This document shows, one piece after another, positions 1-47,036 of a stretch of DNA of 47,036 bases (positions are counted from its first letter, which is position 1; every line of letters begins with the position of its first letter). Origin of the DNA: Planctomycetota bacterium. GTDB taxonomy: Bacteria > Planctomycetota > UBA11346. Location: the NCBI GenBank assembly GCA_007695355.1, contig REDX01000254.1:1-47036 (forward strand), given 5' to 3'. Under the pieces are notes generated by a model. The model ran no database searches. It was not told where the DNA came from and saw nothing but the letters and a program-made list of their open reading frames with translations. The position numbers and the translations under genes are program-made.

Positions 1-294
1 ATCACACGGCGCGGGGCACTGTGCTGCCTCTTCGTCTTGTGGGGCATACGCTGTGCTCTTGTCGTTTGCGCCCTCTCTGCGGCGGAATGCGTAACCATTG
101 CACTGCCAGCCGGGTTCATGTGAAAGGATTTCGGCAAGCATCCTTCCAGCCTCCCGCTGCGCGGGAATGGACGGTGAATCTAGGCAATGGACAGCGGCAT
201 CCATTGCGGTGAGCGCTGTGCCACCGTTCCAGCCTTGAACGAGTGCGCGGACGCTGGAGGTTGCATTTTCTTCGTGGGGTGCTAGTTTACTCAT
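1..294 (-). CDS. Hypothetical element protein, truncated by window edge
   Basis: An open frame starts at ATG 294 (MSKLAPHEENATSSVRAL...) and runs to base 1 without a stop, so at least 98 residues are present and the C-terminus lies outside the window. The ORF track omits it because no stop is seen. The motif AGGA lies about 8 nt upstream of the ATG and can serve as ribosome binding site. The product is acidic to neutral, with no membrane segment or domain I recognise. It follows three small overlapping genes read from the promoter near 1000 and is probably part of the same element transcript, although a hairpin lies between it and the 51-aa gene. Function unknown. Confidence 0.6.
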   Translation of the reverse strand, partial: MSKLAPHEENATSSVRALVQGWNGGTALTAMDAAVHCLDSPSIPAQREAGRMLAEILSHEPGWQCNGYAFRRREGANDKSTAYAPQDEEAAQCPAPCD

Positions 295-340
295 GTCGTT
301 TGTCCTGATCTGCGCCGTGGTGGGCGCGGTTGATTGTGAG

Positions 341-368
341 AGCCCTAGTCGCTGTCCCGGCTAGGGCT
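341..368 (+). terminator. Hairpin with T-tract, rho-independent-like on plus strand
   Basis: AGCCCTAG (341-348) pairs perfectly with CTAGGGCT (361-368) across a 12-nt loop, and five T residues (368-372) follow on the plus strand. The left arm contains the stop codon of the minus-strand 51-aa gene. On the minus strand there is no T-tract, so that transcript may only be slowed or processed here. No convincing plus-strand gene ends just before it, so what it terminates is uncertain. Confidence 0.45.
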
Positions 369-500
369 TTTTCGTGTCTTGCGGTCATCCCACCAGCCGC
401 CGGCATCGTCCTTGGATTGCTTGGGCGGTGCTTCGTGGGTTCTATCGAGTAACCATTTAAGCTTTTCAGCCCTGGCCTCACGCTTTTGGCGGGATCTCAT
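345..500 (-). CDS. Small highly charged element protein, 51 aa
   Basis: Too short for the ORF track in this frame. It starts at ATG 500, inside the ATGA that also ends the upstream 98-aa gene, and stops at TAG 347-345. The translation begins MRSRQKREARAEKLKWLL and continues with lysine, arginine, aspartate and two adjacent tryptophans (GGWWDD). The stop-start overlap and the tight chain of neighbours support real translation by coupling. The composition resembles small phage or integrative-element accessory proteins, but I recognise no family. The stop codon lies within the hairpin at 341-368. Confidence 0.6.
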   Translation of the reverse strand: MRSRQKREARAEKLKWLLDRTHEAPPKQSKDDAGGWWDDRKTRKSPSRDSD

Positions 501-793
501 GCCGCCCCCTTGGCCCATGCGAGAACATCGGCACGGCGTACGAGGTAATTGTGGTGGCCGCCCCTGCCCTTGTCGCGGACCACTGCCGGCAATTCACCAT
601 CGCGCAATGCCTTGGTAAGCCGTTCATTGCTAACCTTGGCTAGGGCTCGTGCCTGCGACTTGGAAAGCAAGTCCTCGTCTGCGGTGGCCTGGGTGCGTTG
701 CTCGTTTATGAACTTATTGAGAGCATCACAGACGGCACCTTGAACAAGCTCTTGCAGCTGGGTGCTGGTTAAGGTGACTACTTGCACGTTCAT
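497..793 (-). CDS. Excisionase/MerR-type helix-turn-helix protein, 98 aa
   Basis: The N-terminal half is helical (VVTLTSTQLQELVQGAV...). The C-terminal half, about residues 42-98, reads as a winged HTH_17-type domain: LLSKSQARALAKVSNERLTKAL, then a basic wing with RDKGRGGHHNYLVRRADVLAW. This pattern (select-helix, xxDGELPAVxR, wing, RxxDVLAW) is typical of excisionase-like DNA-binding proteins of phages and integrative elements. Its start overlaps the stop of the 53-aa gene upstream (ATGA), and its stop overlaps the start of the 51-aa gene downstream (ATGA). A role as recombination directionality factor or repressor is inferred from family and context. Which targets it binds cannot be seen. 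Confidence 0.7.
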   Translation of the reverse strand: MNVQVVTLTSTQLQELVQGAVCDALNKFINEQRTQATADEDLLSKSQARALAKVSNERLTKALRDGELPAVVRDKGRGGHHNYLVRRADVLAWAKGAA

Positions 794-951
794 GGCTGGG
801 CACCTTCGGCCCTAGCGCGCACAGCGTCAGCACAGACGAGCCAAGGCGCGCCGGGATGCGGCCGCCATGCCGGCAGCTTACCGCGCAAGATCAACTGATT
901 CATGCGCTGGCGTGAGATTTGAAGGTAGAGAGCGGCCTGGGTGGCGCTCAT
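790..951 (-). CDS. Minimal HTH (excisionase-like) protein, 53 aa
   Basis: Missing from the ORF track. It starts at ATG 951 and stops at TGA 792-790, overlapping the next start in ATGA. The protein is essentially one helix-turn-helix: SATQAALYLQISRQRMNQL, then LRGKLPAWRPHPGAPWLV and ADAVRARA. This is the compact HTH_17 layout of Xis/AlpA-like regulators. No Shine-Dalgarno precedes ATG 951. Instead a nine-C tract and the stop of a seven-codon upstream frame abut it (TAATG), so initiation may depend on coupling, or the gene may really begin at ATG 974 if the C tract has ten bases. Likely an element-borne excision or transcription regulator. Confidence 0.65.
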   Translation of the reverse strand: MSATQAALYLQISRQRMNQLILRGKLPAWRPHPGAPWLVCADAVRARAEGAQP

Positions 952-974
952 TAGGGGGGGGGTGTTAGTTCCAT
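951..974 (-). other. Putative leaderless upstream ORF over a C9 tract (MELTPPP)
   Basis: ATG 974 lies exactly where transcription should start from the promoter at 981-1008 (seventh base after the -10). The frame is ATG GAA CTA ACA followed by three CCC codons and TAA, and the TAA overlaps the ATG of the 53-aa HTH gene. One extra C in the homopolymer would put this ATG in frame with the HTH gene. This is a sequence-level inference; no expression evidence is available. Confidence 0.4.
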
Positions 975-980
975 GCCCGT

Positions 981-1008
981 AGTATATCAGCTACTAGGGG
1001 CCTGTCAA
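981..1008 (-). promoter_or_regulatory. Strong sigma-70-type promoter for the element operon
   Basis: On the minus strand TTGACA (1008-1003) is followed by a 16-bp spacer and TATACT (986-981). The -35 matches consensus fully and the -10 at five of six positions. The predicted start is near 974, the first base of an ATG. It drives the small-gene chain at 951 to 1. A 12-bp palindrome just upstream is a possible operator. Confidence 0.75.
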
Positions 1009-1019
1009 CCTAATTATCC

Positions 1020-1031
1020 ATTGCATGCAAT
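1020..1031. promoter_or_regulatory. 12-bp perfect palindrome, possible operator
   Basis: ATTGCATGCAAT is a perfect palindrome lying 12 bp upstream of the -35 box of the element promoter. The half-sites ATGCAA and TTGCAT recur at 1154-1159 and 1172-1177. This placement suits a repressor or excisionase-type binding site. The assignment rests on position and symmetry only. Confidence 0.35.
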
Positions 1032-1191
1032 CGGCAATCGTCATCTGGCAATATCGGTGTATCACTCGCCTATGGAAAGGGGCCACCAGTAAGGGCAGAT
1101 TGATTCAGATGCTCATCGGGATACACGCGGCCCATAATAGCGCGGCCAGCGCAATGCAACCACTAGACCTATTGCATCGCCGGACTTGGCC

Positions 1192-2568
1192 CTAGCCGGT
1201 AGCGGTCTGCCCTTGTGCTGGTGGGGTGCTGGTCAGATACAGGAGGGGGGCCTCAGCGTCGAATTGTGGCCAGCCCTCGGCCCTAACGTCATCCGTATAA
1301 ATCCAGCTGTCAGCGGCATAGGTGCGAAATGTCCGGTTGTCGGACCAGCCGCCCATGGCCATTACCGCCGGCTCATACCCTCGCAATGCCGTTGCAAGAC
1401 TGGCAAATGAATGGCGCAGGGCATGCAGCGGCCAGTAAACAGGGTCAACGCCATGGCGCTTGACGAAGGCGCGGAACTTTACGCTGCGGTCGCTCTTATT
1501 GAGCCCTCGTATAGACGGAGAAAACACGCTATCACCATCCTGGCGAGGGTTTGCCAGGAGCGCGGCCACAAGGTCGGGGCACAGCTTTATATAGCGTTCG
1601 CGCTGGGTCTTGTTCCCTGGGTGGTTTAGAGCTAACTGGACGGTCCGTTTACCGAGGTCTATGTGTCTCCAACGTAAATGTTGCACTTCCTCGGCTCGCA
1701 TGCCGGTACATAGGCCGATTAGGGCAAACAGTCGCCACTCATCGCGCCCCTTACAACCCATCTTCAGCCGGTGGCTTACCGTGGATTCAGCGACACCTAG
1801 TGCCTGCGCGGCAAGTTTCTGGTTGCCTCCGTGGGCATCGACAGCGGCCAGGGTGCGGCGGTAAGCGCCGTCATCCATCCATGCGGCATCATCTCCAACC
1901 ATGCGACGAATCTCAGGCAGGGTATATGCGCGCCTTTGGGCGGTGCTGTGCCCGTCATCACTGGCGACCTTGTGCCCCTTATTGCGCCGCTTCTTCCAGC
2001 GCGCCAGGGGGTCAAAGCTAATCCACTGTAGGTCCAAGGCCAATTCAGCCAGGGCGCGGAACAGTACACGCATAGCGTGCTTGGTCTTAGGGCTGGCCGG
2101 TTTGCCATCGGGGCGGGTATGGTTGGCAATGGCATTGCCCAGCTTAACGCTAAATGCAGGGTCGCTCATATCCTCGACGCCGTGTTTCTTGGCGAACGCG
2201 GCCAGCCTGTTGAGCTGCTCGCGGTAGACGGGATTAATGGGGACGCCCTCTTGGCTGGTTGCTCGCTCATCCAGATAGGCGGCCAGGGCATTGGGGACCG
2301 TGGGCGCTTGCAGTTCCCAAGGTATCGACGCCTCGTGCTCCTGCTTAGCAATGAAGGCGCGGCAAGCCTCATCAGCGGCGGCCTTGGATGCGTGGCAACC
2401 TGCCGAATGCGTCCTCCTGCCGTCTGGCCCCTTCTCAATGACTTGGGCGCGGTATCGGCTCCGTTCGGGGCAGCATTGGGTGGCTGGCAGGGTGCGAGCT
2501 CGCCCGGTGGTTTTGCTCTTTTGAACATCGCGCCAGCGGTCGCTCACGGTGCAGGTGTATGCGGTCAT
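1192..2568 (-). CDS. Tyrosine recombinase / integrase with internal HTH
   Basis: A site-specific recombinase of 458 aa that would integrate and excise the element at the adjacent tRNA. The catalytic domain shows the phage integrase residues: R291 in CTGMRAEEVQHLRW, a lysine near 320, H382-x-x-R385 in LHALRHSFASLA, W408 in GGWSDN where many relatives have histidine, and the nucleophile Y417 in FRTYAAD. Residues about 90-190 are the SAM-like core-binding domain. Unusually, residues about 238-270 (GGNQKLAAQALGVAESTVSH) form a Fis-like helix-turn-helix just before the first catalytic arginine. The start is supported by AGGGGG seven bases upstream of ATG 2568 and by the promoter at 2592-2618. Confidence 0.92.
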   Translation of the reverse strand: MTAYTCTVSDRWRDVQKSKTTGRARTLPATQCCPERSRYRAQVIEKGPDGRRTHSAGCHASKAAADEACRAFIAKQEHEASIPWELQAPTVPNALAAYLDERATSQEGVPINPVYREQLNRLAAFAKKHGVEDMSDPAFSVKLGNAIANHTRPDGKPASPKTKHAMRVLFRALAELALDLQWISFDPLARWKKRRNKGHKVASDDGHSTAQRRAYTLPEIRRMVGDDAAWMDDGAYRRTLAAVDAHGGNQKLAAQALGVAESTVSHRLKMGCKGRDEWRLFALIGLCTGMRAEEVQHLRWRHIDLGKRTVQLALNHPGNKTQRERYIKLCPDLVAALLANPRQDGDSVFSPSIRGLNKSDRSVKFRAFVKRHGVDPVYWPLHALRHSFASLATALRGYEPAVMAMGGWSDNRTFRTYAADSWIYTDDVRAEGWPQFDAEAPLLYLTSTPPAQGQTATG

Positions 2569-2591
2569 GGATGCCCCCTTTAATTCGATGA

Positions 2592-2618
2592 ATTATAAAC
2601 AGAATGCATTTCGTGCAA
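2592..2618 (-). promoter_or_regulatory. Promoter of the integrase gene
   Basis: On the minus strand a perfect TATAAT (2597-2592) is preceded, after 15 bp, by TTGCAC (2618-2613). The short spacer suggests a regulated promoter. The -35 lies inside one of three GTGCAACA repeats, so a protein bound there would block it. Transcription would start near 2585, leaving a short leader with the AGGGGG ribosome binding site. Confidence 0.5.
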
Positions 2619-2640
2619 CAGTTGTGCAACACGTGCAACA
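2613..2640. repeat. Three direct copies of GTGCAACA
   Basis: GTGCAACA occurs at 2613-2620, 2624-2631 and 2633-2640, between the integrase promoter and the tRNA attachment site. Short iterated sites in this position are typical of integrase arm-type sites or of an operator for the integrase gene. One copy covers the -35 box. Which protein binds is unknown. Confidence 0.55.
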
Positions 2641-2710
2641 GTTCTTAGCCATTCTTAAGGGGTTCTAGCAATTGTAAGTCCTTGATATAACGTACTCTAA
2701 CATTCCACGC

Positions 2711-2760
2711 AACAGATTTTGGTTCTGTTAGTATAGGTTCGAATCCTATTGGGGTAACCA
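2711..2760 (+). pseudogene. 3' half of tRNA-Gln(UUG), probable attachment site
   Basis: The anticodon arm AACAGA-TTTTGGT-TCTGTT carries anticodon TTG. It is followed by a short variable loop, a T-arm ATAGG-TTCGAAT-CCTAT, the acceptor 3' strand TGGGGTA, the discriminator A and encoded CCA. Upstream there is no D-arm and no acceptor 5' strand complementary to TGGGGTA, so only the 3' half is present. A displaced tRNA 3' end beside a tyrosine integrase gene is the hallmark of tRNA-targeted integration. The restored tRNA should lie at the far end of the element, left of the window. Confidence 0.75.
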
Positions 2761-2881
2761 CGCCAAAACCCCCGTCAGCCCAAAGCCGCTGACGGGGGTT
2801 TTGTCATGTTTACCCCGGGAGGATAACGCGCCTGTGTCCGGCCTTGCTCCTCGGCGCTGCGCGCCTTGCGGGGCTGCGCCC
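2736..2881. repeat. Direct repeat copy A (tRNA 3' end + terminator + flank)
   Basis: This ~146-bp block contains the tRNA T-arm and acceptor end, the terminator hairpin and the following GC-rich flank ending GCGGGGCTGCGCCC. It recurs with mutations exactly 204 bp downstream at 2940-3085. This copy keeps a perfect T-arm and a perfect hairpin, so it is the less decayed of the two. Confidence 0.8.
2765..2802. terminator. Bidirectional rho-independent terminator after tRNA end
   Basis: AAAACCCCCGTCAGC (2765-2779) pairs perfectly with GCTGACGGGGGTTTT (2788-2802) around an 8-nt loop. The 15-bp stem has A/T runs at its base on both strands, so it can stop transcription in both directions. It was presumably the original terminator of the tRNA-Gln gene. 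Confidence 0.8.
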
Positions 2882-2939
2882 GGTTACGCCGGCGCAAGCC
2901 CTCTTTTACCGTGAGGGGGGGCTTGCTTGCTCTGGCTCA

Positions 2940-3085
2940 GGTTCTCATCCTATTGGGGTCACAGGCCAAAACCCTGGGTCAGCCCAAAGCCGCTGACGGG
3001 GGTTTTGTCATGTTTAGCCCGGGAGGATACGATGCTTGTGTCCTCGCTTGCTCCTCGGCGCTGCGCGCCTTGCGGGGCTGCGCCC
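2940..3085. repeat. Direct repeat copy B, decayed tRNA-end duplicate
   Basis: This stretch repeats copy A at an offset of 204 bp. GGTTCTCATCCTATTGGGGTCACA corresponds to the tRNA end GGTTCGAATCCTATTGGGGTAACCA, then comes the hairpin, now imperfect on its left arm (CCCTGGGTCAGC), then the same GC-rich flank. No anticodon arm precedes it. It is best read as a fossil tandem duplication or the trace of an earlier integration at the same tRNA. Beyond it, 3094-3113 is a 9-bp perfect hairpin (GGTGGGACT/AGTCCCACC). I see no gene anywhere in 2761-3200. Confidence 0.75.
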
Positions 3086-3177
3086 ACACGGAGGGTGGGA
3101 CTTGAGTCCCACCAGTTCGCCCACGCAGGGATATCACCATCGAGGCGCCGCAAGGCTTGGCAGCTGGTTCTGAGGAT

Positions 3178-3190
3178 GGGACGGCGTCCC
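3178..3190 (-). terminator. Short hairpin beyond desaturase stop
   Basis: GGGAC-GGC-GTCCC forms a 5-bp stem 11 bp past the desaturase stop codon. There is no T-tract on the minus strand, so termination is uncertain. The stronger bidirectional hairpin at 2765-2802 could also end this transcript. Confidence 0.25.
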
Positions 3191-3200
3191 TCGGCCCTGG

Positions 3201-4361
3201 CTAGCTGAGGGGTTCGGCCTGGCTGAGGTCGGGGGCCCGGCTATTTGGCTGGGTAGCCGGAGCGGCTATGGCTGCTTGGTTGCGGTTATATTCGCGGATG
3301 CTGATGAGGCGGCCGAGATCCGGATCCCACAGCTGCAGGCGCAGGCAGCGGTTAATGGCACTAAGGCTTAATTTCACCTGCACCGGTTGCTGTAGGGCGG
3401 GCACTGCTGCCATGACTTCGGGCAGGCGGTAGAAGGGGATGCGGTCATTAATGTGGTGAATATGGTGGTAGCCGATATTGCCCAAGAGCCAGTGCTGCCA
3501 GCGGGGCAGATCGAGGTAGGTGGATGAGCGCAGGGCGGCGTGGCCGTATTTCCAGTCGCCGGGCATGCGGAAATCCAGGCCCGGGGCATTGTGCTGGACG
3601 AAAAAGAGGATGGTGCCCAGGATGGTGGCGATCCAGATGGGGAGAATAAGCGCCCACCAGGCGGTTGCCCAGCCGAGAAGCATGCCACAGGCGATCACGG
3701 CTCCGACTTGGGCGATGGGCCAGAGGAGGGCCCAGGGCCTTTTCCCGGCGGCCATGGCAACCGGGAGTATAAAGAAGGGGATCCAGCCCAAAATCATCCC
3801 CGTCCATGAGCGAACGGCGCGATAGGCAAAGCGTACTAGGCCGCCGCGCTGCTCCCACTCGGTGGTGGAATAGAGCGGTACTTGGCCGTCGATATCGTCA
3901 TTGTCCAGCTGGCAATTGCGGCGGTGATGATCTTGGTGGCGATCGCGCCATACCGATGGCGGGTAAATATAATAGATGCTGAAGGGCAGCAGAAGCCAGC
4001 GCCCAAGGCGACTATGGCGGAAAAGGGCGCGATGCTCGATGTCATGGACAAAAATGAAAACCCGCACGAGGAAGACGGAGAGGGTGCAGGCCAGGGCGAT
4101 GGCGAGCCACCAAGGTGGACTCAGCAGCAGGCTGATTTGAAGGGCCACGGTAATGGCGAGGGTGGGCAGCACCGCCAGCCAACCACGGCCGGGTTGTTCA
4201 CTGGCGAAACGGGCGACTTCACGGGCGAGGTGGACGAATTCACCGCTGACGACATCGGTAGCGGGCTGGGCGGCCTCGGCAGAACCCACATCCGCGGGTG
4301 TTGCGCTGAGGACGGCAGGAGCGGAGTCGATGGGAGACTCCAGTTCACTAACGGTGGGCAT
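3201..4361 (-). CDS. Fatty acid desaturase, membrane di-iron type
   Basis: An integral-membrane oxygenase that introduces double bonds into acyl lipids. In track numbering, three histidine boxes are visible: HDIEH at about 107, HQDHH at about 143 and HHIHH at about 300, the eight-histidine di-iron pattern of the DesA/omega-6 desaturase family. Hydrophobic stretches at about 65-105, 190-205 and 215-258 fit the usual paired membrane hairpins. The track start is TTG 4364, and the adjacent ATG at 4361 is preferred. No clear Shine-Dalgarno precedes either. The N-terminal 45 residues are low-complexity and Ala/Ser-rich. It is transcribed alone, downstream of the histidine-kinase operon with a 116-bp gap. 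The substrate and position of the double bond cannot be told. Confidence 0.88.
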   Translation of the reverse strand: MPTVSELESPIDSAPAVLSATPADVGSAEAAQPATDVVSGEFVHLAREVARFASEQPGRGWLAVLPTLAITVALQISLLLSPPWWLAIALACTLSVFLVRVFIFVHDIEHRALFRHSRLGRWLLLPFSIYYIYPPSVWRDRHQDHHRRNCQLDNDDIDGQVPLYSTTEWEQRGGLVRFAYRAVRSWTGMILGWIPFFILPVAMAAGKRPWALLWPIAQVGAVIACGMLLGWATAWWALILPIWIATILGTILFFVQHNAPGLDFRMPGDWKYGHAALRSSTYLDLPRWQHWLLGNIGYHHIHHINDRIPFYRLPEVMAAVPALQQPVQVKLSLSAINRCLRLQLWDPDLGRLISIREYNRNQAAIAAPATQPNSRAPDLSQAEPLS

Positions 4362-4480
4362 CAAAGAAACCGATCTGCTGGTCAGGCATGAAGGGGGGAC
4401 TCATTTATGTCTAGGAAGGTACCGGACGAGAAAGAAAATCCATGCCTAATGCCCCGTAGCCACCAATTGGGCAGGAGGGG

Positions 4481-5764
4481 CTAGCGCTGGGCAGGGGCTT
4501 CACCCTTGGGCCTAAGGCCGGGCAGGAGGACGGTAAAGCGGGCGCCGCCAAGTTGCGGGCAGCGATCAATACTGAGGCTGCCTTCATGGAGGTTGACAAT
4601 CGAGTGAACGATGGCCAGGCCGAGGCCGGTACCGTGGTCTTTGGTGGTGAAAAAGGGCGTAAAGATTTCTTTGCGCAGACTTTCGTCTACTCCCGGCCCG
4701 GAATCGCTAATGCTGATAGAGGCCTGCTGTTGGGGGCCGTCTTCAAGCCGGACTAAAACCCGTGGTTGCGGGCTGTCGGCAGCAGCATGCAGGGCATTTT
4801 GTATCAAATTGATCAGGGCTTGGCGGATTTGGCTGCCGTCGAGGCAGCAGGTTCTGCCCTGCCATTGCGTGGTGATTTCGCAGGTCACTTGGCCGCGTAC
4901 GGCTTGAATCCGGTTGCGTTCCTCGGCGTGCTCATGCTCGCCCAGTTGCAATTCACTGTGTACCAACTCAATCACCGAATTGAGGAGTTCATCGAGGGGT
5001 ATCGGCCGCGGCTGGGGCGAACGCTGTTGGGTGAACTGGAGGAGGCTGGTGACGGTGTGATTAAGGTCGCGCACCCCTTCGACAATGGCGCGGGCATGAC
5101 GGGCGCTGCGACTTTCGCTGGGGAGGTCGCGGGCCAGCAGGGAGGCAAAGCCTTCAATCCCATTAAGTGGGTTGCGGATTTCGTGGGCGACGCCGGCGGC
5201 CATCTCGCCAAGGGAGCGCAGGCGCTCGCCACGATTGACGGTTTCCTGTAGGCGCCGCACATCGGTGACGTCGTCAAGGACTTCAACCGCACCGACAATG
5301 GAGCCACCAGGGCCAACGATGTGGGCGGTGACAACTTCGAAAATCCTTTGGCCGCCATGGGGATCGGGCAGCCGACGCTCGGCGTGCACGGCTTCCGTGC
5401 CGCCGCTAAGCAGTTCATGGATCCGGGTATCGGGAAAGAGATCGCGAAGCAGGCTGCCCTCCAGGGCGCATTGAAGGCCGACGCACATGCGTCGGGCGGC
5501 GGGATTGGCGGTGGTAATGCGGCCCTCTGGGTCAACCGCTATCACTCCGGTGGGAACCGAGGATAGCACCAGCTCCAAATATTGGCTGAGGGAGTTGAGT
5601 TCGTGAACCTTGATTGCCAATTGTTGGTTGGCGCGGGATAATTCACTTTGTTTGACGGTAAGCACTTCTTCCAGGCGCCGTGCCCGGGCCTCAAGTGCTC
5701 GCACGGTCTCATCGAAGAGGCGCAGGGCGGATTCGAAATCGGGGGTTCCCTGGGCCTCAGCCAT
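4481..5764 (-). CDS. PAS-domain sensor histidine kinase, NtrB/FlrB-like
   Basis: A soluble histidine kinase ending the seven-gene operon. In track numbering, residues about 35-75 are coiled coil, about 76-185 a PAS domain (VLSSVPTGVIAVDPEGRITT). The HisKA phospho-acceptor box is GVAHEIRNPLNGIE with H210. The ATPase lobe has the N-box INLIQNALHA, the G1 box SDSGPGV and the F/G2 region FTPFFTTKDHGTGLGLAIV. No membrane segment is present, so it senses a cytoplasmic signal, as NtrB or the flagellar FlrB/FleS kinases do. The track starts at 5812. I prefer ATG 5764, because it overlaps the upstream stop (ATGGCTGA) like the other couplings in this operon. The response regulator at the other end of the operon is the obvious partner, by inference. 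Confidence 0.88.
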   Translation of the reverse strand: MAEAQGTPDFESALRLFDETVRALEARARRLEEVLTVKQSELSRANQQLAIKVHELNSLSQYLELVLSSVPTGVIAVDPEGRITTANPAARRMCVGLQCALEGSLLRDLFPDTRIHELLSGGTEAVHAERRLPDPHGGQRIFEVVTAHIVGPGGSIVGAVEVLDDVTDVRRLQETVNRGERLRSLGEMAAGVAHEIRNPLNGIEGFASLLARDLPSESRSARHARAIVEGVRDLNHTVTSLLQFTQQRSPQPRPIPLDELLNSVIELVHSELQLGEHEHAEERNRIQAVRGQVTCEITTQWQGRTCCLDGSQIRQALINLIQNALHAAADSPQPRVLVRLEDGPQQQASISISDSGPGVDESLRKEIFTPFFTTKDHGTGLGLAIVHSIVNLHEGSLSIDRCPQLGGARFTVLLPGLRPKGEAPAQR

Positions 5765-6143
5765 GGTGATCGATAAAGCGCGGCTGGTGGTTTGGATCAT
5801 CGCCATAAGCATGAATATTGCGCTTGTGGCGCTGTTGGTGCGAGGCCTCGGAAAGGGCTTGGGCCTGGATCCTGGCCATCTGGTTAAGGATGGCTTCGCT
5901 CAATTGCGCGCCGCGTTGCAGGCAGGTTACCACCTCTTGGGCCAGGGCTGGGCTCGCCGTGCTATCGGGGGTGGTTGGCAGCTCTTGGCGCAGGGCCTCG
6001 ATGGCATCGAGTTGCGGTTGTAAGCCCGGGGATTCCGTGAGCTTGGCAAGCATGTCGGGCGCCTGCCCTTGCAATTGTTGTAAGAGCTCTTCGAGGGCGT
6101 TGAGCCAATCCTGCCAAGGTGCAAGTGGTGGCGTCTGCTTCAT
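5757..6143 (-). CDS. Small helical protein, possibly flagellar-chaperone-like
   Basis: A 128-aa protein predicted to be almost entirely helical (LNALEELLQQLQ..., ALAQEVVTCLQRGAQLSEAILNQM). It ends in a basic segment HKRNIHAYGDD. Size, helicity and this tail recall FliT/FlgN-type flagellar export chaperones, but that resemblance is only by eye. Its ATG sits in the ATGA that ends the upstream secreted-protein gene, and its stop overlaps the kinase start. If the FliT-like reading is right, it would strengthen the flagellar link suggested by the FliM-motif protein. Otherwise it is an unrecognised operon component. Confidence 0.5.
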   Translation of the reverse strand: MKQTPPLAPWQDWLNALEELLQQLQGQAPDMLAKLTESPGLQPQLDAIEALRQELPTTPDSTASPALAQEVVTCLQRGAQLSEAILNQMARIQAQALSEASHQQRHKRNIHAYGDDPNHQPRFIDHHG

Positions 6144-6916
6144 AGCGAGGGATCTGCCCCCAGGCTTTCATGGAGGCGATTGAGGAGGGTATTGGCGCTA
6201 ATGATCAGGCTCACCGAACCGGGCCAATCGCTGACCAATCGCTCGTGGGCCCGGCGAGTAATATCGAGATGATCGCGGGATTCCTCGGGATGCGTTGCGG
6301 CAAGTCGGCTGGTCAATTCGCTGGCGAACCAAAAGATGAGGTACAGCCGCTGGGGCCGTAGGTGCTCTTCAAGGTGTTCGACGCTGATTCCTTGGCTGAC
6401 GTCAAGGCCACGTCGGAGTTTGTCGGTTGGCGCTTCCTCAAGATCTTCCAGCCAGGACTTGTAGCTGCGCGCCATTGCCAAGTGATTACTCGCGCGTAGG
6501 GCGTGGATTTGGTATTCATCGGCGACCAGAGCTGGGGTATCGAGAATATCGCGCTGCCGTTGTTGCCGTTCTTGCATCGCATTTAAGGTGGCTTCAAGTT
6601 CGCGCCAGGCGCTATTGCGATGATCGCGCTGTTCGCTGGCTTCGGGGCTTAATAGTTGTCCGGTGCGGGGCAAATCGCCGCTGGCGCGATCCATGAGGGC
6701 ACGGATGCGTTCATCCCGGGCGGCAATGGCTTGTTGGAGATTTTGCAGCAGGGCGTCTTCCGGATCAAGCTGGGCAGGCGCACGACCATCAGGGACCAAG
6801 GGCACCAGCCGCGGCAGCGGCGGCAGTCCAGGTTCAGGAATTTCGGGTTCGGCGGCGCTGAGCGGCAGCGCAGCCGATGCAAGGAGCAGGCCCAGGATTG
6901 CGCTTGTGAATTTCAT
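6140..6916 (-). CDS. Secreted helical protein of unknown function
   Basis: This 258-aa product begins with a signal peptide (MKFTSAILGLLLASAALPLSA, cleavage before AEPE) and a proline-rich linker. The rest is mostly charged and helical, with a glutamine/arginine-rich coiled-coil segment at about residues 105-125. I recognise no domain. It is translationally coupled on both sides (ATGA overlaps), so it is made with the STN-TPR protein upstream and the small helical protein downstream. It probably acts in the periplasm with the TPR proteins, by inference from context. Confidence 0.7.
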   Translation of the reverse strand: MKFTSAILGLLLASAALPLSAAEPEIPEPGLPPLPRLVPLVPDGRAPAQLDPEDALLQNLQQAIAARDERIRALMDRASGDLPRTGQLLSPEASEQRDHRNSAWRELEATLNAMQERQQRQRDILDTPALVADEYQIHALRASNHLAMARSYKSWLEDLEEAPTDKLRRGLDVSQGISVEHLEEHLRPQRLYLIFWFASELTSRLAATHPEESRDHLDITRRAHERLVSDWPGSVSLIISANTLLNRLHESLGADPSL

Positions 6917-9096
6917 TGGGCAGCCCGTCCATCATAGGCCTCAATGGCCTCGCGGTACATGCCGCGACGATAAAAGTAATCGCCAAGAATGCGAGCCGCA
7001 ACTTGACGATCCCGTTCGTGCGCCACTGGATCAGTTAGCACTTCGCGAAGGGCGGTGCGGGCACGGGCGTCATCGCCAATGGCAAAGGCGGCGCGGGCCA
7101 GGCCCAGACGGGCGGCTTGGGCTAAGTATTGGGGCGGATTGCTATCACGGACTCGCTGGTAGAGGGAAACCGCGCGCTCGTAATGCTCGGCCCCTGCGGC
7201 AGGATTTTGTTCGGCCATTTGGAAATGGTACTGCGCCAGATAAAAGTGGACCCGCGTTTCCACCGCCCCTGGATAGGCCCCGGCCTGAACCTGAAGATCC
7301 TCCAGCATTTCGGCAAGTTGGAACTGTACCGTCGGATCGTTCAGCAGCCGCTGATCTTCGAGGAGGCTCCACATTGCCTGAATATGCTCGCGACTGGAAT
7401 GAATCTCAGCATAGCAGCGGGCGATATTGATCAGCAGGGGCCCCTCAATGTCGGACTGCGGGAAACGTTGGCGCGCCCGCAAGAAAACATGCAGGGCACC
7501 GACATAATCCGGTTCATCCAAAAGCATTTTTACGCTGCCCAAGGCGAAGAGGGCTTGGCGATACAGATCTTGATCCACCAGCGGATCGGTACGGCGGTTA
7601 AATAAGGCTTGGCGCAAAAGCTGTAGGCGGGTAAGCGCCTCATCGAAATGGCGTTGGGCGACGCGGCGGCCGCTTTCGCCGCGATTGCGTTGTTGTCGGC
7701 CAAGGGCGATGTCGGCCTCGGCGATCATGAGGTGGATACGGTGGGAAAGGGACTCACCGGCCTCGGCGGCGTGGGCGAGAAGTTCTTCGCGGGCGGCCCG
7801 GTATTCGCCGCGATCAAAGTAGAGTTGCCCCAGTTCGAGGCGGGCCTCGGCCACCACTGCCTGGGCTTGGGCATCATTGCCGTGATAGGTGATGACATCT
7901 CGCAGGAGGCTGCTGGCCAGCTCAAGATCGGTGATGTCGCCACTTTGTGCCCGCAGGTGCTGTTGTCGGACGGCATGGGCAGCGGCCAAGCGCACGCCTG
8001 CTAGGCGGGGGTCACTGCGATCGGCTTTGTTGATGTAGTTGCGATAAATATTTGCTGCTTCGCGGTGCATGCCTAGTGCCTGCATGCTTTCAGCGACACC
8101 GATCATTGCCGAGCGCACCCAGGGCAGGGCCTCTAGGGAGGTCCGAGATCCGGTATCAAAATCGTAAATAAGGTCAGCAAAGGAGGAAATCGCACTAAAG
8201 TGCCGGGCGCGCCAGGCGCTATCATCATCGCTACCCTGGCGGCGCAAAGCCTCGGCTTGGCTGGCCTCTTGTCGGGCAATCAAATAGCGGGCCTGGGCAG
8301 CTACCACGTCTTGGCCGTCCCGCGCCGCCGAACGCAGGCTGGCAAGGGCGCGGCGCTGCAGCGCCTCCTGACTGGGAGTAAAATCCTCGTCATCGTCATC
8401 GCGGATAATGACCGCCCCCTGATTGCCGCCCTCCCGGTGCCACACCAGCCCAGTTTGCCGCAGTAAGCGGGTTAATGCCTCTTCCCAGGGCATATCCGCG
8501 ACATGCAGATCAACGATGCGGCGGGCCGGTGAGACTTGACGATCATTAATCGTGAGGCCCAGCAGGTAACCCATTTCACGGTACACTACTTCCACGCGCT
8601 CGCTGGAAATGCGGGCCGTAATGGTGGCCGGTGCGCTGCGGTTGCCAATTCGGTAGCGCTGGATAATCAGGGTATTATTGGCAAGGCGCGAGGACGACAC
8701 CGGATCACCATCGCGTACCAGTTCTTCTCGGCCGTCTGCTTGCTCGCGATCATCAACGCGGCGTTCTTCAATGCGTTGGCGATAGGCATCGCTAAAATCC
8801 CGGTCACTGCTTTCTAAAGCCCGTCGCACCCGCGCCACATCTTGACGCAGGGCCTGAAGATCGGCCGCCATGCCGGCGCGATCAATGCTGGTTTCGACGT
8901 TGTCTAAGCTGCGGGAATCGGCCTGTGGATCCTGCTCTGGCACCATCGGCCCATCGCGGAGAATCGGCGGCAAAGAGGGGATGGGGGTAATTGGGCGCGG
9001 CGTCGATTCTTCCGCTGCGTTAAGCCCGCAAGCGAAGATTAAGAGCAGGGAAAGCGTGCTGACGATGGGTGACCAGGGGCTTTGTTGCACGGTCAT
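6913..9096 (-). CDS. Secreted STN-domain plus TPR protein
   Basis: A 727-aa product with an N-terminal signal peptide (STLSLLLIFACGLNA), a proline-rich linker and a charged helix at about 75-130. Residues about 163-232 look like an STN/secretin-N short domain: ARISSERVEVVYREMGYLLG, then DLHVADMPWEEALTRLLRQTGLVW and GAVIIRD. About 260-727 is a long array of TPR-like helical hairpins. No secretin pore or TonB-dependent barrel follows, so the STN domain stands alone as a periplasmic docking module. Both ends overlap neighbours through ATGA. The architecture suggests a periplasmic scaffold. Candidate analogies are motor-associated TPR proteins such as PflA, but no direct homology is visible. Confidence 0.75.
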   Translation of the reverse strand: MTVQQSPWSPIVSTLSLLLIFACGLNAAEESTPRPITPIPSLPPILRDGPMVPEQDPQADSRSLDNVETSIDRAGMAADLQALRQDVARVRRALESSDRDFSDAYRQRIEERRVDDREQADGREELVRDGDPVSSSRLANNTLIIQRYRIGNRSAPATITARISSERVEVVYREMGYLLGLTINDRQVSPARRIVDLHVADMPWEEALTRLLRQTGLVWHREGGNQGAVIIRDDDDEDFTPSQEALQRRALASLRSAARDGQDVVAAQARYLIARQEASQAEALRRQGSDDDSAWRARHFSAISSFADLIYDFDTGSRTSLEALPWVRSAMIGVAESMQALGMHREAANIYRNYINKADRSDPRLAGVRLAAAHAVRQQHLRAQSGDITDLELASSLLRDVITYHGNDAQAQAVVAEARLELGQLYFDRGEYRAAREELLAHAAEAGESLSHRIHLMIAEADIALGRQQRNRGESGRRVAQRHFDEALTRLQLLRQALFNRRTDPLVDQDLYRQALFALGSVKMLLDEPDYVGALHVFLRARQRFPQSDIEGPLLINIARCYAEIHSSREHIQAMWSLLEDQRLLNDPTVQFQLAEMLEDLQVQAGAYPGAVETRVHFYLAQYHFQMAEQNPAAGAEHYERAVSLYQRVRDSNPPQYLAQAARLGLARAAFAIGDDARARTALREVLTDPVAHERDRQVAARILGDYFYRRGMYREAIEAYDGRAAQ

Positions 9097-10832
9097 GGCG
9101 TAGCCCTCCCTGGCTGTTCGCTGCCGAGGGTGGCCAGGCCGCTCTCGGCCAAGTCCAGGCGACCAAGTAAAAGATAGGCCTGTCGCAGCACGCGTTGGTG
9201 GCGCCGGGCCTGTTCTTCGTCGATGCCGCTGCCGTCGCGGCCGGCGAGATATCGATCCTCATTAGCGAGTAAAACGCCAATCACCCGTCGCGCTTTGCGG
9301 GCATCGCCAAGCTGGCTATGGGCGGTGGCCCACTCCAGATAAAAGTTTGGGTCCTCAAATAAGCCACCGTGACGATCGGCAACCGTGGCAAATTCGGTGA
9401 CCGCCAAATGGGGCTTACCTTCGGCCAAGTGGTGACGGGCCAAAATAAGGGTGACTTCGATCTCGCGATTGACATCGCGATGGCGTTGTCGAACCCGTTG
9501 CAGCATAATGACCCCGCGTTGGGCATTTTCTGGATCATTGAGCATCTCGCGGGCAATCCGCAGGTCCTCACCAAAGTCGTCGCTGGGTGTTACCACGGTA
9601 TCTCGGCTGGCGGCCAACTGGGTTGAGAGGGTATTCATTGAGGTCACTACGAAGACCATCGCTGCCGTGCACATCGCTAGCAGAAAAACGGCTGCTGCCA
9701 AAAGAAAGCGTGTACCGCGAAGTTCTTCCGAGGACATCACATTGATCGGTGGCATCATCGCGCCACCGCCGCGGGGGGCGCCATCGAAGGCATCGAGATC
9801 GCTTACCGCATCGGAGGTTTCAATGTTCTTTGCGGCCTCGTTGAGGAGCGCTTCGATATCGTTTTCCCGGCGGCCGATCATTTCGGTGATTTGCTCTGGG
9901 CTGGGGCCATTGGTGGCCTCGCTCATCTGTCGCACCAGGGCGTCGATATCCTCTTGGTTAATTAAGGCTTCGCTGTCTTCGTTGCTATCGCTGTGCTTGG
10001 TGACGAGGCTGTCGAGCTCTTCCTGGCTGAGATCGGAGTTTACCTTAGCGGTTTCAGAAAGTCGCGAGGTCTTTCCTTGGGGCTCAACACTTTCGGAAAC
10101 CGGGGCTACCGAACCGGCATCTAATTCAGCCAGTAGGGCATCGATATCATCTTGTCCAAGGGCACTTCCTTGGGGTTTCTTGGAGGCGCCAGTCGTGGCG
10201 GGTTTGGCACCATCATCGCCGTTCATTTCGGCCAGCAGGGCATCGATATCATCCTGTCCAAGGGGCCCTTCCTTGGCGGTTTCCTTGGTTTTCTTCGCCG
10301 TTTTATCGCCTTCGCCGTTCATTTCGGCCAGCAGGGCGTCGATATCATCCTGTCCGAGGGGCCCTTCTTGGGCGGTTTCCTTGGTTTTTTCTGGGTCTTT
10401 ATCTTCGCCGCCATTCATTTCGGCCAGCAGGGCGTCGATATCATCCTGTCCAAGAGGCCCTTCCTTGGGCGTCTCTTCCGCTTTTTCCGACGCTACTTCT
10501 GCTTCGCCCTCGCCGCTCATTTCCGCCAGCATGGCGTCGATGGCATCCTGTCCGAGGGGCCCTTCTGCTTCAGGTTTCTCGGTTTTCTCGGTTTTTTCTG
10601 GCGCTGCGTCTGCTTCGCCCTCGCCATTCATTTCGGCCAGCATGGCGTCAATGGCATCCTGTCCGAGGGGACCTTCTGGGCTCGGGGTGCTGCTGGGCTT
10701 CTCTGCTGGTGGCGAGGCCGGGGCTTCCTGTTGTTTAGGTTGCACCTTCGGTACCGCCGGCAGGGAGCCAGAGAGGCTTGCGAAGAGGGCGTCAATCTCT
10801 TCTTGGGTCATCGCCCGTGGTTCATCAGCCAT
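9093..10832 (-). CDS. Membrane protein with ten FliM-N-like motifs and a TPR tail
   Basis: A 579-aa bitopic membrane protein. The cytoplasmic part (1-370) carries about ten copies of a motif like the CheY-binding N-terminus of FliM (LSQxEIDALL): MTQEEIDALF at 8; LGQDxIDALLAE-type near 56, 93, 127, 159, 191 and 225; LSQEELDSLV at 268; INQEDIDALV at 291; and ENDIEALL at about 323. Acidic/lysine linkers of about 20 residues separate them. One transmembrane helix follows at about 374-397 (FLLAAAVFLLAMCTAAMVFVV), then a periplasmic TPR-like region at 410-579. Its ATG lies in TAATG with the STAS gene stop. I know of no named family with this layout. Binding to a CheY-like regulator or a flagellar switch is inferred from the motif. 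Confidence 0.8.
   Translation of the reverse strand: MADEPRAMTQEEIDALFASLSGSLPAVPKVQPKQQEAPASPPAEKPSSTPSPEGPLGQDAIDAMLAEMNGEGEADAAPEKTEKTEKPEAEGPLGQDAIDAMLAEMSGEGEAEVASEKAEETPKEGPLGQDDIDALLAEMNGGEDKDPEKTKETAQEGPLGQDDIDALLAEMNGEGDKTAKKTKETAKEGPLGQDDIDALLAEMNGDDGAKPATTGASKKPQGSALGQDDIDALLAELDAGSVAPVSESVEPQGKTSRLSETAKVNSDLSQEELDSLVTKHSDSNEDSEALINQEDIDALVRQMSEATNGPSPEQITEMIGRRENDIEALLNEAAKNIETSDAVSDLDAFDGAPRGGGAMMPPINVMSSEELRGTRFLLAAAVFLLAMCTAAMVFVVTSMNTLSTQLAASRDTVVTPSDDFGEDLRIAREMLNDPENAQRGVIMLQRVRQRHRDVNREIEVTLILARHHLAEGKPHLAVTEFATVADRHGGLFEDPNFYLEWATAHSQLGDARKARRVIGVLLANEDRYLAGRDGSGIDEEQARRHQRVLRQAYLLLGRLDLAESGLATLGSEQPGRATP
10122..10673 (-). repeat. Coding tandem repeats encoding EGPLGQDDIDALLAEMNG units
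   Basis: Six close repeats of an approximately 100-bp unit lie within the membrane-protein gene, each containing a version of GCGTCGATATCATCCTGTCC on the plus strand. The first two units encode DAIDAMLAE and the next four DDIDALLAE. The central units are nearly identical at DNA level, which points to recent expansion and makes copy-number change or assembly collapse possible. Confidence 0.8.
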
Positions 10833-11149
10833 TACTCATCCCCCCACAGCAGGGCCCGCTCATCCGGACCAACCCCACGCTGGGAATTGCCGGAGGTGGA
10901 CAGCGATGGTACCTGATCTAAGTGTTTATACCAGAGAATTGGCAGCTGGGCCTGGGAGAGCTGCCGTTTTAATTCGGGGTGGGCGCCAACCATGGCGCAG
11001 CCTGGATGCTCTCGCAGCCACTCATAAGCCCAGGTGCCCAGACATTCGAGTTCGCGGCAGTCGATGACTGGCGCCTCGTCCAGGGCGCAGGGCCACAGCA
11101 GCCGGCCACGCCAGACTGCAATTAAGGCAGAGTTGGACTTAGGCTTCAT
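10832..11149 (-). CDS. STAS-domain-like protein
   Basis: The track frame starts at 11206, but ATG 11149 (MKPKSNSALIAVWRG...) is favoured. It overlaps the end of the response-regulator gene and gives a 105-aa protein of ordinary STAS size. The pattern APVIDCRELECLGTWAYEWL, then GCAMVGAHPELKRQL, matches the beta-alpha layout of anti-sigma-factor antagonists, with a threonine (T39) where the regulatory serine usually lies. Such proteins relay signals by reversible partner binding. Its stop forms TAATG with the FliM-motif gene. The family call is by pattern and is moderate. Confidence 0.55.
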   Translation of the reverse strand: MKPKSNSALIAVWRGRLLWPCALDEAPVIDCRELECLGTWAYEWLREHPGCAMVGAHPELKRQLSQAQLPILWYKHLDQVPSLSTSGNSQRGVGPDERALLWGDE

Positions 11150-11915
11150 GGGCGCGCTCCACCACCACGCCCTGCGGCCGCCACCAACAGCGATGGGCAA
11201 GGGCATCGATGACTTGTCGACGATCTTTCATCTGGCTGGAAAGGTCTGGCGACAGGCTTGCAGGGTCATGTTCAAAGGGTGACCAGCAGCGCCAGAGGGC
11301 GCCATCGTCGTTAATGACGAGGCGCTGGGCCAGCGACAACTGCATCAGCTCGGCGCAGATCTGCTGCAAGCGAGAGCTTTGATAGTTGGGGATAACATAT
11401 TCCAAGAAAAGAGCTTCAGCAGATGCGCTGGTCCCCCATTGGAGGTCCAGGATGTGCACCGAGCGCTCCACCAACGAACTGGCTTGGGCGCTAACCACCT
11501 GGGTTTGGGCCGATTGCATGGGCACCTGCAGCTGCTCAGGGTCTGGCCCGCAGATCACTGGGGGCGCTTCCCGATGCAGGGTGCCAATGCGCTGTATGGC
11601 CTCCTTGAGCTGCTCAAGGGCCACGGGCTTGGTGAGAAAATCAACGCAGCCGTTGCGTAAGGCAACTACCGCATCGTCGAAATTTCCATAGCCACTCATC
11701 AAAACGAAGGGAACGCCCAGTTCCAAGCAGAGATCTAGGCCACTGCCATCGGGCAGCTTGAGATCAGAGATAATTGCGTCAGGGGGTTGTTCAGCTGCAC
11801 ATTTACGGCCCTCAACCAAGGAATCGGCGGCCAAAACCCGGTGTCCCCAGCGCCGACAGGCGCGGGCCAGGGCAGAGCGAATTGCCGGTTCGTCTTCAAT
11901 GAGGAGGAGGTCCAT
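11139..11915 (-). CDS. Response regulator with unrecognised output region
   Basis: First gene of the seven-gene operon. Residues 1-115 form a receiver domain: acidic pair E7/D8 in LLLIEDEP, phospho-acceptor D51 in AIISDLKLPDGSG, S74 in VLMSGYG and K96 in DFLTKPV. Residues about 130-258 match no output domain I know. They lack AAA+, winged-helix or GGDEF motifs and contain helical, tryptophan-rich sequence (WRCWSPFEHDP, HRCWWRPQGVV). The operon's PAS kinase is the likely phosphodonor, and the FliM-motif protein is a possible binding partner; both are inferences. The sigma-54-type site at 11927-11942 would place the transcript start almost at the ATG. Confidence 0.85.
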   Translation of the reverse strand: MDLLLIEDEPAIRSALARACRRWGHRVLAADSLVEGRKCAAEQPPDAIISDLKLPDGSGLDLCLELGVPFVLMSGYGNFDDAVVALRNGCVDFLTKPVALEQLKEAIQRIGTLHREAPPVICGPDPEQLQVPMQSAQTQVVSAQASSLVERSVHILDLQWGTSASAEALFLEYVIPNYQSSRLQQICAELMQLSLAQRLVINDDGALWRCWSPFEHDPASLSPDLSSQMKDRRQVIDALAHRCWWRPQGVVVERAHEA

Positions 11916-11926
11916 GCTGAGCTTAA

Positions 11927-11942
11927 AGCAATTCTGGTGCCA
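11927..11942 (-). promoter_or_regulatory. Sigma-54 (RpoN) promoter of the seven-gene operon
   Basis: The minus strand reads TGGCACCAGAATTGCT, 15 of 16 positions matching the -24/-12 consensus TGGCAYRNNNNTTGCW. The predicted start, about 12 nt past the -12 GC, lies at about 11916, next to ATG 11915, so the mRNA would be nearly leaderless. An inverted repeat at 12014-12035 sits at the right distance for an activator site. Confidence 0.65.
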
Positions 11943-12013
11943 CTTTTGTTATTGGCATTGAGGGAACTTAGCTTTCCGGCATTGGGCAGCGCCCCTTGCC
12001 CTCGGCGCCTTGC

Positions 12014-12035
12014 TGGTGGCGAAGGCTTGCCACCA
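12014..12035. promoter_or_regulatory. Inverted repeat, possible activator (UAS) site
   Basis: TGGTGGC-N8-GCCACCA is a perfect 7-bp inverted repeat located about 100-120 bp upstream of the predicted sigma-54 start. That is the usual distance for an enhancer-binding-protein site. It also lies ~80 bp upstream of the divergent phosphatase gene and could instead regulate that one. Confidence 0.4.
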
Positions 12036-12115
12036 CTGCGCGTGTTGGCGCTGGGCAATTCATTTTTGGCTCGGTTGCTGGCTTGCGGTTTTGCTGAGGG
12101 AGGGAAAGTAGGGCT

Positions 12116-12943
12116 ATGATGGATGAAGCGGGGCAGGTGGACGCGTTGGGGCTGCGCAAGGTGGCGGTGGCAGCGGCGCGGGTAGGGGCGGCGGCGGCGT
12201 TGCCGTTTTTTCGGCGGCCGGATTTGGCGGTTGAGTGGAAGGCCGATGAGAGTCCGGTGACGGTGGCCGATCGAGCCTGCGAGGGGGCGATTCGGGCGCA
12301 TTTGGCCCAGGCGCGGCCGGCGGATGCCTGGCTGGGCGAAGAGACGGGCACCGCTGCGGGGACTTCAGGCCTGGGCTGGATCGTCGATCCCATTGATGGT
12401 ACCCGCAATTTTGTCCGCGGGGTGCCGCTGTGGAGCACCCTGGTGGCCTGCGCTCGCCTTCCGGCGGCGGGAGAGCCCGAGGTGCTGGCCGCCTGCGTGC
12501 TGCTGCCCGCTCTTGATGAGTGCTATGATGCGGCCCTTGGCGCGGGGGCCCGCTGCAATGGACAGCCCATTCACGTTTCCGCCATCGATCGCCTTGACCA
12601 ATCCATGTGGTGCTTTGAGACCCCCACTTGGTTTCGCAGTCAGGGCCTTTCGAAGGTCTTTGCCGAATTAGAGGAGCAATGCGCCCTCTCCCGCGGACTT
12701 TCCGATGCCTATGGGCATATGCTGGTGGCCAGCGGCCGCGCCGAATTAATGGTAGAGCCGCAATTGGCGATGTGGGATGTGGCGGCAACCAGTTTGGTGG
12801 TGCGCGAGGCGGGGGGGCGCTTTAGCGATCTCGACGGTAAAGAGCCGGGGATGAGCTCCGGCCATGCGGTGGTCTCCAATGGCTTGGTCCATGATCAGGC
12901 CCTGGCCCTGATTGCCCGCCATCGTCAGCGACCATCGCCATGA
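12116..12943 (+). CDS. Inositol-monophosphatase-family phosphatase, HisN-like
   Basis: A 275-aa Mg2+/Li+-dependent phosphatase. Metal-binding motifs are GEE (75-76), DPIDGTRNFVRG (D91, D94) and a C-terminal WDVAA. The DPIDGT-x-NFVRGVPLW-x-TLVA version is the form I associate with histidinol-phosphate phosphatase HisN rather than true inositol phosphatase, but sugar-phosphate or PAP phosphatase activity is also possible. The start is one of two adjacent ATG codons, preceded by a purine-rich AGGGAGGGAAAG. Its stop overlaps the next start (ATGA), opening a four-gene operon. No histidine-biosynthesis gene is nearby, so the substrate is uncertain. Confidence 0.85.
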   Translation: MMDEAGQVDALGLRKVAVAAARVGAAAALPFFRRPDLAVEWKADESPVTVADRACEGAIRAHLAQARPADAWLGEETGTAAGTSGLGWIVDPIDGTRNFVRGVPLWSTLVACARLPAAGEPEVLAACVLLPALDECYDAALGAGARCNGQPIHVSAIDRLDQSMWCFETPTWFRSQGLSKVFAELEEQCALSRGLSDAYGHMLVASGRAELMVEPQLAMWDVAATSLVVREAGGRFSDLDGKEPGMSSGHAVVSNGLVHDQALALIARHRQRPSP

Positions 12944-14202
12944 GCCGGCCGCTAACCACCGATGTCTGGGTGATGGCTCTGCCGGGGCCCGATCATTTGC
13001 CGCACAGCCTCGCTGCGGCTCGGCGCTTTGACCTGCGCACCCGGCCCCAGGAGCTTTACCAGCAGATCTGCGACGCGCTGGAGCGGGGTTTGGCCATGGG
13101 TCTGACCCAGGTCCTGCTGCCGCCGCCTTGGCCGCACTGGCATACAGCCGAGGGCGATCCGGAATGGCAGGAGCTGTGCCAGCGCAGCCCCGAGGTGGAC
13201 ACCCAGGCCTGGGCAACGGTGATCGCCGGCGGTGATACCGAGCACGGCGATACCGTGGTCATGCTGGCCAACCGCGCCGCCGAGCGCGCCGGGCAGTGGC
13301 TGCCCTATCGTCAGCGCTGCCTGCAAGCCCTCTTGTCTGGAGTGCCCCAACTGCGCCTGCTGCCGGCCTTGCCGGCGGCGCCCCAGCTTGCCGATTGCGG
13401 GGAGGCTAGCCATTTGCGAGTTGATAATGGTGCCGAGAGCGCTCAGGTTTTTGGTTATAGCGAAGGTTTATTATTGCCGGAAGACTGGCGCGGCCGACAA
13501 GCGGGATGGCAGGCTCGCGGCGCCCAGTTGGCCCTGCTGCGCCGGGCCGAGGTGCGTCCCGGCCGCAGTTTGGTGGCCCGGCAGCACTGGCGGGCCCTGG
13601 ATGCGGCGGCTTTGAGTCTGCGCGATTTAGTCTGCGGACATGGCGCAACCTGGATCCTTCACGAAAGTAGCTTTGGCGAGCAACACGATCTCATTAATGC
13701 CCTAGATGCCCTGGTACCGGGCTTGCGCCTGCACATCGTGCGCGATGGCGAATACCGACTCAAGGATCACCGTCAGGCGCCGGGCCTGGGTGGCACCATG
13801 CTGCGCGATGCTGCTGGTGCCTATCACCTGCTGATTGATCCTCGCTGGGAGGATCGGCGGGCTCAACGCCTACGCGCACGTCTGCTCGATGCGGGGACGG
13901 TAGAGAGCATTCGCGAAGACCTTGATCCCCGTCTTCTGGGGCTGCGCCGCAGCGGATCATGGCGCTTGTGTCTCCCCTTGCTGCCGGCGCAGATTGCCGC
14001 CCTGCCCGCCCCTTGGCTGGTAACGCCAGAGCTGATCTCGGCCCTGCGCTGCTGGGCCGAAGCCCAAACCCTCAGCGAGTTGGGCCTTGAGCAGCGGGCC
14101 GCGCCGGAAACCTGGGAGGGCCTATACGCTGCCCGCCAAGGCCTGGAAGAGCTCTTGCCAGGCCTGCCGCCGGAGGATGAGAATGACCGAAATTTCCTAT
14201 GA
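12940..14202 (+). CDS. Divergent AstB-like (succinylarginine dihydrolase) protein
   Basis: A 420-aa protein of amidinotransferase-superfamily type. Several segments align by eye with E. coli AstB: AMGLTQVLLPPPWP with AGFPQAVIPP, LANRAAERA with VANAATIAP, ALPAAPQLADCGEASHLR with ALPQVALLGDEGAANHNR, ARQHWRALDAA with ARQTREASEAV, and the end EGLYAARQGLEELL with EGREALDVLSQLL. Candidate catalytic residues are H249 (EQHDLI) and C344 (WRLCLPLL). The Glu of AstB's DEG motif falls on C153 here, with E155 two residues later. No other arginine succinyltransferase genes are adjacent, so the substrate may differ. It overlaps neighbours at both ends. Confidence 0.55.
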   Translation: MSRPLTTDVWVMALPGPDHLPHSLAAARRFDLRTRPQELYQQICDALERGLAMGLTQVLLPPPWPHWHTAEGDPEWQELCQRSPEVDTQAWATVIAGGDTEHGDTVVMLANRAAERAGQWLPYRQRCLQALLSGVPQLRLLPALPAAPQLADCGEASHLRVDNGAESAQVFGYSEGLLLPEDWRGRQAGWQARGAQLALLRRAEVRPGRSLVARQHWRALDAAALSLRDLVCGHGATWILHESSFGEQHDLINALDALVPGLRLHIVRDGEYRLKDHRQAPGLGGTMLRDAAGAYHLLIDPRWEDRRAQRLRARLLDAGTVESIREDLDPRLLGLRRSGSWRLCLPLLPAQIAALPAPWLVTPELISALRCWAEAQTLSELGLEQRAAPETWEGLYAARQGLEELLPGLPPEDENDRNFL

Positions 14203-15310
14203 CTTACCCCTGATTCGCGTTGCCGGTAGCGCCAGCGCCATGGGCGAGGCTTATGGGCGCCAATGCGCCGAGGCGGTACGGAGCTTTGTTGAGCAGCGCT
14301 TGCGTGCTGCCAAGGTCTATCTTTGGGAGCGCGGCAGCCGCGATCTTGAGGGCTTTTTGCAGCTTGGCGCTCAGTGCTATCAGGTCTTTTGCGACTGGGA
14401 TCCCGAGGCCGCCCTTGAGCACGAGGCCCTGGCCCTGGCCAGCGGAGTGAGTCCAGAGGATCTTTACACCACCACCAATATGACCGATATCCGCGATATC
14501 CTGCTGGTGCAGTTGGCTAAGAGCTCTTCCTCGACGGCCGATGCCGAAGGTTGCACCAGTGTGCTTGTGGGTGCGCAGCGCAGCGCCGATGGTGGCCTCT
14601 TGGCGGCCCAGACCTGGGATTTGAACCCCCAGGACGTGGATGATATTATCGCCATTCACCGCCGCCCAGATGCCGGGCCGGCCACCTGGTCGGTAACTTG
14701 CAATGGCTGTCCTACGCTCATGGGCATGAATGAGGACGGCCTCAGTGTGGGCACCACCAATATTAAGACCGACGATGCGCGCATTGGCGTGGGCTACCTC
14801 AGTCTCTTGCATCGGGCCATTCGCGCCCCTAGTCGCGAAGCTGCGGCGCAGCTGATTATGGATGCGCCGCGGGCTGCTGCCCATACCTATTGGCTAGCCG
14901 ATGGGACGGGCGCCTGCCTGCTCACCACCAGTGCCACCCAGGTGCAGCGCGAGGATCTCAGCGCCGATGGTATCCTTGGCCAAACCAATCATTTGCGCCA
15001 TGAGCTGCCCGGCATTGGCAGTTTGGAAGAGCCTACCTCCTCCACCTGCACCCGCTTGGCGACGGTGGAACACTGGGCCAGCTTTGTCGGTGGGGTGGAT
15101 GTGGACTGTCTGCGCCGCCTCTTTGCCGAGCGCAGTCACGCCGCCGATTCCATTAACCGCTATCCCGAAGACGGCACCGGCAGCGCCACCGATGCCTGTC
15201 TGGTTTGTAGTCCAAGCCAGGTCCGTGCTTGGGCCTGCCGCGGCCCCGCCGATCGCGGCCTGTGGTATCAGCTCGACCCGCGCAGTGGCGATGCGAGCCC
15301 TCAGCCCTAA
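14183..15310 (+). CDS. C45-family peptidase / acyltransferase (AAT-like)
   Basis: An N-terminal-nucleophile hydrolase related to acyl-CoA:6-aminopenicillanate acyltransferase. Family features are AMGEAYGRQCAEAVRSF near the N-terminus, the cleavage/nucleophile site EGCTSVLV with C124, QTWDLNPQ, MNEDGLSVGTTNI and GQTNHL. The protein would self-cleave before C124 to form an active heterodimer. The track frame begins upstream, but ATG 14183 has GGAGGA just upstream and gives a family-like N-terminus; it overlaps the AstB-like gene by 20 bases. Members hydrolyse or transfer acyl groups on amides. The natural substrate is unknown, though pairing with an AstB-like amidinohydrolase hints at acylated amino-acid processing. 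Confidence 0.85.
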   Translation: MTEISYDLPLIRVAGSASAMGEAYGRQCAEAVRSFVEQRLRAAKVYLWERGSRDLEGFLQLGAQCYQVFCDWDPEAALEHEALALASGVSPEDLYTTTNMTDIRDILLVQLAKSSSSTADAEGCTSVLVGAQRSADGGLLAAQTWDLNPQDVDDIIAIHRRPDAGPATWSVTCNGCPTLMGMNEDGLSVGTTNIKTDDARIGVGYLSLLHRAIRAPSREAAAQLIMDAPRAAAHTYWLADGTGACLLTTSATQVQREDLSADGILGQTNHLRHELPGIGSLEEPTSSTCTRLATVEHWASFVGGVDVDCLRRLFAERSHAADSINRYPEDGTGSATDACLVCSPSQVRAWACRGPADRGLWYQLDPRSGDASPQP

Positions 15311-15321
15311 AGGATTTCTTC

Positions 15322-16101
15322 GTGCCCCATCCCATCTTGAGTAAGCAGGCCTTTATTATCGATATGGACGGGGTGATCTACCACGGCAATAAGCTTTTGC
15401 CTGGCGTCACCGAATTCGTCGCCCACCTCCAGGCCACTGGCAAGCGCTACCTCTTTCTCACCAATAGCAGTGAACGCTCGCCCCGAGAATTGGCACAAAA
15501 ACTCGAGCGCCTGGGCGTGCGGGTGCCGGCGGAGCACTTTTACACCAGCGCCCTGGCGACTGCCCTCTTTCTGCAAAATCAATCGCCCGGCTGCAGCGTT
15601 TACGCCATTGGCGAAGCCGGCCTGCTCAATGCTCTCTACGAGGCGGGCCTTACCATGAACGACGTCAACCCCGATTACGTGGTTATTGGCGAAGCGAAGT
15701 CCTATAATTATGATACCATTACCAAAGCCATTCGCTTGGTACAGGGCGGGGCGCGGCTGATTGGCACCAATCCCGATACCACCGGCCCCACCGAGGCGGG
15801 GCTAGTTCCCGCCTGCGGCAGCCTGCTGGCACCGGTTGAATTAGCCACCGGCGCCAAGGCTTATTTCCTGGGCAAGCCCAATCCCCTCATGATGCGCAGC
15901 GCCCTCAAGCGTTTGGAAACCCGCCGCGAAGACACCGCGATTATCGGTGACCGCATGGATACGGACATTCTCGCCGGTATTGAATCGGAAATCGATACGG
16001 TGCTGGTGCTCACCGGCGTCACCGCTGAGGCGGATATCCCTCGCTATCCTTATCGCCCGCGCTGGGTGGCCAGCGGGGTTGCGGAATTGATGGGGCTGTA
16101 G
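15322..16101 (+). CDS. NagD-type HAD-IIA phosphatase
   Basis: A 259-aa HAD-superfamily hydrolase. Motif I is FIIDMDGVIYHG with the two aspartates, motif II LTNSS, motif III lysine in FLGKPNP, and motif IV GDRMDTDILAG. The cap between motifs II and III is the C2a type of NagD/p-nitrophenyl phosphatases. The track frame starts too early. GTG 15322 with AAAGGA upstream is preferred and lies 11 bp after the C45 stop, which makes it the last gene of the operon. It probably dephosphorylates a nucleotide or sugar phosphate; specificity cannot be told. Confidence 0.88.
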   Translation: MPHPILSKQAFIIDMDGVIYHGNKLLPGVTEFVAHLQATGKRYLFLTNSSERSPRELAQKLERLGVRVPAEHFYTSALATALFLQNQSPGCSVYAIGEAGLLNALYEAGLTMNDVNPDYVVIGEAKSYNYDTITKAIRLVQGGARLIGTNPDTTGPTEAGLVPACGSLLAPVELATGAKAYFLGKPNPLMMRSALKRLETRREDTAIIGDRMDTDILAGIESEIDTVLVLTGVTAEADIPRYPYRPRWVASGVAELMGL

Positions 16102-16177
16102 TCGCCACCGGGCCAAGGATTGCCGCCCATGCCGCGATCGGCAATCGACTACTGTCGATCGCCGTTCACCGCCCTGC

Positions 16178-17041
16178 CTAGCGGTTCCAGGTAAACTGGA
16201 ATTGCAGATAGGGCCCGGGTTGAGACTGCGGCTGCCGTAGTTCGGGGTAGCGCCAGTTGCGTAGGCCGCCATAGGGGCAGCGCGCCCAGGGCCGCTGATC
16301 ATGGGGATGGGTGGTGCCGAAGTAGATGTGGCCGCCCTGGACTTGTTCAATGCGCCGGGCGTCGCGCAGCATGGCGCGCCGGGCGCGGCGCAGATCCATT
16401 TGCCGATGGTGCTCGGCCCGGGCGGCGGCCACCTCAGCTTCTAGAAAGGCGATTTCTTCGCTACTACGCCAAGCGCCTTGGTGGCGCACCAGGCCCTGGG
16501 CGAGCTTGACCTCGGCCTCGGTCATCCATTCCCCTTGGTGACGGCGCTGGCCGAGGGCGGCCCGGGCTTCTTCGTGATCGGGGAAGTGATCAAGGAAATC
16601 GCGCACCGCTTCGCGATAGGCGATACGATCCCCCAGTTCTGACCAGCGCTGAATCAGCTCCCACCAAGCGCTGTGATGGGGAAAGGGGCTACGGTCGAAA
16701 TCCTGGTGGGCGCTCGCCAGTTCTTGTAGGGCTAGCTGCCGCTGACTGGGGCCGCGCCGGATTTCAGAAATCTGTTCAAGGGGGATGCTGAGCACCGCCT
16801 GCATGCTGCCCTGTTGGACGCGGATGCGCACGGGGTTGGCGTTATCATCGCTAAGAATGGTGCCCTCCAATTGGCGCCCATCCTGGAGTTTTAACTCGTC
16901 GCCGGCGGCAACTCCGGCCAGCAATAAACTGCCGCAGAGGCAGAGCATGCAAGCCGCCCAGGGGGCGGCAGCGCGCAGGTGAGGGAGCGAGATGTGGGTG
17001 AACATAGTCGCCATGGTAAACGCTGCGGGATGAGGTTCCAT
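16178..17041 (-). CDS. Secreted protein with PVC-type beta domain
   Basis: Signal peptide-like hydrophobic segment at about 25-47 (WAACMLCLCGSLLLAGVAAG). Then a small beta domain typical of planctomycete exported proteins: ELKLQDGRQLEGTILSD, then PLEQISEIRRG. Helical sequence follows, with the motif GEWMTEAEVKLAQGLVRHQGAW, which I have seen in PVC secreted proteins of unknown role. The C-terminus ends in an aromatic strand (YLQFQFTWNR). The start is ambiguous: ATG 17041 is the longest, while ATG 17005 (MFTHIS) gives a more ordinary signal peptide, and neither has a clear ribosome binding site. It converges with the NagD gene. Confidence 0.65.
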   Translation of the reverse strand: MEPHPAAFTMATMFTHISLPHLRAAAPWAACMLCLCGSLLLAGVAAGDELKLQDGRQLEGTILSDDNANPVRIRVQQGSMQAVLSIPLEQISEIRRGPSQRQLALQELASAHQDFDRSPFPHHSAWWELIQRWSELGDRIAYREAVRDFLDHFPDHEEARAALGQRRHQGEWMTEAEVKLAQGLVRHQGAWRSSEEIAFLEAEVAAARAEHHRQMDLRRARRAMLRDARRIEQVQGGHIYFGTTHPHDQRPWARCPYGGLRNWRYPELRQPQSQPGPYLQFQFTWNR

Positions 17042-17076
17042 GGTGGATTCTGCATCATCAGCCCGGCGGATGGGGA

Positions 17077-18093
17077 TCAGGTTTTGAGATCGTAAATCTC
17101 GGCCGTGATCTCATGGGACAGGGGTTTATTGCTCCCCAGGGCGAGGATATTCTCGACGGTGTGGGCGGGCAATCCGGCCTTGGGACGTGGCTGCGATGGA
17201 TCTGCACCTTTGCTGCCGCCCACCTTGTGCCCGGTGAGCAGCACCCGGCTGGATGGCTGGGCAGCCAGGGCCGATTGCGCCCAGGCCCGCTCATTCTCAA
17301 TCACATCGACGGCGGCGATAATCCGCCCCTCGGCGACCAGGGCAGCCAAATCCGCTTCGACAATAATCGGCCCGCGGGCGGTATTGACGATAACCCCGCC
17401 CTGGGGCAGGCGCTCCATGAGGCTGCGATCGACGCTGGCCCGGGTGCCGTCATTGAGGCCGCAGTGGATGGAGATGCATTGGCAGCTGCTAAAGAGATCT
17501 TCCAGACTTTGGTGACGCTGGATGTGGGCGGGGATATCCGTGGCAAAGGGGTCGAAAATATGGATCTGTGGGCCGAAGGGTTCTAGCATGCGCGCCATAT
17601 GGCGGCCGATGGGGCCGAAGCCGTAGAGGCCGACATCCCGCTTATGGAGGGTTCCGGGGTAGTCCATGAAAACACGCTGATCCTCGCTCCAGTCCGAACG
17701 GACAAAGGTATCAAGGCCGTGCAGCTGTTTGAGCGAGGCGAGGAGGAGCGCGAGGGCGCTCTCCGCGACTCCAGATACATTGTCTCCCCAGTTTACCACC
17801 CGTAGACCGGCCTCTAAGTGTTGGCGAGAGGCGAGATGTTTCACCGTGCCGTGGTTATGGGCCAGTAGGCGCAGTCGACCAAGATCGCCGGCGAGTTCGG
17901 ATGGCAGGGCCGGAGAACGGCGGCCAGTGACCGCGACATCGCAGGCACGCAGGTGACTGAGGAGTTCTTCAGCCTCCCATTCTGCCCAGTTGGGAAAATG
18001 TTCTACATGGTGCGGAGTAAGCTGGTCGCGAATGCGGGCGGTGTCGTATTGTGAGTCGGCAAAGAAAAGGCCGACGGTAAGGGTGGTCTGCAT
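17077..18093 (-). CDS. D-isomer-specific 2-hydroxyacid dehydrogenase
   Basis: A 338-aa NAD(P)H-dependent oxidoreductase of the phosphoglycerate dehydrogenase/D-lactate dehydrogenase family. The nucleotide-binding loop is VGLYGFGPIGRHMARML. The catalytic set is the Arg in VNTARGPIIVEADL, the Glu in DVIENERAW and the His in LLTGHKVGG. The track start at 18204 adds 37 residues unlike the family. ATG 18093 (MQTTLTVGLFF) starts directly in the substrate-binding fold and is preferred. It has no Shine-Dalgarno but a TATTAT-like box ~12 bp upstream, so the message could be nearly leaderless. The physiological 2-keto acid is unknown. Confidence 0.85.
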   Translation of the reverse strand: MQTTLTVGLFFADSQYDTARIRDQLTPHHVEHFPNWAEWEAEELLSHLRACDVAVTGRRSPALPSELAGDLGRLRLLAHNHGTVKHLASRQHLEAGLRVVNWGDNVSGVAESALALLLASLKQLHGLDTFVRSDWSEDQRVFMDYPGTLHKRDVGLYGFGPIGRHMARMLEPFGPQIHIFDPFATDIPAHIQRHQSLEDLFSSCQCISIHCGLNDGTRASVDRSLMERLPQGGVIVNTARGPIIVEADLAALVAEGRIIAAVDVIENERAWAQSALAAQPSSRVLLTGHKVGGSKGADPSQPRPKAGLPAHTVENILALGSNKPLSHEITAEIYDLKT

Positions 18094-18249
18094 TGGCAGA
18101 AATATAATAGTGATTCCGCTAGGCCAAGGGGCTTGATGGGAGGGCTCTACTGAATGAGTTTTAGCGCAGATTTCAGTCGTCGGAACGGCGAAAGCGACTT
18201 CCACAGAAGAATTTACCTAAAGTTGCAGTTCATCCAACGCTCACCTTTG

Positions 18250-18340
18250 CGGCGCAGGGCATCTGCTGCGTTGTGAGAAGCTCGAAATAGCGCTGCTATT
18301 CCTTCGCTTTCCGCGCCTTGCAGCGATCCTAGGGCGCAGC
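18250..18340. repeat. Imperfect ~90-bp palindrome in 383-bp intergenic gap
   Basis: The centre AATAGC-GCT-GCTATT (18286-18300) is perfect. Outward, ATCTGCTGCG (18271-18280) opposes GCAGCGAT (18320-18328) and GCGCAGGGC opposes GGGCGCAGC with mismatches. It resembles REP/BIME-type intergenic palindromes. I see no gene in the gap 18094-18476. The rest of it shows only the purine-rich stretch upstream of the dehydrogenase. Confidence 0.45.
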
Positions 18341-18476
18341 AAATTCTTCGAGGTATTTAATGGACAGGACACTAGGAAGATGCGGGGTCGTCCAAGGGGG
18401 CGAGCATGAGCTGCAGAGAGGGCTTATTGCGGATTTTAATCCAGTTGCGACAAGGTGTTCCGCCGGTTAACAAGCC

Positions 18477-20183
18477 CTATCGGCGAGGCCGGTTGGCAGC
18501 GCGCTCGCGGGCTGCGCGGATGGCGCCGTCACGACTAATTAGCTCTTGCTTAATCATCCCGACCAAGCTTTGCAAACGTTCCTGCCGGGCTTGCGTGTCG
18601 GCCATAGCCTTTTCAATGGTTGGCTGCCATAATTCATGGGTCGCAAACTGCCGGACAATGCGACGATTGGCTTCCAGCTGCTCGTACATTTCCGGTGAGA
18701 TGGTGAGCAAGTATTGGATGTTGCGCATAACCAATTCTTCAACCCGAGCCCCACGGCGGTTCGCCATGCTTTCAATTTGGGTAAAGACGCGGGCAGCGGC
18801 TTGGCGCTTGGAGATTTCGTAATCATAAACGGCGATACCGGTTTCAATGGTATAATCGCGTGAGGTGCGCAGTTCAATCAAATCACCGGCACCGCGCAGG
18901 AGATAAACCAAAAGGCGCCGGTCGCGCTTGAGATCCAGTATTAGGCGTTCGCTGGAATCGACCACCGCGTCATAGGGGCTTTCGCTGCGCCGGGCTGTGC
19001 CGCCGGTCTCGGCGCCAACTAAGAGGCTTTGCTGCTCGGCCAATTTGCGGAAGAGGATGACTTGGACGTCAGCAGCGTTGGCGGTTACAAATTCCAGTTC
19101 ATTGCTGCGTTTGGCGCCGGCGTACCATTCCATGACCTCGCGGACAATGCCTTCAATTTGGCCGGCTTGGCGCATGCGCATGAGGCGGCCCATATAGGAT
19201 TCGACCACAGCGCGATCAAATTCCTGCAGATCTCGGCGCGGTAGAGGCCAGCTGGGGATGCGGCGGTCAAGGTCGAAGTTGCGCATTGAGCGTAGGGTCA
19301 TGGAGTCATTTTGCAGGAATTCGTAAATCAAAATGCGGTTATTTGGGGGATCCAGCATTAAAAAACGATTGCGCATCAGGCCCTGTACCCAGGGATCTGA
19401 AGGGGCAATGGCAAAGACCTCGTCTTCACTTTCCAGGGCGGCAACGGCTTCTTCAACTTGCTGCGCCCGTTCTGCCAAGAGTAAATCACCTCCGCGGATT
19501 TGTTGCAGGGCGCGGATCATATCATTAAATCGCGGTGTAGAACCAAAGGTAGGTAGGCCACGGGGGGCTTGATCGGGGATAGTGAGGTAGAGTTCGGGGC
19601 GATAGTTACGGTAACTCACCAAGTCGAAGCTATCCTCGGCGATGCGATAGACCAGGATGGTGTAGCTTGATGGTATGGCGAGGAAAAGGAAATCGCGACT
19701 GAGACCGGCGCGCACAACGCCATCGTAGCTGGGCAGTTGGTCAAAGAATTGATCCTCGGTGCGCAGGACCACCGCCCGTTGGTTAGGCAGGAAATAGCTA
19801 TACATATCGCCGTAGGCGGGGATATTGCTAGGCCGGCCGCGCTCGCTGGTGCCTGATCCAGTGCGGGCCAGTGGCCAGAAGACGAATTCTGGATCGTTAC
19901 GGCGGTCAACCCGATTGGGATTATCGATGATGAGTCGAATATTGCGGATGCGGTCCAGGTCGATGAGGAAGTTCCACGGCGCGATCTGGCGCAATGCTTG
20001 GGCGCCGGTGCCCTGTTGTAGTTCATAGAGCCGCAAGGCGCCAGAATTTTCATCAATCGTCACTAAGCGGTTGCCTTCACCGCCGGGCTGAGTCAGGGTA
20101 AGGGGAGTCTCTAGGGCGCCAAGACTTAAACAGTAGGTGGCGAATAGGCAGGCGGTGGAAAGCCAGAGGTATAAACTGCGCAT
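18477..20183 (-). CDS. Secreted protein of unknown function, 568 aa
   Basis: A signal peptide (LYLWLSTACLFATYCLSLGA) is followed by a large predicted beta-rich region (about 25-330) with repeated arginine/tyrosine-rich strands such as DFLFLAIPSSYTILVYRI and NRILIYEFL. These alternate with helices such as ALQQIRGGDLLLAERAQQVEE, and the C-terminus (about 450-568) is helical and basic. The repeated short strands ending in VYRI, LYEL or LIYEF could be blades of a propeller, but I cannot assign a family. GGAG lies upstream of ATG 20183. It appears to be a single gene or to share a transcript with the 376-aa gene upstream (73-bp gap). Confidence 0.7.
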   Translation of the reverse strand: MRSLYLWLSTACLFATYCLSLGALETPLTLTQPGGEGNRLVTIDENSGALRLYELQQGTGAQALRQIAPWNFLIDLDRIRNIRLIIDNPNRVDRRNDPEFVFWPLARTGSGTSERGRPSNIPAYGDMYSYFLPNQRAVVLRTEDQFFDQLPSYDGVVRAGLSRDFLFLAIPSSYTILVYRIAEDSFDLVSYRNYRPELYLTIPDQAPRGLPTFGSTPRFNDMIRALQQIRGGDLLLAERAQQVEEAVAALESEDEVFAIAPSDPWVQGLMRNRFLMLDPPNNRILIYEFLQNDSMTLRSMRNFDLDRRIPSWPLPRRDLQEFDRAVVESYMGRLMRMRQAGQIEGIVREVMEWYAGAKRSNELEFVTANAADVQVILFRKLAEQQSLLVGAETGGTARRSESPYDAVVDSSERLILDLKRDRRLLVYLLRGAGDLIELRTSRDYTIETGIAVYDYEISKRQAAARVFTQIESMANRRGARVEELVMRNIQYLLTISPEMYEQLEANRRIVRQFATHELWQPTIEKAMADTQARQERLQSLVGMIKQELISRDGAIRAARERAANRPRR

Positions 20184-20256
20184 GGGAACTCCGGGGCTGA
20201 CTTAATCTTAGGAATGCGGCCGCTGGTTTGCTGTGTGGGACTCTGCGACACGGTGT

Positions 20257-21387
20257 TTAGACACTGCGGTGCTGTGGCCGATCGGCTTCGGGGGGAAGCA
20301 CGAAATCCTTACTGGTTACCTTGTCTTGAATCCATGAAGCAAAGCTGCGGAAGGGGCAGAGGGCCGTGTATACGCTAAAATCATTGTCTACCTTCAGTGC
20401 CGGGTATCGATCGGCAGCAAGGATGCTGAGGCGTTCGCGGGTGCCGAGATCGGCAAAGCGCTCGCGGTAGGTGGGGTGGCTACTGGCCTGTTCGACACGC
20501 TGATAGAGCTCATTGAGCTGGAGGATTTTGCGCCAGAGCTGACGCAGGCGGTAAATTTTCTGTTCTTGGGTTTGACCCTGCATGAAGGGGAAAAGATGCG
20601 GGGTGTCGGCGATCGCTTCGAGCCAATCAACAATCGCGGGATGGGCCGCTACCTCTTCGGGATCCAGGGTGTCGCGATCGAAATAGACTAGGAAGACCTT
20701 TTTAAAGAAGCGATGGCGAATGCGATCACGCACCAGATGTAGGCGGGCGCGCCGGCGTTGCTCTTCGGGCAGGGATTCAATGGGCTCTTCCAATTCGCGC
20801 GGCAGCATGGGGTCGCCGGCGGCATCGCGCCAACATTCGTCGGCGCCACTGGCCTTGATGATCAGGCGCAGACTTTGGCGGCAGCGATCTGATTGGCTTT
20901 GGGTAAAGACGAGACGGTCTTTAAGGCTGGCCGAAGCAAATAGGACTTCCAGGGGATTGAGAAGGCGATGGAGCTTTCCGCAGCTAAGGGTTTGGAGATC
21001 ACCAAAGGGAATTTGGCGGCCCTGTTGATTGGCAAGTAGCTGGCGAATGCGAGCGTAGGCTCCGGCGAGGGTAGTGAGTAAATCATGATCGGCGATTTCG
21101 CCGTTTTCACGGGCCATGCAGGCCCGCTCGAGCATGCCTTCTGCCAGGCTTGCGCTATGCAAATTGTCGTCTTCGGCGATTACGCTCACCAAATCTGCGG
21201 CCTCCTGCTGATCGGGGTCCATCTCATCAAGGAGGGGATCCCCGATCTGTTCAAGAGCTGCGCCGACGACTACCTTATGACGGGCGACCAATAAGGGCCG
21301 TCGCGCCGCTTCGATAACCTCGGCGGTGCTATGCATAGGATCAGAATCGTTGTGCTGCGGCAGGGAACTGTCGTCCACATCGGCCAT
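20257..21387 (-). CDS. Cytoplasmic protein of unknown function, 376 aa
   Basis: No signal peptide or membrane segment. The sequence is largely helical, with a central basic stretch (QRRRARLHLVRDRIRHRFFKKVFLVYFDRD) and charged flanks. I recognise no catalytic motif. A GAGG sequence 8 nt upstream supports ATG 21387. It is divergent from argD, with 166 bp between the starts. Conservation or a family cannot be judged from sequence alone. Confidence 0.65.
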   Translation of the reverse strand: MADVDDSSLPQHNDSDPMHSTAEVIEAARRPLLVARHKVVVGAALEQIGDPLLDEMDPDQQEAADLVSVIAEDDNLHSASLAEGMLERACMARENGEIADHDLLTTLAGAYARIRQLLANQQGRQIPFGDLQTLSCGKLHRLLNPLEVLFASASLKDRLVFTQSQSDRCRQSLRLIIKASGADECWRDAAGDPMLPRELEEPIESLPEEQRRRARLHLVRDRIRHRFFKKVFLVYFDRDTLDPEEVAAHPAIVDWLEAIADTPHLFPFMQGQTQEQKIYRLRQLWRKILQLNELYQRVEQASSHPTYRERFADLGTRERLSILAADRYPALKVDNDFSVYTALCPFRSFASWIQDKVTSKDFVLPPEADRPQHRSV

Positions 21388-21553
21388 CGGAAAAACCTCA
21401 AGCGGGCTAGCGGTGGTGGGGTCAACTACGCTGCACCCATACAGGAGAAGGTGCAGGCACGGTCACATGGAGTCATTAAGCCCGCTTTGGCATCGGCTGC
21501 AAGCTGGTGCCAGCTTAGCCGCCGTCGGTGTGTGGGTGGCCCGGAGGGGGAGC

Positions 21554-22750
21554 ATGCTTGCCTTACGGCCGCATTATTCGAGACTGCCAGCCATGACAGC
21601 AGAGCATCTCATCGGAAATTATCAGCGTAGCGAACTGCGCCTGGTCGCCGGCCAAGGAGTCTGGCTTGAAGATGAAACCGGGCGCCGTTATCTAGATGCC
21701 CTCTCGGGAATTGCCGTCAATGCCTTGGGTCACTCCCATCCCGCCCTGACGGCGGCCATCGCCAAGCAGGCCGGGGTGCTGATCCACACCTCCAATCTCT
21801 TCCATAACCCCCTGCAAGAGGCCCTTGCTGAGCAAATCTGTGCCCACAGCTTTGGTGAGCAGGTGTACTTCTGCAATTCTGGCGCCGAGGCCAATGAGGC
21901 CTGCTATAAGCTGGCCCGGCTCTGGGGAAATGTTCAGCACGGCGGGCGCAAAACCCGTCTGATTGCCGCCGAGGGCGGCTTTCACGGGCGCACCATTGGC
22001 GCCCTCTGTCTCACCGCCAATCCCGCCTACCGCGAGCCCTTCGCCCCCTTGCCCGAGGTCACCTTCGTGCCCTACGGCGATGTCGAGGCCCTGGCCGCCG
22101 TTATCGACGATGACTGCGCCGCCCTCTGGCTCGAACCGCTGCAGGGCGAGGGCGGGGTCCGACTCCCGCCGCCCGGCTACCTCGCCCGCGCCCGCGAGCT
22201 CTGCGATGCCCACGGCTGCCTCCTGGTCTTCGACGAGGTGCAGGTTGGCTGCGGCCGCCTTGGCCACCTCTTTGGCTATCAGCGCGAGGGGGTGCAGCCT
22301 GATGCCATGGCCCTGGCCAAGGGCTTGGGCGGTGGGGTTCCCATTGGCGCCATGGTCACCACCCGGGAGTTGGGCGCCCTGATGAAGCCGGGCACCCATG
22401 CCACCACCTTTGGCGGGAACTACCTCGCCTGCGCCGCCGGCTGTGCCGTCTTCGCCGAGCTCACCCGCCCCGGATTCCTTGAGCAGGTGCGGGAGCGCGG
22501 CGAGCAACTACAGGCTGGCCTGCGTCAACTCTTTGCCGGGCGCTGCCGGGAAGTGCGCGGCTGCGGCCTCCTCCAGGGCGTCGCCCTAGATACCGCCCCG
22601 GGGCCCCTGGCCGCCGCCGCCCGCGCCGAGGGCCTGATCGTTGGCACCGCCGGCGACCAGGTCCTGCGCCTGGCCCCGCCCCTCGTCATTAGCGCCGAAG
22701 AGGTGGAAGAGCTCCTCCGCCGCCTTGCCAAGGCCCTCAATCACGGCTAA
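21554..22750 (+). CDS. argD: Acetylornithine aminotransferase family
   Basis: A PLP-dependent class-III aminotransferase acting in arginine synthesis: N-acetylglutamate semialdehyde plus glutamate to acetylornithine plus 2-oxoglutarate. Family signatures are LDALSGIAVNALGHSHP, FCNSGAEANEACYKLAR, FHGRTIGALCLT, LVFDEVQVGCGRLGHLF and the Schiff-base lysine in ALAKGLGGGVPIGAM (K256 from the chosen start). The track start is far upstream. ATG 21554 has a strong GGAGGGGG ribosome binding site and gives 398 aa. ATG 21593 also gives a family-like N-terminus but lacks one. Related enzymes take succinylornithine or gamma-aminobutyrate. An AstB-like gene lies 8 kb away, so a catabolic role is conceivable but weaker. 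Confidence 0.88.
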   Translation: MLALRPHYSRLPAMTAEHLIGNYQRSELRLVAGQGVWLEDETGRRYLDALSGIAVNALGHSHPALTAAIAKQAGVLIHTSNLFHNPLQEALAEQICAHSFGEQVYFCNSGAEANEACYKLARLWGNVQHGGRKTRLIAAEGGFHGRTIGALCLTANPAYREPFAPLPEVTFVPYGDVEALAAVIDDDCAALWLEPLQGEGGVRLPPPGYLARARELCDAHGCLLVFDEVQVGCGRLGHLFGYQREGVQPDAMALAKGLGGGVPIGAMVTTRELGALMKPGTHATTFGGNYLACAAGCAVFAELTRPGFLEQVRERGEQLQAGLRQLFAGRCREVRGCGLLQGVALDTAPGPLAAAARAEGLIVGTAGDQVLRLAPPLVISAEEVEELLRRLAKALNHG

Positions 22751-22854
22751 AGCTCTGCTAGGGCGCAAGCCTTGACCTGCGCGGGCGGCATCCTACCCTC
22801 CCCGCCCCCCGACAGTGCCCTTGACCCCTTCCTTTTCTCGACCGGGAGAGCCCT

Positions 22855-24123
22855 ATGGCCACCGCAACTTTGCCTGAAATCGCTTCCTGTCTCACCTCCG
22901 CTGACGCGCTTGAGCTGCGTCAAGTGCGTCAGATTCGCCGGGTTGCTGAACAGAGCTCCCATAACCGCCAGTTATTGGCAGATGCCTATAAGTCTGGCGT
23001 GGTTGAAGATAAGGTGCGTCAAGCGATCCTTGCCTACGCCCTTGATTTCATCGGTGACGTTGATGAACAGTTGTCCGGTGCCAACGATCCCTTGGCGAAG
23101 GCGGTCCTAGGATTGGCCTATGCGGCCATCAATGAGACCGATGATGCGGTGAAGTTGCTCACTGCTGCGGGCAGCAAGCGCGAGGACGCCCGTATTGAAT
23201 TGGCCCGCGTCCTTTTGGATGCCGATCGCTATGATGATGCTGAAGCCATTATTAAAGATCTTGCCGATAGCGCCGATGCCAATTTCCTGCGTGGCCGCCT
23301 TGAAGAGTCCCAGGGCAACACCGAGCGCGCGATTAGCCTCTATGAGTCAGCCTTAGAACAGGACACCGAGCACGTTGATGCCGCTTTCAAATTGGGTGTC
23401 TTACTTGATCGCATTGGCGATGACGACATGGCAATTGAGTACTACTTGGTCTGCTCGGATGCGAATCCGCCCTATCTGCCTGGGGTGATTAATCTCGGCA
23501 TTCTCTATGACGAGCGCGGTGAATCGAATGCCGCCATTGATTGCTTCCGCCAGGTGCTGGCGCATAACCCTCAGAATGAGCGGGCGCGCATGCTACTGCG
23601 TGATTCGAAGGCTTCGCGCACCATGTACTACGACGAGCGCGAAGAGCGCCAGCGCGAGCAGCAGGCCAGCATATTCAAGACTCCGGTCAATGATTTCGAA
23701 CTTTCGGTGCGCTCCCGCAACTGCCTAGCCAAGATGAATATTTTCACCCTTGGCGACTTGGTGTCGATTACCGAAACCGAAATGCTGAATTATAAGAATT
23801 TCGGCGAAACCTCGCTTAAAGAGGTGCAGGAAATGCTGGAAGCCCGCGGTCTGCGTCTGGGTTACCTGCGCGATGATGATGAGCGCGGCCTCAATAAGGC
23901 CGACCAGAAGACCCTGGCTGAGAATATCGATCGCATGGAATTGTCGTCGAAGACAGTGCAGGTGCTTGAGCGTCTCGGCATCGCCAAGATCGGTGACCTC
24001 CTGGGCTATAACGATGTCCAGCTTTACCGCGTCCCTGGGTCTGGACAAAGCGCGGTGCAAGAGCTTTCCACCGCCCTTGGCGCCTACGGTCTCTGCCTGC
24101 CGCAACCTGAAATCAAGGGCTAG
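22855..24123 (+). CDS. TPR protein with two RNA-polymerase alpha C-terminal domains
   Basis: A 422-aa protein. Residues about 60-255 are TPR repeats (for example ANFLRGRLEESQGNTERAISLYESAL). Residues 276-337 closely match the RpoA C-terminal domain: TPVNDFELSVRSRNCL..., then NIFTLGDLVSITETEMLNYKNFG. R286 and N289 correspond to the DNA-contacting R265 and N268 of E. coli alpha, while K298 is replaced (GETS for GKKS). Residues 357-417 are a second, divergent copy (MELSSKTVQVLERLGIAKIGDLLGY). A charged linker (EREERQREQQ) joins the halves. There is no polymerase core domain. It may bind UP-element-like DNA or regulators as a separate factor. Proteins of this kind occur in planctomycetes and relatives, and their role is not established to my knowledge. 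Confidence 0.85.
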   Translation: MATATLPEIASCLTSADALELRQVRQIRRVAEQSSHNRQLLADAYKSGVVEDKVRQAILAYALDFIGDVDEQLSGANDPLAKAVLGLAYAAINETDDAVKLLTAAGSKREDARIELARVLLDADRYDDAEAIIKDLADSADANFLRGRLEESQGNTERAISLYESALEQDTEHVDAAFKLGVLLDRIGDDDMAIEYYLVCSDANPPYLPGVINLGILYDERGESNAAIDCFRQVLAHNPQNERARMLLRDSKASRTMYYDEREERQREQQASIFKTPVNDFELSVRSRNCLAKMNIFTLGDLVSITETEMLNYKNFGETSLKEVQEMLEARGLRLGYLRDDDERGLNKADQKTLAENIDRMELSSKTVQVLERLGIAKIGDLLGYNDVQLYRVPGSGQSAVQELSTALGAYGLCLPQPEIKG

Positions 24124-24179
24124 TTCGCCGTGCCCTGTCCGCTGCTGCCGGCCTTCGGGCCGGGAAGGTAGTTGGCGCC

Positions 24180-24890
24180 GTGGCAGGCTCGGTGGCCGGT
24201 TTTGTCGAGCCGGATCCGGATCTCATTAGTCCGAATCCGGGGGGTCCGGAAGACCCTTTGGGCGAGAGCATTCTCGACCACAACTGCCCCCCCCAGCGTA
24301 TTTTTGAGCCGGCCGATGTGCGCCTTGTCATCGGCCGTCATCAGCAACTGCGGCGTGAGGTACTGGTAGAGCAGGCCCTCGCGGATGGGATTCCCATGCA
24401 TCGCCGGGTGAGTGGTGGGGGGGCGGTGGTCTTGGCTCCCGGAATGCTGGTGATTGCCCGTCGGCTACCCCAGCAAAGCTTGCTCGGCGATGCTTGCCTT
24501 TGCGCCATTGCCCATGCCGTGGTACAGGCCATTGCCGCCTGCGGCGGGCCGCCGGCAAGCGTGCGCGGGCATGGCGATGTGGCGGTGAGCGATAGGGCGG
24601 GTCGGTGGCGCAAGGTTTTGGGGGCGAGCCTGCGTCAGCGCCAGCGCCACCTCTATTACCTTGGGGTTTTGTTGGTGGAGGACGGCGTGCCATTGATGCA
24701 GCGCTATCTCTGCCCCCCAAGTCGTCAGCCAGAATACCGCGCAGGGAGAGATCATGCCAGTTTTTGCGCCGCCTTGGCGCCACATGGGCTACGCATTCCG
24801 CCCTTGGCAGCAGCCCTCGGCTCCTATATTGGTCAGCTGGAAGGCCCGAGTCTGAGCGGGTCTGATTTCCCGGATCATTGTCCGGCCTGA
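24180..24890 (+). CDS. Lipoate-protein ligase A-like protein (BPL/LPL fold)
   Basis: A 236-aa protein with the lipoyl-transfer core: HRRVSGGGAVVLAPGML matches the RRxSGGGAV substrate loop, and RWRKVLGASLRQRQRHLYYLGVLLV matches the catalytic-lysine segment with K145. It is short and lacks the C-terminal accessory domain of classical LplA. It could therefore be an octanoyl/lipoyl transferase-like enzyme or need a partner. The frame opens with GTG 24180, and GGGAAGG lies 11-17 nt upstream. The first 40 residues are proline- and glycine-rich and may not all be translated. It lies 56 bp after the TPR-alphaCTD gene. Confidence 0.78.
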   Translation: MAGSVAGFVEPDPDLISPNPGGPEDPLGESILDHNCPPQRIFEPADVRLVIGRHQQLRREVLVEQALADGIPMHRRVSGGGAVVLAPGMLVIARRLPQQSLLGDACLCAIAHAVVQAIAACGGPPASVRGHGDVAVSDRAGRWRKVLGASLRQRQRHLYYLGVLLVEDGVPLMQRYLCPPSRQPEYRAGRDHASFCAALAPHGLRIPPLAAALGSYIGQLEGPSLSGSDFPDHCPA

Positions 24891-24933
24891 ATCTCCCAGA
24901 CGGATTCGGGCTGCCGTCAGGAGTTTTTCCGCC

Positions 24934-25896
24934 ATGCATCAGGTCGCTATTATCGGTTCTGGCCCTGCCGGTTACACCGCCGCCATCTACAATGCCCGCG
25001 CCAATCTTGAGCCAGTTCTCTTTACCGGCGAACAGGCCGGCGGACAGCTGACGACTACCACCGATGTCGAGAATTTCCCTGGTTTTCCGGAAGGGATTAT
25101 GGGGCCGGAGTTAATGTCGCGCATGGAGCAGCAGGCGACGCGCTTTGGTACCACCGTCAAGATGGGCTGCATGGTCACCAAGATTAATCGCCACGATGAC
25201 GGCACCTTTACCCTCACCTGGAATGATCTCTACCAGGGGCAAGAGGAGAGCGCCCAGTTTCGCAGCGTGATTATTGCCACAGGTGCCAGCGCTCGCTACA
25301 TGGGCTTGCCCGGTGAAGCGGAATTCCTTGATGGCACAGGACGCAAGACGGGCCTTACCGCCTGTGCCACCTGCGATGGCGCCTTTTACAAGAACGTCCC
25401 GGTCTGCGTGATTGGCGGTGGTGATACCGCCGCTGAAGAGGCCACCTTTCTTACCAAGTTTGCCAGCAAGGTGTACCTGATCCATCGCCGTGATGAATTG
25501 CGCGCCTCCAAGGTGATGGCCGATCGGGTGCTGAGACAGGAAAAAGTTGAGCCGTTGTGGAATACCGTGCTCAAGGGCTATCTCACCGATGATGCTGGTA
25601 AGATGCGGGCGGTATCCTTGGCCAATACTGAAACCGGTGAAGAGCGGGAATTGGAAGTAAAGGGTGTGTTTATGGCCATTGGCCACACCCCCAATACCAG
25701 CTTTCTCAAAGACACTGGAGTGAAGTTGGATAGTTCCGGATATATCGAAGTCGAGGGCGGTTGTCGGACTTCGGTGCCCGGCCTATTTGCTGCCGGCGAT
25801 GTTCGTGACACCACCTATCGCCAGGCGGTCACCGCAGCTGGCATGGGCTGTATGGCGGCCCTTGAGGCGGAACGCTATTTGGAGGGCGGCCACTAA
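24934..25896 (+). CDS. trxB: Thioredoxin reductase
   Basis: A 320-aa flavoenzyme that reduces thioredoxin with NADPH. Visible features are the FAD loop IIGSGPAGYTAA at 6-17, EQAGGQL, the redox pair C144/C147 in ACATCDGA, the NADPH loop VIGGGDTAAEEA, the HRRDELRAS segment that prefers NADPH, and the C-terminal FAD motif GLFAAGDVRDTTYRQAVTAAGMG. Length and order are those of low-molecular-weight bacterial TrxB. CAGGAG 12 nt before ATG 24934 supports the start. The kinase gene follows 17 bp later and may be cotranscribed. Confidence 0.96.
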   Translation: MHQVAIIGSGPAGYTAAIYNARANLEPVLFTGEQAGGQLTTTTDVENFPGFPEGIMGPELMSRMEQQATRFGTTVKMGCMVTKINRHDDGTFTLTWNDLYQGQEESAQFRSVIIATGASARYMGLPGEAEFLDGTGRKTGLTACATCDGAFYKNVPVCVIGGGDTAAEEATFLTKFASKVYLIHRRDELRASKVMADRVLRQEKVEPLWNTVLKGYLTDDAGKMRAVSLANTETGEERELEVKGVFMAIGHTPNTSFLKDTGVKLDSSGYIEVEGGCRTSVPGLFAAGDVRDTTYRQAVTAAGMGCMAALEAERYLEGGH

Positions 25897-25913
25897 GCCG
25901 CCGCGAAAATTCC

Positions 25914-27446
25914 GTGCCGCCCATTACCATCCGTTGCCCCCGCTGTCATCGTTCGGTGGAATTGCGTCATGGCCGGGTTGGCCAGGTGACCTGCCCCCAC
26001 TGCGGTCACCGCTGGGTGCCGCGTCGGGATCGCGGGGTTGGCGGCAGCGCTCCAACGGACCGGGTGAAGGGACTGTCGGGAACGATGAGGACCCCTTTGG
26101 TGCCGCCGCCGGCACTGCGTCCACTGCCGCCGGTGCAAACGACCCCGGCGATGGAGCCGCCGGGGCCAGCTGCGCAGCCGACCCCAGAGGTTCAGCAATC
26201 TCAAGTGCGCTCGCGGGCGCGGCTGCGGGTATCCGATGTCGTCTCGCGGACCTTAGACCCCCATGCTCCGCCTCCTTCAGACAGCCCTGGTTCCAAGGCT
26301 GCTGCCGGTTGGGGCTTGCTCGATGATTTGGCCGCCGGTGATGATCGTGCTCCCGGCGATGCCAAAGATCAAGCGGATCGGGATGCCCTTGCCCAGGCCC
26401 CTGCCAAGTCACCGTCGACTCCCGTCCCGCCACCACAGGATTGGAAAGAGCCGGCCGCAACCCGCGATCGTGTCGCCGCGCCTGCTGATAAGCCCGATAG
26501 TCAGCGTCTCTGGCGTTCGCAGAAAGATCCTTTGGTGGGTCGCGAACTGCGTGGCTTGCGGATTGAGCGTAAGATTGGCGAGGGAGGCATGGGCTCGGTA
26601 TATGAGGCCCTGCAACTGAGTTTAGAGCGCAAAGTTGCGCTTAAGGTGCTGAGTCCACGTTTGCGGGGTAATGCTCAATTTATTGCCAAGTTAGAAGCCG
26701 AAGCGAAGATATTGGCGCGGGTGAACCACCCCAATATCCTTCATGTCTATGATTTTGGTGAGGATCCTACCATTGCCATTTATTATATGGTTATGGAGTT
26801 TATTGATGGCTCTGATCTCACCGAACTCTTGCAGCGCCGTCGCCGTTTGGGACAGGTTGAAGCCTTAGAAATCATCCGTCAGGCAGCTCTCGGATTGGAT
26901 GCGGCGGCGCAAAATGGCATTATCCATCGCGATGTGAAGCCCGATAATATCATGATTACCAAGGATGGCGTTTGTAAGGTCAGCGACTTTGGACTCGCCA
27001 CCGATATCGGCGTCAGCACCGGCGAAGCGGACAAGGGCAAAATGCGGGTGGGCACCCCCGCTTTTATGAGCCCTGAACAATGTCAAGGCGCTCTGCTTGA
27101 CGTACGTTCTGACGTCTATTCCTTAGGCTGCACGGCTTTTGTTGCTCTCACCGGTCAGCTTCCCTTTGAGGCCGAATCCCCGTTTGAGATTATGCTGCAG
27201 CATCGAACCGTGCCGCCGCCCTCCCTTCGTGCTGAACACGCGTCCATTGATCCGGATGTCGAGGTCCTGATCCACCGTATGATGGCGAAACGACCAGCTG
27301 ATCGTTTTCCCTCGATGGGCCAATTGGCTCAGGAGTTGAAAGGACTTATCGATCGCCTGCTTGCCAGTGGAAGTGGCGCTTCCCAGGCCCCGATAACTCA
27401 GGAGATGTTTCCAGGTCTGCCAGACTGGCTCTCAGAGGAGTCATAA
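25914..27446 (+). CDS. Ser/Thr protein kinase with zinc-ribbon N-terminus
   Basis: A 510-aa Hanks-type kinase. The N-terminus is a zinc ribbon: CPRC (C8, C11), then CPHC (C27, C30), of the MJ0042 type common in PVC bacteria. A long proline/alanine-rich linker reaches about residue 205. The kinase domain has IGEGGMGSVYEALQ, KVALKVL (ATP lysine), IIHRDVKPDNIMI, VSDFGLATD and GTPAFMSPEQ, with all catalytic residues present. There is no transmembrane segment or sensor domain after the kinase, so it should be cytoplasmic. It starts at GTG 25914, 17 bp after trxB. The next genes encode VWA membrane proteins, which are possible but unproven substrates. Confidence 0.9.
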   Translation: MPPITIRCPRCHRSVELRHGRVGQVTCPHCGHRWVPRRDRGVGGSAPTDRVKGLSGTMRTPLVPPPALRPLPPVQTTPAMEPPGPAAQPTPEVQQSQVRSRARLRVSDVVSRTLDPHAPPPSDSPGSKAAAGWGLLDDLAAGDDRAPGDAKDQADRDALAQAPAKSPSTPVPPPQDWKEPAATRDRVAAPADKPDSQRLWRSQKDPLVGRELRGLRIERKIGEGGMGSVYEALQLSLERKVALKVLSPRLRGNAQFIAKLEAEAKILARVNHPNILHVYDFGEDPTIAIYYMVMEFIDGSDLTELLQRRRRLGQVEALEIIRQAALGLDAAAQNGIIHRDVKPDNIMITKDGVCKVSDFGLATDIGVSTGEADKGKMRVGTPAFMSPEQCQGALLDVRSDVYSLGCTAFVALTGQLPFEAESPFEIMLQHRTVPPPSLRAEHASIDPDVEVLIHRMMAKRPADRFPSMGQLAQELKGLIDRLLASGSGASQAPITQEMFPGLPDWLSEES

Positions 27447-27553
27447 GCGGTGGCGGCGACATGTGTGCTAACGGGATTCGCACCGGTCTTTGCACGGCTA
27501 TCACAGGCTTTTGCTGAGCCGCAGCGAAGTCTTACAGGTTCTATGGGGGCGTC

Positions 27554-29419
27554 ATGGGCTTTGTGAGTCCCCTCGCCCTATTGGGCCTCGCTGCCATCGC
27601 CCTGCCTATTTTGATCCACCTCCTGGTGCGTCAGCGTCCCCGTCCCCGGGATTGGGCGGCCATGGCTTGGCTGGCGGCGGCGGTGGTCCAAGCCCAGCGC
27701 CGCTATCGGCTCACCAATTTTCTCCTTCTGCTTTTGCGCTGCTTAGCGGTTGCCCTCATCGCTTTGGCAGTGGCCCGTCCTTTGATCAGCGGCCTTGGTG
27801 GCGGTGGCAGTCTAGTATTGGTGGTGGATATGAGCACGAGCATGGGCGAGACCGCTTCTGGCCGTCCGCTCTCCACCCTTGCGGCTGAGTGGGAAACCCT
27901 CGATCCGCCCTTTGCCGAGGTGGTGGTGCTTACCGTTGGTGAAAGCGTTCTTCCCCGGCATCGCGGAAGTTGGGCCGAAGCGCTGCGGGTGCTCGAAGGC
28001 CTAGAGGTGGACACCATGGCTGGCGGCCTCGATGCCGCTGCCACGGAAAGCCAGGAGCAGCGCTTATTGGACGCGGTGCCAGCGCGCTCGGTGGTGCTCC
28101 TCATTTCTGACTTTCGCCAGGACCGCGGCGAGGCGGTGGAGGAGGTGTTAAACCCGGTGGCCAGCGCCGTGCACCGTCTGCGCTTGGGCGATGATGGGCC
28201 CAATGCCCTGGTTACTGCCGTCGAGCCCCCAGTTGACGCTTTGCCCGGCCGGCCTAGCCGTTTGCGCCTGCGCATCCTTGGTGAAAGCGAGGAGGGCTGG
28301 CTGCAGATTAACCAGGGCAACCCGGAGTTAGTCCGCCTGCAGGGCAGTGAGAACGATGGGCAAGGTCGCTGGTTAACCTTGGATGTGCCGCCGCTGCCAG
28401 TCGGCCAGTATCTCATTCGCCTCGAACTTGTCGATCAGGGTTTGAGCGCTGATAATGTTGTGGAATATCCCCTGCGGGTGCGCTCTGGCCTCCAGGTCTT
28501 TGGGGTGCTAGACCAGCCGAGTTTTGTCGACACCGCCTTGGAAGCGGATCCGGCGCGCATTGACTACCGCCAGTTGAGTCCTGCTGCAGTCGCAGCAACG
28601 CCCTTGCCGAGCCCTGGTGGTTTGTTGGTCCTGCGCGAGCGCGCGCCGCTTTCTTTGCCCATTCTCGAGTGGATCGGCGAGGGGGGGCTGGTGTGGGCCG
28701 ACTGGTCGATATTGCAGGCCGACCCTCGGCTGGCCGAGGTCGTAGCCGCCCGTGTAGAGCACCTTGAGGGGGCCGCCTCGGGCCGGCTCCATTCTGGCGA
28801 GGCCGACCTCGATACCAATTTCGCCCGCACCGTGGTTGAAAGCTGGGGAGCCTTGCGCGCTCGCGATGAAGATCGTCCCCTGGAATCGTTGCTTACGGCC
28901 GGGGAAAGCACGGTGATCGGGGTTTTTCCTTATGGGCGTGGCTGGATTATTGTTGAGGCTGATGGCGTTGCCAGAGATACAGCCTTCCGCACCACTGGCG
29001 CCCTCCCTGAGTGGGTGGTGCGCACGGTGCGTCGGCTTAGCGCCCGAGTTGACCGACCCTGGCAGTTGGAGAGTGGCACCCGCCCAGACCGCCCGTGGCA
29101 GCTCATGCGCGGCGGCGAGCGGCGGCAGCTGGATCCGACGATGCCGGCAAATCTGCGCCCTGGCTGGTGGGCCGTAGACCACCAGCACCCGGATTATGCC
29201 GAAGACCCTGCTCCGGTCCCGGGCCTAGTGGTGCTACCAAATGTTGAAGAGGGCATTCTTCGCGCCTTGCCCGGCACCCAGGCCTGGAGTGACACTGGGG
29301 TTATTGACGCTGCCCAGGGATCCCGGGACTGGGCGCTGTGGATCCTTCTCGCCCTGCTGGGCCTGCTGTTAGCTGAGGGCGCCTTTGCCGCCTGGGCCGG
29401 GAGAACCTATGGGCGCTGA
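27554..29419 (+). CDS. BatA-type VWA membrane protein
   Basis: A 621-aa protein opening with the aerotolerance-regulator N-terminal domain (SPLALLGLAAIALPILIHLLVRQ), a basic cytoplasmic loop and a second membrane helix at about 55-75. A von Willebrand A domain follows, with the metal site DMSTS (D92, S94, S96). The middle (about 240-520) resembles the beta-sandwich plus glutamine-amidotransferase-like region seen in long PVC members. A final helix at about 590-612 (ALWILLALLGLLLAEGAFAAW) ends the protein. Such proteins usually sit beside a MoxR ATPase and a DUF58 protein, which are not seen here. It overlaps the second VWA gene by 11 bases, so the two are likely partners. Confidence 0.85.
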   Translation: MGFVSPLALLGLAAIALPILIHLLVRQRPRPRDWAAMAWLAAAVVQAQRRYRLTNFLLLLLRCLAVALIALAVARPLISGLGGGGSLVLVVDMSTSMGETASGRPLSTLAAEWETLDPPFAEVVVLTVGESVLPRHRGSWAEALRVLEGLEVDTMAGGLDAAATESQEQRLLDAVPARSVVLLISDFRQDRGEAVEEVLNPVASAVHRLRLGDDGPNALVTAVEPPVDALPGRPSRLRLRILGESEEGWLQINQGNPELVRLQGSENDGQGRWLTLDVPPLPVGQYLIRLELVDQGLSADNVVEYPLRVRSGLQVFGVLDQPSFVDTALEADPARIDYRQLSPAAVAATPLPSPGGLLVLRERAPLSLPILEWIGEGGLVWADWSILQADPRLAEVVAARVEHLEGAASGRLHSGEADLDTNFARTVVESWGALRARDEDRPLESLLTAGESTVIGVFPYGRGWIIVEADGVARDTAFRTTGALPEWVVRTVRRLSARVDRPWQLESGTRPDRPWQLMRGGERRQLDPTMPANLRPGWWAVDHQHPDYAEDPAPVPGLVVLPNVEEGILRALPGTQAWSDTGVIDAAQGSRDWALWILLALLGLLLAEGAFAAWAGRTYGR

Positions 29420-31589
29420 AGGCCAACGGGATTTTATTTTTCAGTACGCTGCCGGCTGGCATCTCTACCTCGCCCTGCTGGCCTGCGCCCTCCTGGCTTG
29501 GTGGGCTTGGCGTCATTATGGGCCGGCCCCCGCCGGGGCCCCCGGGCGCCTGGTCCGTGGTTGCCGTGCCCTGGCCCTGGTGGCGATTATTTTCGCCCTC
29601 TGTGGCCCGGCCTGGCGCAGTGTTTCCAACCATATCATCCCCGGCCGTATTCTGGTGTTGGTCGATGCATCGGCCTCCATGGCGCGGGCCGATGGCCCCC
29701 AGGATCAGCCCCGCATTCTCGCCGCCCGGGACCTTTATCAGGCCTTAGCCGAACGCCTGCCCGAGTTAGGAGCGCAGGCTGAATGGCGGGCCATTGGCGG
29801 CGTTTCGGGGCCCATTGAAGCGGCGAGCATCAGCGAGGCGAGTGCGGTGGGCTCGCGCTCGCCCCTCGGCGATGAGATCCTCGGTGCCGCCCGCGCCCAC
29901 CCCGCTGACTTGCTGCTCGTGCTGTCTGATTTTCGCGTCACCGATGGCTCTAGTCTGGATGTAACCGCCGATGGCCTGCGTCGCTTGGATCTTTCGGCTT
30001 GGGCCCTGGGCGTTGGCGGCACCAGCATAGATCCGGAATTAGTCGTCGAAGAAGTGGAAGGCAGCCCCACCATCGCCCTTGGCGAGCGCCAACCTTTTAC
30101 TCTGCGGCTAAGCGCCCGCGGCCTTGATGCTACCCAGCCTTTACGGGTGGTGGTACGCGATGGCGAGGAAGTAGTGGCCGAATCGCTTATAGAACCCGAT
30201 CGTTTTCAAGAAGGACCGGAGTCCTACGCTCTGGAAGAGCGACTAGAAGTGGTATTGGGCGAGGAGGGGACCCGCGAGCTTCGCTTCAGCGTAGAGCAGG
30301 GAGAGCTGCGCACGCAATTGAGCCGTCAAGTCGAAGTCAGCACTCGTCGTCTCCAGGTACTCATGCTGGCCCATCGGCCGCGCTATGAAATGCGCTTTTT
30401 GCAAGTCGCTCTGCGCCGCGACCATAGCGTCGATGTCCATGCTTATCTCGCCGATGGTCGTTGGCGGCGCTGGTCGCCTTCGGGGCCCAGCGAGCTGCCC
30501 TTCACGATGAGCGCCCTGCGTGATTACGATGTGATTATTATTGGCGATATTGCGCCTTCGGCCCTCACCGCCCAGGCGCAATCGGCAATTGTTACCCACG
30601 TGCGTGAAAATGGTGCGGGTCTAGTGTGGATCCCCGGCGAAACCGGTAGCACTGCTCTCTTTCACCATGAAGAGCTGGGAAGCCTCTTGCCGGTGACGCT
30701 GCCGCCGGTTGCCGAACTGCGGGCCAGTTATCTCGATGATACCACGCTGAGCCTGCGGCGAACGGCCCTGGCTCGTGAATCCGCCCTTTTTGAGCCCGGT
30801 GATACCGACTGGTCGCAACTGCCCTATTTGCGCCGCATTGCCCGTATTGATGGCGTGCGCGATTTGGCCCGGGTATGGATGGAAGACGAGGCCGAGCGCC
30901 CGGCAGTGGTCTCAGCCCAGTTTGGCAATGGCACGGTAGTCCTTATTGCCGTGGATGACACCTGGCGCTGGCGGCGCAATGTGGGCGATGCCTATCTCCA
31001 TCGTTTCCATTCCCAAATCCTGCGCTTTGCCAGTCGCGCCCGCGCCTCGGGCGCCCGCCGCTGGCGCATTGATGCCTCGCCGTATCGGGTTGGCCCCGGG
31101 GAAACCTTCGCCCTCTCGGTACTGCCGCTGGGCAGCGACTATGATGTCGAGGCCCTGCCTGGGGTGGTAACCGTGGAATTACTGCGCGAGGATGAGCAGC
31201 GCCAGTTGGTGGAAGTGACCCAGGTTGACGGCGGTCTTTCCGGATATCGAGCCTCGGTATCGGCTCCAGGTCCGGGAACCTGGCGATTGACCATGGTGGA
31301 CGGACTTATCCCCGCCGAAGTCGCACCGGGAGGTTTGGTGGTCCAGCGGCCCAGCCTCGAATTGCGCGATCCCCGCTTTGATGCCGTGGCCATGGATCAA
31401 TTGGTTGCCGGAACTGGCGGTCGCGCCTTCGCCAGCGCAGAGGATTTGGTTCGTGCCTTGCCGGTGCTTTCTCGAGAGCGCCAGCGCGAAAGCTTTACCT
31501 CCCTCTGGGATTCCTGGTGGTGGCTCGCTGCGGTGGTTGGCCTACTGAGCCTCGAATGGTTTATTCGCCGCTGGTATCGCTTCCCGTGA
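29409..31589 (+). CDS. Second VWA/GATase-like membrane protein
   Basis: A 726-aa partner of the preceding VWA protein. Two N-terminal membrane helices are visible (about 18-36 and 50-68), then a VWA-like domain with DASAS (D86, S88, S90). Beta-sandwich sequence follows, then a GATase-like Rossmann region (LQVLMLAHRPRYEMRFLQVAL, and later YDVIIIGDIAPS). Near the C-terminus comes a final helix (SWWWLAAVVGLLSLEWFIRR). The track start is 29385, but ATG 29409 follows GGGAG and overlaps the upstream stop. The catalytic triad of true amidotransferases is not evident, so the domain is probably structural. Confidence 0.83.
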   Translation: MGAEGQRDFIFQYAAGWHLYLALLACALLAWWAWRHYGPAPAGAPGRLVRGCRALALVAIIFALCGPAWRSVSNHIIPGRILVLVDASASMARADGPQDQPRILAARDLYQALAERLPELGAQAEWRAIGGVSGPIEAASISEASAVGSRSPLGDEILGAARAHPADLLLVLSDFRVTDGSSLDVTADGLRRLDLSAWALGVGGTSIDPELVVEEVEGSPTIALGERQPFTLRLSARGLDATQPLRVVVRDGEEVVAESLIEPDRFQEGPESYALEERLEVVLGEEGTRELRFSVEQGELRTQLSRQVEVSTRRLQVLMLAHRPRYEMRFLQVALRRDHSVDVHAYLADGRWRRWSPSGPSELPFTMSALRDYDVIIIGDIAPSALTAQAQSAIVTHVRENGAGLVWIPGETGSTALFHHEELGSLLPVTLPPVAELRASYLDDTTLSLRRTALARESALFEPGDTDWSQLPYLRRIARIDGVRDLARVWMEDEAERPAVVSAQFGNGTVVLIAVDDTWRWRRNVGDAYLHRFHSQILRFASRARASGARRWRIDASPYRVGPGETFALSVLPLGSDYDVEALPGVVTVELLREDEQRQLVEVTQVDGGLSGYRASVSAPGPGTWRLTMVDGLIPAEVAPGGLVVQRPSLELRDPRFDAVAMDQLVAGTGGRAFASAEDLVRALPVLSRERQRESFTSLWDSWWWLAAVVGLLSLEWFIRRWYRFP

Positions 31590-31659
31590 GTTGGGGTTGT
31601 GCTGTCTGCGGGCAGTCGCTATGCTCTTAGTGACCTTGCCCAAGAATGAAGGAGACTCC

Positions 31660-32532
31660 ATGCCGCGATCCCTTGCCCATGATTATCGTATTGATTCCGG
31701 ACGCACCTTTTCCCTCAAGCGCTGCGAGAGTGGCGATACCGCCAAGATCTCCGGCAAAAAGGAAGCGCGTAAGCTCCTCGCTGATGGGGTGAAACGGATC
31801 GCCGAGTTGCAGGACCGCCTTTATGCCGAAGGCCGTTGGTCGGTACTGCTAGTTTTTCAGGCAATGGATGCCGCTGGCAAAGATGGAACCATTAAGCATG
31901 TCATGTCTGGGATTAATCCCCAGGGTTGCAGCGTTCATTCCTTCAAAAAACCCAGCGACGAGGAACTAGACCATGATTTTTTATGGCGCACCATCTGTCG
32001 TTTGCCCCGTCGCGGCCATATTGGCATCTTCAATCGCTCTTATTACGAAGAGGTGCTGATTACCAAGGTGCACCCCGAGATTATCGAGGCTCAGCGTCTG
32101 CCGGTAGTGCCCAAGGGCCGGCGTCTGTGGCAGGAACGCTATGAATCGATTACCGACTTCGAACGGCATCTCGCTCGCAATGGCACGGTTATTCGTAAAT
32201 TTTTCCTCAATCTTGGCTATGAAGAGCAGCGCAGTCGCTTCCTTCGGCGTATCGACGATCCTTCCCGCAATTGGAAATTCTCATCCTCCGATGTCAGCGA
32301 GCGCGGCCACTGGGACAGTTACCAAAAGGCCTACGAATCGGCCATCCGCGCCACTGCCGCCCCTCACGCTCCCTGGTTTGTGGTGCCCGCCGATAATAAA
32401 TGGTTTTCGCGCCTCGTTGTCGCCCAGGCGATTATCGATGCGCTCGAGGAAATCGATCCCCAATACCCCCAGGTCAGCAGCGAACAGCAAGCCCGCCTCC
32501 AAGACTACCGCTCTCGCCTCTCCCCAAGCTAA
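31660..32532 (+). CDS. Polyphosphate kinase 2 family
   Basis: A 290-aa PPK2 enzyme, which transfers phosphate between polyphosphate and nucleotides. Walker A is VFQAMDAAGKDGTIKHV (about 65-81), the lid includes RLPRRGHIGIFNRSYYEEVL with the conserved FNRSYY, and the C-terminus has NWKFSSSDVSERGHWDSYQKAYE and the DNKW motif. A single PPK2 domain of this length fits the class I/III enzymes that make ADP or ATP from AMP/ADP and polyP. The start ATG 31660 has AAGGAG seven bases upstream; the track frame begins 69 nt too early. Confidence 0.93.
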   Translation: MPRSLAHDYRIDSGRTFSLKRCESGDTAKISGKKEARKLLADGVKRIAELQDRLYAEGRWSVLLVFQAMDAAGKDGTIKHVMSGINPQGCSVHSFKKPSDEELDHDFLWRTICRLPRRGHIGIFNRSYYEEVLITKVHPEIIEAQRLPVVPKGRRLWQERYESITDFERHLARNGTVIRKFFLNLGYEEQRSRFLRRIDDPSRNWKFSSSDVSERGHWDSYQKAYESAIRATAAPHAPWFVVPADNKWFSRLVVAQAIIDALEEIDPQYPQVSSEQQARLQDYRSRLSPS

Positions 32533-32704
32533 ATCACGATTTCCTTGAGGCTTTGTGGAATTGCAGGGGAGCGGGGGCTTGCCCTTGGCCGACGATGCGG
32601 ACCATCCTTGCCCGCAGGTGCTGGCGATGACCAGGCTTCGTCCTCGTCTGGGTGCTGTGCTCACTATTATCTCACCGTTTTATCCCTATCTGGAAAGGAT
32701 TCCC

Positions 32705-33943
32705 ATGGCCAAGCTCGCCATTGATGCCGTCGATCTCGCCGGCAAGCGCGTTCTCATTCGCGTCGATTTTAATGTCCCCATGAAAGATGGGGTGATCACC
32801 AATACCGCCCGCATTGATGCTGCCCTGCCCACCATCCGATACGCCCTTGATCAGGGTGCCAGCGTGGTGCTCATGAGTCATCTCGGCCGGCCCAATGGCC
32901 AGCCGGTGGCCAAATACTCCCTGGCCCCAGTGGCGGCCAAGCTGCAGGAGCTCCTTGGCCGGCCGGTAACCTTCCTGGATTCCTGCGTTGGTCCGGCGGT
33001 AGAGAGCGCTTGCGCTAATCTCGCCGCAGGCTCCGTCGTGCTCTTGGAAAATCTGCGCTTCCACATCGAGGAAGAGGGCAAGGCCAAGCAGGAAGACGGC
33101 ACCAGCATCAAGGCCGATGCGGCGGCGGTTGCCGCCTTCCGCGCCTCCTTAAGCAAGCTTGGCGATATTTACGTTAATGACGCCTTCGGCACCGCTCACC
33201 GCGCGCACTCCTCCATGGTGGGGGTTGATCTGCCCCTGCGCGCCAGTGGCTTTTTAATGAAGAAGGAGTTGGAGTACTTCTCCCGCGCCCTCGACAACCC
33301 CGATCGTCCCTTCCTTGCCATTCTCGGCGGGGCCAAGGTGGCGGATAAGATTCAGCTCATCGATAGCATGCTGGAGAAGGTCGATGAAATGATTATCGGC
33401 GGCGGCATGGCTTTCACCTTCCTCAAAGTCTCCCAGGGCATGGCCATTGGCAAATCCCTCTTTGATCCCAAGGGCGCGGAAATCGTCCCAGATCTGCTGA
33501 AAAAAGCTGAAGCCAAAGGGGTTAAGATACACCTGCCGGTGGATTTCGTTACGGCGGATAAATTCAGCGAAGACGCCACCGTTGGCAGCGCCAGCGCCGA
33601 GGCAGGCATCCCCGATGAGCTTGAAGGTTTGGACTGCGGCCCGGCCAGTCGCGAGCTGTTTTCAGAAGTCATTCTGCGTGCCAAGACCGTGGTCTGGAAT
33701 GGCCCCGCCGGCGTCTTTGAGCTGCGGCCTTTTCAGGGTGGCACCCGCTCGATGGCCGAGGCAGTTGCCGGGGCCACTGCCAAGGGGGCCACGACCATCG
33801 TTGGCGGCGGTGATACTGCCACCGCGGCCAAGATGTTCGGGGTTGAGGATCAGGTCAGCCACTCCTCCACCGGCGGTGGTGCCAGCCTGGAATTGCTGGA
33901 AGGCAAGACCCTGCCCGGCGTCGCCTATCTCAGTGATGCCTAA
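32705..33943 (+). CDS. pgk: Phosphoglycerate kinase
   Basis: A 412-aa glycolytic enzyme converting 1,3-bisphosphoglycerate and ADP to 3-phosphoglycerate and ATP. Signatures are [70 protein letters not shown] and the C-terminal ATP loop GGGDTATAA. Length and motif order are normal. ATG 32705 is preceded by GGAAAGGA; the track start 150 nt upstream is not supported. The gene is followed at once by a two-tier hairpin at 33959-34009. Confidence 0.97.
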
Positions 33944-33958
33944 TCAGTGATACCTAAG

Positions 33959-34009
33959 CTGAAACCAGGCCCCGGTCCTTGGGACCGGGGCCATGGGCCC
34001 AGGTTTCAG
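33959..34009 (+). terminator. Nested two-tier hairpin between pgk and next gene
   Basis: The outer arms CTGAAACC (33959-33966) and GGTTTCAG (34002-34009) enclose an inner perfect 11-bp stem, GGCCCCGGTCC (33968-33978) with GGACCGGGGCC (33982-33992). No T-tract follows. The outer right arm ends 2 bases before ATG 34012 and covers its ribosome-binding region. It may terminate pgk transcripts or gate translation of the small downstream gene. Confidence 0.5.
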
Positions 34010-34011
34010 GG

Positions 34012-34548
34012 ATGAATCGTTCCCTCGCCATGCACTTTGCCGTATGGGTGGCCCTTTTGGCGCTGATCATTGCCGGGCGGTGGATTTTCCACGCGGCTGA
34101 TTTGCGCATTGCGCCGGTTTCCACCGCGTCGGCACCAACCCCAGAACTGCTGCGTCCCGCCAGTTTGGAAGAGTGGTCTTCCGACATTGTCAGCCTTGGC
34201 CGCCGGGGTCAGGGCAAATTATTGGTTTGGCAGGATCTTAGTGGCCGCTCCTGGCCCCCCGGGGCCTTGGTGTGGTGGCATGATGGCCAGCAAGAGCGCC
34301 TGGGATGGCGCTCCTTCACCCATCCTGGAGAGAGTTCGGCTGCAGTCAGTGAGGCGGAGGCCACCGTGGCGGCCTTGGTGCGAGGCATCGCCCAGGGAAG
34401 AGTGGTGCTTTACGCTCTCCCTGCCGATGATCACCTGCGCCAGCGCTTGGCCCAGGGCTTCCCTGGTTCGGCTCGCCTGCCCGCTGGTTTGGAGATCCTG
34501 CGGCCGCCGCTGTCGGGGGACCTAGGGGCGCCTCCGCTTGATCCTTAA
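34012..34548 (+). CDS. Small membrane-anchored protein of unknown function
   Basis: A 178-aa protein with one N-terminal hydrophobic helix (MHFAVWVALLALIIAGRWIF), which acts as an uncleaved anchor or signal peptide. A 110-residue exported domain with tryptophan-rich strands follows (KLLVWQDLSGRSWPPGALVWWHDGQ). I recognise no family. ATG 34012 is favoured over the longer track frame because MNRSLAMHF gives a normal signal-anchor. Its ribosome binding site (CAGGG) lies in the right arm of the hairpin upstream, suggesting translational control. Confidence 0.6.
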   Translation: MNRSLAMHFAVWVALLALIIAGRWIFHAADLRIAPVSTASAPTPELLRPASLEEWSSDIVSLGRRGQGKLLVWQDLSGRSWPPGALVWWHDGQQERLGWRSFTHPGESSAAVSEAEATVAALVRGIAQGRVVLYALPADDHLRQRLAQGFPGSARLPAGLEILRPPLSGDLGAPPLDP

Positions 34549-34886
34549 ATAGCTTTTCATCAGTGGCTTACGCAATGCCCCGGGAGATCATCGTGAGGCG
34601 CCCTAGCGCTTTCTGGAGGGCGGGCTTCGATGCGTCAAACTGACCGTGCTGCGACGGAGTATGCCACACAGGACTTGCCACACCTGCCCTTCTCTCCTGG
34701 GCACCCTTGCTGGCTGCCCATACTACCTCCGGCCTCAGACTGATGAGCCATAATGGTCTTCGAGAAATACGTGGACTCTCGTTGGCTAATTGTCCGCCCT
34801 GTCGCCCGTGGCGGCTAGGGCATCCGGTCGCGATGAACGCTGCGGCGGGTTGTGCGTTGATCCCGTAAAGACGGGGGGAGATAGCA
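34549..34886. other. 338-bp intergenic region, no gene seen
   Basis: Both strands were read and no start-plus-ribosome-site combination with a protein-like product was found; the minus-strand track ORF 34568-35035 is a shadow overlapping the TPR gene. The stretch holds the leader of the TPR operon, with a strong GGGGGGAG ribosome site 6 bases before ATG 34887. A CTGATGAG box at 34740 recalls a hammerhead core but does not complete one. No clear sigma-70 or sigma-54 promoter was recognised. Confidence 0.4.
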
Positions 34887-37800
34887 ATGTTTAAGAAACT
34901 GGTTCCAAGCATGTTGCTGGTAGCTGGCAGTCTGATGCCACTGTTCGCGGCCACCGCCGACGAGCGGGATGTGCATTTCCAAACTATTCGCGATCTCGTC
35001 GAGGCAGGGATGCGCTTGCCGGCTGAGCGTGCCATAGAGCGCTTCGCCTCAGCGAATTATCCTGATGCCAATTGGCATCACAAAGGTTTACGCTTTGCAT
35101 ACACCGATTTCTTTCGCACCGCGGCACCGGCGGCGGTGGCTGGTCCCTTGGAAGAGGAATACCAGCGCTTGCAATCTGAATTGAAAGCTGCCCTAGCGCA
35201 ACTGCCCGAGCCGGTGCGGATCCTCGTGGAGGGTGCCGGTGACGCCGATCTTCGGCGTTTCGTCAATATTATTCTCCGCGATCTCAATCCGCATGCGCCG
35301 CCGCCCCTGGTGCGTTTTACCGAAGAGCGGCAGCGTGAGTTCCAGGCTCGCCTGCAGCGCCTACTGCGCACCGCCGATACGGCCCTTAAAGCCGCCTACG
35401 ATAAAGTGAAGGCCTTTGAGCCCGAGGTCGAACGCAGTTGGGACTTCGAGCCCGATAGTCGGCAGTATCAGGAGATTTTCCAGCAGGCAGTGCTCCTGCG
35501 CTATGAATATGCCAATTTATTCTATACCACGTACAAGGCCCTGCGCGAAATCGTGCAGCGCGGCGCCCAATTTGGTTTGAGCCCATCCCTGGCCCGTGAT
35601 GTGGTAGAACCCTGGCTGCATGCCAAGCTGAAAGAGCACACCGAAGAATTTGCTAACTGGGATTGGAGCTACGCCGACGTTTACCCGCTACTCAAGCATC
35701 GCATGGCAGTGATCCTTTCAGAGGCTGTTCGACTTAATGAACGGCGCCCAGATCTGGGGACGATCAGCCATGTTACCTATGATGATGTTCGTGGATCTTT
35801 CTACTGGGTTATTGACCTTGATCTCAGCCAATTCCCTCGCCAGTTTCAAGAAGGTTTGACGATTCTTAAATATGAGGCCTGGGCCGATCTTATGTTCTGG
35901 CATTTGGCCATGGGCACCAGCCGCGCCTTGGATGAAGCGGCGAGAATTTGGGATGATTTTCGTTCGCGCTCACCCAGTCCTTTGAACCACCGCGATCAAT
36001 CCCGTCAGCAAGCGGTAGGCGCCCTACAGATTCTTGGTGCGCGTATTTTCCACGCCCGTGAGGAAATGTCGCGGGTGAATCCCCTGCTCGTTGAGTTGCA
36101 GCGTTCAAATAATTTCTTTGCTGCTAATTCTCGTTTCTGGCTCACCTATTTCCCGCAGCAGGGCGGCGGCAGCAGTGGCTGGGCGGCATTACCCACGCCT
36201 GAGGATCCCAATATTGCGTTAAGCTTGGCATCTGAGTTACGCCGCGAAGCGCGGAATTCCACCGATGTGGAAGTCGCCAATAGTATGTACATGGACGCTC
36301 TCGTGGCTTTGCGCAATGCCCTGCTGGGCTTGCCGGCTTCTTCGGATCCAGAGTTCCTCACTCTGGCCCCCCAGGTCTACCAGGCCTATGCCTTTGCCCT
36401 TTTTGATCGGGGCCTTTTATTTGAGGCAATCGTTGTCGCGGAGGAGGGTCTCAACCGTTTCCGGCCGATGTGGCAGCGGGGTCGTAATCTGGGTGGTAAC
36501 CCCTGGATCCGCGGCGAGACACTGAGCCCTGGTGGTGAATTGGTGCAGCGCCTGGCCGGTGACCTCTTCGCCTATACCCAGCGCCTGCGTTCTCGTTCGC
36601 AAACTTCGGCGGCCCGCGATGCCTATGGGCGATCCATCGATCTTTTGCGCATTTTTGATCCAGCCCGGGCGAAAGAGGGTTTGGATTGGAATGCCTTTGT
36701 CATCGCCCTGCAGCAAGGGGATTTCCGCAGCGCTGCCGAATCGCTAGAGCGCTACGAGCGCAACCAGCCCGATCAGCGGTTGCGCGTGCTTGGCGCTCGT
36801 GCTCGTATGCTCTATGCGGAGCTCAATCAGCGCCGCGATGCCAATGCGTCCCAGCAGATTCTCGATCAAACTCAGCAGCGCATGGATCAAGCCTTGACGG
36901 CCCTGCGCCGCGAAGTCGAGCCGATGATTGAGGGTGAACGCCCGATACCTGAGGGACAGGCCGGTGAGGTGCAAAACCTCTGGCGTTTCCTGACCACCGT
37001 CGAGGTGGCCACCCTCTTCCAGGCCGCCGACTATAATGCCGTTTTACGCAAACTTGACCTCGATTTCTGGCGCAATTTACAAGATGATCGCGAGCTTAAC
37101 CGCCAGCTTTTCAATTACCTGAGCGGTTCTGCCTATCGGGTGGCGGTGGCCAATACCCGCGATCAAGCCAGGCGCCAGGACCCCAATCTCATGCTGGAGC
37201 TGTGGCCCTTGTATACCAATACGGTGGCGGTGTACGAGCGCTTGGTCCAGCGCTGGCCGGAATTGGTTGAGCGTTTTCACGGTAATCGCCGCCAGATTGC
37301 TGCGCTGTTCAATGCGGTACGGGTGCAAACCAATTGGTTCCAGCAAAATGTGGATGCCAAGAGTGATGGCTTTGCTGAATTTGAAGAGGACACCTTCCGC
37401 GAAATGACGCGCGAGGCAGAACTCAACTTTGCCCGTATTTTCCCAATTGGTGATGATACCCAGGCCTCGGTGATTCTTTCTGTCGCCCTTGCCTACTGGC
37501 GTCAGGGTGACTTACGGCAGGCTGTGCCACTTTTTGAGCGCTATAAGAAAACCCTCGAGCAGGATGCTACGCTCCAAGCTTTCCGTGAAGACCCAACTCG
37601 GTTGCTTGCTCAAATGGCGGAGACCTTTTCCGCTCGCCAGGCGTTGAGGCCATTTTGGGAGCGTCGGGGGTCGCGATCGATTCCTGATCTCTTGGTCGAT
37701 GATCCGGGCCTTCGTGATATTATGTTAGATCCCAACGTGAGACAGTCTGACTGGCCTGAAGTCAAGCGTGATTTTGCCATGGCGCTAACTCGAACCAATG

Positions 37801-38435
37801 AGTTTGGTGAGCAACTACGCGCTCAGCGTGCCTTGATTTCGGATTTCGACCGAGTTTGGGCCGAGTTTGAGCGCTTTCGTGAATTGGTGCAAGGTCTCGC
37901 TTACTCGGTTCAAATTGACTCTTGGCTGGTAGATGCCTATCAGCAGTTGGGTCGTGGCCCTGAAGCGGTTGCATTGGCTCGTGAACTTTGGGATTATGAT
38001 CCTCTCAATCCTACCTTTATGGCTCTGGTTATCGAAGGAACTCTTAATACTCTGCGAAGTGGAGAAAAGCTTCCCCCTGCTGATGTCCGCAATGCCCAGG
38101 AAATTGCCGCCCGCCTCCGTAATATTGCCGGGCGCAACCCCGATCGCCGCGATCTCTACTGGGTCGCCAGTATCCAGGTGATGGAGTTGGCACACTATCT
38201 AGGTGACCCATCCCTGATTAATCGTACTCTGCAGCGGCATGTGGTGGACAACAATACGCCGCCTCCTGATTTCAGCGTGCCCATGTCCGATCCCTGGCGC
38301 GCTCGCGATGATCGCGCGGTGGAGATTGGTTCGCGCTATCTCGAGCTCTTCGATCTGCCCGGGGTGACCGTTGCCAAGCCCTATCGTATTGAAGAGCGGG
38401 ACGGCGAAGTTCTCTTTATTCGGGAGGCCAACTAA
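34887..38435 (+). CDS. Giant secreted TPR-type protein, 1182 aa
   Basis: A signal peptide (LVPSMLLVAGSLMPLFAATA) is followed by about 1150 residues of helical-hairpin sequence. Clear TPR-like pairs occur near residues 500-540 (VYQAYAFALFDRGLLFEAIVVAEEG), 660-700 and 880-910 (VALAYWRQGDLRQAVPLFERY), and 1010-1040 (WLVDAYQQLGRGPEAVALARELW). There is no catalytic motif and no membrane helix after the signal. It probably scaffolds periplasmic or outer-membrane assemblies. Its stop overlaps the next start (TAATG), so it is coupled to two smaller secreted TPR proteins. In planctomycetes such sets often neighbour ExbB/ExbD-type genes, none of which lie here. Confidence 0.75.
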   Translation: MFKKLVPSMLLVAGSLMPLFAATADERDVHFQTIRDLVEAGMRLPAERAIERFASANYPDANWHHKGLRFAYTDFFRTAAPAAVAGPLEEEYQRLQSELKAALAQLPEPVRILVEGAGDADLRRFVNIILRDLNPHAPPPLVRFTEERQREFQARLQRLLRTADTALKAAYDKVKAFEPEVERSWDFEPDSRQYQEIFQQAVLLRYEYANLFYTTYKALREIVQRGAQFGLSPSLARDVVEPWLHAKLKEHTEEFANWDWSYADVYPLLKHRMAVILSEAVRLNERRPDLGTISHVTYDDVRGSFYWVIDLDLSQFPRQFQEGLTILKYEAWADLMFWHLAMGTSRALDEAARIWDDFRSRSPSPLNHRDQSRQQAVGALQILGARIFHAREEMSRVNPLLVELQRSNNFFAANSRFWLTYFPQQGGGSSGWAALPTPEDPNIALSLASELRREARNSTDVEVANSMYMDALVALRNALLGLPASSDPEFLTLAPQVYQAYAFALFDRGLLFEAIVVAEEGLNRFRPMWQRGRNLGGNPWIRGETLSPGGELVQRLAGDLFAYTQRLRSRSQTSAARDAYGRSIDLLRIFDPARAKEGLDWNAFVIALQQGDFRSAAESLERYERNQPDQRLRVLGARARMLYAELNQRRDANASQQILDQTQQRMDQALTALRREVEPMIEGERPIPEGQAGEVQNLWRFLTTVEVATLFQAADYNAVLRKLDLDFWRNLQDDRELNRQLFNYLSGSAYRVAVANTRDQARRQDPNLMLELWPLYTNTVAVYERLVQRWPELVERFHGNRRQIAALFNAVRVQTNWFQQNVDAKSDGFAEFEEDTFREMTREAELNFARIFPIGDDTQASVILSVALAYWRQGDLRQAVPLFERYKKTLEQDATLQAFREDPTRLLAQMAETFSARQALRPFWERRGSRSIPDLLVDDPGLRDIMLDPNVRQSDWPEVKRDFAMALTRTNEFGEQLRAQRALISDFDRVWAEFERFRELVQGLAYSVQIDSWLVDAYQQLGRGPEAVALARELWDYDPLNPTFMALVIEGTLNTLRSGEKLPPADVRNAQEIAARLRNIAGRNPDRRDLYWVASIQVMELAHYLGDPSLINRTLQRHVVDNNTPPPDFSVPMSDPWRARDDRAVEIGSRYLELFDLPGVTVAKPYRIEERDGEVLFIREAN

Positions 38436-39493
38436 TGCGAAATGTCACTTTATTTACCGCGCTGTTGTCATTCGTTTTCCTGGCAGCAGCCCAGTCCCCC
38501 GTGATTGCTGAAGACCGAGCTACGCCCGCTACGGTTTACTTGCGCAACGGCCCTCCTCAGGAGGGGGTGTTCATTATCCAAGAGGGCTTTCGCGAGGTTT
38601 CTTGGGCGCGCGATGATCGCATGACCGCCCGTACCTCCCGCCCGACGGCAGATGTGAAGCGTGTCGAATATGGACCTATTCCACCTGTAGAACGGGCCTA
38701 TCTGCGAGGTTTGGGGGCATTTAATTCCCGCAATTGGGCCAATGTGCTTGATCCAATGCAGGAGGTGACCACCTCATCTCGTTCCGCCTTTTTCCGGATT
38801 GATGCCCACCTTAAGCGGGCCCAGGCCTTGCAGCGTCTGCGCCGCTTTGACGACGCCTTGGTGGATGCCCAGGCCGTTATCAGTCGCTATGCTGAGTGGG
38901 TTCAGGTAGTTGATGCGATGGCTTTGGTCGGTGAAATTCATCTCGCTGCTGGCAATCAGGCCGAGGCGACCAATGCCTTCCGCGCCCTGCGTCAGGCAGC
39001 CAGCCGATTCGGTGGCCGTCACGGGGCGATTGCGGTTGCTCGTGGTGCTTTGGGTGAGGCCCAGATTTTAGGACAAGCGGGCAAACATGCCGAGGTGGTG
39101 CCCCTGCTGCGTAATGCGCTCGCTCAGGTGCCGGTGGCCTCAGCCGCCGATTACCATGGCCGCATTGCTGGCCAACTTGGTGATGCCCTGCTGGCCACTG
39201 GCGCCAAGGATGAAGCCAGAACCTTATTTGAGGGTTTACGCTTTGCTCCGATTTCGGCCGAGCACCGCGGTAAGGCCTTCCTGGAATTGGGCAAGATGCA
39301 CCTCGAGGCTGGGGATCGCATTGCGGCTGTGGACTCCTTGTTGGTTGCGGCCGTGCTGCGAGGGGGGTCTGATGAAGTCCGCAGTGAGGCCCGTCGTAGA
39401 GTGCGCCCCCTGTTAACCGCCCTTGGTTCTGACGAAAGCCTGGATCCTGAGACCCAGCGCGAATATCGGAGTTATGGAAGTCGTCTGCAATAG
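38435..39493 (+). CDS. Secreted TPR protein, 352 aa
   Basis: A signal peptide (LFTALLSFVFLAAAQSPVIA) leads to a small beta domain (VYLRNGPPQEGVFIIQEGFREVSW) of the kind found at the N-terminus of PVC secreted proteins. About 220 residues of TPR repeats follow (AHLKRAQALQRLRRFDDALVDAQAV, AFLELGKMHLEAGDRIAAVDSLLVA). The start overlaps the stop of the 1182-aa gene. It is probably made in step with it and binds the same periplasmic assembly, by inference. Confidence 0.75.
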   Translation: MRNVTLFTALLSFVFLAAAQSPVIAEDRATPATVYLRNGPPQEGVFIIQEGFREVSWARDDRMTARTSRPTADVKRVEYGPIPPVERAYLRGLGAFNSRNWANVLDPMQEVTTSSRSAFFRIDAHLKRAQALQRLRRFDDALVDAQAVISRYAEWVQVVDAMALVGEIHLAAGNQAEATNAFRALRQAASRFGGRHGAIAVARGALGEAQILGQAGKHAEVVPLLRNALAQVPVASAADYHGRIAGQLGDALLATGAKDEARTLFEGLRFAPISAEHRGKAFLELGKMHLEAGDRIAAVDSLLVAAVLRGGSDEVRSEARRRVRPLLTALGSDESLDPETQREYRSYGSRLQ

Positions 39494-39542
39494 CGGCTTT
39501 GCTTGGATCCTCGTTTCTCTGTCTGAGTGAAAGGTTTTTGGC

Positions 39543-40733
39543 ATGTTTACCCATTCGAATTTCATCGCTACCCTTACCCTTGCTTTTGCCCTGACCCTTT
39601 GTGCCGCCTTTCTCCTGCCGGCCGCCTTAACCGCGGTAGAGCGTCGAGATCGCGTGGTGTTGCGAGGCAACTCCTTTCCAGCGATTATCGAGCGGGAAAC
39701 CCGAGAGGGTATTGAATACCGCATTACCCCCTCGCAGCCGAATGTGCAAACTCGACGTTGGAGCGAAGTGGTCGAAATCCGTTACGCCGGTATGGAGGGC
39801 GGCCTTTTTCAGGCGGGTATGAATGATATGCGCGCCGGGCGTTACGAAGAGGCCGCGACCCGTTTCAATGCCCTTGCCACCGGCGCTACTCGTGAGTGGG
39901 AGGGTGCTTATGGCTTTTACCATCTCGGCGAAGCTTGGGAGCGCGCCGGTGATTACGAGCAGGCAGCAGCTGCTTTCGCGGCCTTGGCTGGGGCCTTTCC
40001 TGAACACCGTTTTTGGCTAGATGCTCTGTATCGACGCGGCATTAACCTTGCTCACATTGGAAACCCCGAGGCGCAAACGGTAATTGATGAGTTGCTTAAT
40101 TATCGCGCGCAAAACCCCGCGGTTGGTCGCGGCCCGGAATTCCGTGCCAATGCTATTCGCGCGGTCATGCAGGCTCGCGCTGGGCAGATTAATGAAGCCC
40201 GCCGCACCGCTAATTCGGTGGCTTTGGCACCGCGAGATGGAGACACCTGGTTTCACTGGGGCAACTACTGGGCTCAATTCCTTTTCAATCAAGGCGAATT
40301 CCGCGATGCAGCCCAGCAGTTTCAGCGCATGCTAACACAGGTTGAAGACAACCCTGCTCAGCGCGCGCAGTTGAGCCTTGGTTTGGGGGTGAGTTTAGCC
40401 CGCGGTGGCGGCGATCGTTCGCAGGCGATTATGGAACTGCTGAAGCTGGATACCCTGCCCTACGGCTCGCCCGCCCAGCGCTGCGAGGCGCAATTTTGGG
40501 CCGGTCGCCTGATGCTGGCCGAAGCGAGGGAAAACAAAGATAACGAAGATGATCGTATATCCAGTTTTGCCCGCACGCAGTACCAGCGGGCCATTCTCCT
40601 CCTGCAGGCGGCGGCGGCGAGCATTAGTGATTCGCCAGCAAAAGCTGAAGCGCAAAACTTGCTTGACCAATTGCAGCCAGAGGAAAGAGGCGAAGAGGCT
40701 GAGGGTGGCGCTCCGGTCCTGGTCGAGGAGTAG
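39543..40733 (+). CDS. Secreted TPR protein, 396 aa
   Basis: This third gene of the TPR operon repeats the plan of the second: a signal peptide (LALTLCAAFLLPAALTAVE-like region), a beta domain (RDRVVLRGNSFPAIIERETREGIEYRI) and then TPR repeats (FQAGMNDMRAGRYEEAATRFNALA, YHLGEAWERAGDYEQAAAAFAALAG). The two proteins look like paralogues from an old duplication. The C-terminus is acidic. It lies 49 bp after its neighbour and ends 28 bp before the repeat-flanked element at 40762. Confidence 0.75.
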   Translation: MFTHSNFIATLTLAFALTLCAAFLLPAALTAVERRDRVVLRGNSFPAIIERETREGIEYRITPSQPNVQTRRWSEVVEIRYAGMEGGLFQAGMNDMRAGRYEEAATRFNALATGATREWEGAYGFYHLGEAWERAGDYEQAAAAFAALAGAFPEHRFWLDALYRRGINLAHIGNPEAQTVIDELLNYRAQNPAVGRGPEFRANAIRAVMQARAGQINEARRTANSVALAPRDGDTWFHWGNYWAQFLFNQGEFRDAAQQFQRMLTQVEDNPAQRAQLSLGLGVSLARGGGDRSQAIMELLKLDTLPYGSPAQRCEAQFWAGRLMLAEARENKDNEDDRISSFARTQYQRAILLLQAAAASISDSPAKAEAQNLLDQLQPEERGEEAEGGAPVLVEE

Positions 40734-40761
40734 CCGGGCGGCACCAAACAGGCCCCACTGA

Positions 40762-40903
40762 GCAGGGTGGCTCAAAGCTTGTCTGGAAAATGAATGCCAG
40801 CTTCGCATGGCATGCTTTCAGCGCAAAAACACCCCTTTCGGGGCATTTTTGCTGGCCGATCTGGAGATCGGCGCTCCCGGGGACAAGCTTTGCGCCGCCC
40901 TGC
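40762..40903. mobile_element. 142-bp MITE-like element with 22-bp inverted ends
   Basis: The left end GCAGGGTGGCTCAAAGCTTGTC (40762-40783) matches the reverse complement of the right end (40882-40903) at 20 of 22 positions. The exact 8-mer CCCACTGA lies directly outside both ends (40754-40761 and 40904-40911), as a target duplication would. Inside are two further stem-loops and no coding frame. No transposase is in the window, so it would be non-autonomous. Part of the right flank can also pair locally (GCCGCC/GGCGGC), so a purely structural origin is not excluded. Confidence 0.5.
40823..40852. terminator. Bidirectional terminator hairpin between convergent genes
   Basis: GCAAAAA-CA-CCCC (40823-40835) pairs with GGGG-CA-TTTTTGC (40840-40852) across TTTC, with a 2-nt internal mismatch. 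A/T runs at the stem base serve both strands, which suits convergent genes ending on each side. A second perfect hairpin, GCCGATCT-GG-AGATCGGC, follows at 40855-40872. Both lie inside the repeat-flanked element. Confidence 0.6.
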
Positions 40904-40943
40904 CCCACTGAGGCGGCAGGCCGTTGTGCCTTTTTGCCGGTCC

Positions 40944-42491
40944 TCAACTCAAGGGTGGATCTTCCGGTCGTTCAAGAACGCCAATGCCGCGGCGAACGGT
41001 AAGCTGGTATTCCACCAGCTTGCGGTCTAGGGTTACTCGGTTGATGCCAAGGCGCTTGGCGGCACGCAGTTTCACGCCGCGCTCTGCCGCCAGGGCATGA
41101 GTGATTAAGAGGCGTTCGATTTCGTTAAAGGCGCGACTAATATTAGGGCCTGCGCTGGCGGCATAGTGTTCAATCGCCTGCATGAGGTTTTCCATGTGAT
41201 CATCGGGGATCAGGCGGTCGGCAGACACCTGCAGCATGGCCCCGTCACCGGAGCTTCCGGCTATCCCTGGATGTTGGACGTAGCTGCGAATGGTGGGGGG
41301 AATCAAATCTTCGGAGAATGAACTGCCGGCAGCGAGCACCACCACCTTTTGCACGCAGTTTTCCAGCTCACGGACATTGCCCGGCCAGGGGTAAGCCTGA
41401 AGTATTTCCAGAACCTTGCGCGGCACGTGATCAACCTGCTTATAGTTCTCACGGTTGAACTTTTGCAGGAAATGGTTGATCAGGAGGGGGATGTCTTCCG
41501 GCCGGTCGCGCAGTGGCGGTAAATTCAGGCTTACCACATTGAGGCGGAAATAGAGATCCTGGCGAAAACGGCCCTGGGCAACTTCACGGCTTAGTTCGCG
41601 ATGGGTAGCGGCGATAACCCGCACATCGACGGGGATGGGGCGATGATCGCCGACGCGCGTTACCGTGCGTTCTTGGAGTACGCGCAGCAGACGCACTTGA
41701 CCTTCGGGACTCAGTTCTCCCACCTCGTCAAGGAATACGGTGCCACCGTCAGCAACTTCAAAGAGTCCCTTGCGATCGTGATCGGCCCCGGTGAAGGCGC
41801 CGCGGACATGGCCGAAAAGTTCAGATTCCAGCAGCGGGGTGGCAAGGGCGCCGGCGTTGACGGTGACCAGGGGCTTGTGGGCGCGGGTAGAGTGGGTGTG
41901 CACCAGGCGCGCCAGTAGTTCTTTCCCAGTGCCGGTTTCGCCATTGATCAAGACGGTGGCATTGGAGGGCGCGGTGCGCACGGCCGAGCGGATCACCGTT
42001 TCCAGCAATCCGGAGACGGTAATAATATCATGTTGCATAACCTGCGGCGTTAAGCTAGAGCGCAGGTAATGATTTTCCTCAGCCAGTTCGCTGGCTTCTA
42101 GTTGCAAGCGCAGACGGTCTAGGAGGTAGCGGGATAGGGCATCGACGAGGAATCCCGCAGGTTGCGGCTGATGATGGTGACTGACGAGGATGATCGCCAC
42201 AGGCACATTGCCATCACGCAATTGGCGGGCGACCACCGGCAGGCCATCGGTATTGACACTGGCGGTGGAGGGCGAGGCGAGGCTGGCGATTTCGTCGGCA
42301 TTGTCTGGGCAGCGCCCGGCCAGTACGGTTCCCGAAGGTTGCAAGTGGCCGGGGAGACAGCTGACCCATATGCCATCGATGGACTCCCAGGCCTCGACTT
42401 CGGCCCATAGGCGATCCAGGCAATGGCGAGGATTGCTGGTGGGATCGAGGAGATGGAGAATGGTGCCAACATGGGCAGTCCAGGACATCAT
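40944..42491 (-). CDS. Sigma-54-dependent transcriptional activator (Fis-type)
   Basis: A 515-aa enhancer-binding protein. The N-terminal ~145 residues look like a degenerate GAF-type sensor; there is no receiver domain. The AAA+ module has Walker A GETGTGKE (184-191), the sigma-54-contacting GAFTGA loop (231-236), Walker B GGTVFLDEVGEL and the downstream arginine-finger region. The C-terminal Fis-like HTH is GVKLRAAKRLGINRVTLDRKL. It activates RpoN promoters by ATP hydrolysis. Two RpoN-like sites are in the window, one before this gene and one before the seven-gene operon, so either may be its target, by inference. Confidence 0.93.
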   Translation of the reverse strand: MMSWTAHVGTILHLLDPTSNPRHCLDRLWAEVEAWESIDGIWVSCLPGHLQPSGTVLAGRCPDNADEIASLASPSTASVNTDGLPVVARQLRDGNVPVAIILVSHHHQPQPAGFLVDALSRYLLDRLRLQLEASELAEENHYLRSSLTPQVMQHDIITVSGLLETVIRSAVRTAPSNATVLINGETGTGKELLARLVHTHSTRAHKPLVTVNAGALATPLLESELFGHVRGAFTGADHDRKGLFEVADGGTVFLDEVGELSPEGQVRLLRVLQERTVTRVGDHRPIPVDVRVIAATHRELSREVAQGRFRQDLYFRLNVVSLNLPPLRDRPEDIPLLINHFLQKFNRENYKQVDHVPRKVLEILQAYPWPGNVRELENCVQKVVVLAAGSSFSEDLIPPTIRSYVQHPGIAGSSGDGAMLQVSADRLIPDDHMENLMQAIEHYAASAGPNISRAFNEIERLLITHALAAERGVKLRAAKRLGINRVTLDRKLVEYQLTVRRGIGVLERPEDPPLS

Positions 42492-42503
42492 ATGTATCCT
42501 GGT

Positions 42504-42519
42504 AGCACAAATCTTGCCA
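42504..42519 (-). promoter_or_regulatory. Candidate sigma-54 promoter of the activator gene
   Basis: The minus strand reads TGGCAAGATTTGTGCT, keeping GG-N10-GC and differing from consensus at two positions. The predicted start (~42493) would fall just before ATG 42491 and after the AGGA ribosome site at 42500-42497. Either the message is nearly leaderless or the site is not used. Confidence 0.35.
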
Positions 42520-42561
42520 GTTGATTCAGCGTTTTTGGGCTATCTTACGGGGTGGAGCGTT

Positions 42562-42581
42562 CAAAATCAGAGCAAAATCAG
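42562..42581. repeat. Two CAAAATCAG repeats, one helical turn apart
   Basis: CAAAATCAG occurs at 42562-42570 and 42573-42581, an 11-bp period, about 70-90 bp upstream of the activator gene start. Tandem sites in phase suggest a dimer or cooperative regulator binding on one face of the DNA. The identity of the protein is unknown. Confidence 0.35.
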
Positions 42582-42604
42582 GATTTAATGTGACGGTCGC
42601 TCAA

Positions 42605-43306
42605 TTATTGATCGAAAATTCGGTCGCCCACCCAGGGTTCGTAGCGAATCAAGGCTTCGGCATAGGGGGCACCAGCGTGATAACCCCACTGTGCACCCCG
42701 TTGGCGTATCCAGGCACGGAAAGCAGGTTGGGCAATGGCGATATTCGGGCCGCCGCTGGTACTCCCCCACTGACTCTCATAGCAGTCTAGGCAGGCTTCC
42801 TTGATCGCCACATCGGCATCGTTGGCGGGCATGAGAAGATCGGGGACGAGGGGGAGTTCAGCCTCATAAAAAGCCAATTGGGGCGGCGCGATGGCGGCGA
42901 TACCGGCGGCATAGCCATGGATTGCGGCGCATTTGCAGGCATCGCGGCTGAGCGTATGGGCGGCGCGGTGGTCGGGGTGACGGCTGTGTTCGCAGATACT
43001 TAGCACCCAGCGGGGGGCATGGCGTCGAATGGCGGCCACCAGACAGCGCCGCTGCTCGCCATCTTGGGCATTGAGTCCGCCATCGGGCAGAGCCAGATTC
43101 TCGCGGGCGCTCAAACCCCAGATTTCAGCGGCCTGCTCGGCTTCGCGTAGGCGCTGCTCTGGACTGCCACGACTGGCTGATTCGCCGCGGGTACAGTCGA
43201 TCACGGCCACCCGCAGCCCGCGACGTATTTGCGCCGCGATGGTGGCTCCGAGATGAATTTCGGCATCGTCTGGGTGGGGGGCGATGACCAGGATATCGCA
43301 GGACAT
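42605..43306 (-). CDS. PIG-L/BshB1-like N-acetyl sugar deacetylase
   Basis: A 233-aa zinc deacetylase of the LmbE family. The metal motif is IAPHPDDAEIHLGATIA and the second ligand region is HSRHPDHRAAH. The segment VIDCTRGESASRGSPEQRLREAEQAAEIWGL closely follows the pattern of BshB1, which deacetylates GlcNAc-malate in bacillithiol synthesis. No bshA or bshC lies nearby, so that role is likely but not certain. Its ATG is 9 bp after the thiL stop and it is the last gene of that operon. Confidence 0.85.
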   Translation of the reverse strand: MSCDILVIAPHPDDAEIHLGATIAAQIRRGLRVAVIDCTRGESASRGSPEQRLREAEQAAEIWGLSARENLALPDGGLNAQDGEQRRCLVAAIRRHAPRWVLSICEHSRHPDHRAAHTLSRDACKCAAIHGYAAGIAAIAPPQLAFYEAELPLVPDLLMPANDADVAIKEACLDCYESQWGSTSGGPNIAIAQPAFRAWIRQRGAQWGYHAGAPYAEALIRYEPWVGDRIFDQ

Positions 43307-43315
43307 GGGCGGCTC

Positions 43316-44209
43316 TCAGCGGGGGCGGTGGCTAAATCCTTGAAAGGGCGAGGGGGCCACCCTGCCGTAAGGGTCTTCGACATAGCTGCCGCTTTGTTCG
43401 ATGAGCCAGCCAACGCTGTGGATGGCGGTGTCGAAGGGCCATTCCACCTGCAAACTGGGCCAGGCTGCGGCCTCAATGGCGAAGAGCAGTTCGAAGTCCT
43501 CGCCGTCGCACAGGGCCTGGCGTATGGGGTCATTATGTTCGTCGACATCCGGATGTCGGGGAACCGACCCGGGAAGCAGGAGGCAGCCGCAGCCGCTTGC
43601 TGCGGCGAGTTTTGGAGCATCGGCGGCAAGGCCATCGCTGAGATCCATCATGGCGTGGGTGGCGGGCCATTGGGCCAGCCATTGACCCTCAGGAAAGCGC
43701 GGCTCTGGACAGAGGTGGCGGCCCTTATGGAGGCTGCCACCGAGGCTTCCGGTTACCACCAAGAGATCTCCGGTCTGAGCCCCCGAGCGGCTCAGCAGGC
43801 GCGATCCTTCCACCGCCTCGCCCCATACGGTAACGCTGACGACCAGGAGATCAGACCCCGTGCTGTCGCCGCCGAAGCAGTGACAGCCATGACGGTTGAG
43901 CTCAGATATCAAGGCGTCCATCAGCGCCATGCTGTCCCAATGAGTGGGGCAATGCAGGGAAACCACGGCGCCCACTGGTCGGGCACCCATGGCGGCGAGG
44001 TCTGAGAGGGCGGCGGCGGCGGCCTTGCGCCCAACGGCCTCCGGTGGCGTCTCTTTGGTGAAATGGCGGCTCTCTACCAAGCCGTCGACGGAAAGGCAGG
44101 TGGCTCCCCCTGGTGTCCATACGCAGGCATCGTCACCTATGCCGAGGGAGCCTGCTGGATCACCATGAACCAGGCCGCGAACGTGGGCGATAAGGCGGTC
44201 TTCGTCCAC
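43316..44209 (-). CDS. thiL: Thiamine-monophosphate kinase
   Basis: A 297-aa PurM-type kinase that makes thiamine diphosphate from thiamine monophosphate and ATP. Conserved parts are SLGIGDDACVW, LSVDGLVESRHF, AALSDLAAMGARP, GGDSTGSD, DLSDGLAADAPKLAAASGCG and GEDFELLFAI. The start is GTG 44209 with AGG a few bases upstream. The N-terminal stretch is shorter than in some relatives. It sits 4 bp after the small coiled-coil gene and 9 bp before the deacetylase, so cotranscription is likely. Confidence 0.93.
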   Translation of the reverse strand: MDEDRLIAHVRGLVHGDPAGSLGIGDDACVWTPGGATCLSVDGLVESRHFTKETPPEAVGRKAAAAALSDLAAMGARPVGAVVSLHCPTHWDSMALMDALISELNRHGCHCFGGDSTGSDLLVVSVTVWGEAVEGSRLLSRSGAQTGDLLVVTGSLGGSLHKGRHLCPEPRFPEGQWLAQWPATHAMMDLSDGLAADAPKLAAASGCGCLLLPGSVPRHPDVDEHNDPIRQALCDGEDFELLFAIEAAAWPSLQVEWPFDTAIHSVGWLIEQSGSYVEDPYGRVAPSPFQGFSHRPR

Positions 44210-44213
44210 GTGA

Positions 44214-44426
44214 TTAGCCTGGATGGGGAGTGCTTGGTGCGGGCGCGTTCAGCAGTGCGCGTCGTTCACCAATGGCTTGGCGAAGCTCGGCGACCATGAG
44301 TTCCATCTCACGGATGCGCTTGGGATCCCCGGGGTAAACCGGGTGATGCAGCAGGTTCAACTCGTTGATGGTCACCCGTAGCTCTTGTTTGAGAGCCTCG
44401 AGGTGGGCATCCGTTTGGCGCTTCAT
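44214..44426 (-). CDS. Small coiled-coil protein, 70 aa
   Basis: ATG 44426 has GGAG about 9 bases upstream and gives a 70-aa protein; the track start at GTG 44441 is less likely. The sequence is a short helical hairpin (DAHLEALKQELRVTINELNLL, then KRIREMELMVAELRQAIGERRALL) with a proline-rich end. It lies between map and thiL with 4-bp and 23-bp gaps. Function unknown; possibly a small adaptor. Confidence 0.6.
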   Translation of the reverse strand: MKRQTDAHLEALKQELRVTINELNLLHHPVYPGDPKRIREMELMVAELRQAIGERRALLNAPAPSTPHPG

Positions 44427-44449
44427 ATCCGGGGGCTCCACGCTGGGAA

Positions 44450-45478
44450 TCAGTGGGGGAATGGCTGGGGCAGGCTGGGATCCAGGGTGAGGATTTCCAC
44501 CCCTTTTTCGGTGACCAGCAAGGTGTGCTCAAATTGGGCAGAGCGCTTACCGTCGGCGGTTACCGCAGTCCAATTATCTGGCCACGAACGGTGTCGCCAG
44601 GTTCCGAGATTGATCATTGGTTCGATGGTAAAGGTCATGCCTGGCTGCAGGACGGTGCTGGCATTGCGGTCGTAGTAATGAGGCACCTGCGGATCCATGT
44701 GGAAGACTTCGCCAATGCCATGACCGACAAAGGCGCGAACGACCCCGTAATTACTGACGGCGGCGACTTCTTCAATGGCACGACCAATATCACAGATCCG
44801 GGAGCCGGGTCGCACGCTGCCAATCCCGGCCATGAGGCAGGAGCGGGTGGCCTCAATCAGGGCCAGGCTTTCGGCATCGACGGTGCCGACGGGGACGGTT
44901 TCTGAGCAGTCTCCGTGGACCCCATCAAGGAAAATAGTGACGTCGACATTGACAATGTCGCCATCATTGAGCGGGCGAGAATCCGGGATGCCATGACAAA
45001 TCACCTCATTTACCGAGGTGCAGATGGACTTGGGATAGCCGTGATAATTGAGGGTGCTGGGGTAGCCACCCTCGCGCAGATAGGTTTCGTGGGCGATGGC
45101 GTCAAGCTCGTCGGTGGTGATTCCGGGGCGAACTGCGGCGAGAGTGGTATTGAGTACCCGGCGCGCCGCCTGGGCAGCCTTGCGCATGCGCGCGATGGTT
45201 GCCGCATCTTTGACCAGGGGCTGCTGACGCTTGCTTTGCGGGCGTCCGCTTTCGGCGTAATCGGGACGGACAATATGCGAGGGGACCTGGCGCATGGGGC
45301 TCACCACGCCCGGCCGCACGGGGGCACTGCCGTTGGCAACCTGGGGTCCCGCAGTGCCGCCTTGAAGCAGCGCTAGGCGATCCTTAGGCTGATGACACTT
45401 TTTGTATTTGCGGCCACTGCCGCACCAGCAGGGGTCGTTGGGGCCAGGAAGAACGGGGCCAGAGGCATTGGCATACAT
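44450..45478 (-). CDS. map: Methionine aminopeptidase with N-terminal SEC-C motif
   Basis: A 342-aa enzyme that removes initiator methionine. An N-terminal SEC-C zinc motif (NDPCWCGSGRKYKKCH; C17, C19, C28, H29) is followed by an ~80-residue linker and the type-I aminopeptidase domain. Metal ligands are in VNVDVTIFLDGVHGD, GHGIGEVFH, TIEPMI and QFEHTLL. SEC-C in SecA binds zinc and contacts ribosomes or SecB, so here it may dock the enzyme at the ribosome. The track starts at 45550, overlapping the divergent photolyase gene; ATG 45478 is the likelier start and leaves a 70-bp divergent promoter region. Confidence 0.93.
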   Translation of the reverse strand: MYANASGPVLPGPNDPCWCGSGRKYKKCHQPKDRLALLQGGTAGPQVANGSAPVRPGVVSPMRQVPSHIVRPDYAESGRPQSKRQQPLVKDAATIARMRKAAQAARRVLNTTLAAVRPGITTDELDAIAHETYLREGGYPSTLNYHGYPKSICTSVNEVICHGIPDSRPLNDGDIVNVDVTIFLDGVHGDCSETVPVGTVDAESLALIEATRSCLMAGIGSVRPGSRICDIGRAIEEVAAVSNYGVVRAFVGHGIGEVFHMDPQVPHYYDRNASTVLQPGMTFTIEPMINLGTWRHRSWPDNWTAVTADGKRSAQFEHTLLVTEKGVEILTLDPSLPQPFPH

Positions 45479-45548
45479 GGTTTGGGAGCATAGGCTGCAG
45501 TCTGCTGAGACAAGTCCAACCGTGAGAAAAGGCGTTCGTAAGGTCGTC

Positions 45549-47012
45549 ATGCCCCCACTGCATCTGATTTTGGGTGATCAACTCTTTGCCCGGCCGCCCA
45601 TAGATCCCGGGTCCCAGGTTCTCATGATTGAGGACTGGGGATTGGCCACCCGCCACCGGGTGCACAAACATAAGGTGGTGTTGTTCTTCGCCGCGATGCG
45701 GCATTACGCGCAAGAGCTTGAGAAAGCAGGTTTCCCCCTGTTTTATCGTCGTTTGCCCGCTTCAGCCGCTGGTCCGGATTTCTGGCAGGTGCTTGCTGAG
45801 CAGATGCAGACAGCGCATGCGGACTGCCTACGGTTGGTGCAGCCGGCAGATCGTTTTTTCCGTCGCCTGCTTGAGCAGCAGGCCTGTGCCCGGGGGTGGC
45901 AAATATCCTATATTCCTAACCCAGGTTTTCTAACGAGTGATGAGGTTTTTAGCCAATGGGCCCAAGGGCGACGCTTGCATGCCGCTGATTTTTACCGCTT
46001 TCAGCGTCAGCGCCTCGGTCTGTTATTGGATCAGGCTGGCGGCCCCTTAGGCGGGCGTTGGAGTTTTGATCCCGACAATCGCAAGCCCCTGCCGAAGGGC
46101 ATGGCTGTGCCCCCCTTGCCGCAGCTACAGCCCACCACGATCTTGCGCCAGGTGCAAGCTATGGTGGCGAGGCAGTTTCCAGATCACCCTGGGGTGGTCG
46201 AAGATTTCTGGCTGCCGGTAACCCGTCGCCAAGCCTTGATCTGGTTCCGGGATTTCCTTGATCATCGACTGGAACATTTCGGCCCCTATGAAGATGCGTT
46301 GCCAGAGCGCGAAGAGATATTGTTCCACAGCGTCCTAACGCCGGTCTTGAATCTGGGTTTAATGACCCCGGCCGAGGTAGTGGAGGCGGTAGCTGCGCAT
46401 CCAGCTCCCCTCGCAAGTCGGGAAGGCTTCATACGGCAGATTATTGGCTGGCGCGAATTCATACGTGGTATTGATCTTTTACACGGTGATCAGCAGGCCA
46501 AGGCGAATCATTTTCACCACCATCGCCAATTATCCGCGGCTTGGTGGCAGGGCCGCACCGGTGTGCCGCCTTGGGATCATGCCTTAGACATGGTGCGCCG
46601 CCGTGCTTGGTGTCATCATATCCAGCGGCTCATGGTGCTGGGCAATGCTCTCACCCTCTGCGAGATAGCCCCGCGTGCTGCCTATGACTGGTTCATGGCT
46701 GGCTTCTGCGACTCGGCGGATTGGGTTATGGGGCCGAATGTCTACGGCATGGCCTTATTTTCCGACGGCGGTATCTTCGCCACCAAACCCTATCTGTGCG
46801 GATCGAATTATTTGCGGAAAATGGGTGGTTGGTCCGCCGGCCCTTGGTGCGACGGCGTAGACGGTTTGTACTGGGCATTCATCGGCAAACACCGTCAAGA
46901 ATTTTTGGCGAATCCTCGAATGGCCCAGGCAGTGCGGGGCTACGATCGCCTGAGTGCCGAGCGCAAGGAGCGCATTTTTTCGGCTCTCCTGCTCGTCGGC
47001 AGACAGGTTTGA
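45549..47012 (+). CDS. PhrB/CryPro-type photolyase-related protein, cluster ligands lost
   Basis: A 487-aa protein of the bacterial (6-4) photolyase/cryptochrome group that normally carries FAD and a 4Fe-4S cluster. Family features are the N-terminal LHLILGDQL, GGRWSFDPDNRKPLP, REFIRG, HHIQRLMVLGNAL, ADWVMGPNVYGMALFSDGG and ATKPY. In relatives three cysteines lie in a YCxxC...C pattern before LYW and a fourth lies before the HHIQRLM segment. Here the corresponding stretches read GGWSAGPWCDGVDGLYW and GVPPWDHALDM, so at most one ligand (C434) remains. The start is ATG 45549, with AAGG upstream. FAD-dependent DNA repair or photoreception may persist without the cluster. Confidence 0.85.
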   Translation: MPPLHLILGDQLFARPPIDPGSQVLMIEDWGLATRHRVHKHKVVLFFAAMRHYAQELEKAGFPLFYRRLPASAAGPDFWQVLAEQMQTAHADCLRLVQPADRFFRRLLEQQACARGWQISYIPNPGFLTSDEVFSQWAQGRRLHAADFYRFQRQRLGLLLDQAGGPLGGRWSFDPDNRKPLPKGMAVPPLPQLQPTTILRQVQAMVARQFPDHPGVVEDFWLPVTRRQALIWFRDFLDHRLEHFGPYEDALPEREEILFHSVLTPVLNLGLMTPAEVVEAVAAHPAPLASREGFIRQIIGWREFIRGIDLLHGDQQAKANHFHHHRQLSAAWWQGRTGVPPWDHALDMVRRRAWCHHIQRLMVLGNALTLCEIAPRAAYDWFMAGFCDSADWVMGPNVYGMALFSDGGIFATKPYLCGSNYLRKMGGWSAGPWCDGVDGLYWAFIGKHRQEFLANPRMAQAVRGYDRLSAERKERIFSALLLVGRQV

Positions 47013-47036
47013 GGCCTTTGCACGTCTAGAATGCCA

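Follow-up and report, generated by a model that had tools for sequence, protein, structure and literature searches.

A probable hidden leaderless start was found in an ordinary int-HTH module at the end of a 47,036 nt contig. This contig (C249), referred to below as the window, belongs to a 3.46-Mb draft genome of 308 contigs that is 86% complete. In the reading preferred here, which as a whole is given a probability of about 0.5, the promoter and ATG974 are assigned to HTH1, the first gene of an operon beside the integrase of an integrative element, and a leaderless mRNA beginning at AUG974 would encode HTH1. The run of nine Cs in the assembly (C9) would then be a one-base slip in the C-rich stretch encoding the N-terminus, either a slipped allele in the population or an error in calling the tract. 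Some HTH1 could still arise in the C9 form from Met951 by UAAUG reinitiation, since ribosomes terminating at the UAA overlap AUG951, and nearly the whole domain would be kept.

The int end of an integrative element

The first 2.7 kb of the window is the int-end module of the element, which is truncated by the contig end. On the minus strand, the order from a tRNA 3′ half is integrase, HTH1 and HTH2 (Table 1). The tRNA half includes an AACAGA/TCTGTT stem around TTTTGGT, a T arm and TGGGGTAACCA, was read by eye as a putative tRNA-Gln(UUG), and is the likely attachment site of the element. ARAGORN predicted no whole tRNA at this position and a complete copy was not found in the assembly, as a missing second end of the element would predict. 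A 147-nt direct repeat (2735-2881 and 2939-3085, 86% identical, 204 nt apart) spans the 3′ end of the tRNA and the terminator behind it, and represents a degraded duplicate of the attachment site, perhaps left by an older integration. Just inside the tRNA fragment, near-copies of GTGCAACAGTT arranged in tandem (2605-2643) look like arm-type sites of the integrase.

Table 1. Features of the int-end module, with positions in the window.
Feature	Position	Strand	Details
Tyrosine integrase of the element	1192..2568	-	458 aa; PF00589, E 2e-11; PHROG integrase, E 2e-27
HTH1, HTH_17 / excisionase-like	790..951	-	53 aa from ATG951; 61 aa from ATG974 if C10
HTH2, second HTH_17 protein	497..793	-	ATGA overlap with HTH1; SD-like AGGTG
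tRNA 3′ half	2710..2760	+	Anticodon stem-loop with TTG, T arm, CCA; from sequence
Sigma70-type promoter, TTGACA-16-TATACT, extended -10	981..1008	-	Predicted +1 at 974
Leader reading frame, MELTPPP-stop in C9 form	951..974	-	Leaderless start if +1 is 974
C9 homopolymer (G9 on + strand)	954..962	-	From sequence
TAATG stop/start overlap	949..953	-	From sequence

HTH1 is predicted to be an excisionase-like small DNA-binding protein. The match to HTH_17 (PF12728) scores 32.5 bits (E 1.1e-7), above the gathering cut-off of 27 bits, and the best PHROG match is to an excisionase family (E 0.0018). The label excisionase-like, given in the first-pass annotation, is upheld by the HTH_17 score but not by TIGR01764 (excise), where 26.1 bits is under the curated cut-off of 28.8. 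The HTH1 query for the domain search, and for the comparison with locus L055 described below, began MELTPPLM..., the C7 equivalent. HTH1 is like the excise/HTH_17 proteins (PF12728, TIGR01764) located beside tyrosine integrases in domain, size and int-adjacent position, and is likewise in an operon with a second HTH gene; it differs from them in its sub-threshold TIGR01764 score and in an assembled start codon that lies within the domain. A structure model (from codon 963, single-sequence input) was uninformative, consisting of one long helix with no HTH and no PDB match.

Promoter, tract and start position of HTH1

The sequence features described in the first-pass annotation, namely the C9 tract, a promoter with ATG974 at its +1, the MELTPPP-stop frame, TAATG and ATG951, were all confirmed. 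The promoter comprises TTGACA (1008-1003), a 16-nt spacer and TATACT (986-981), with TGA before the latter hexamer; no other 11/12 match occurs in 47 kb, and Markov simulations gave 0.03 such matches on average. ACGGGC lies between TATACT and the ATG at 974-972, and numbering the final base of this hexamer -7 makes A974 the predicted +1. An ATG exactly on the predicted +1 is the above-chance part of the observation, the frequency of ATG being 1.4-1.6% per position. Initiation at ATG974 is probably leaderless. RNA folding of the predicted mRNA left the first 24 nt unpaired, with weak structure downstream (z -1.8).

In the C9 form, the ATG974 frame ends at a TAA (953-951) that shares one base with ATG951 (951-949). 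The reading frames also agree with the earlier statement that ten Cs join the ATG974 frame to the HTH protein: one inserted C (C10), or a tract of seven (C7) or thirteen (C13), is needed to fuse the frames into MELTPPPLMSATQAALYL..., and one extra C or two fewer gives MELTPPPLMSATQ..., with a start at -7 relative to the HTH_17 domain. Leaderless regulators of mobile elements are known, including lambda cI and PaaR2 of an Escherichia coli O157:H7 cryptic prophage (PMC8630535), in which, as predicted at HTH1, the +1 of the promoter is on the AUG of the regulator. HTH1 differs from these in that the leaderless frame of the C9 form stops after seven codons, and in that its +1 is a predicted one.

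ATG951 is the sole start codon in the HTH1 frame after the upstream stop, and corresponds to position +1 of the Pfam domain. HTH1 was compared with 61 other HTH_17 genes in 21 genomes, 60 of them from 20 genomes of the same family and one, L055, from another family. Of the 61, 60 have an in-frame start two or more codons ahead of Pfam position 1 (mode -5), a tally of candidate rather than mapped starts in which upstream candidates are overcounted, and the remaining gene has no in-frame start at all. Only in HTH1 does the sole start fall within the domain, and ATG974 with C10, at -7, would be within the usual range. In a profile search, the HTH_17 match begins one codon before ATG951 (G000:C249:805-954, profile 1-48). 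L055, a distant syntenic relative (int then HTH, 37% identity), includes ...LPPLLTRKQAA, which aligns to TPP-LMSATQAA of HTH1, and a paralogue encoded in the window's own genome includes LPP-VMTVGQ, whose internal Met matches the position of the Met in HTH1. The MELTPPP stretch itself is too short for a coding test.

Taken together, the start-position statistics, the -7 position with C10 and the similar residues in L055 and the paralogue suggest that the true start of HTH1, or its ancestral one, is probably ATG974 in a single leaderless gene, the C9 tract having slipped or been mis-called. ATG951 has no Shine-Dalgarno (SD) sequence; this is weak evidence, as a strict SD is present in only 12 of the 23 main ORFs in the window. 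HTH_17 proteins that start at the second position of the domain do exist.

Other explanations for the C9 tract

A serious rival, though on balance rather unlikely, is that ATG951 is the true start and ATG974 opens a 7-codon leader. HTH1 would then be made either by UAAUG termination-reinitiation or by direct use of ATG951, 23 nt into the mRNA, and the only effect of the PPP stretch may be to slow the terminating ribosome. The leader stop overlaps the downstream start in TAATG, a common coupling overlap, and gene pairs with this -1 nt overlap and termination-reinitiation are described (PMC10666635). HTH1 has the same junction as those pairs, but its upstream ORF is just 7 codons with no known relatives. 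The following junction, HTH1-HTH2, is an ATGA overlap, the ATG951 product loses almost nothing of the HTH_17 domain (profile 2-48), and many genes of the window have no SD. Against this arrangement, none of the 61 other HTH_17 genes has its only start within the domain, there is no SD for reinitiation at ATG951, and neither a leader peptide nor a tract precedes the HTH genes of L005 and L055, the two best syntenic relatives, both of which are distant. The PPP leader peptide proposed in the first-pass annotation retains its TAATG overlap but has no counterpart at these two loci.

A simple assembly or sequencing miscount of C10, leaving the gene intact, is unlikely, though it fits both the anomalous start position and the draft state of the assembly. 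Other C9 and C10 tracts sit in open long ORFs (the UDPGP ORF in L097 and MLCLSRIPPPVHAPS... in L107) and do not point to frequent miscounting, and poly-G contig ends (L118, L119) hint at two-colour Illumina sequencing, in which consensus miscounts of 9-mers would be rare. No obvious frameshifts were seen at the other C9/C10 runs of the assembly, a weak test because few of these runs lie within conserved domains. Among the options of the first-pass annotation, that of a hidden true start is favoured by the start-position statistics.

That the tract is a selected, reversible switch, with full-length HTH1 and the excision programme on at C10 or C7 and down at C8 or C9, is very unlikely. The frame logic works, and nine Cs, in or just before the gene, fall in the variable range of tracts, those of 8 or more being mostly variable in Neisseria meningitidis (PMC5084427). 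The C9 tract is longer than any other homopolymer of the window, but a first-order Markov model predicts about 1.4 G/C runs of at least 9 there, so the tract is not in itself improbable. The 3.46-Mb genome contains 22 exact C9 runs, below the approximately 70 expected when the window estimate is scaled, and is thus not tract-rich, a property that would support phase variation but is not obligatory. One of the checks proposed in the first-pass annotation, comparison with related elements, showed that the HTH genes of L005, L055, L007 and L008, all distant relatives, lack C/G runs of 7 or longer at their starts. Reinitiation may still yield HTH1 in the C9 state. HTH1 shares tract length, post-start position and frame logic with the poly-C/G contingency loci of Neisseria and Campylobacter (PMC5084427), but its tract is not conserved and its genome has no excess of tracts. 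Beyond tract length, nothing positive was found for the phase switch proposed earlier.

No second copy of the locus was detected when the integrase and HTH1 were searched in genome, viral and plasmid collections, HTH1 was not found in phages, and HTH2 and the exact promoter/leader DNA had no match in viral contigs. The best relative of the integrase in related genomes is 30% identical over the full length, and such relatives are too distant for tract comparison.

Odds slightly below those of the phase switch are given to a leaderless excisionase gene controlled by its C tract, in which replication slippage in the nine Cs after a 5′-terminal AUG would stochastically flip the exit programme of the element, the product being either the full-length protein or a leader peptide accompanied by weak reinitiation. 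Natural variation of the tract would mean that DNA slippage in single cells sets excision of the element, a simple heritable on/off switch of mobility; the only PubMed Central match for an excisionase with a phase-variable homopolymeric tract concerned lytic phages, and its entry gives no sign of such a switch. If there is no switch, the locus usefully illustrates how a hidden leaderless start would escape gene callers. Its interest is low to moderate unless reads mix C9 and C10.

Production of full-length HTH1 from C9 itself, a fixed fraction being fused through addition of a C by RNA polymerase or through a -1 ribosomal shift on CCC CCC ahead of the stop, is highly improbable: a -1 shift at the last CCC would give exactly the C10 product, but most slippage elements described are A/T runs (PMC1088944, a survey of A and T runs) and no strong stimulator structure was seen downstream (z -1.8).

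Homopolymers were also observed elsewhere in the genome, several G/C runs of 9-10 being located at gene starts. In L105, C10 (701-710) forms the spacer between AGGAG and the ATG of a TIM-barrel gene, in L104, G9 (701-709) is immediately before mutS, and in L107, C9 (701-709) lies within the N-terminus of a signal-peptide-like protein. The contigs of L118 (1207-1229) and L119 (981-1016) end in 23-36 Gs, probably an artefact of two-colour chemistry. In L114, C20 (701-720) directly follows the AAA+ lid domain in an ORF for a sigma-54 activator, and is either a better slippage candidate than the HTH1 tract or an artefact.
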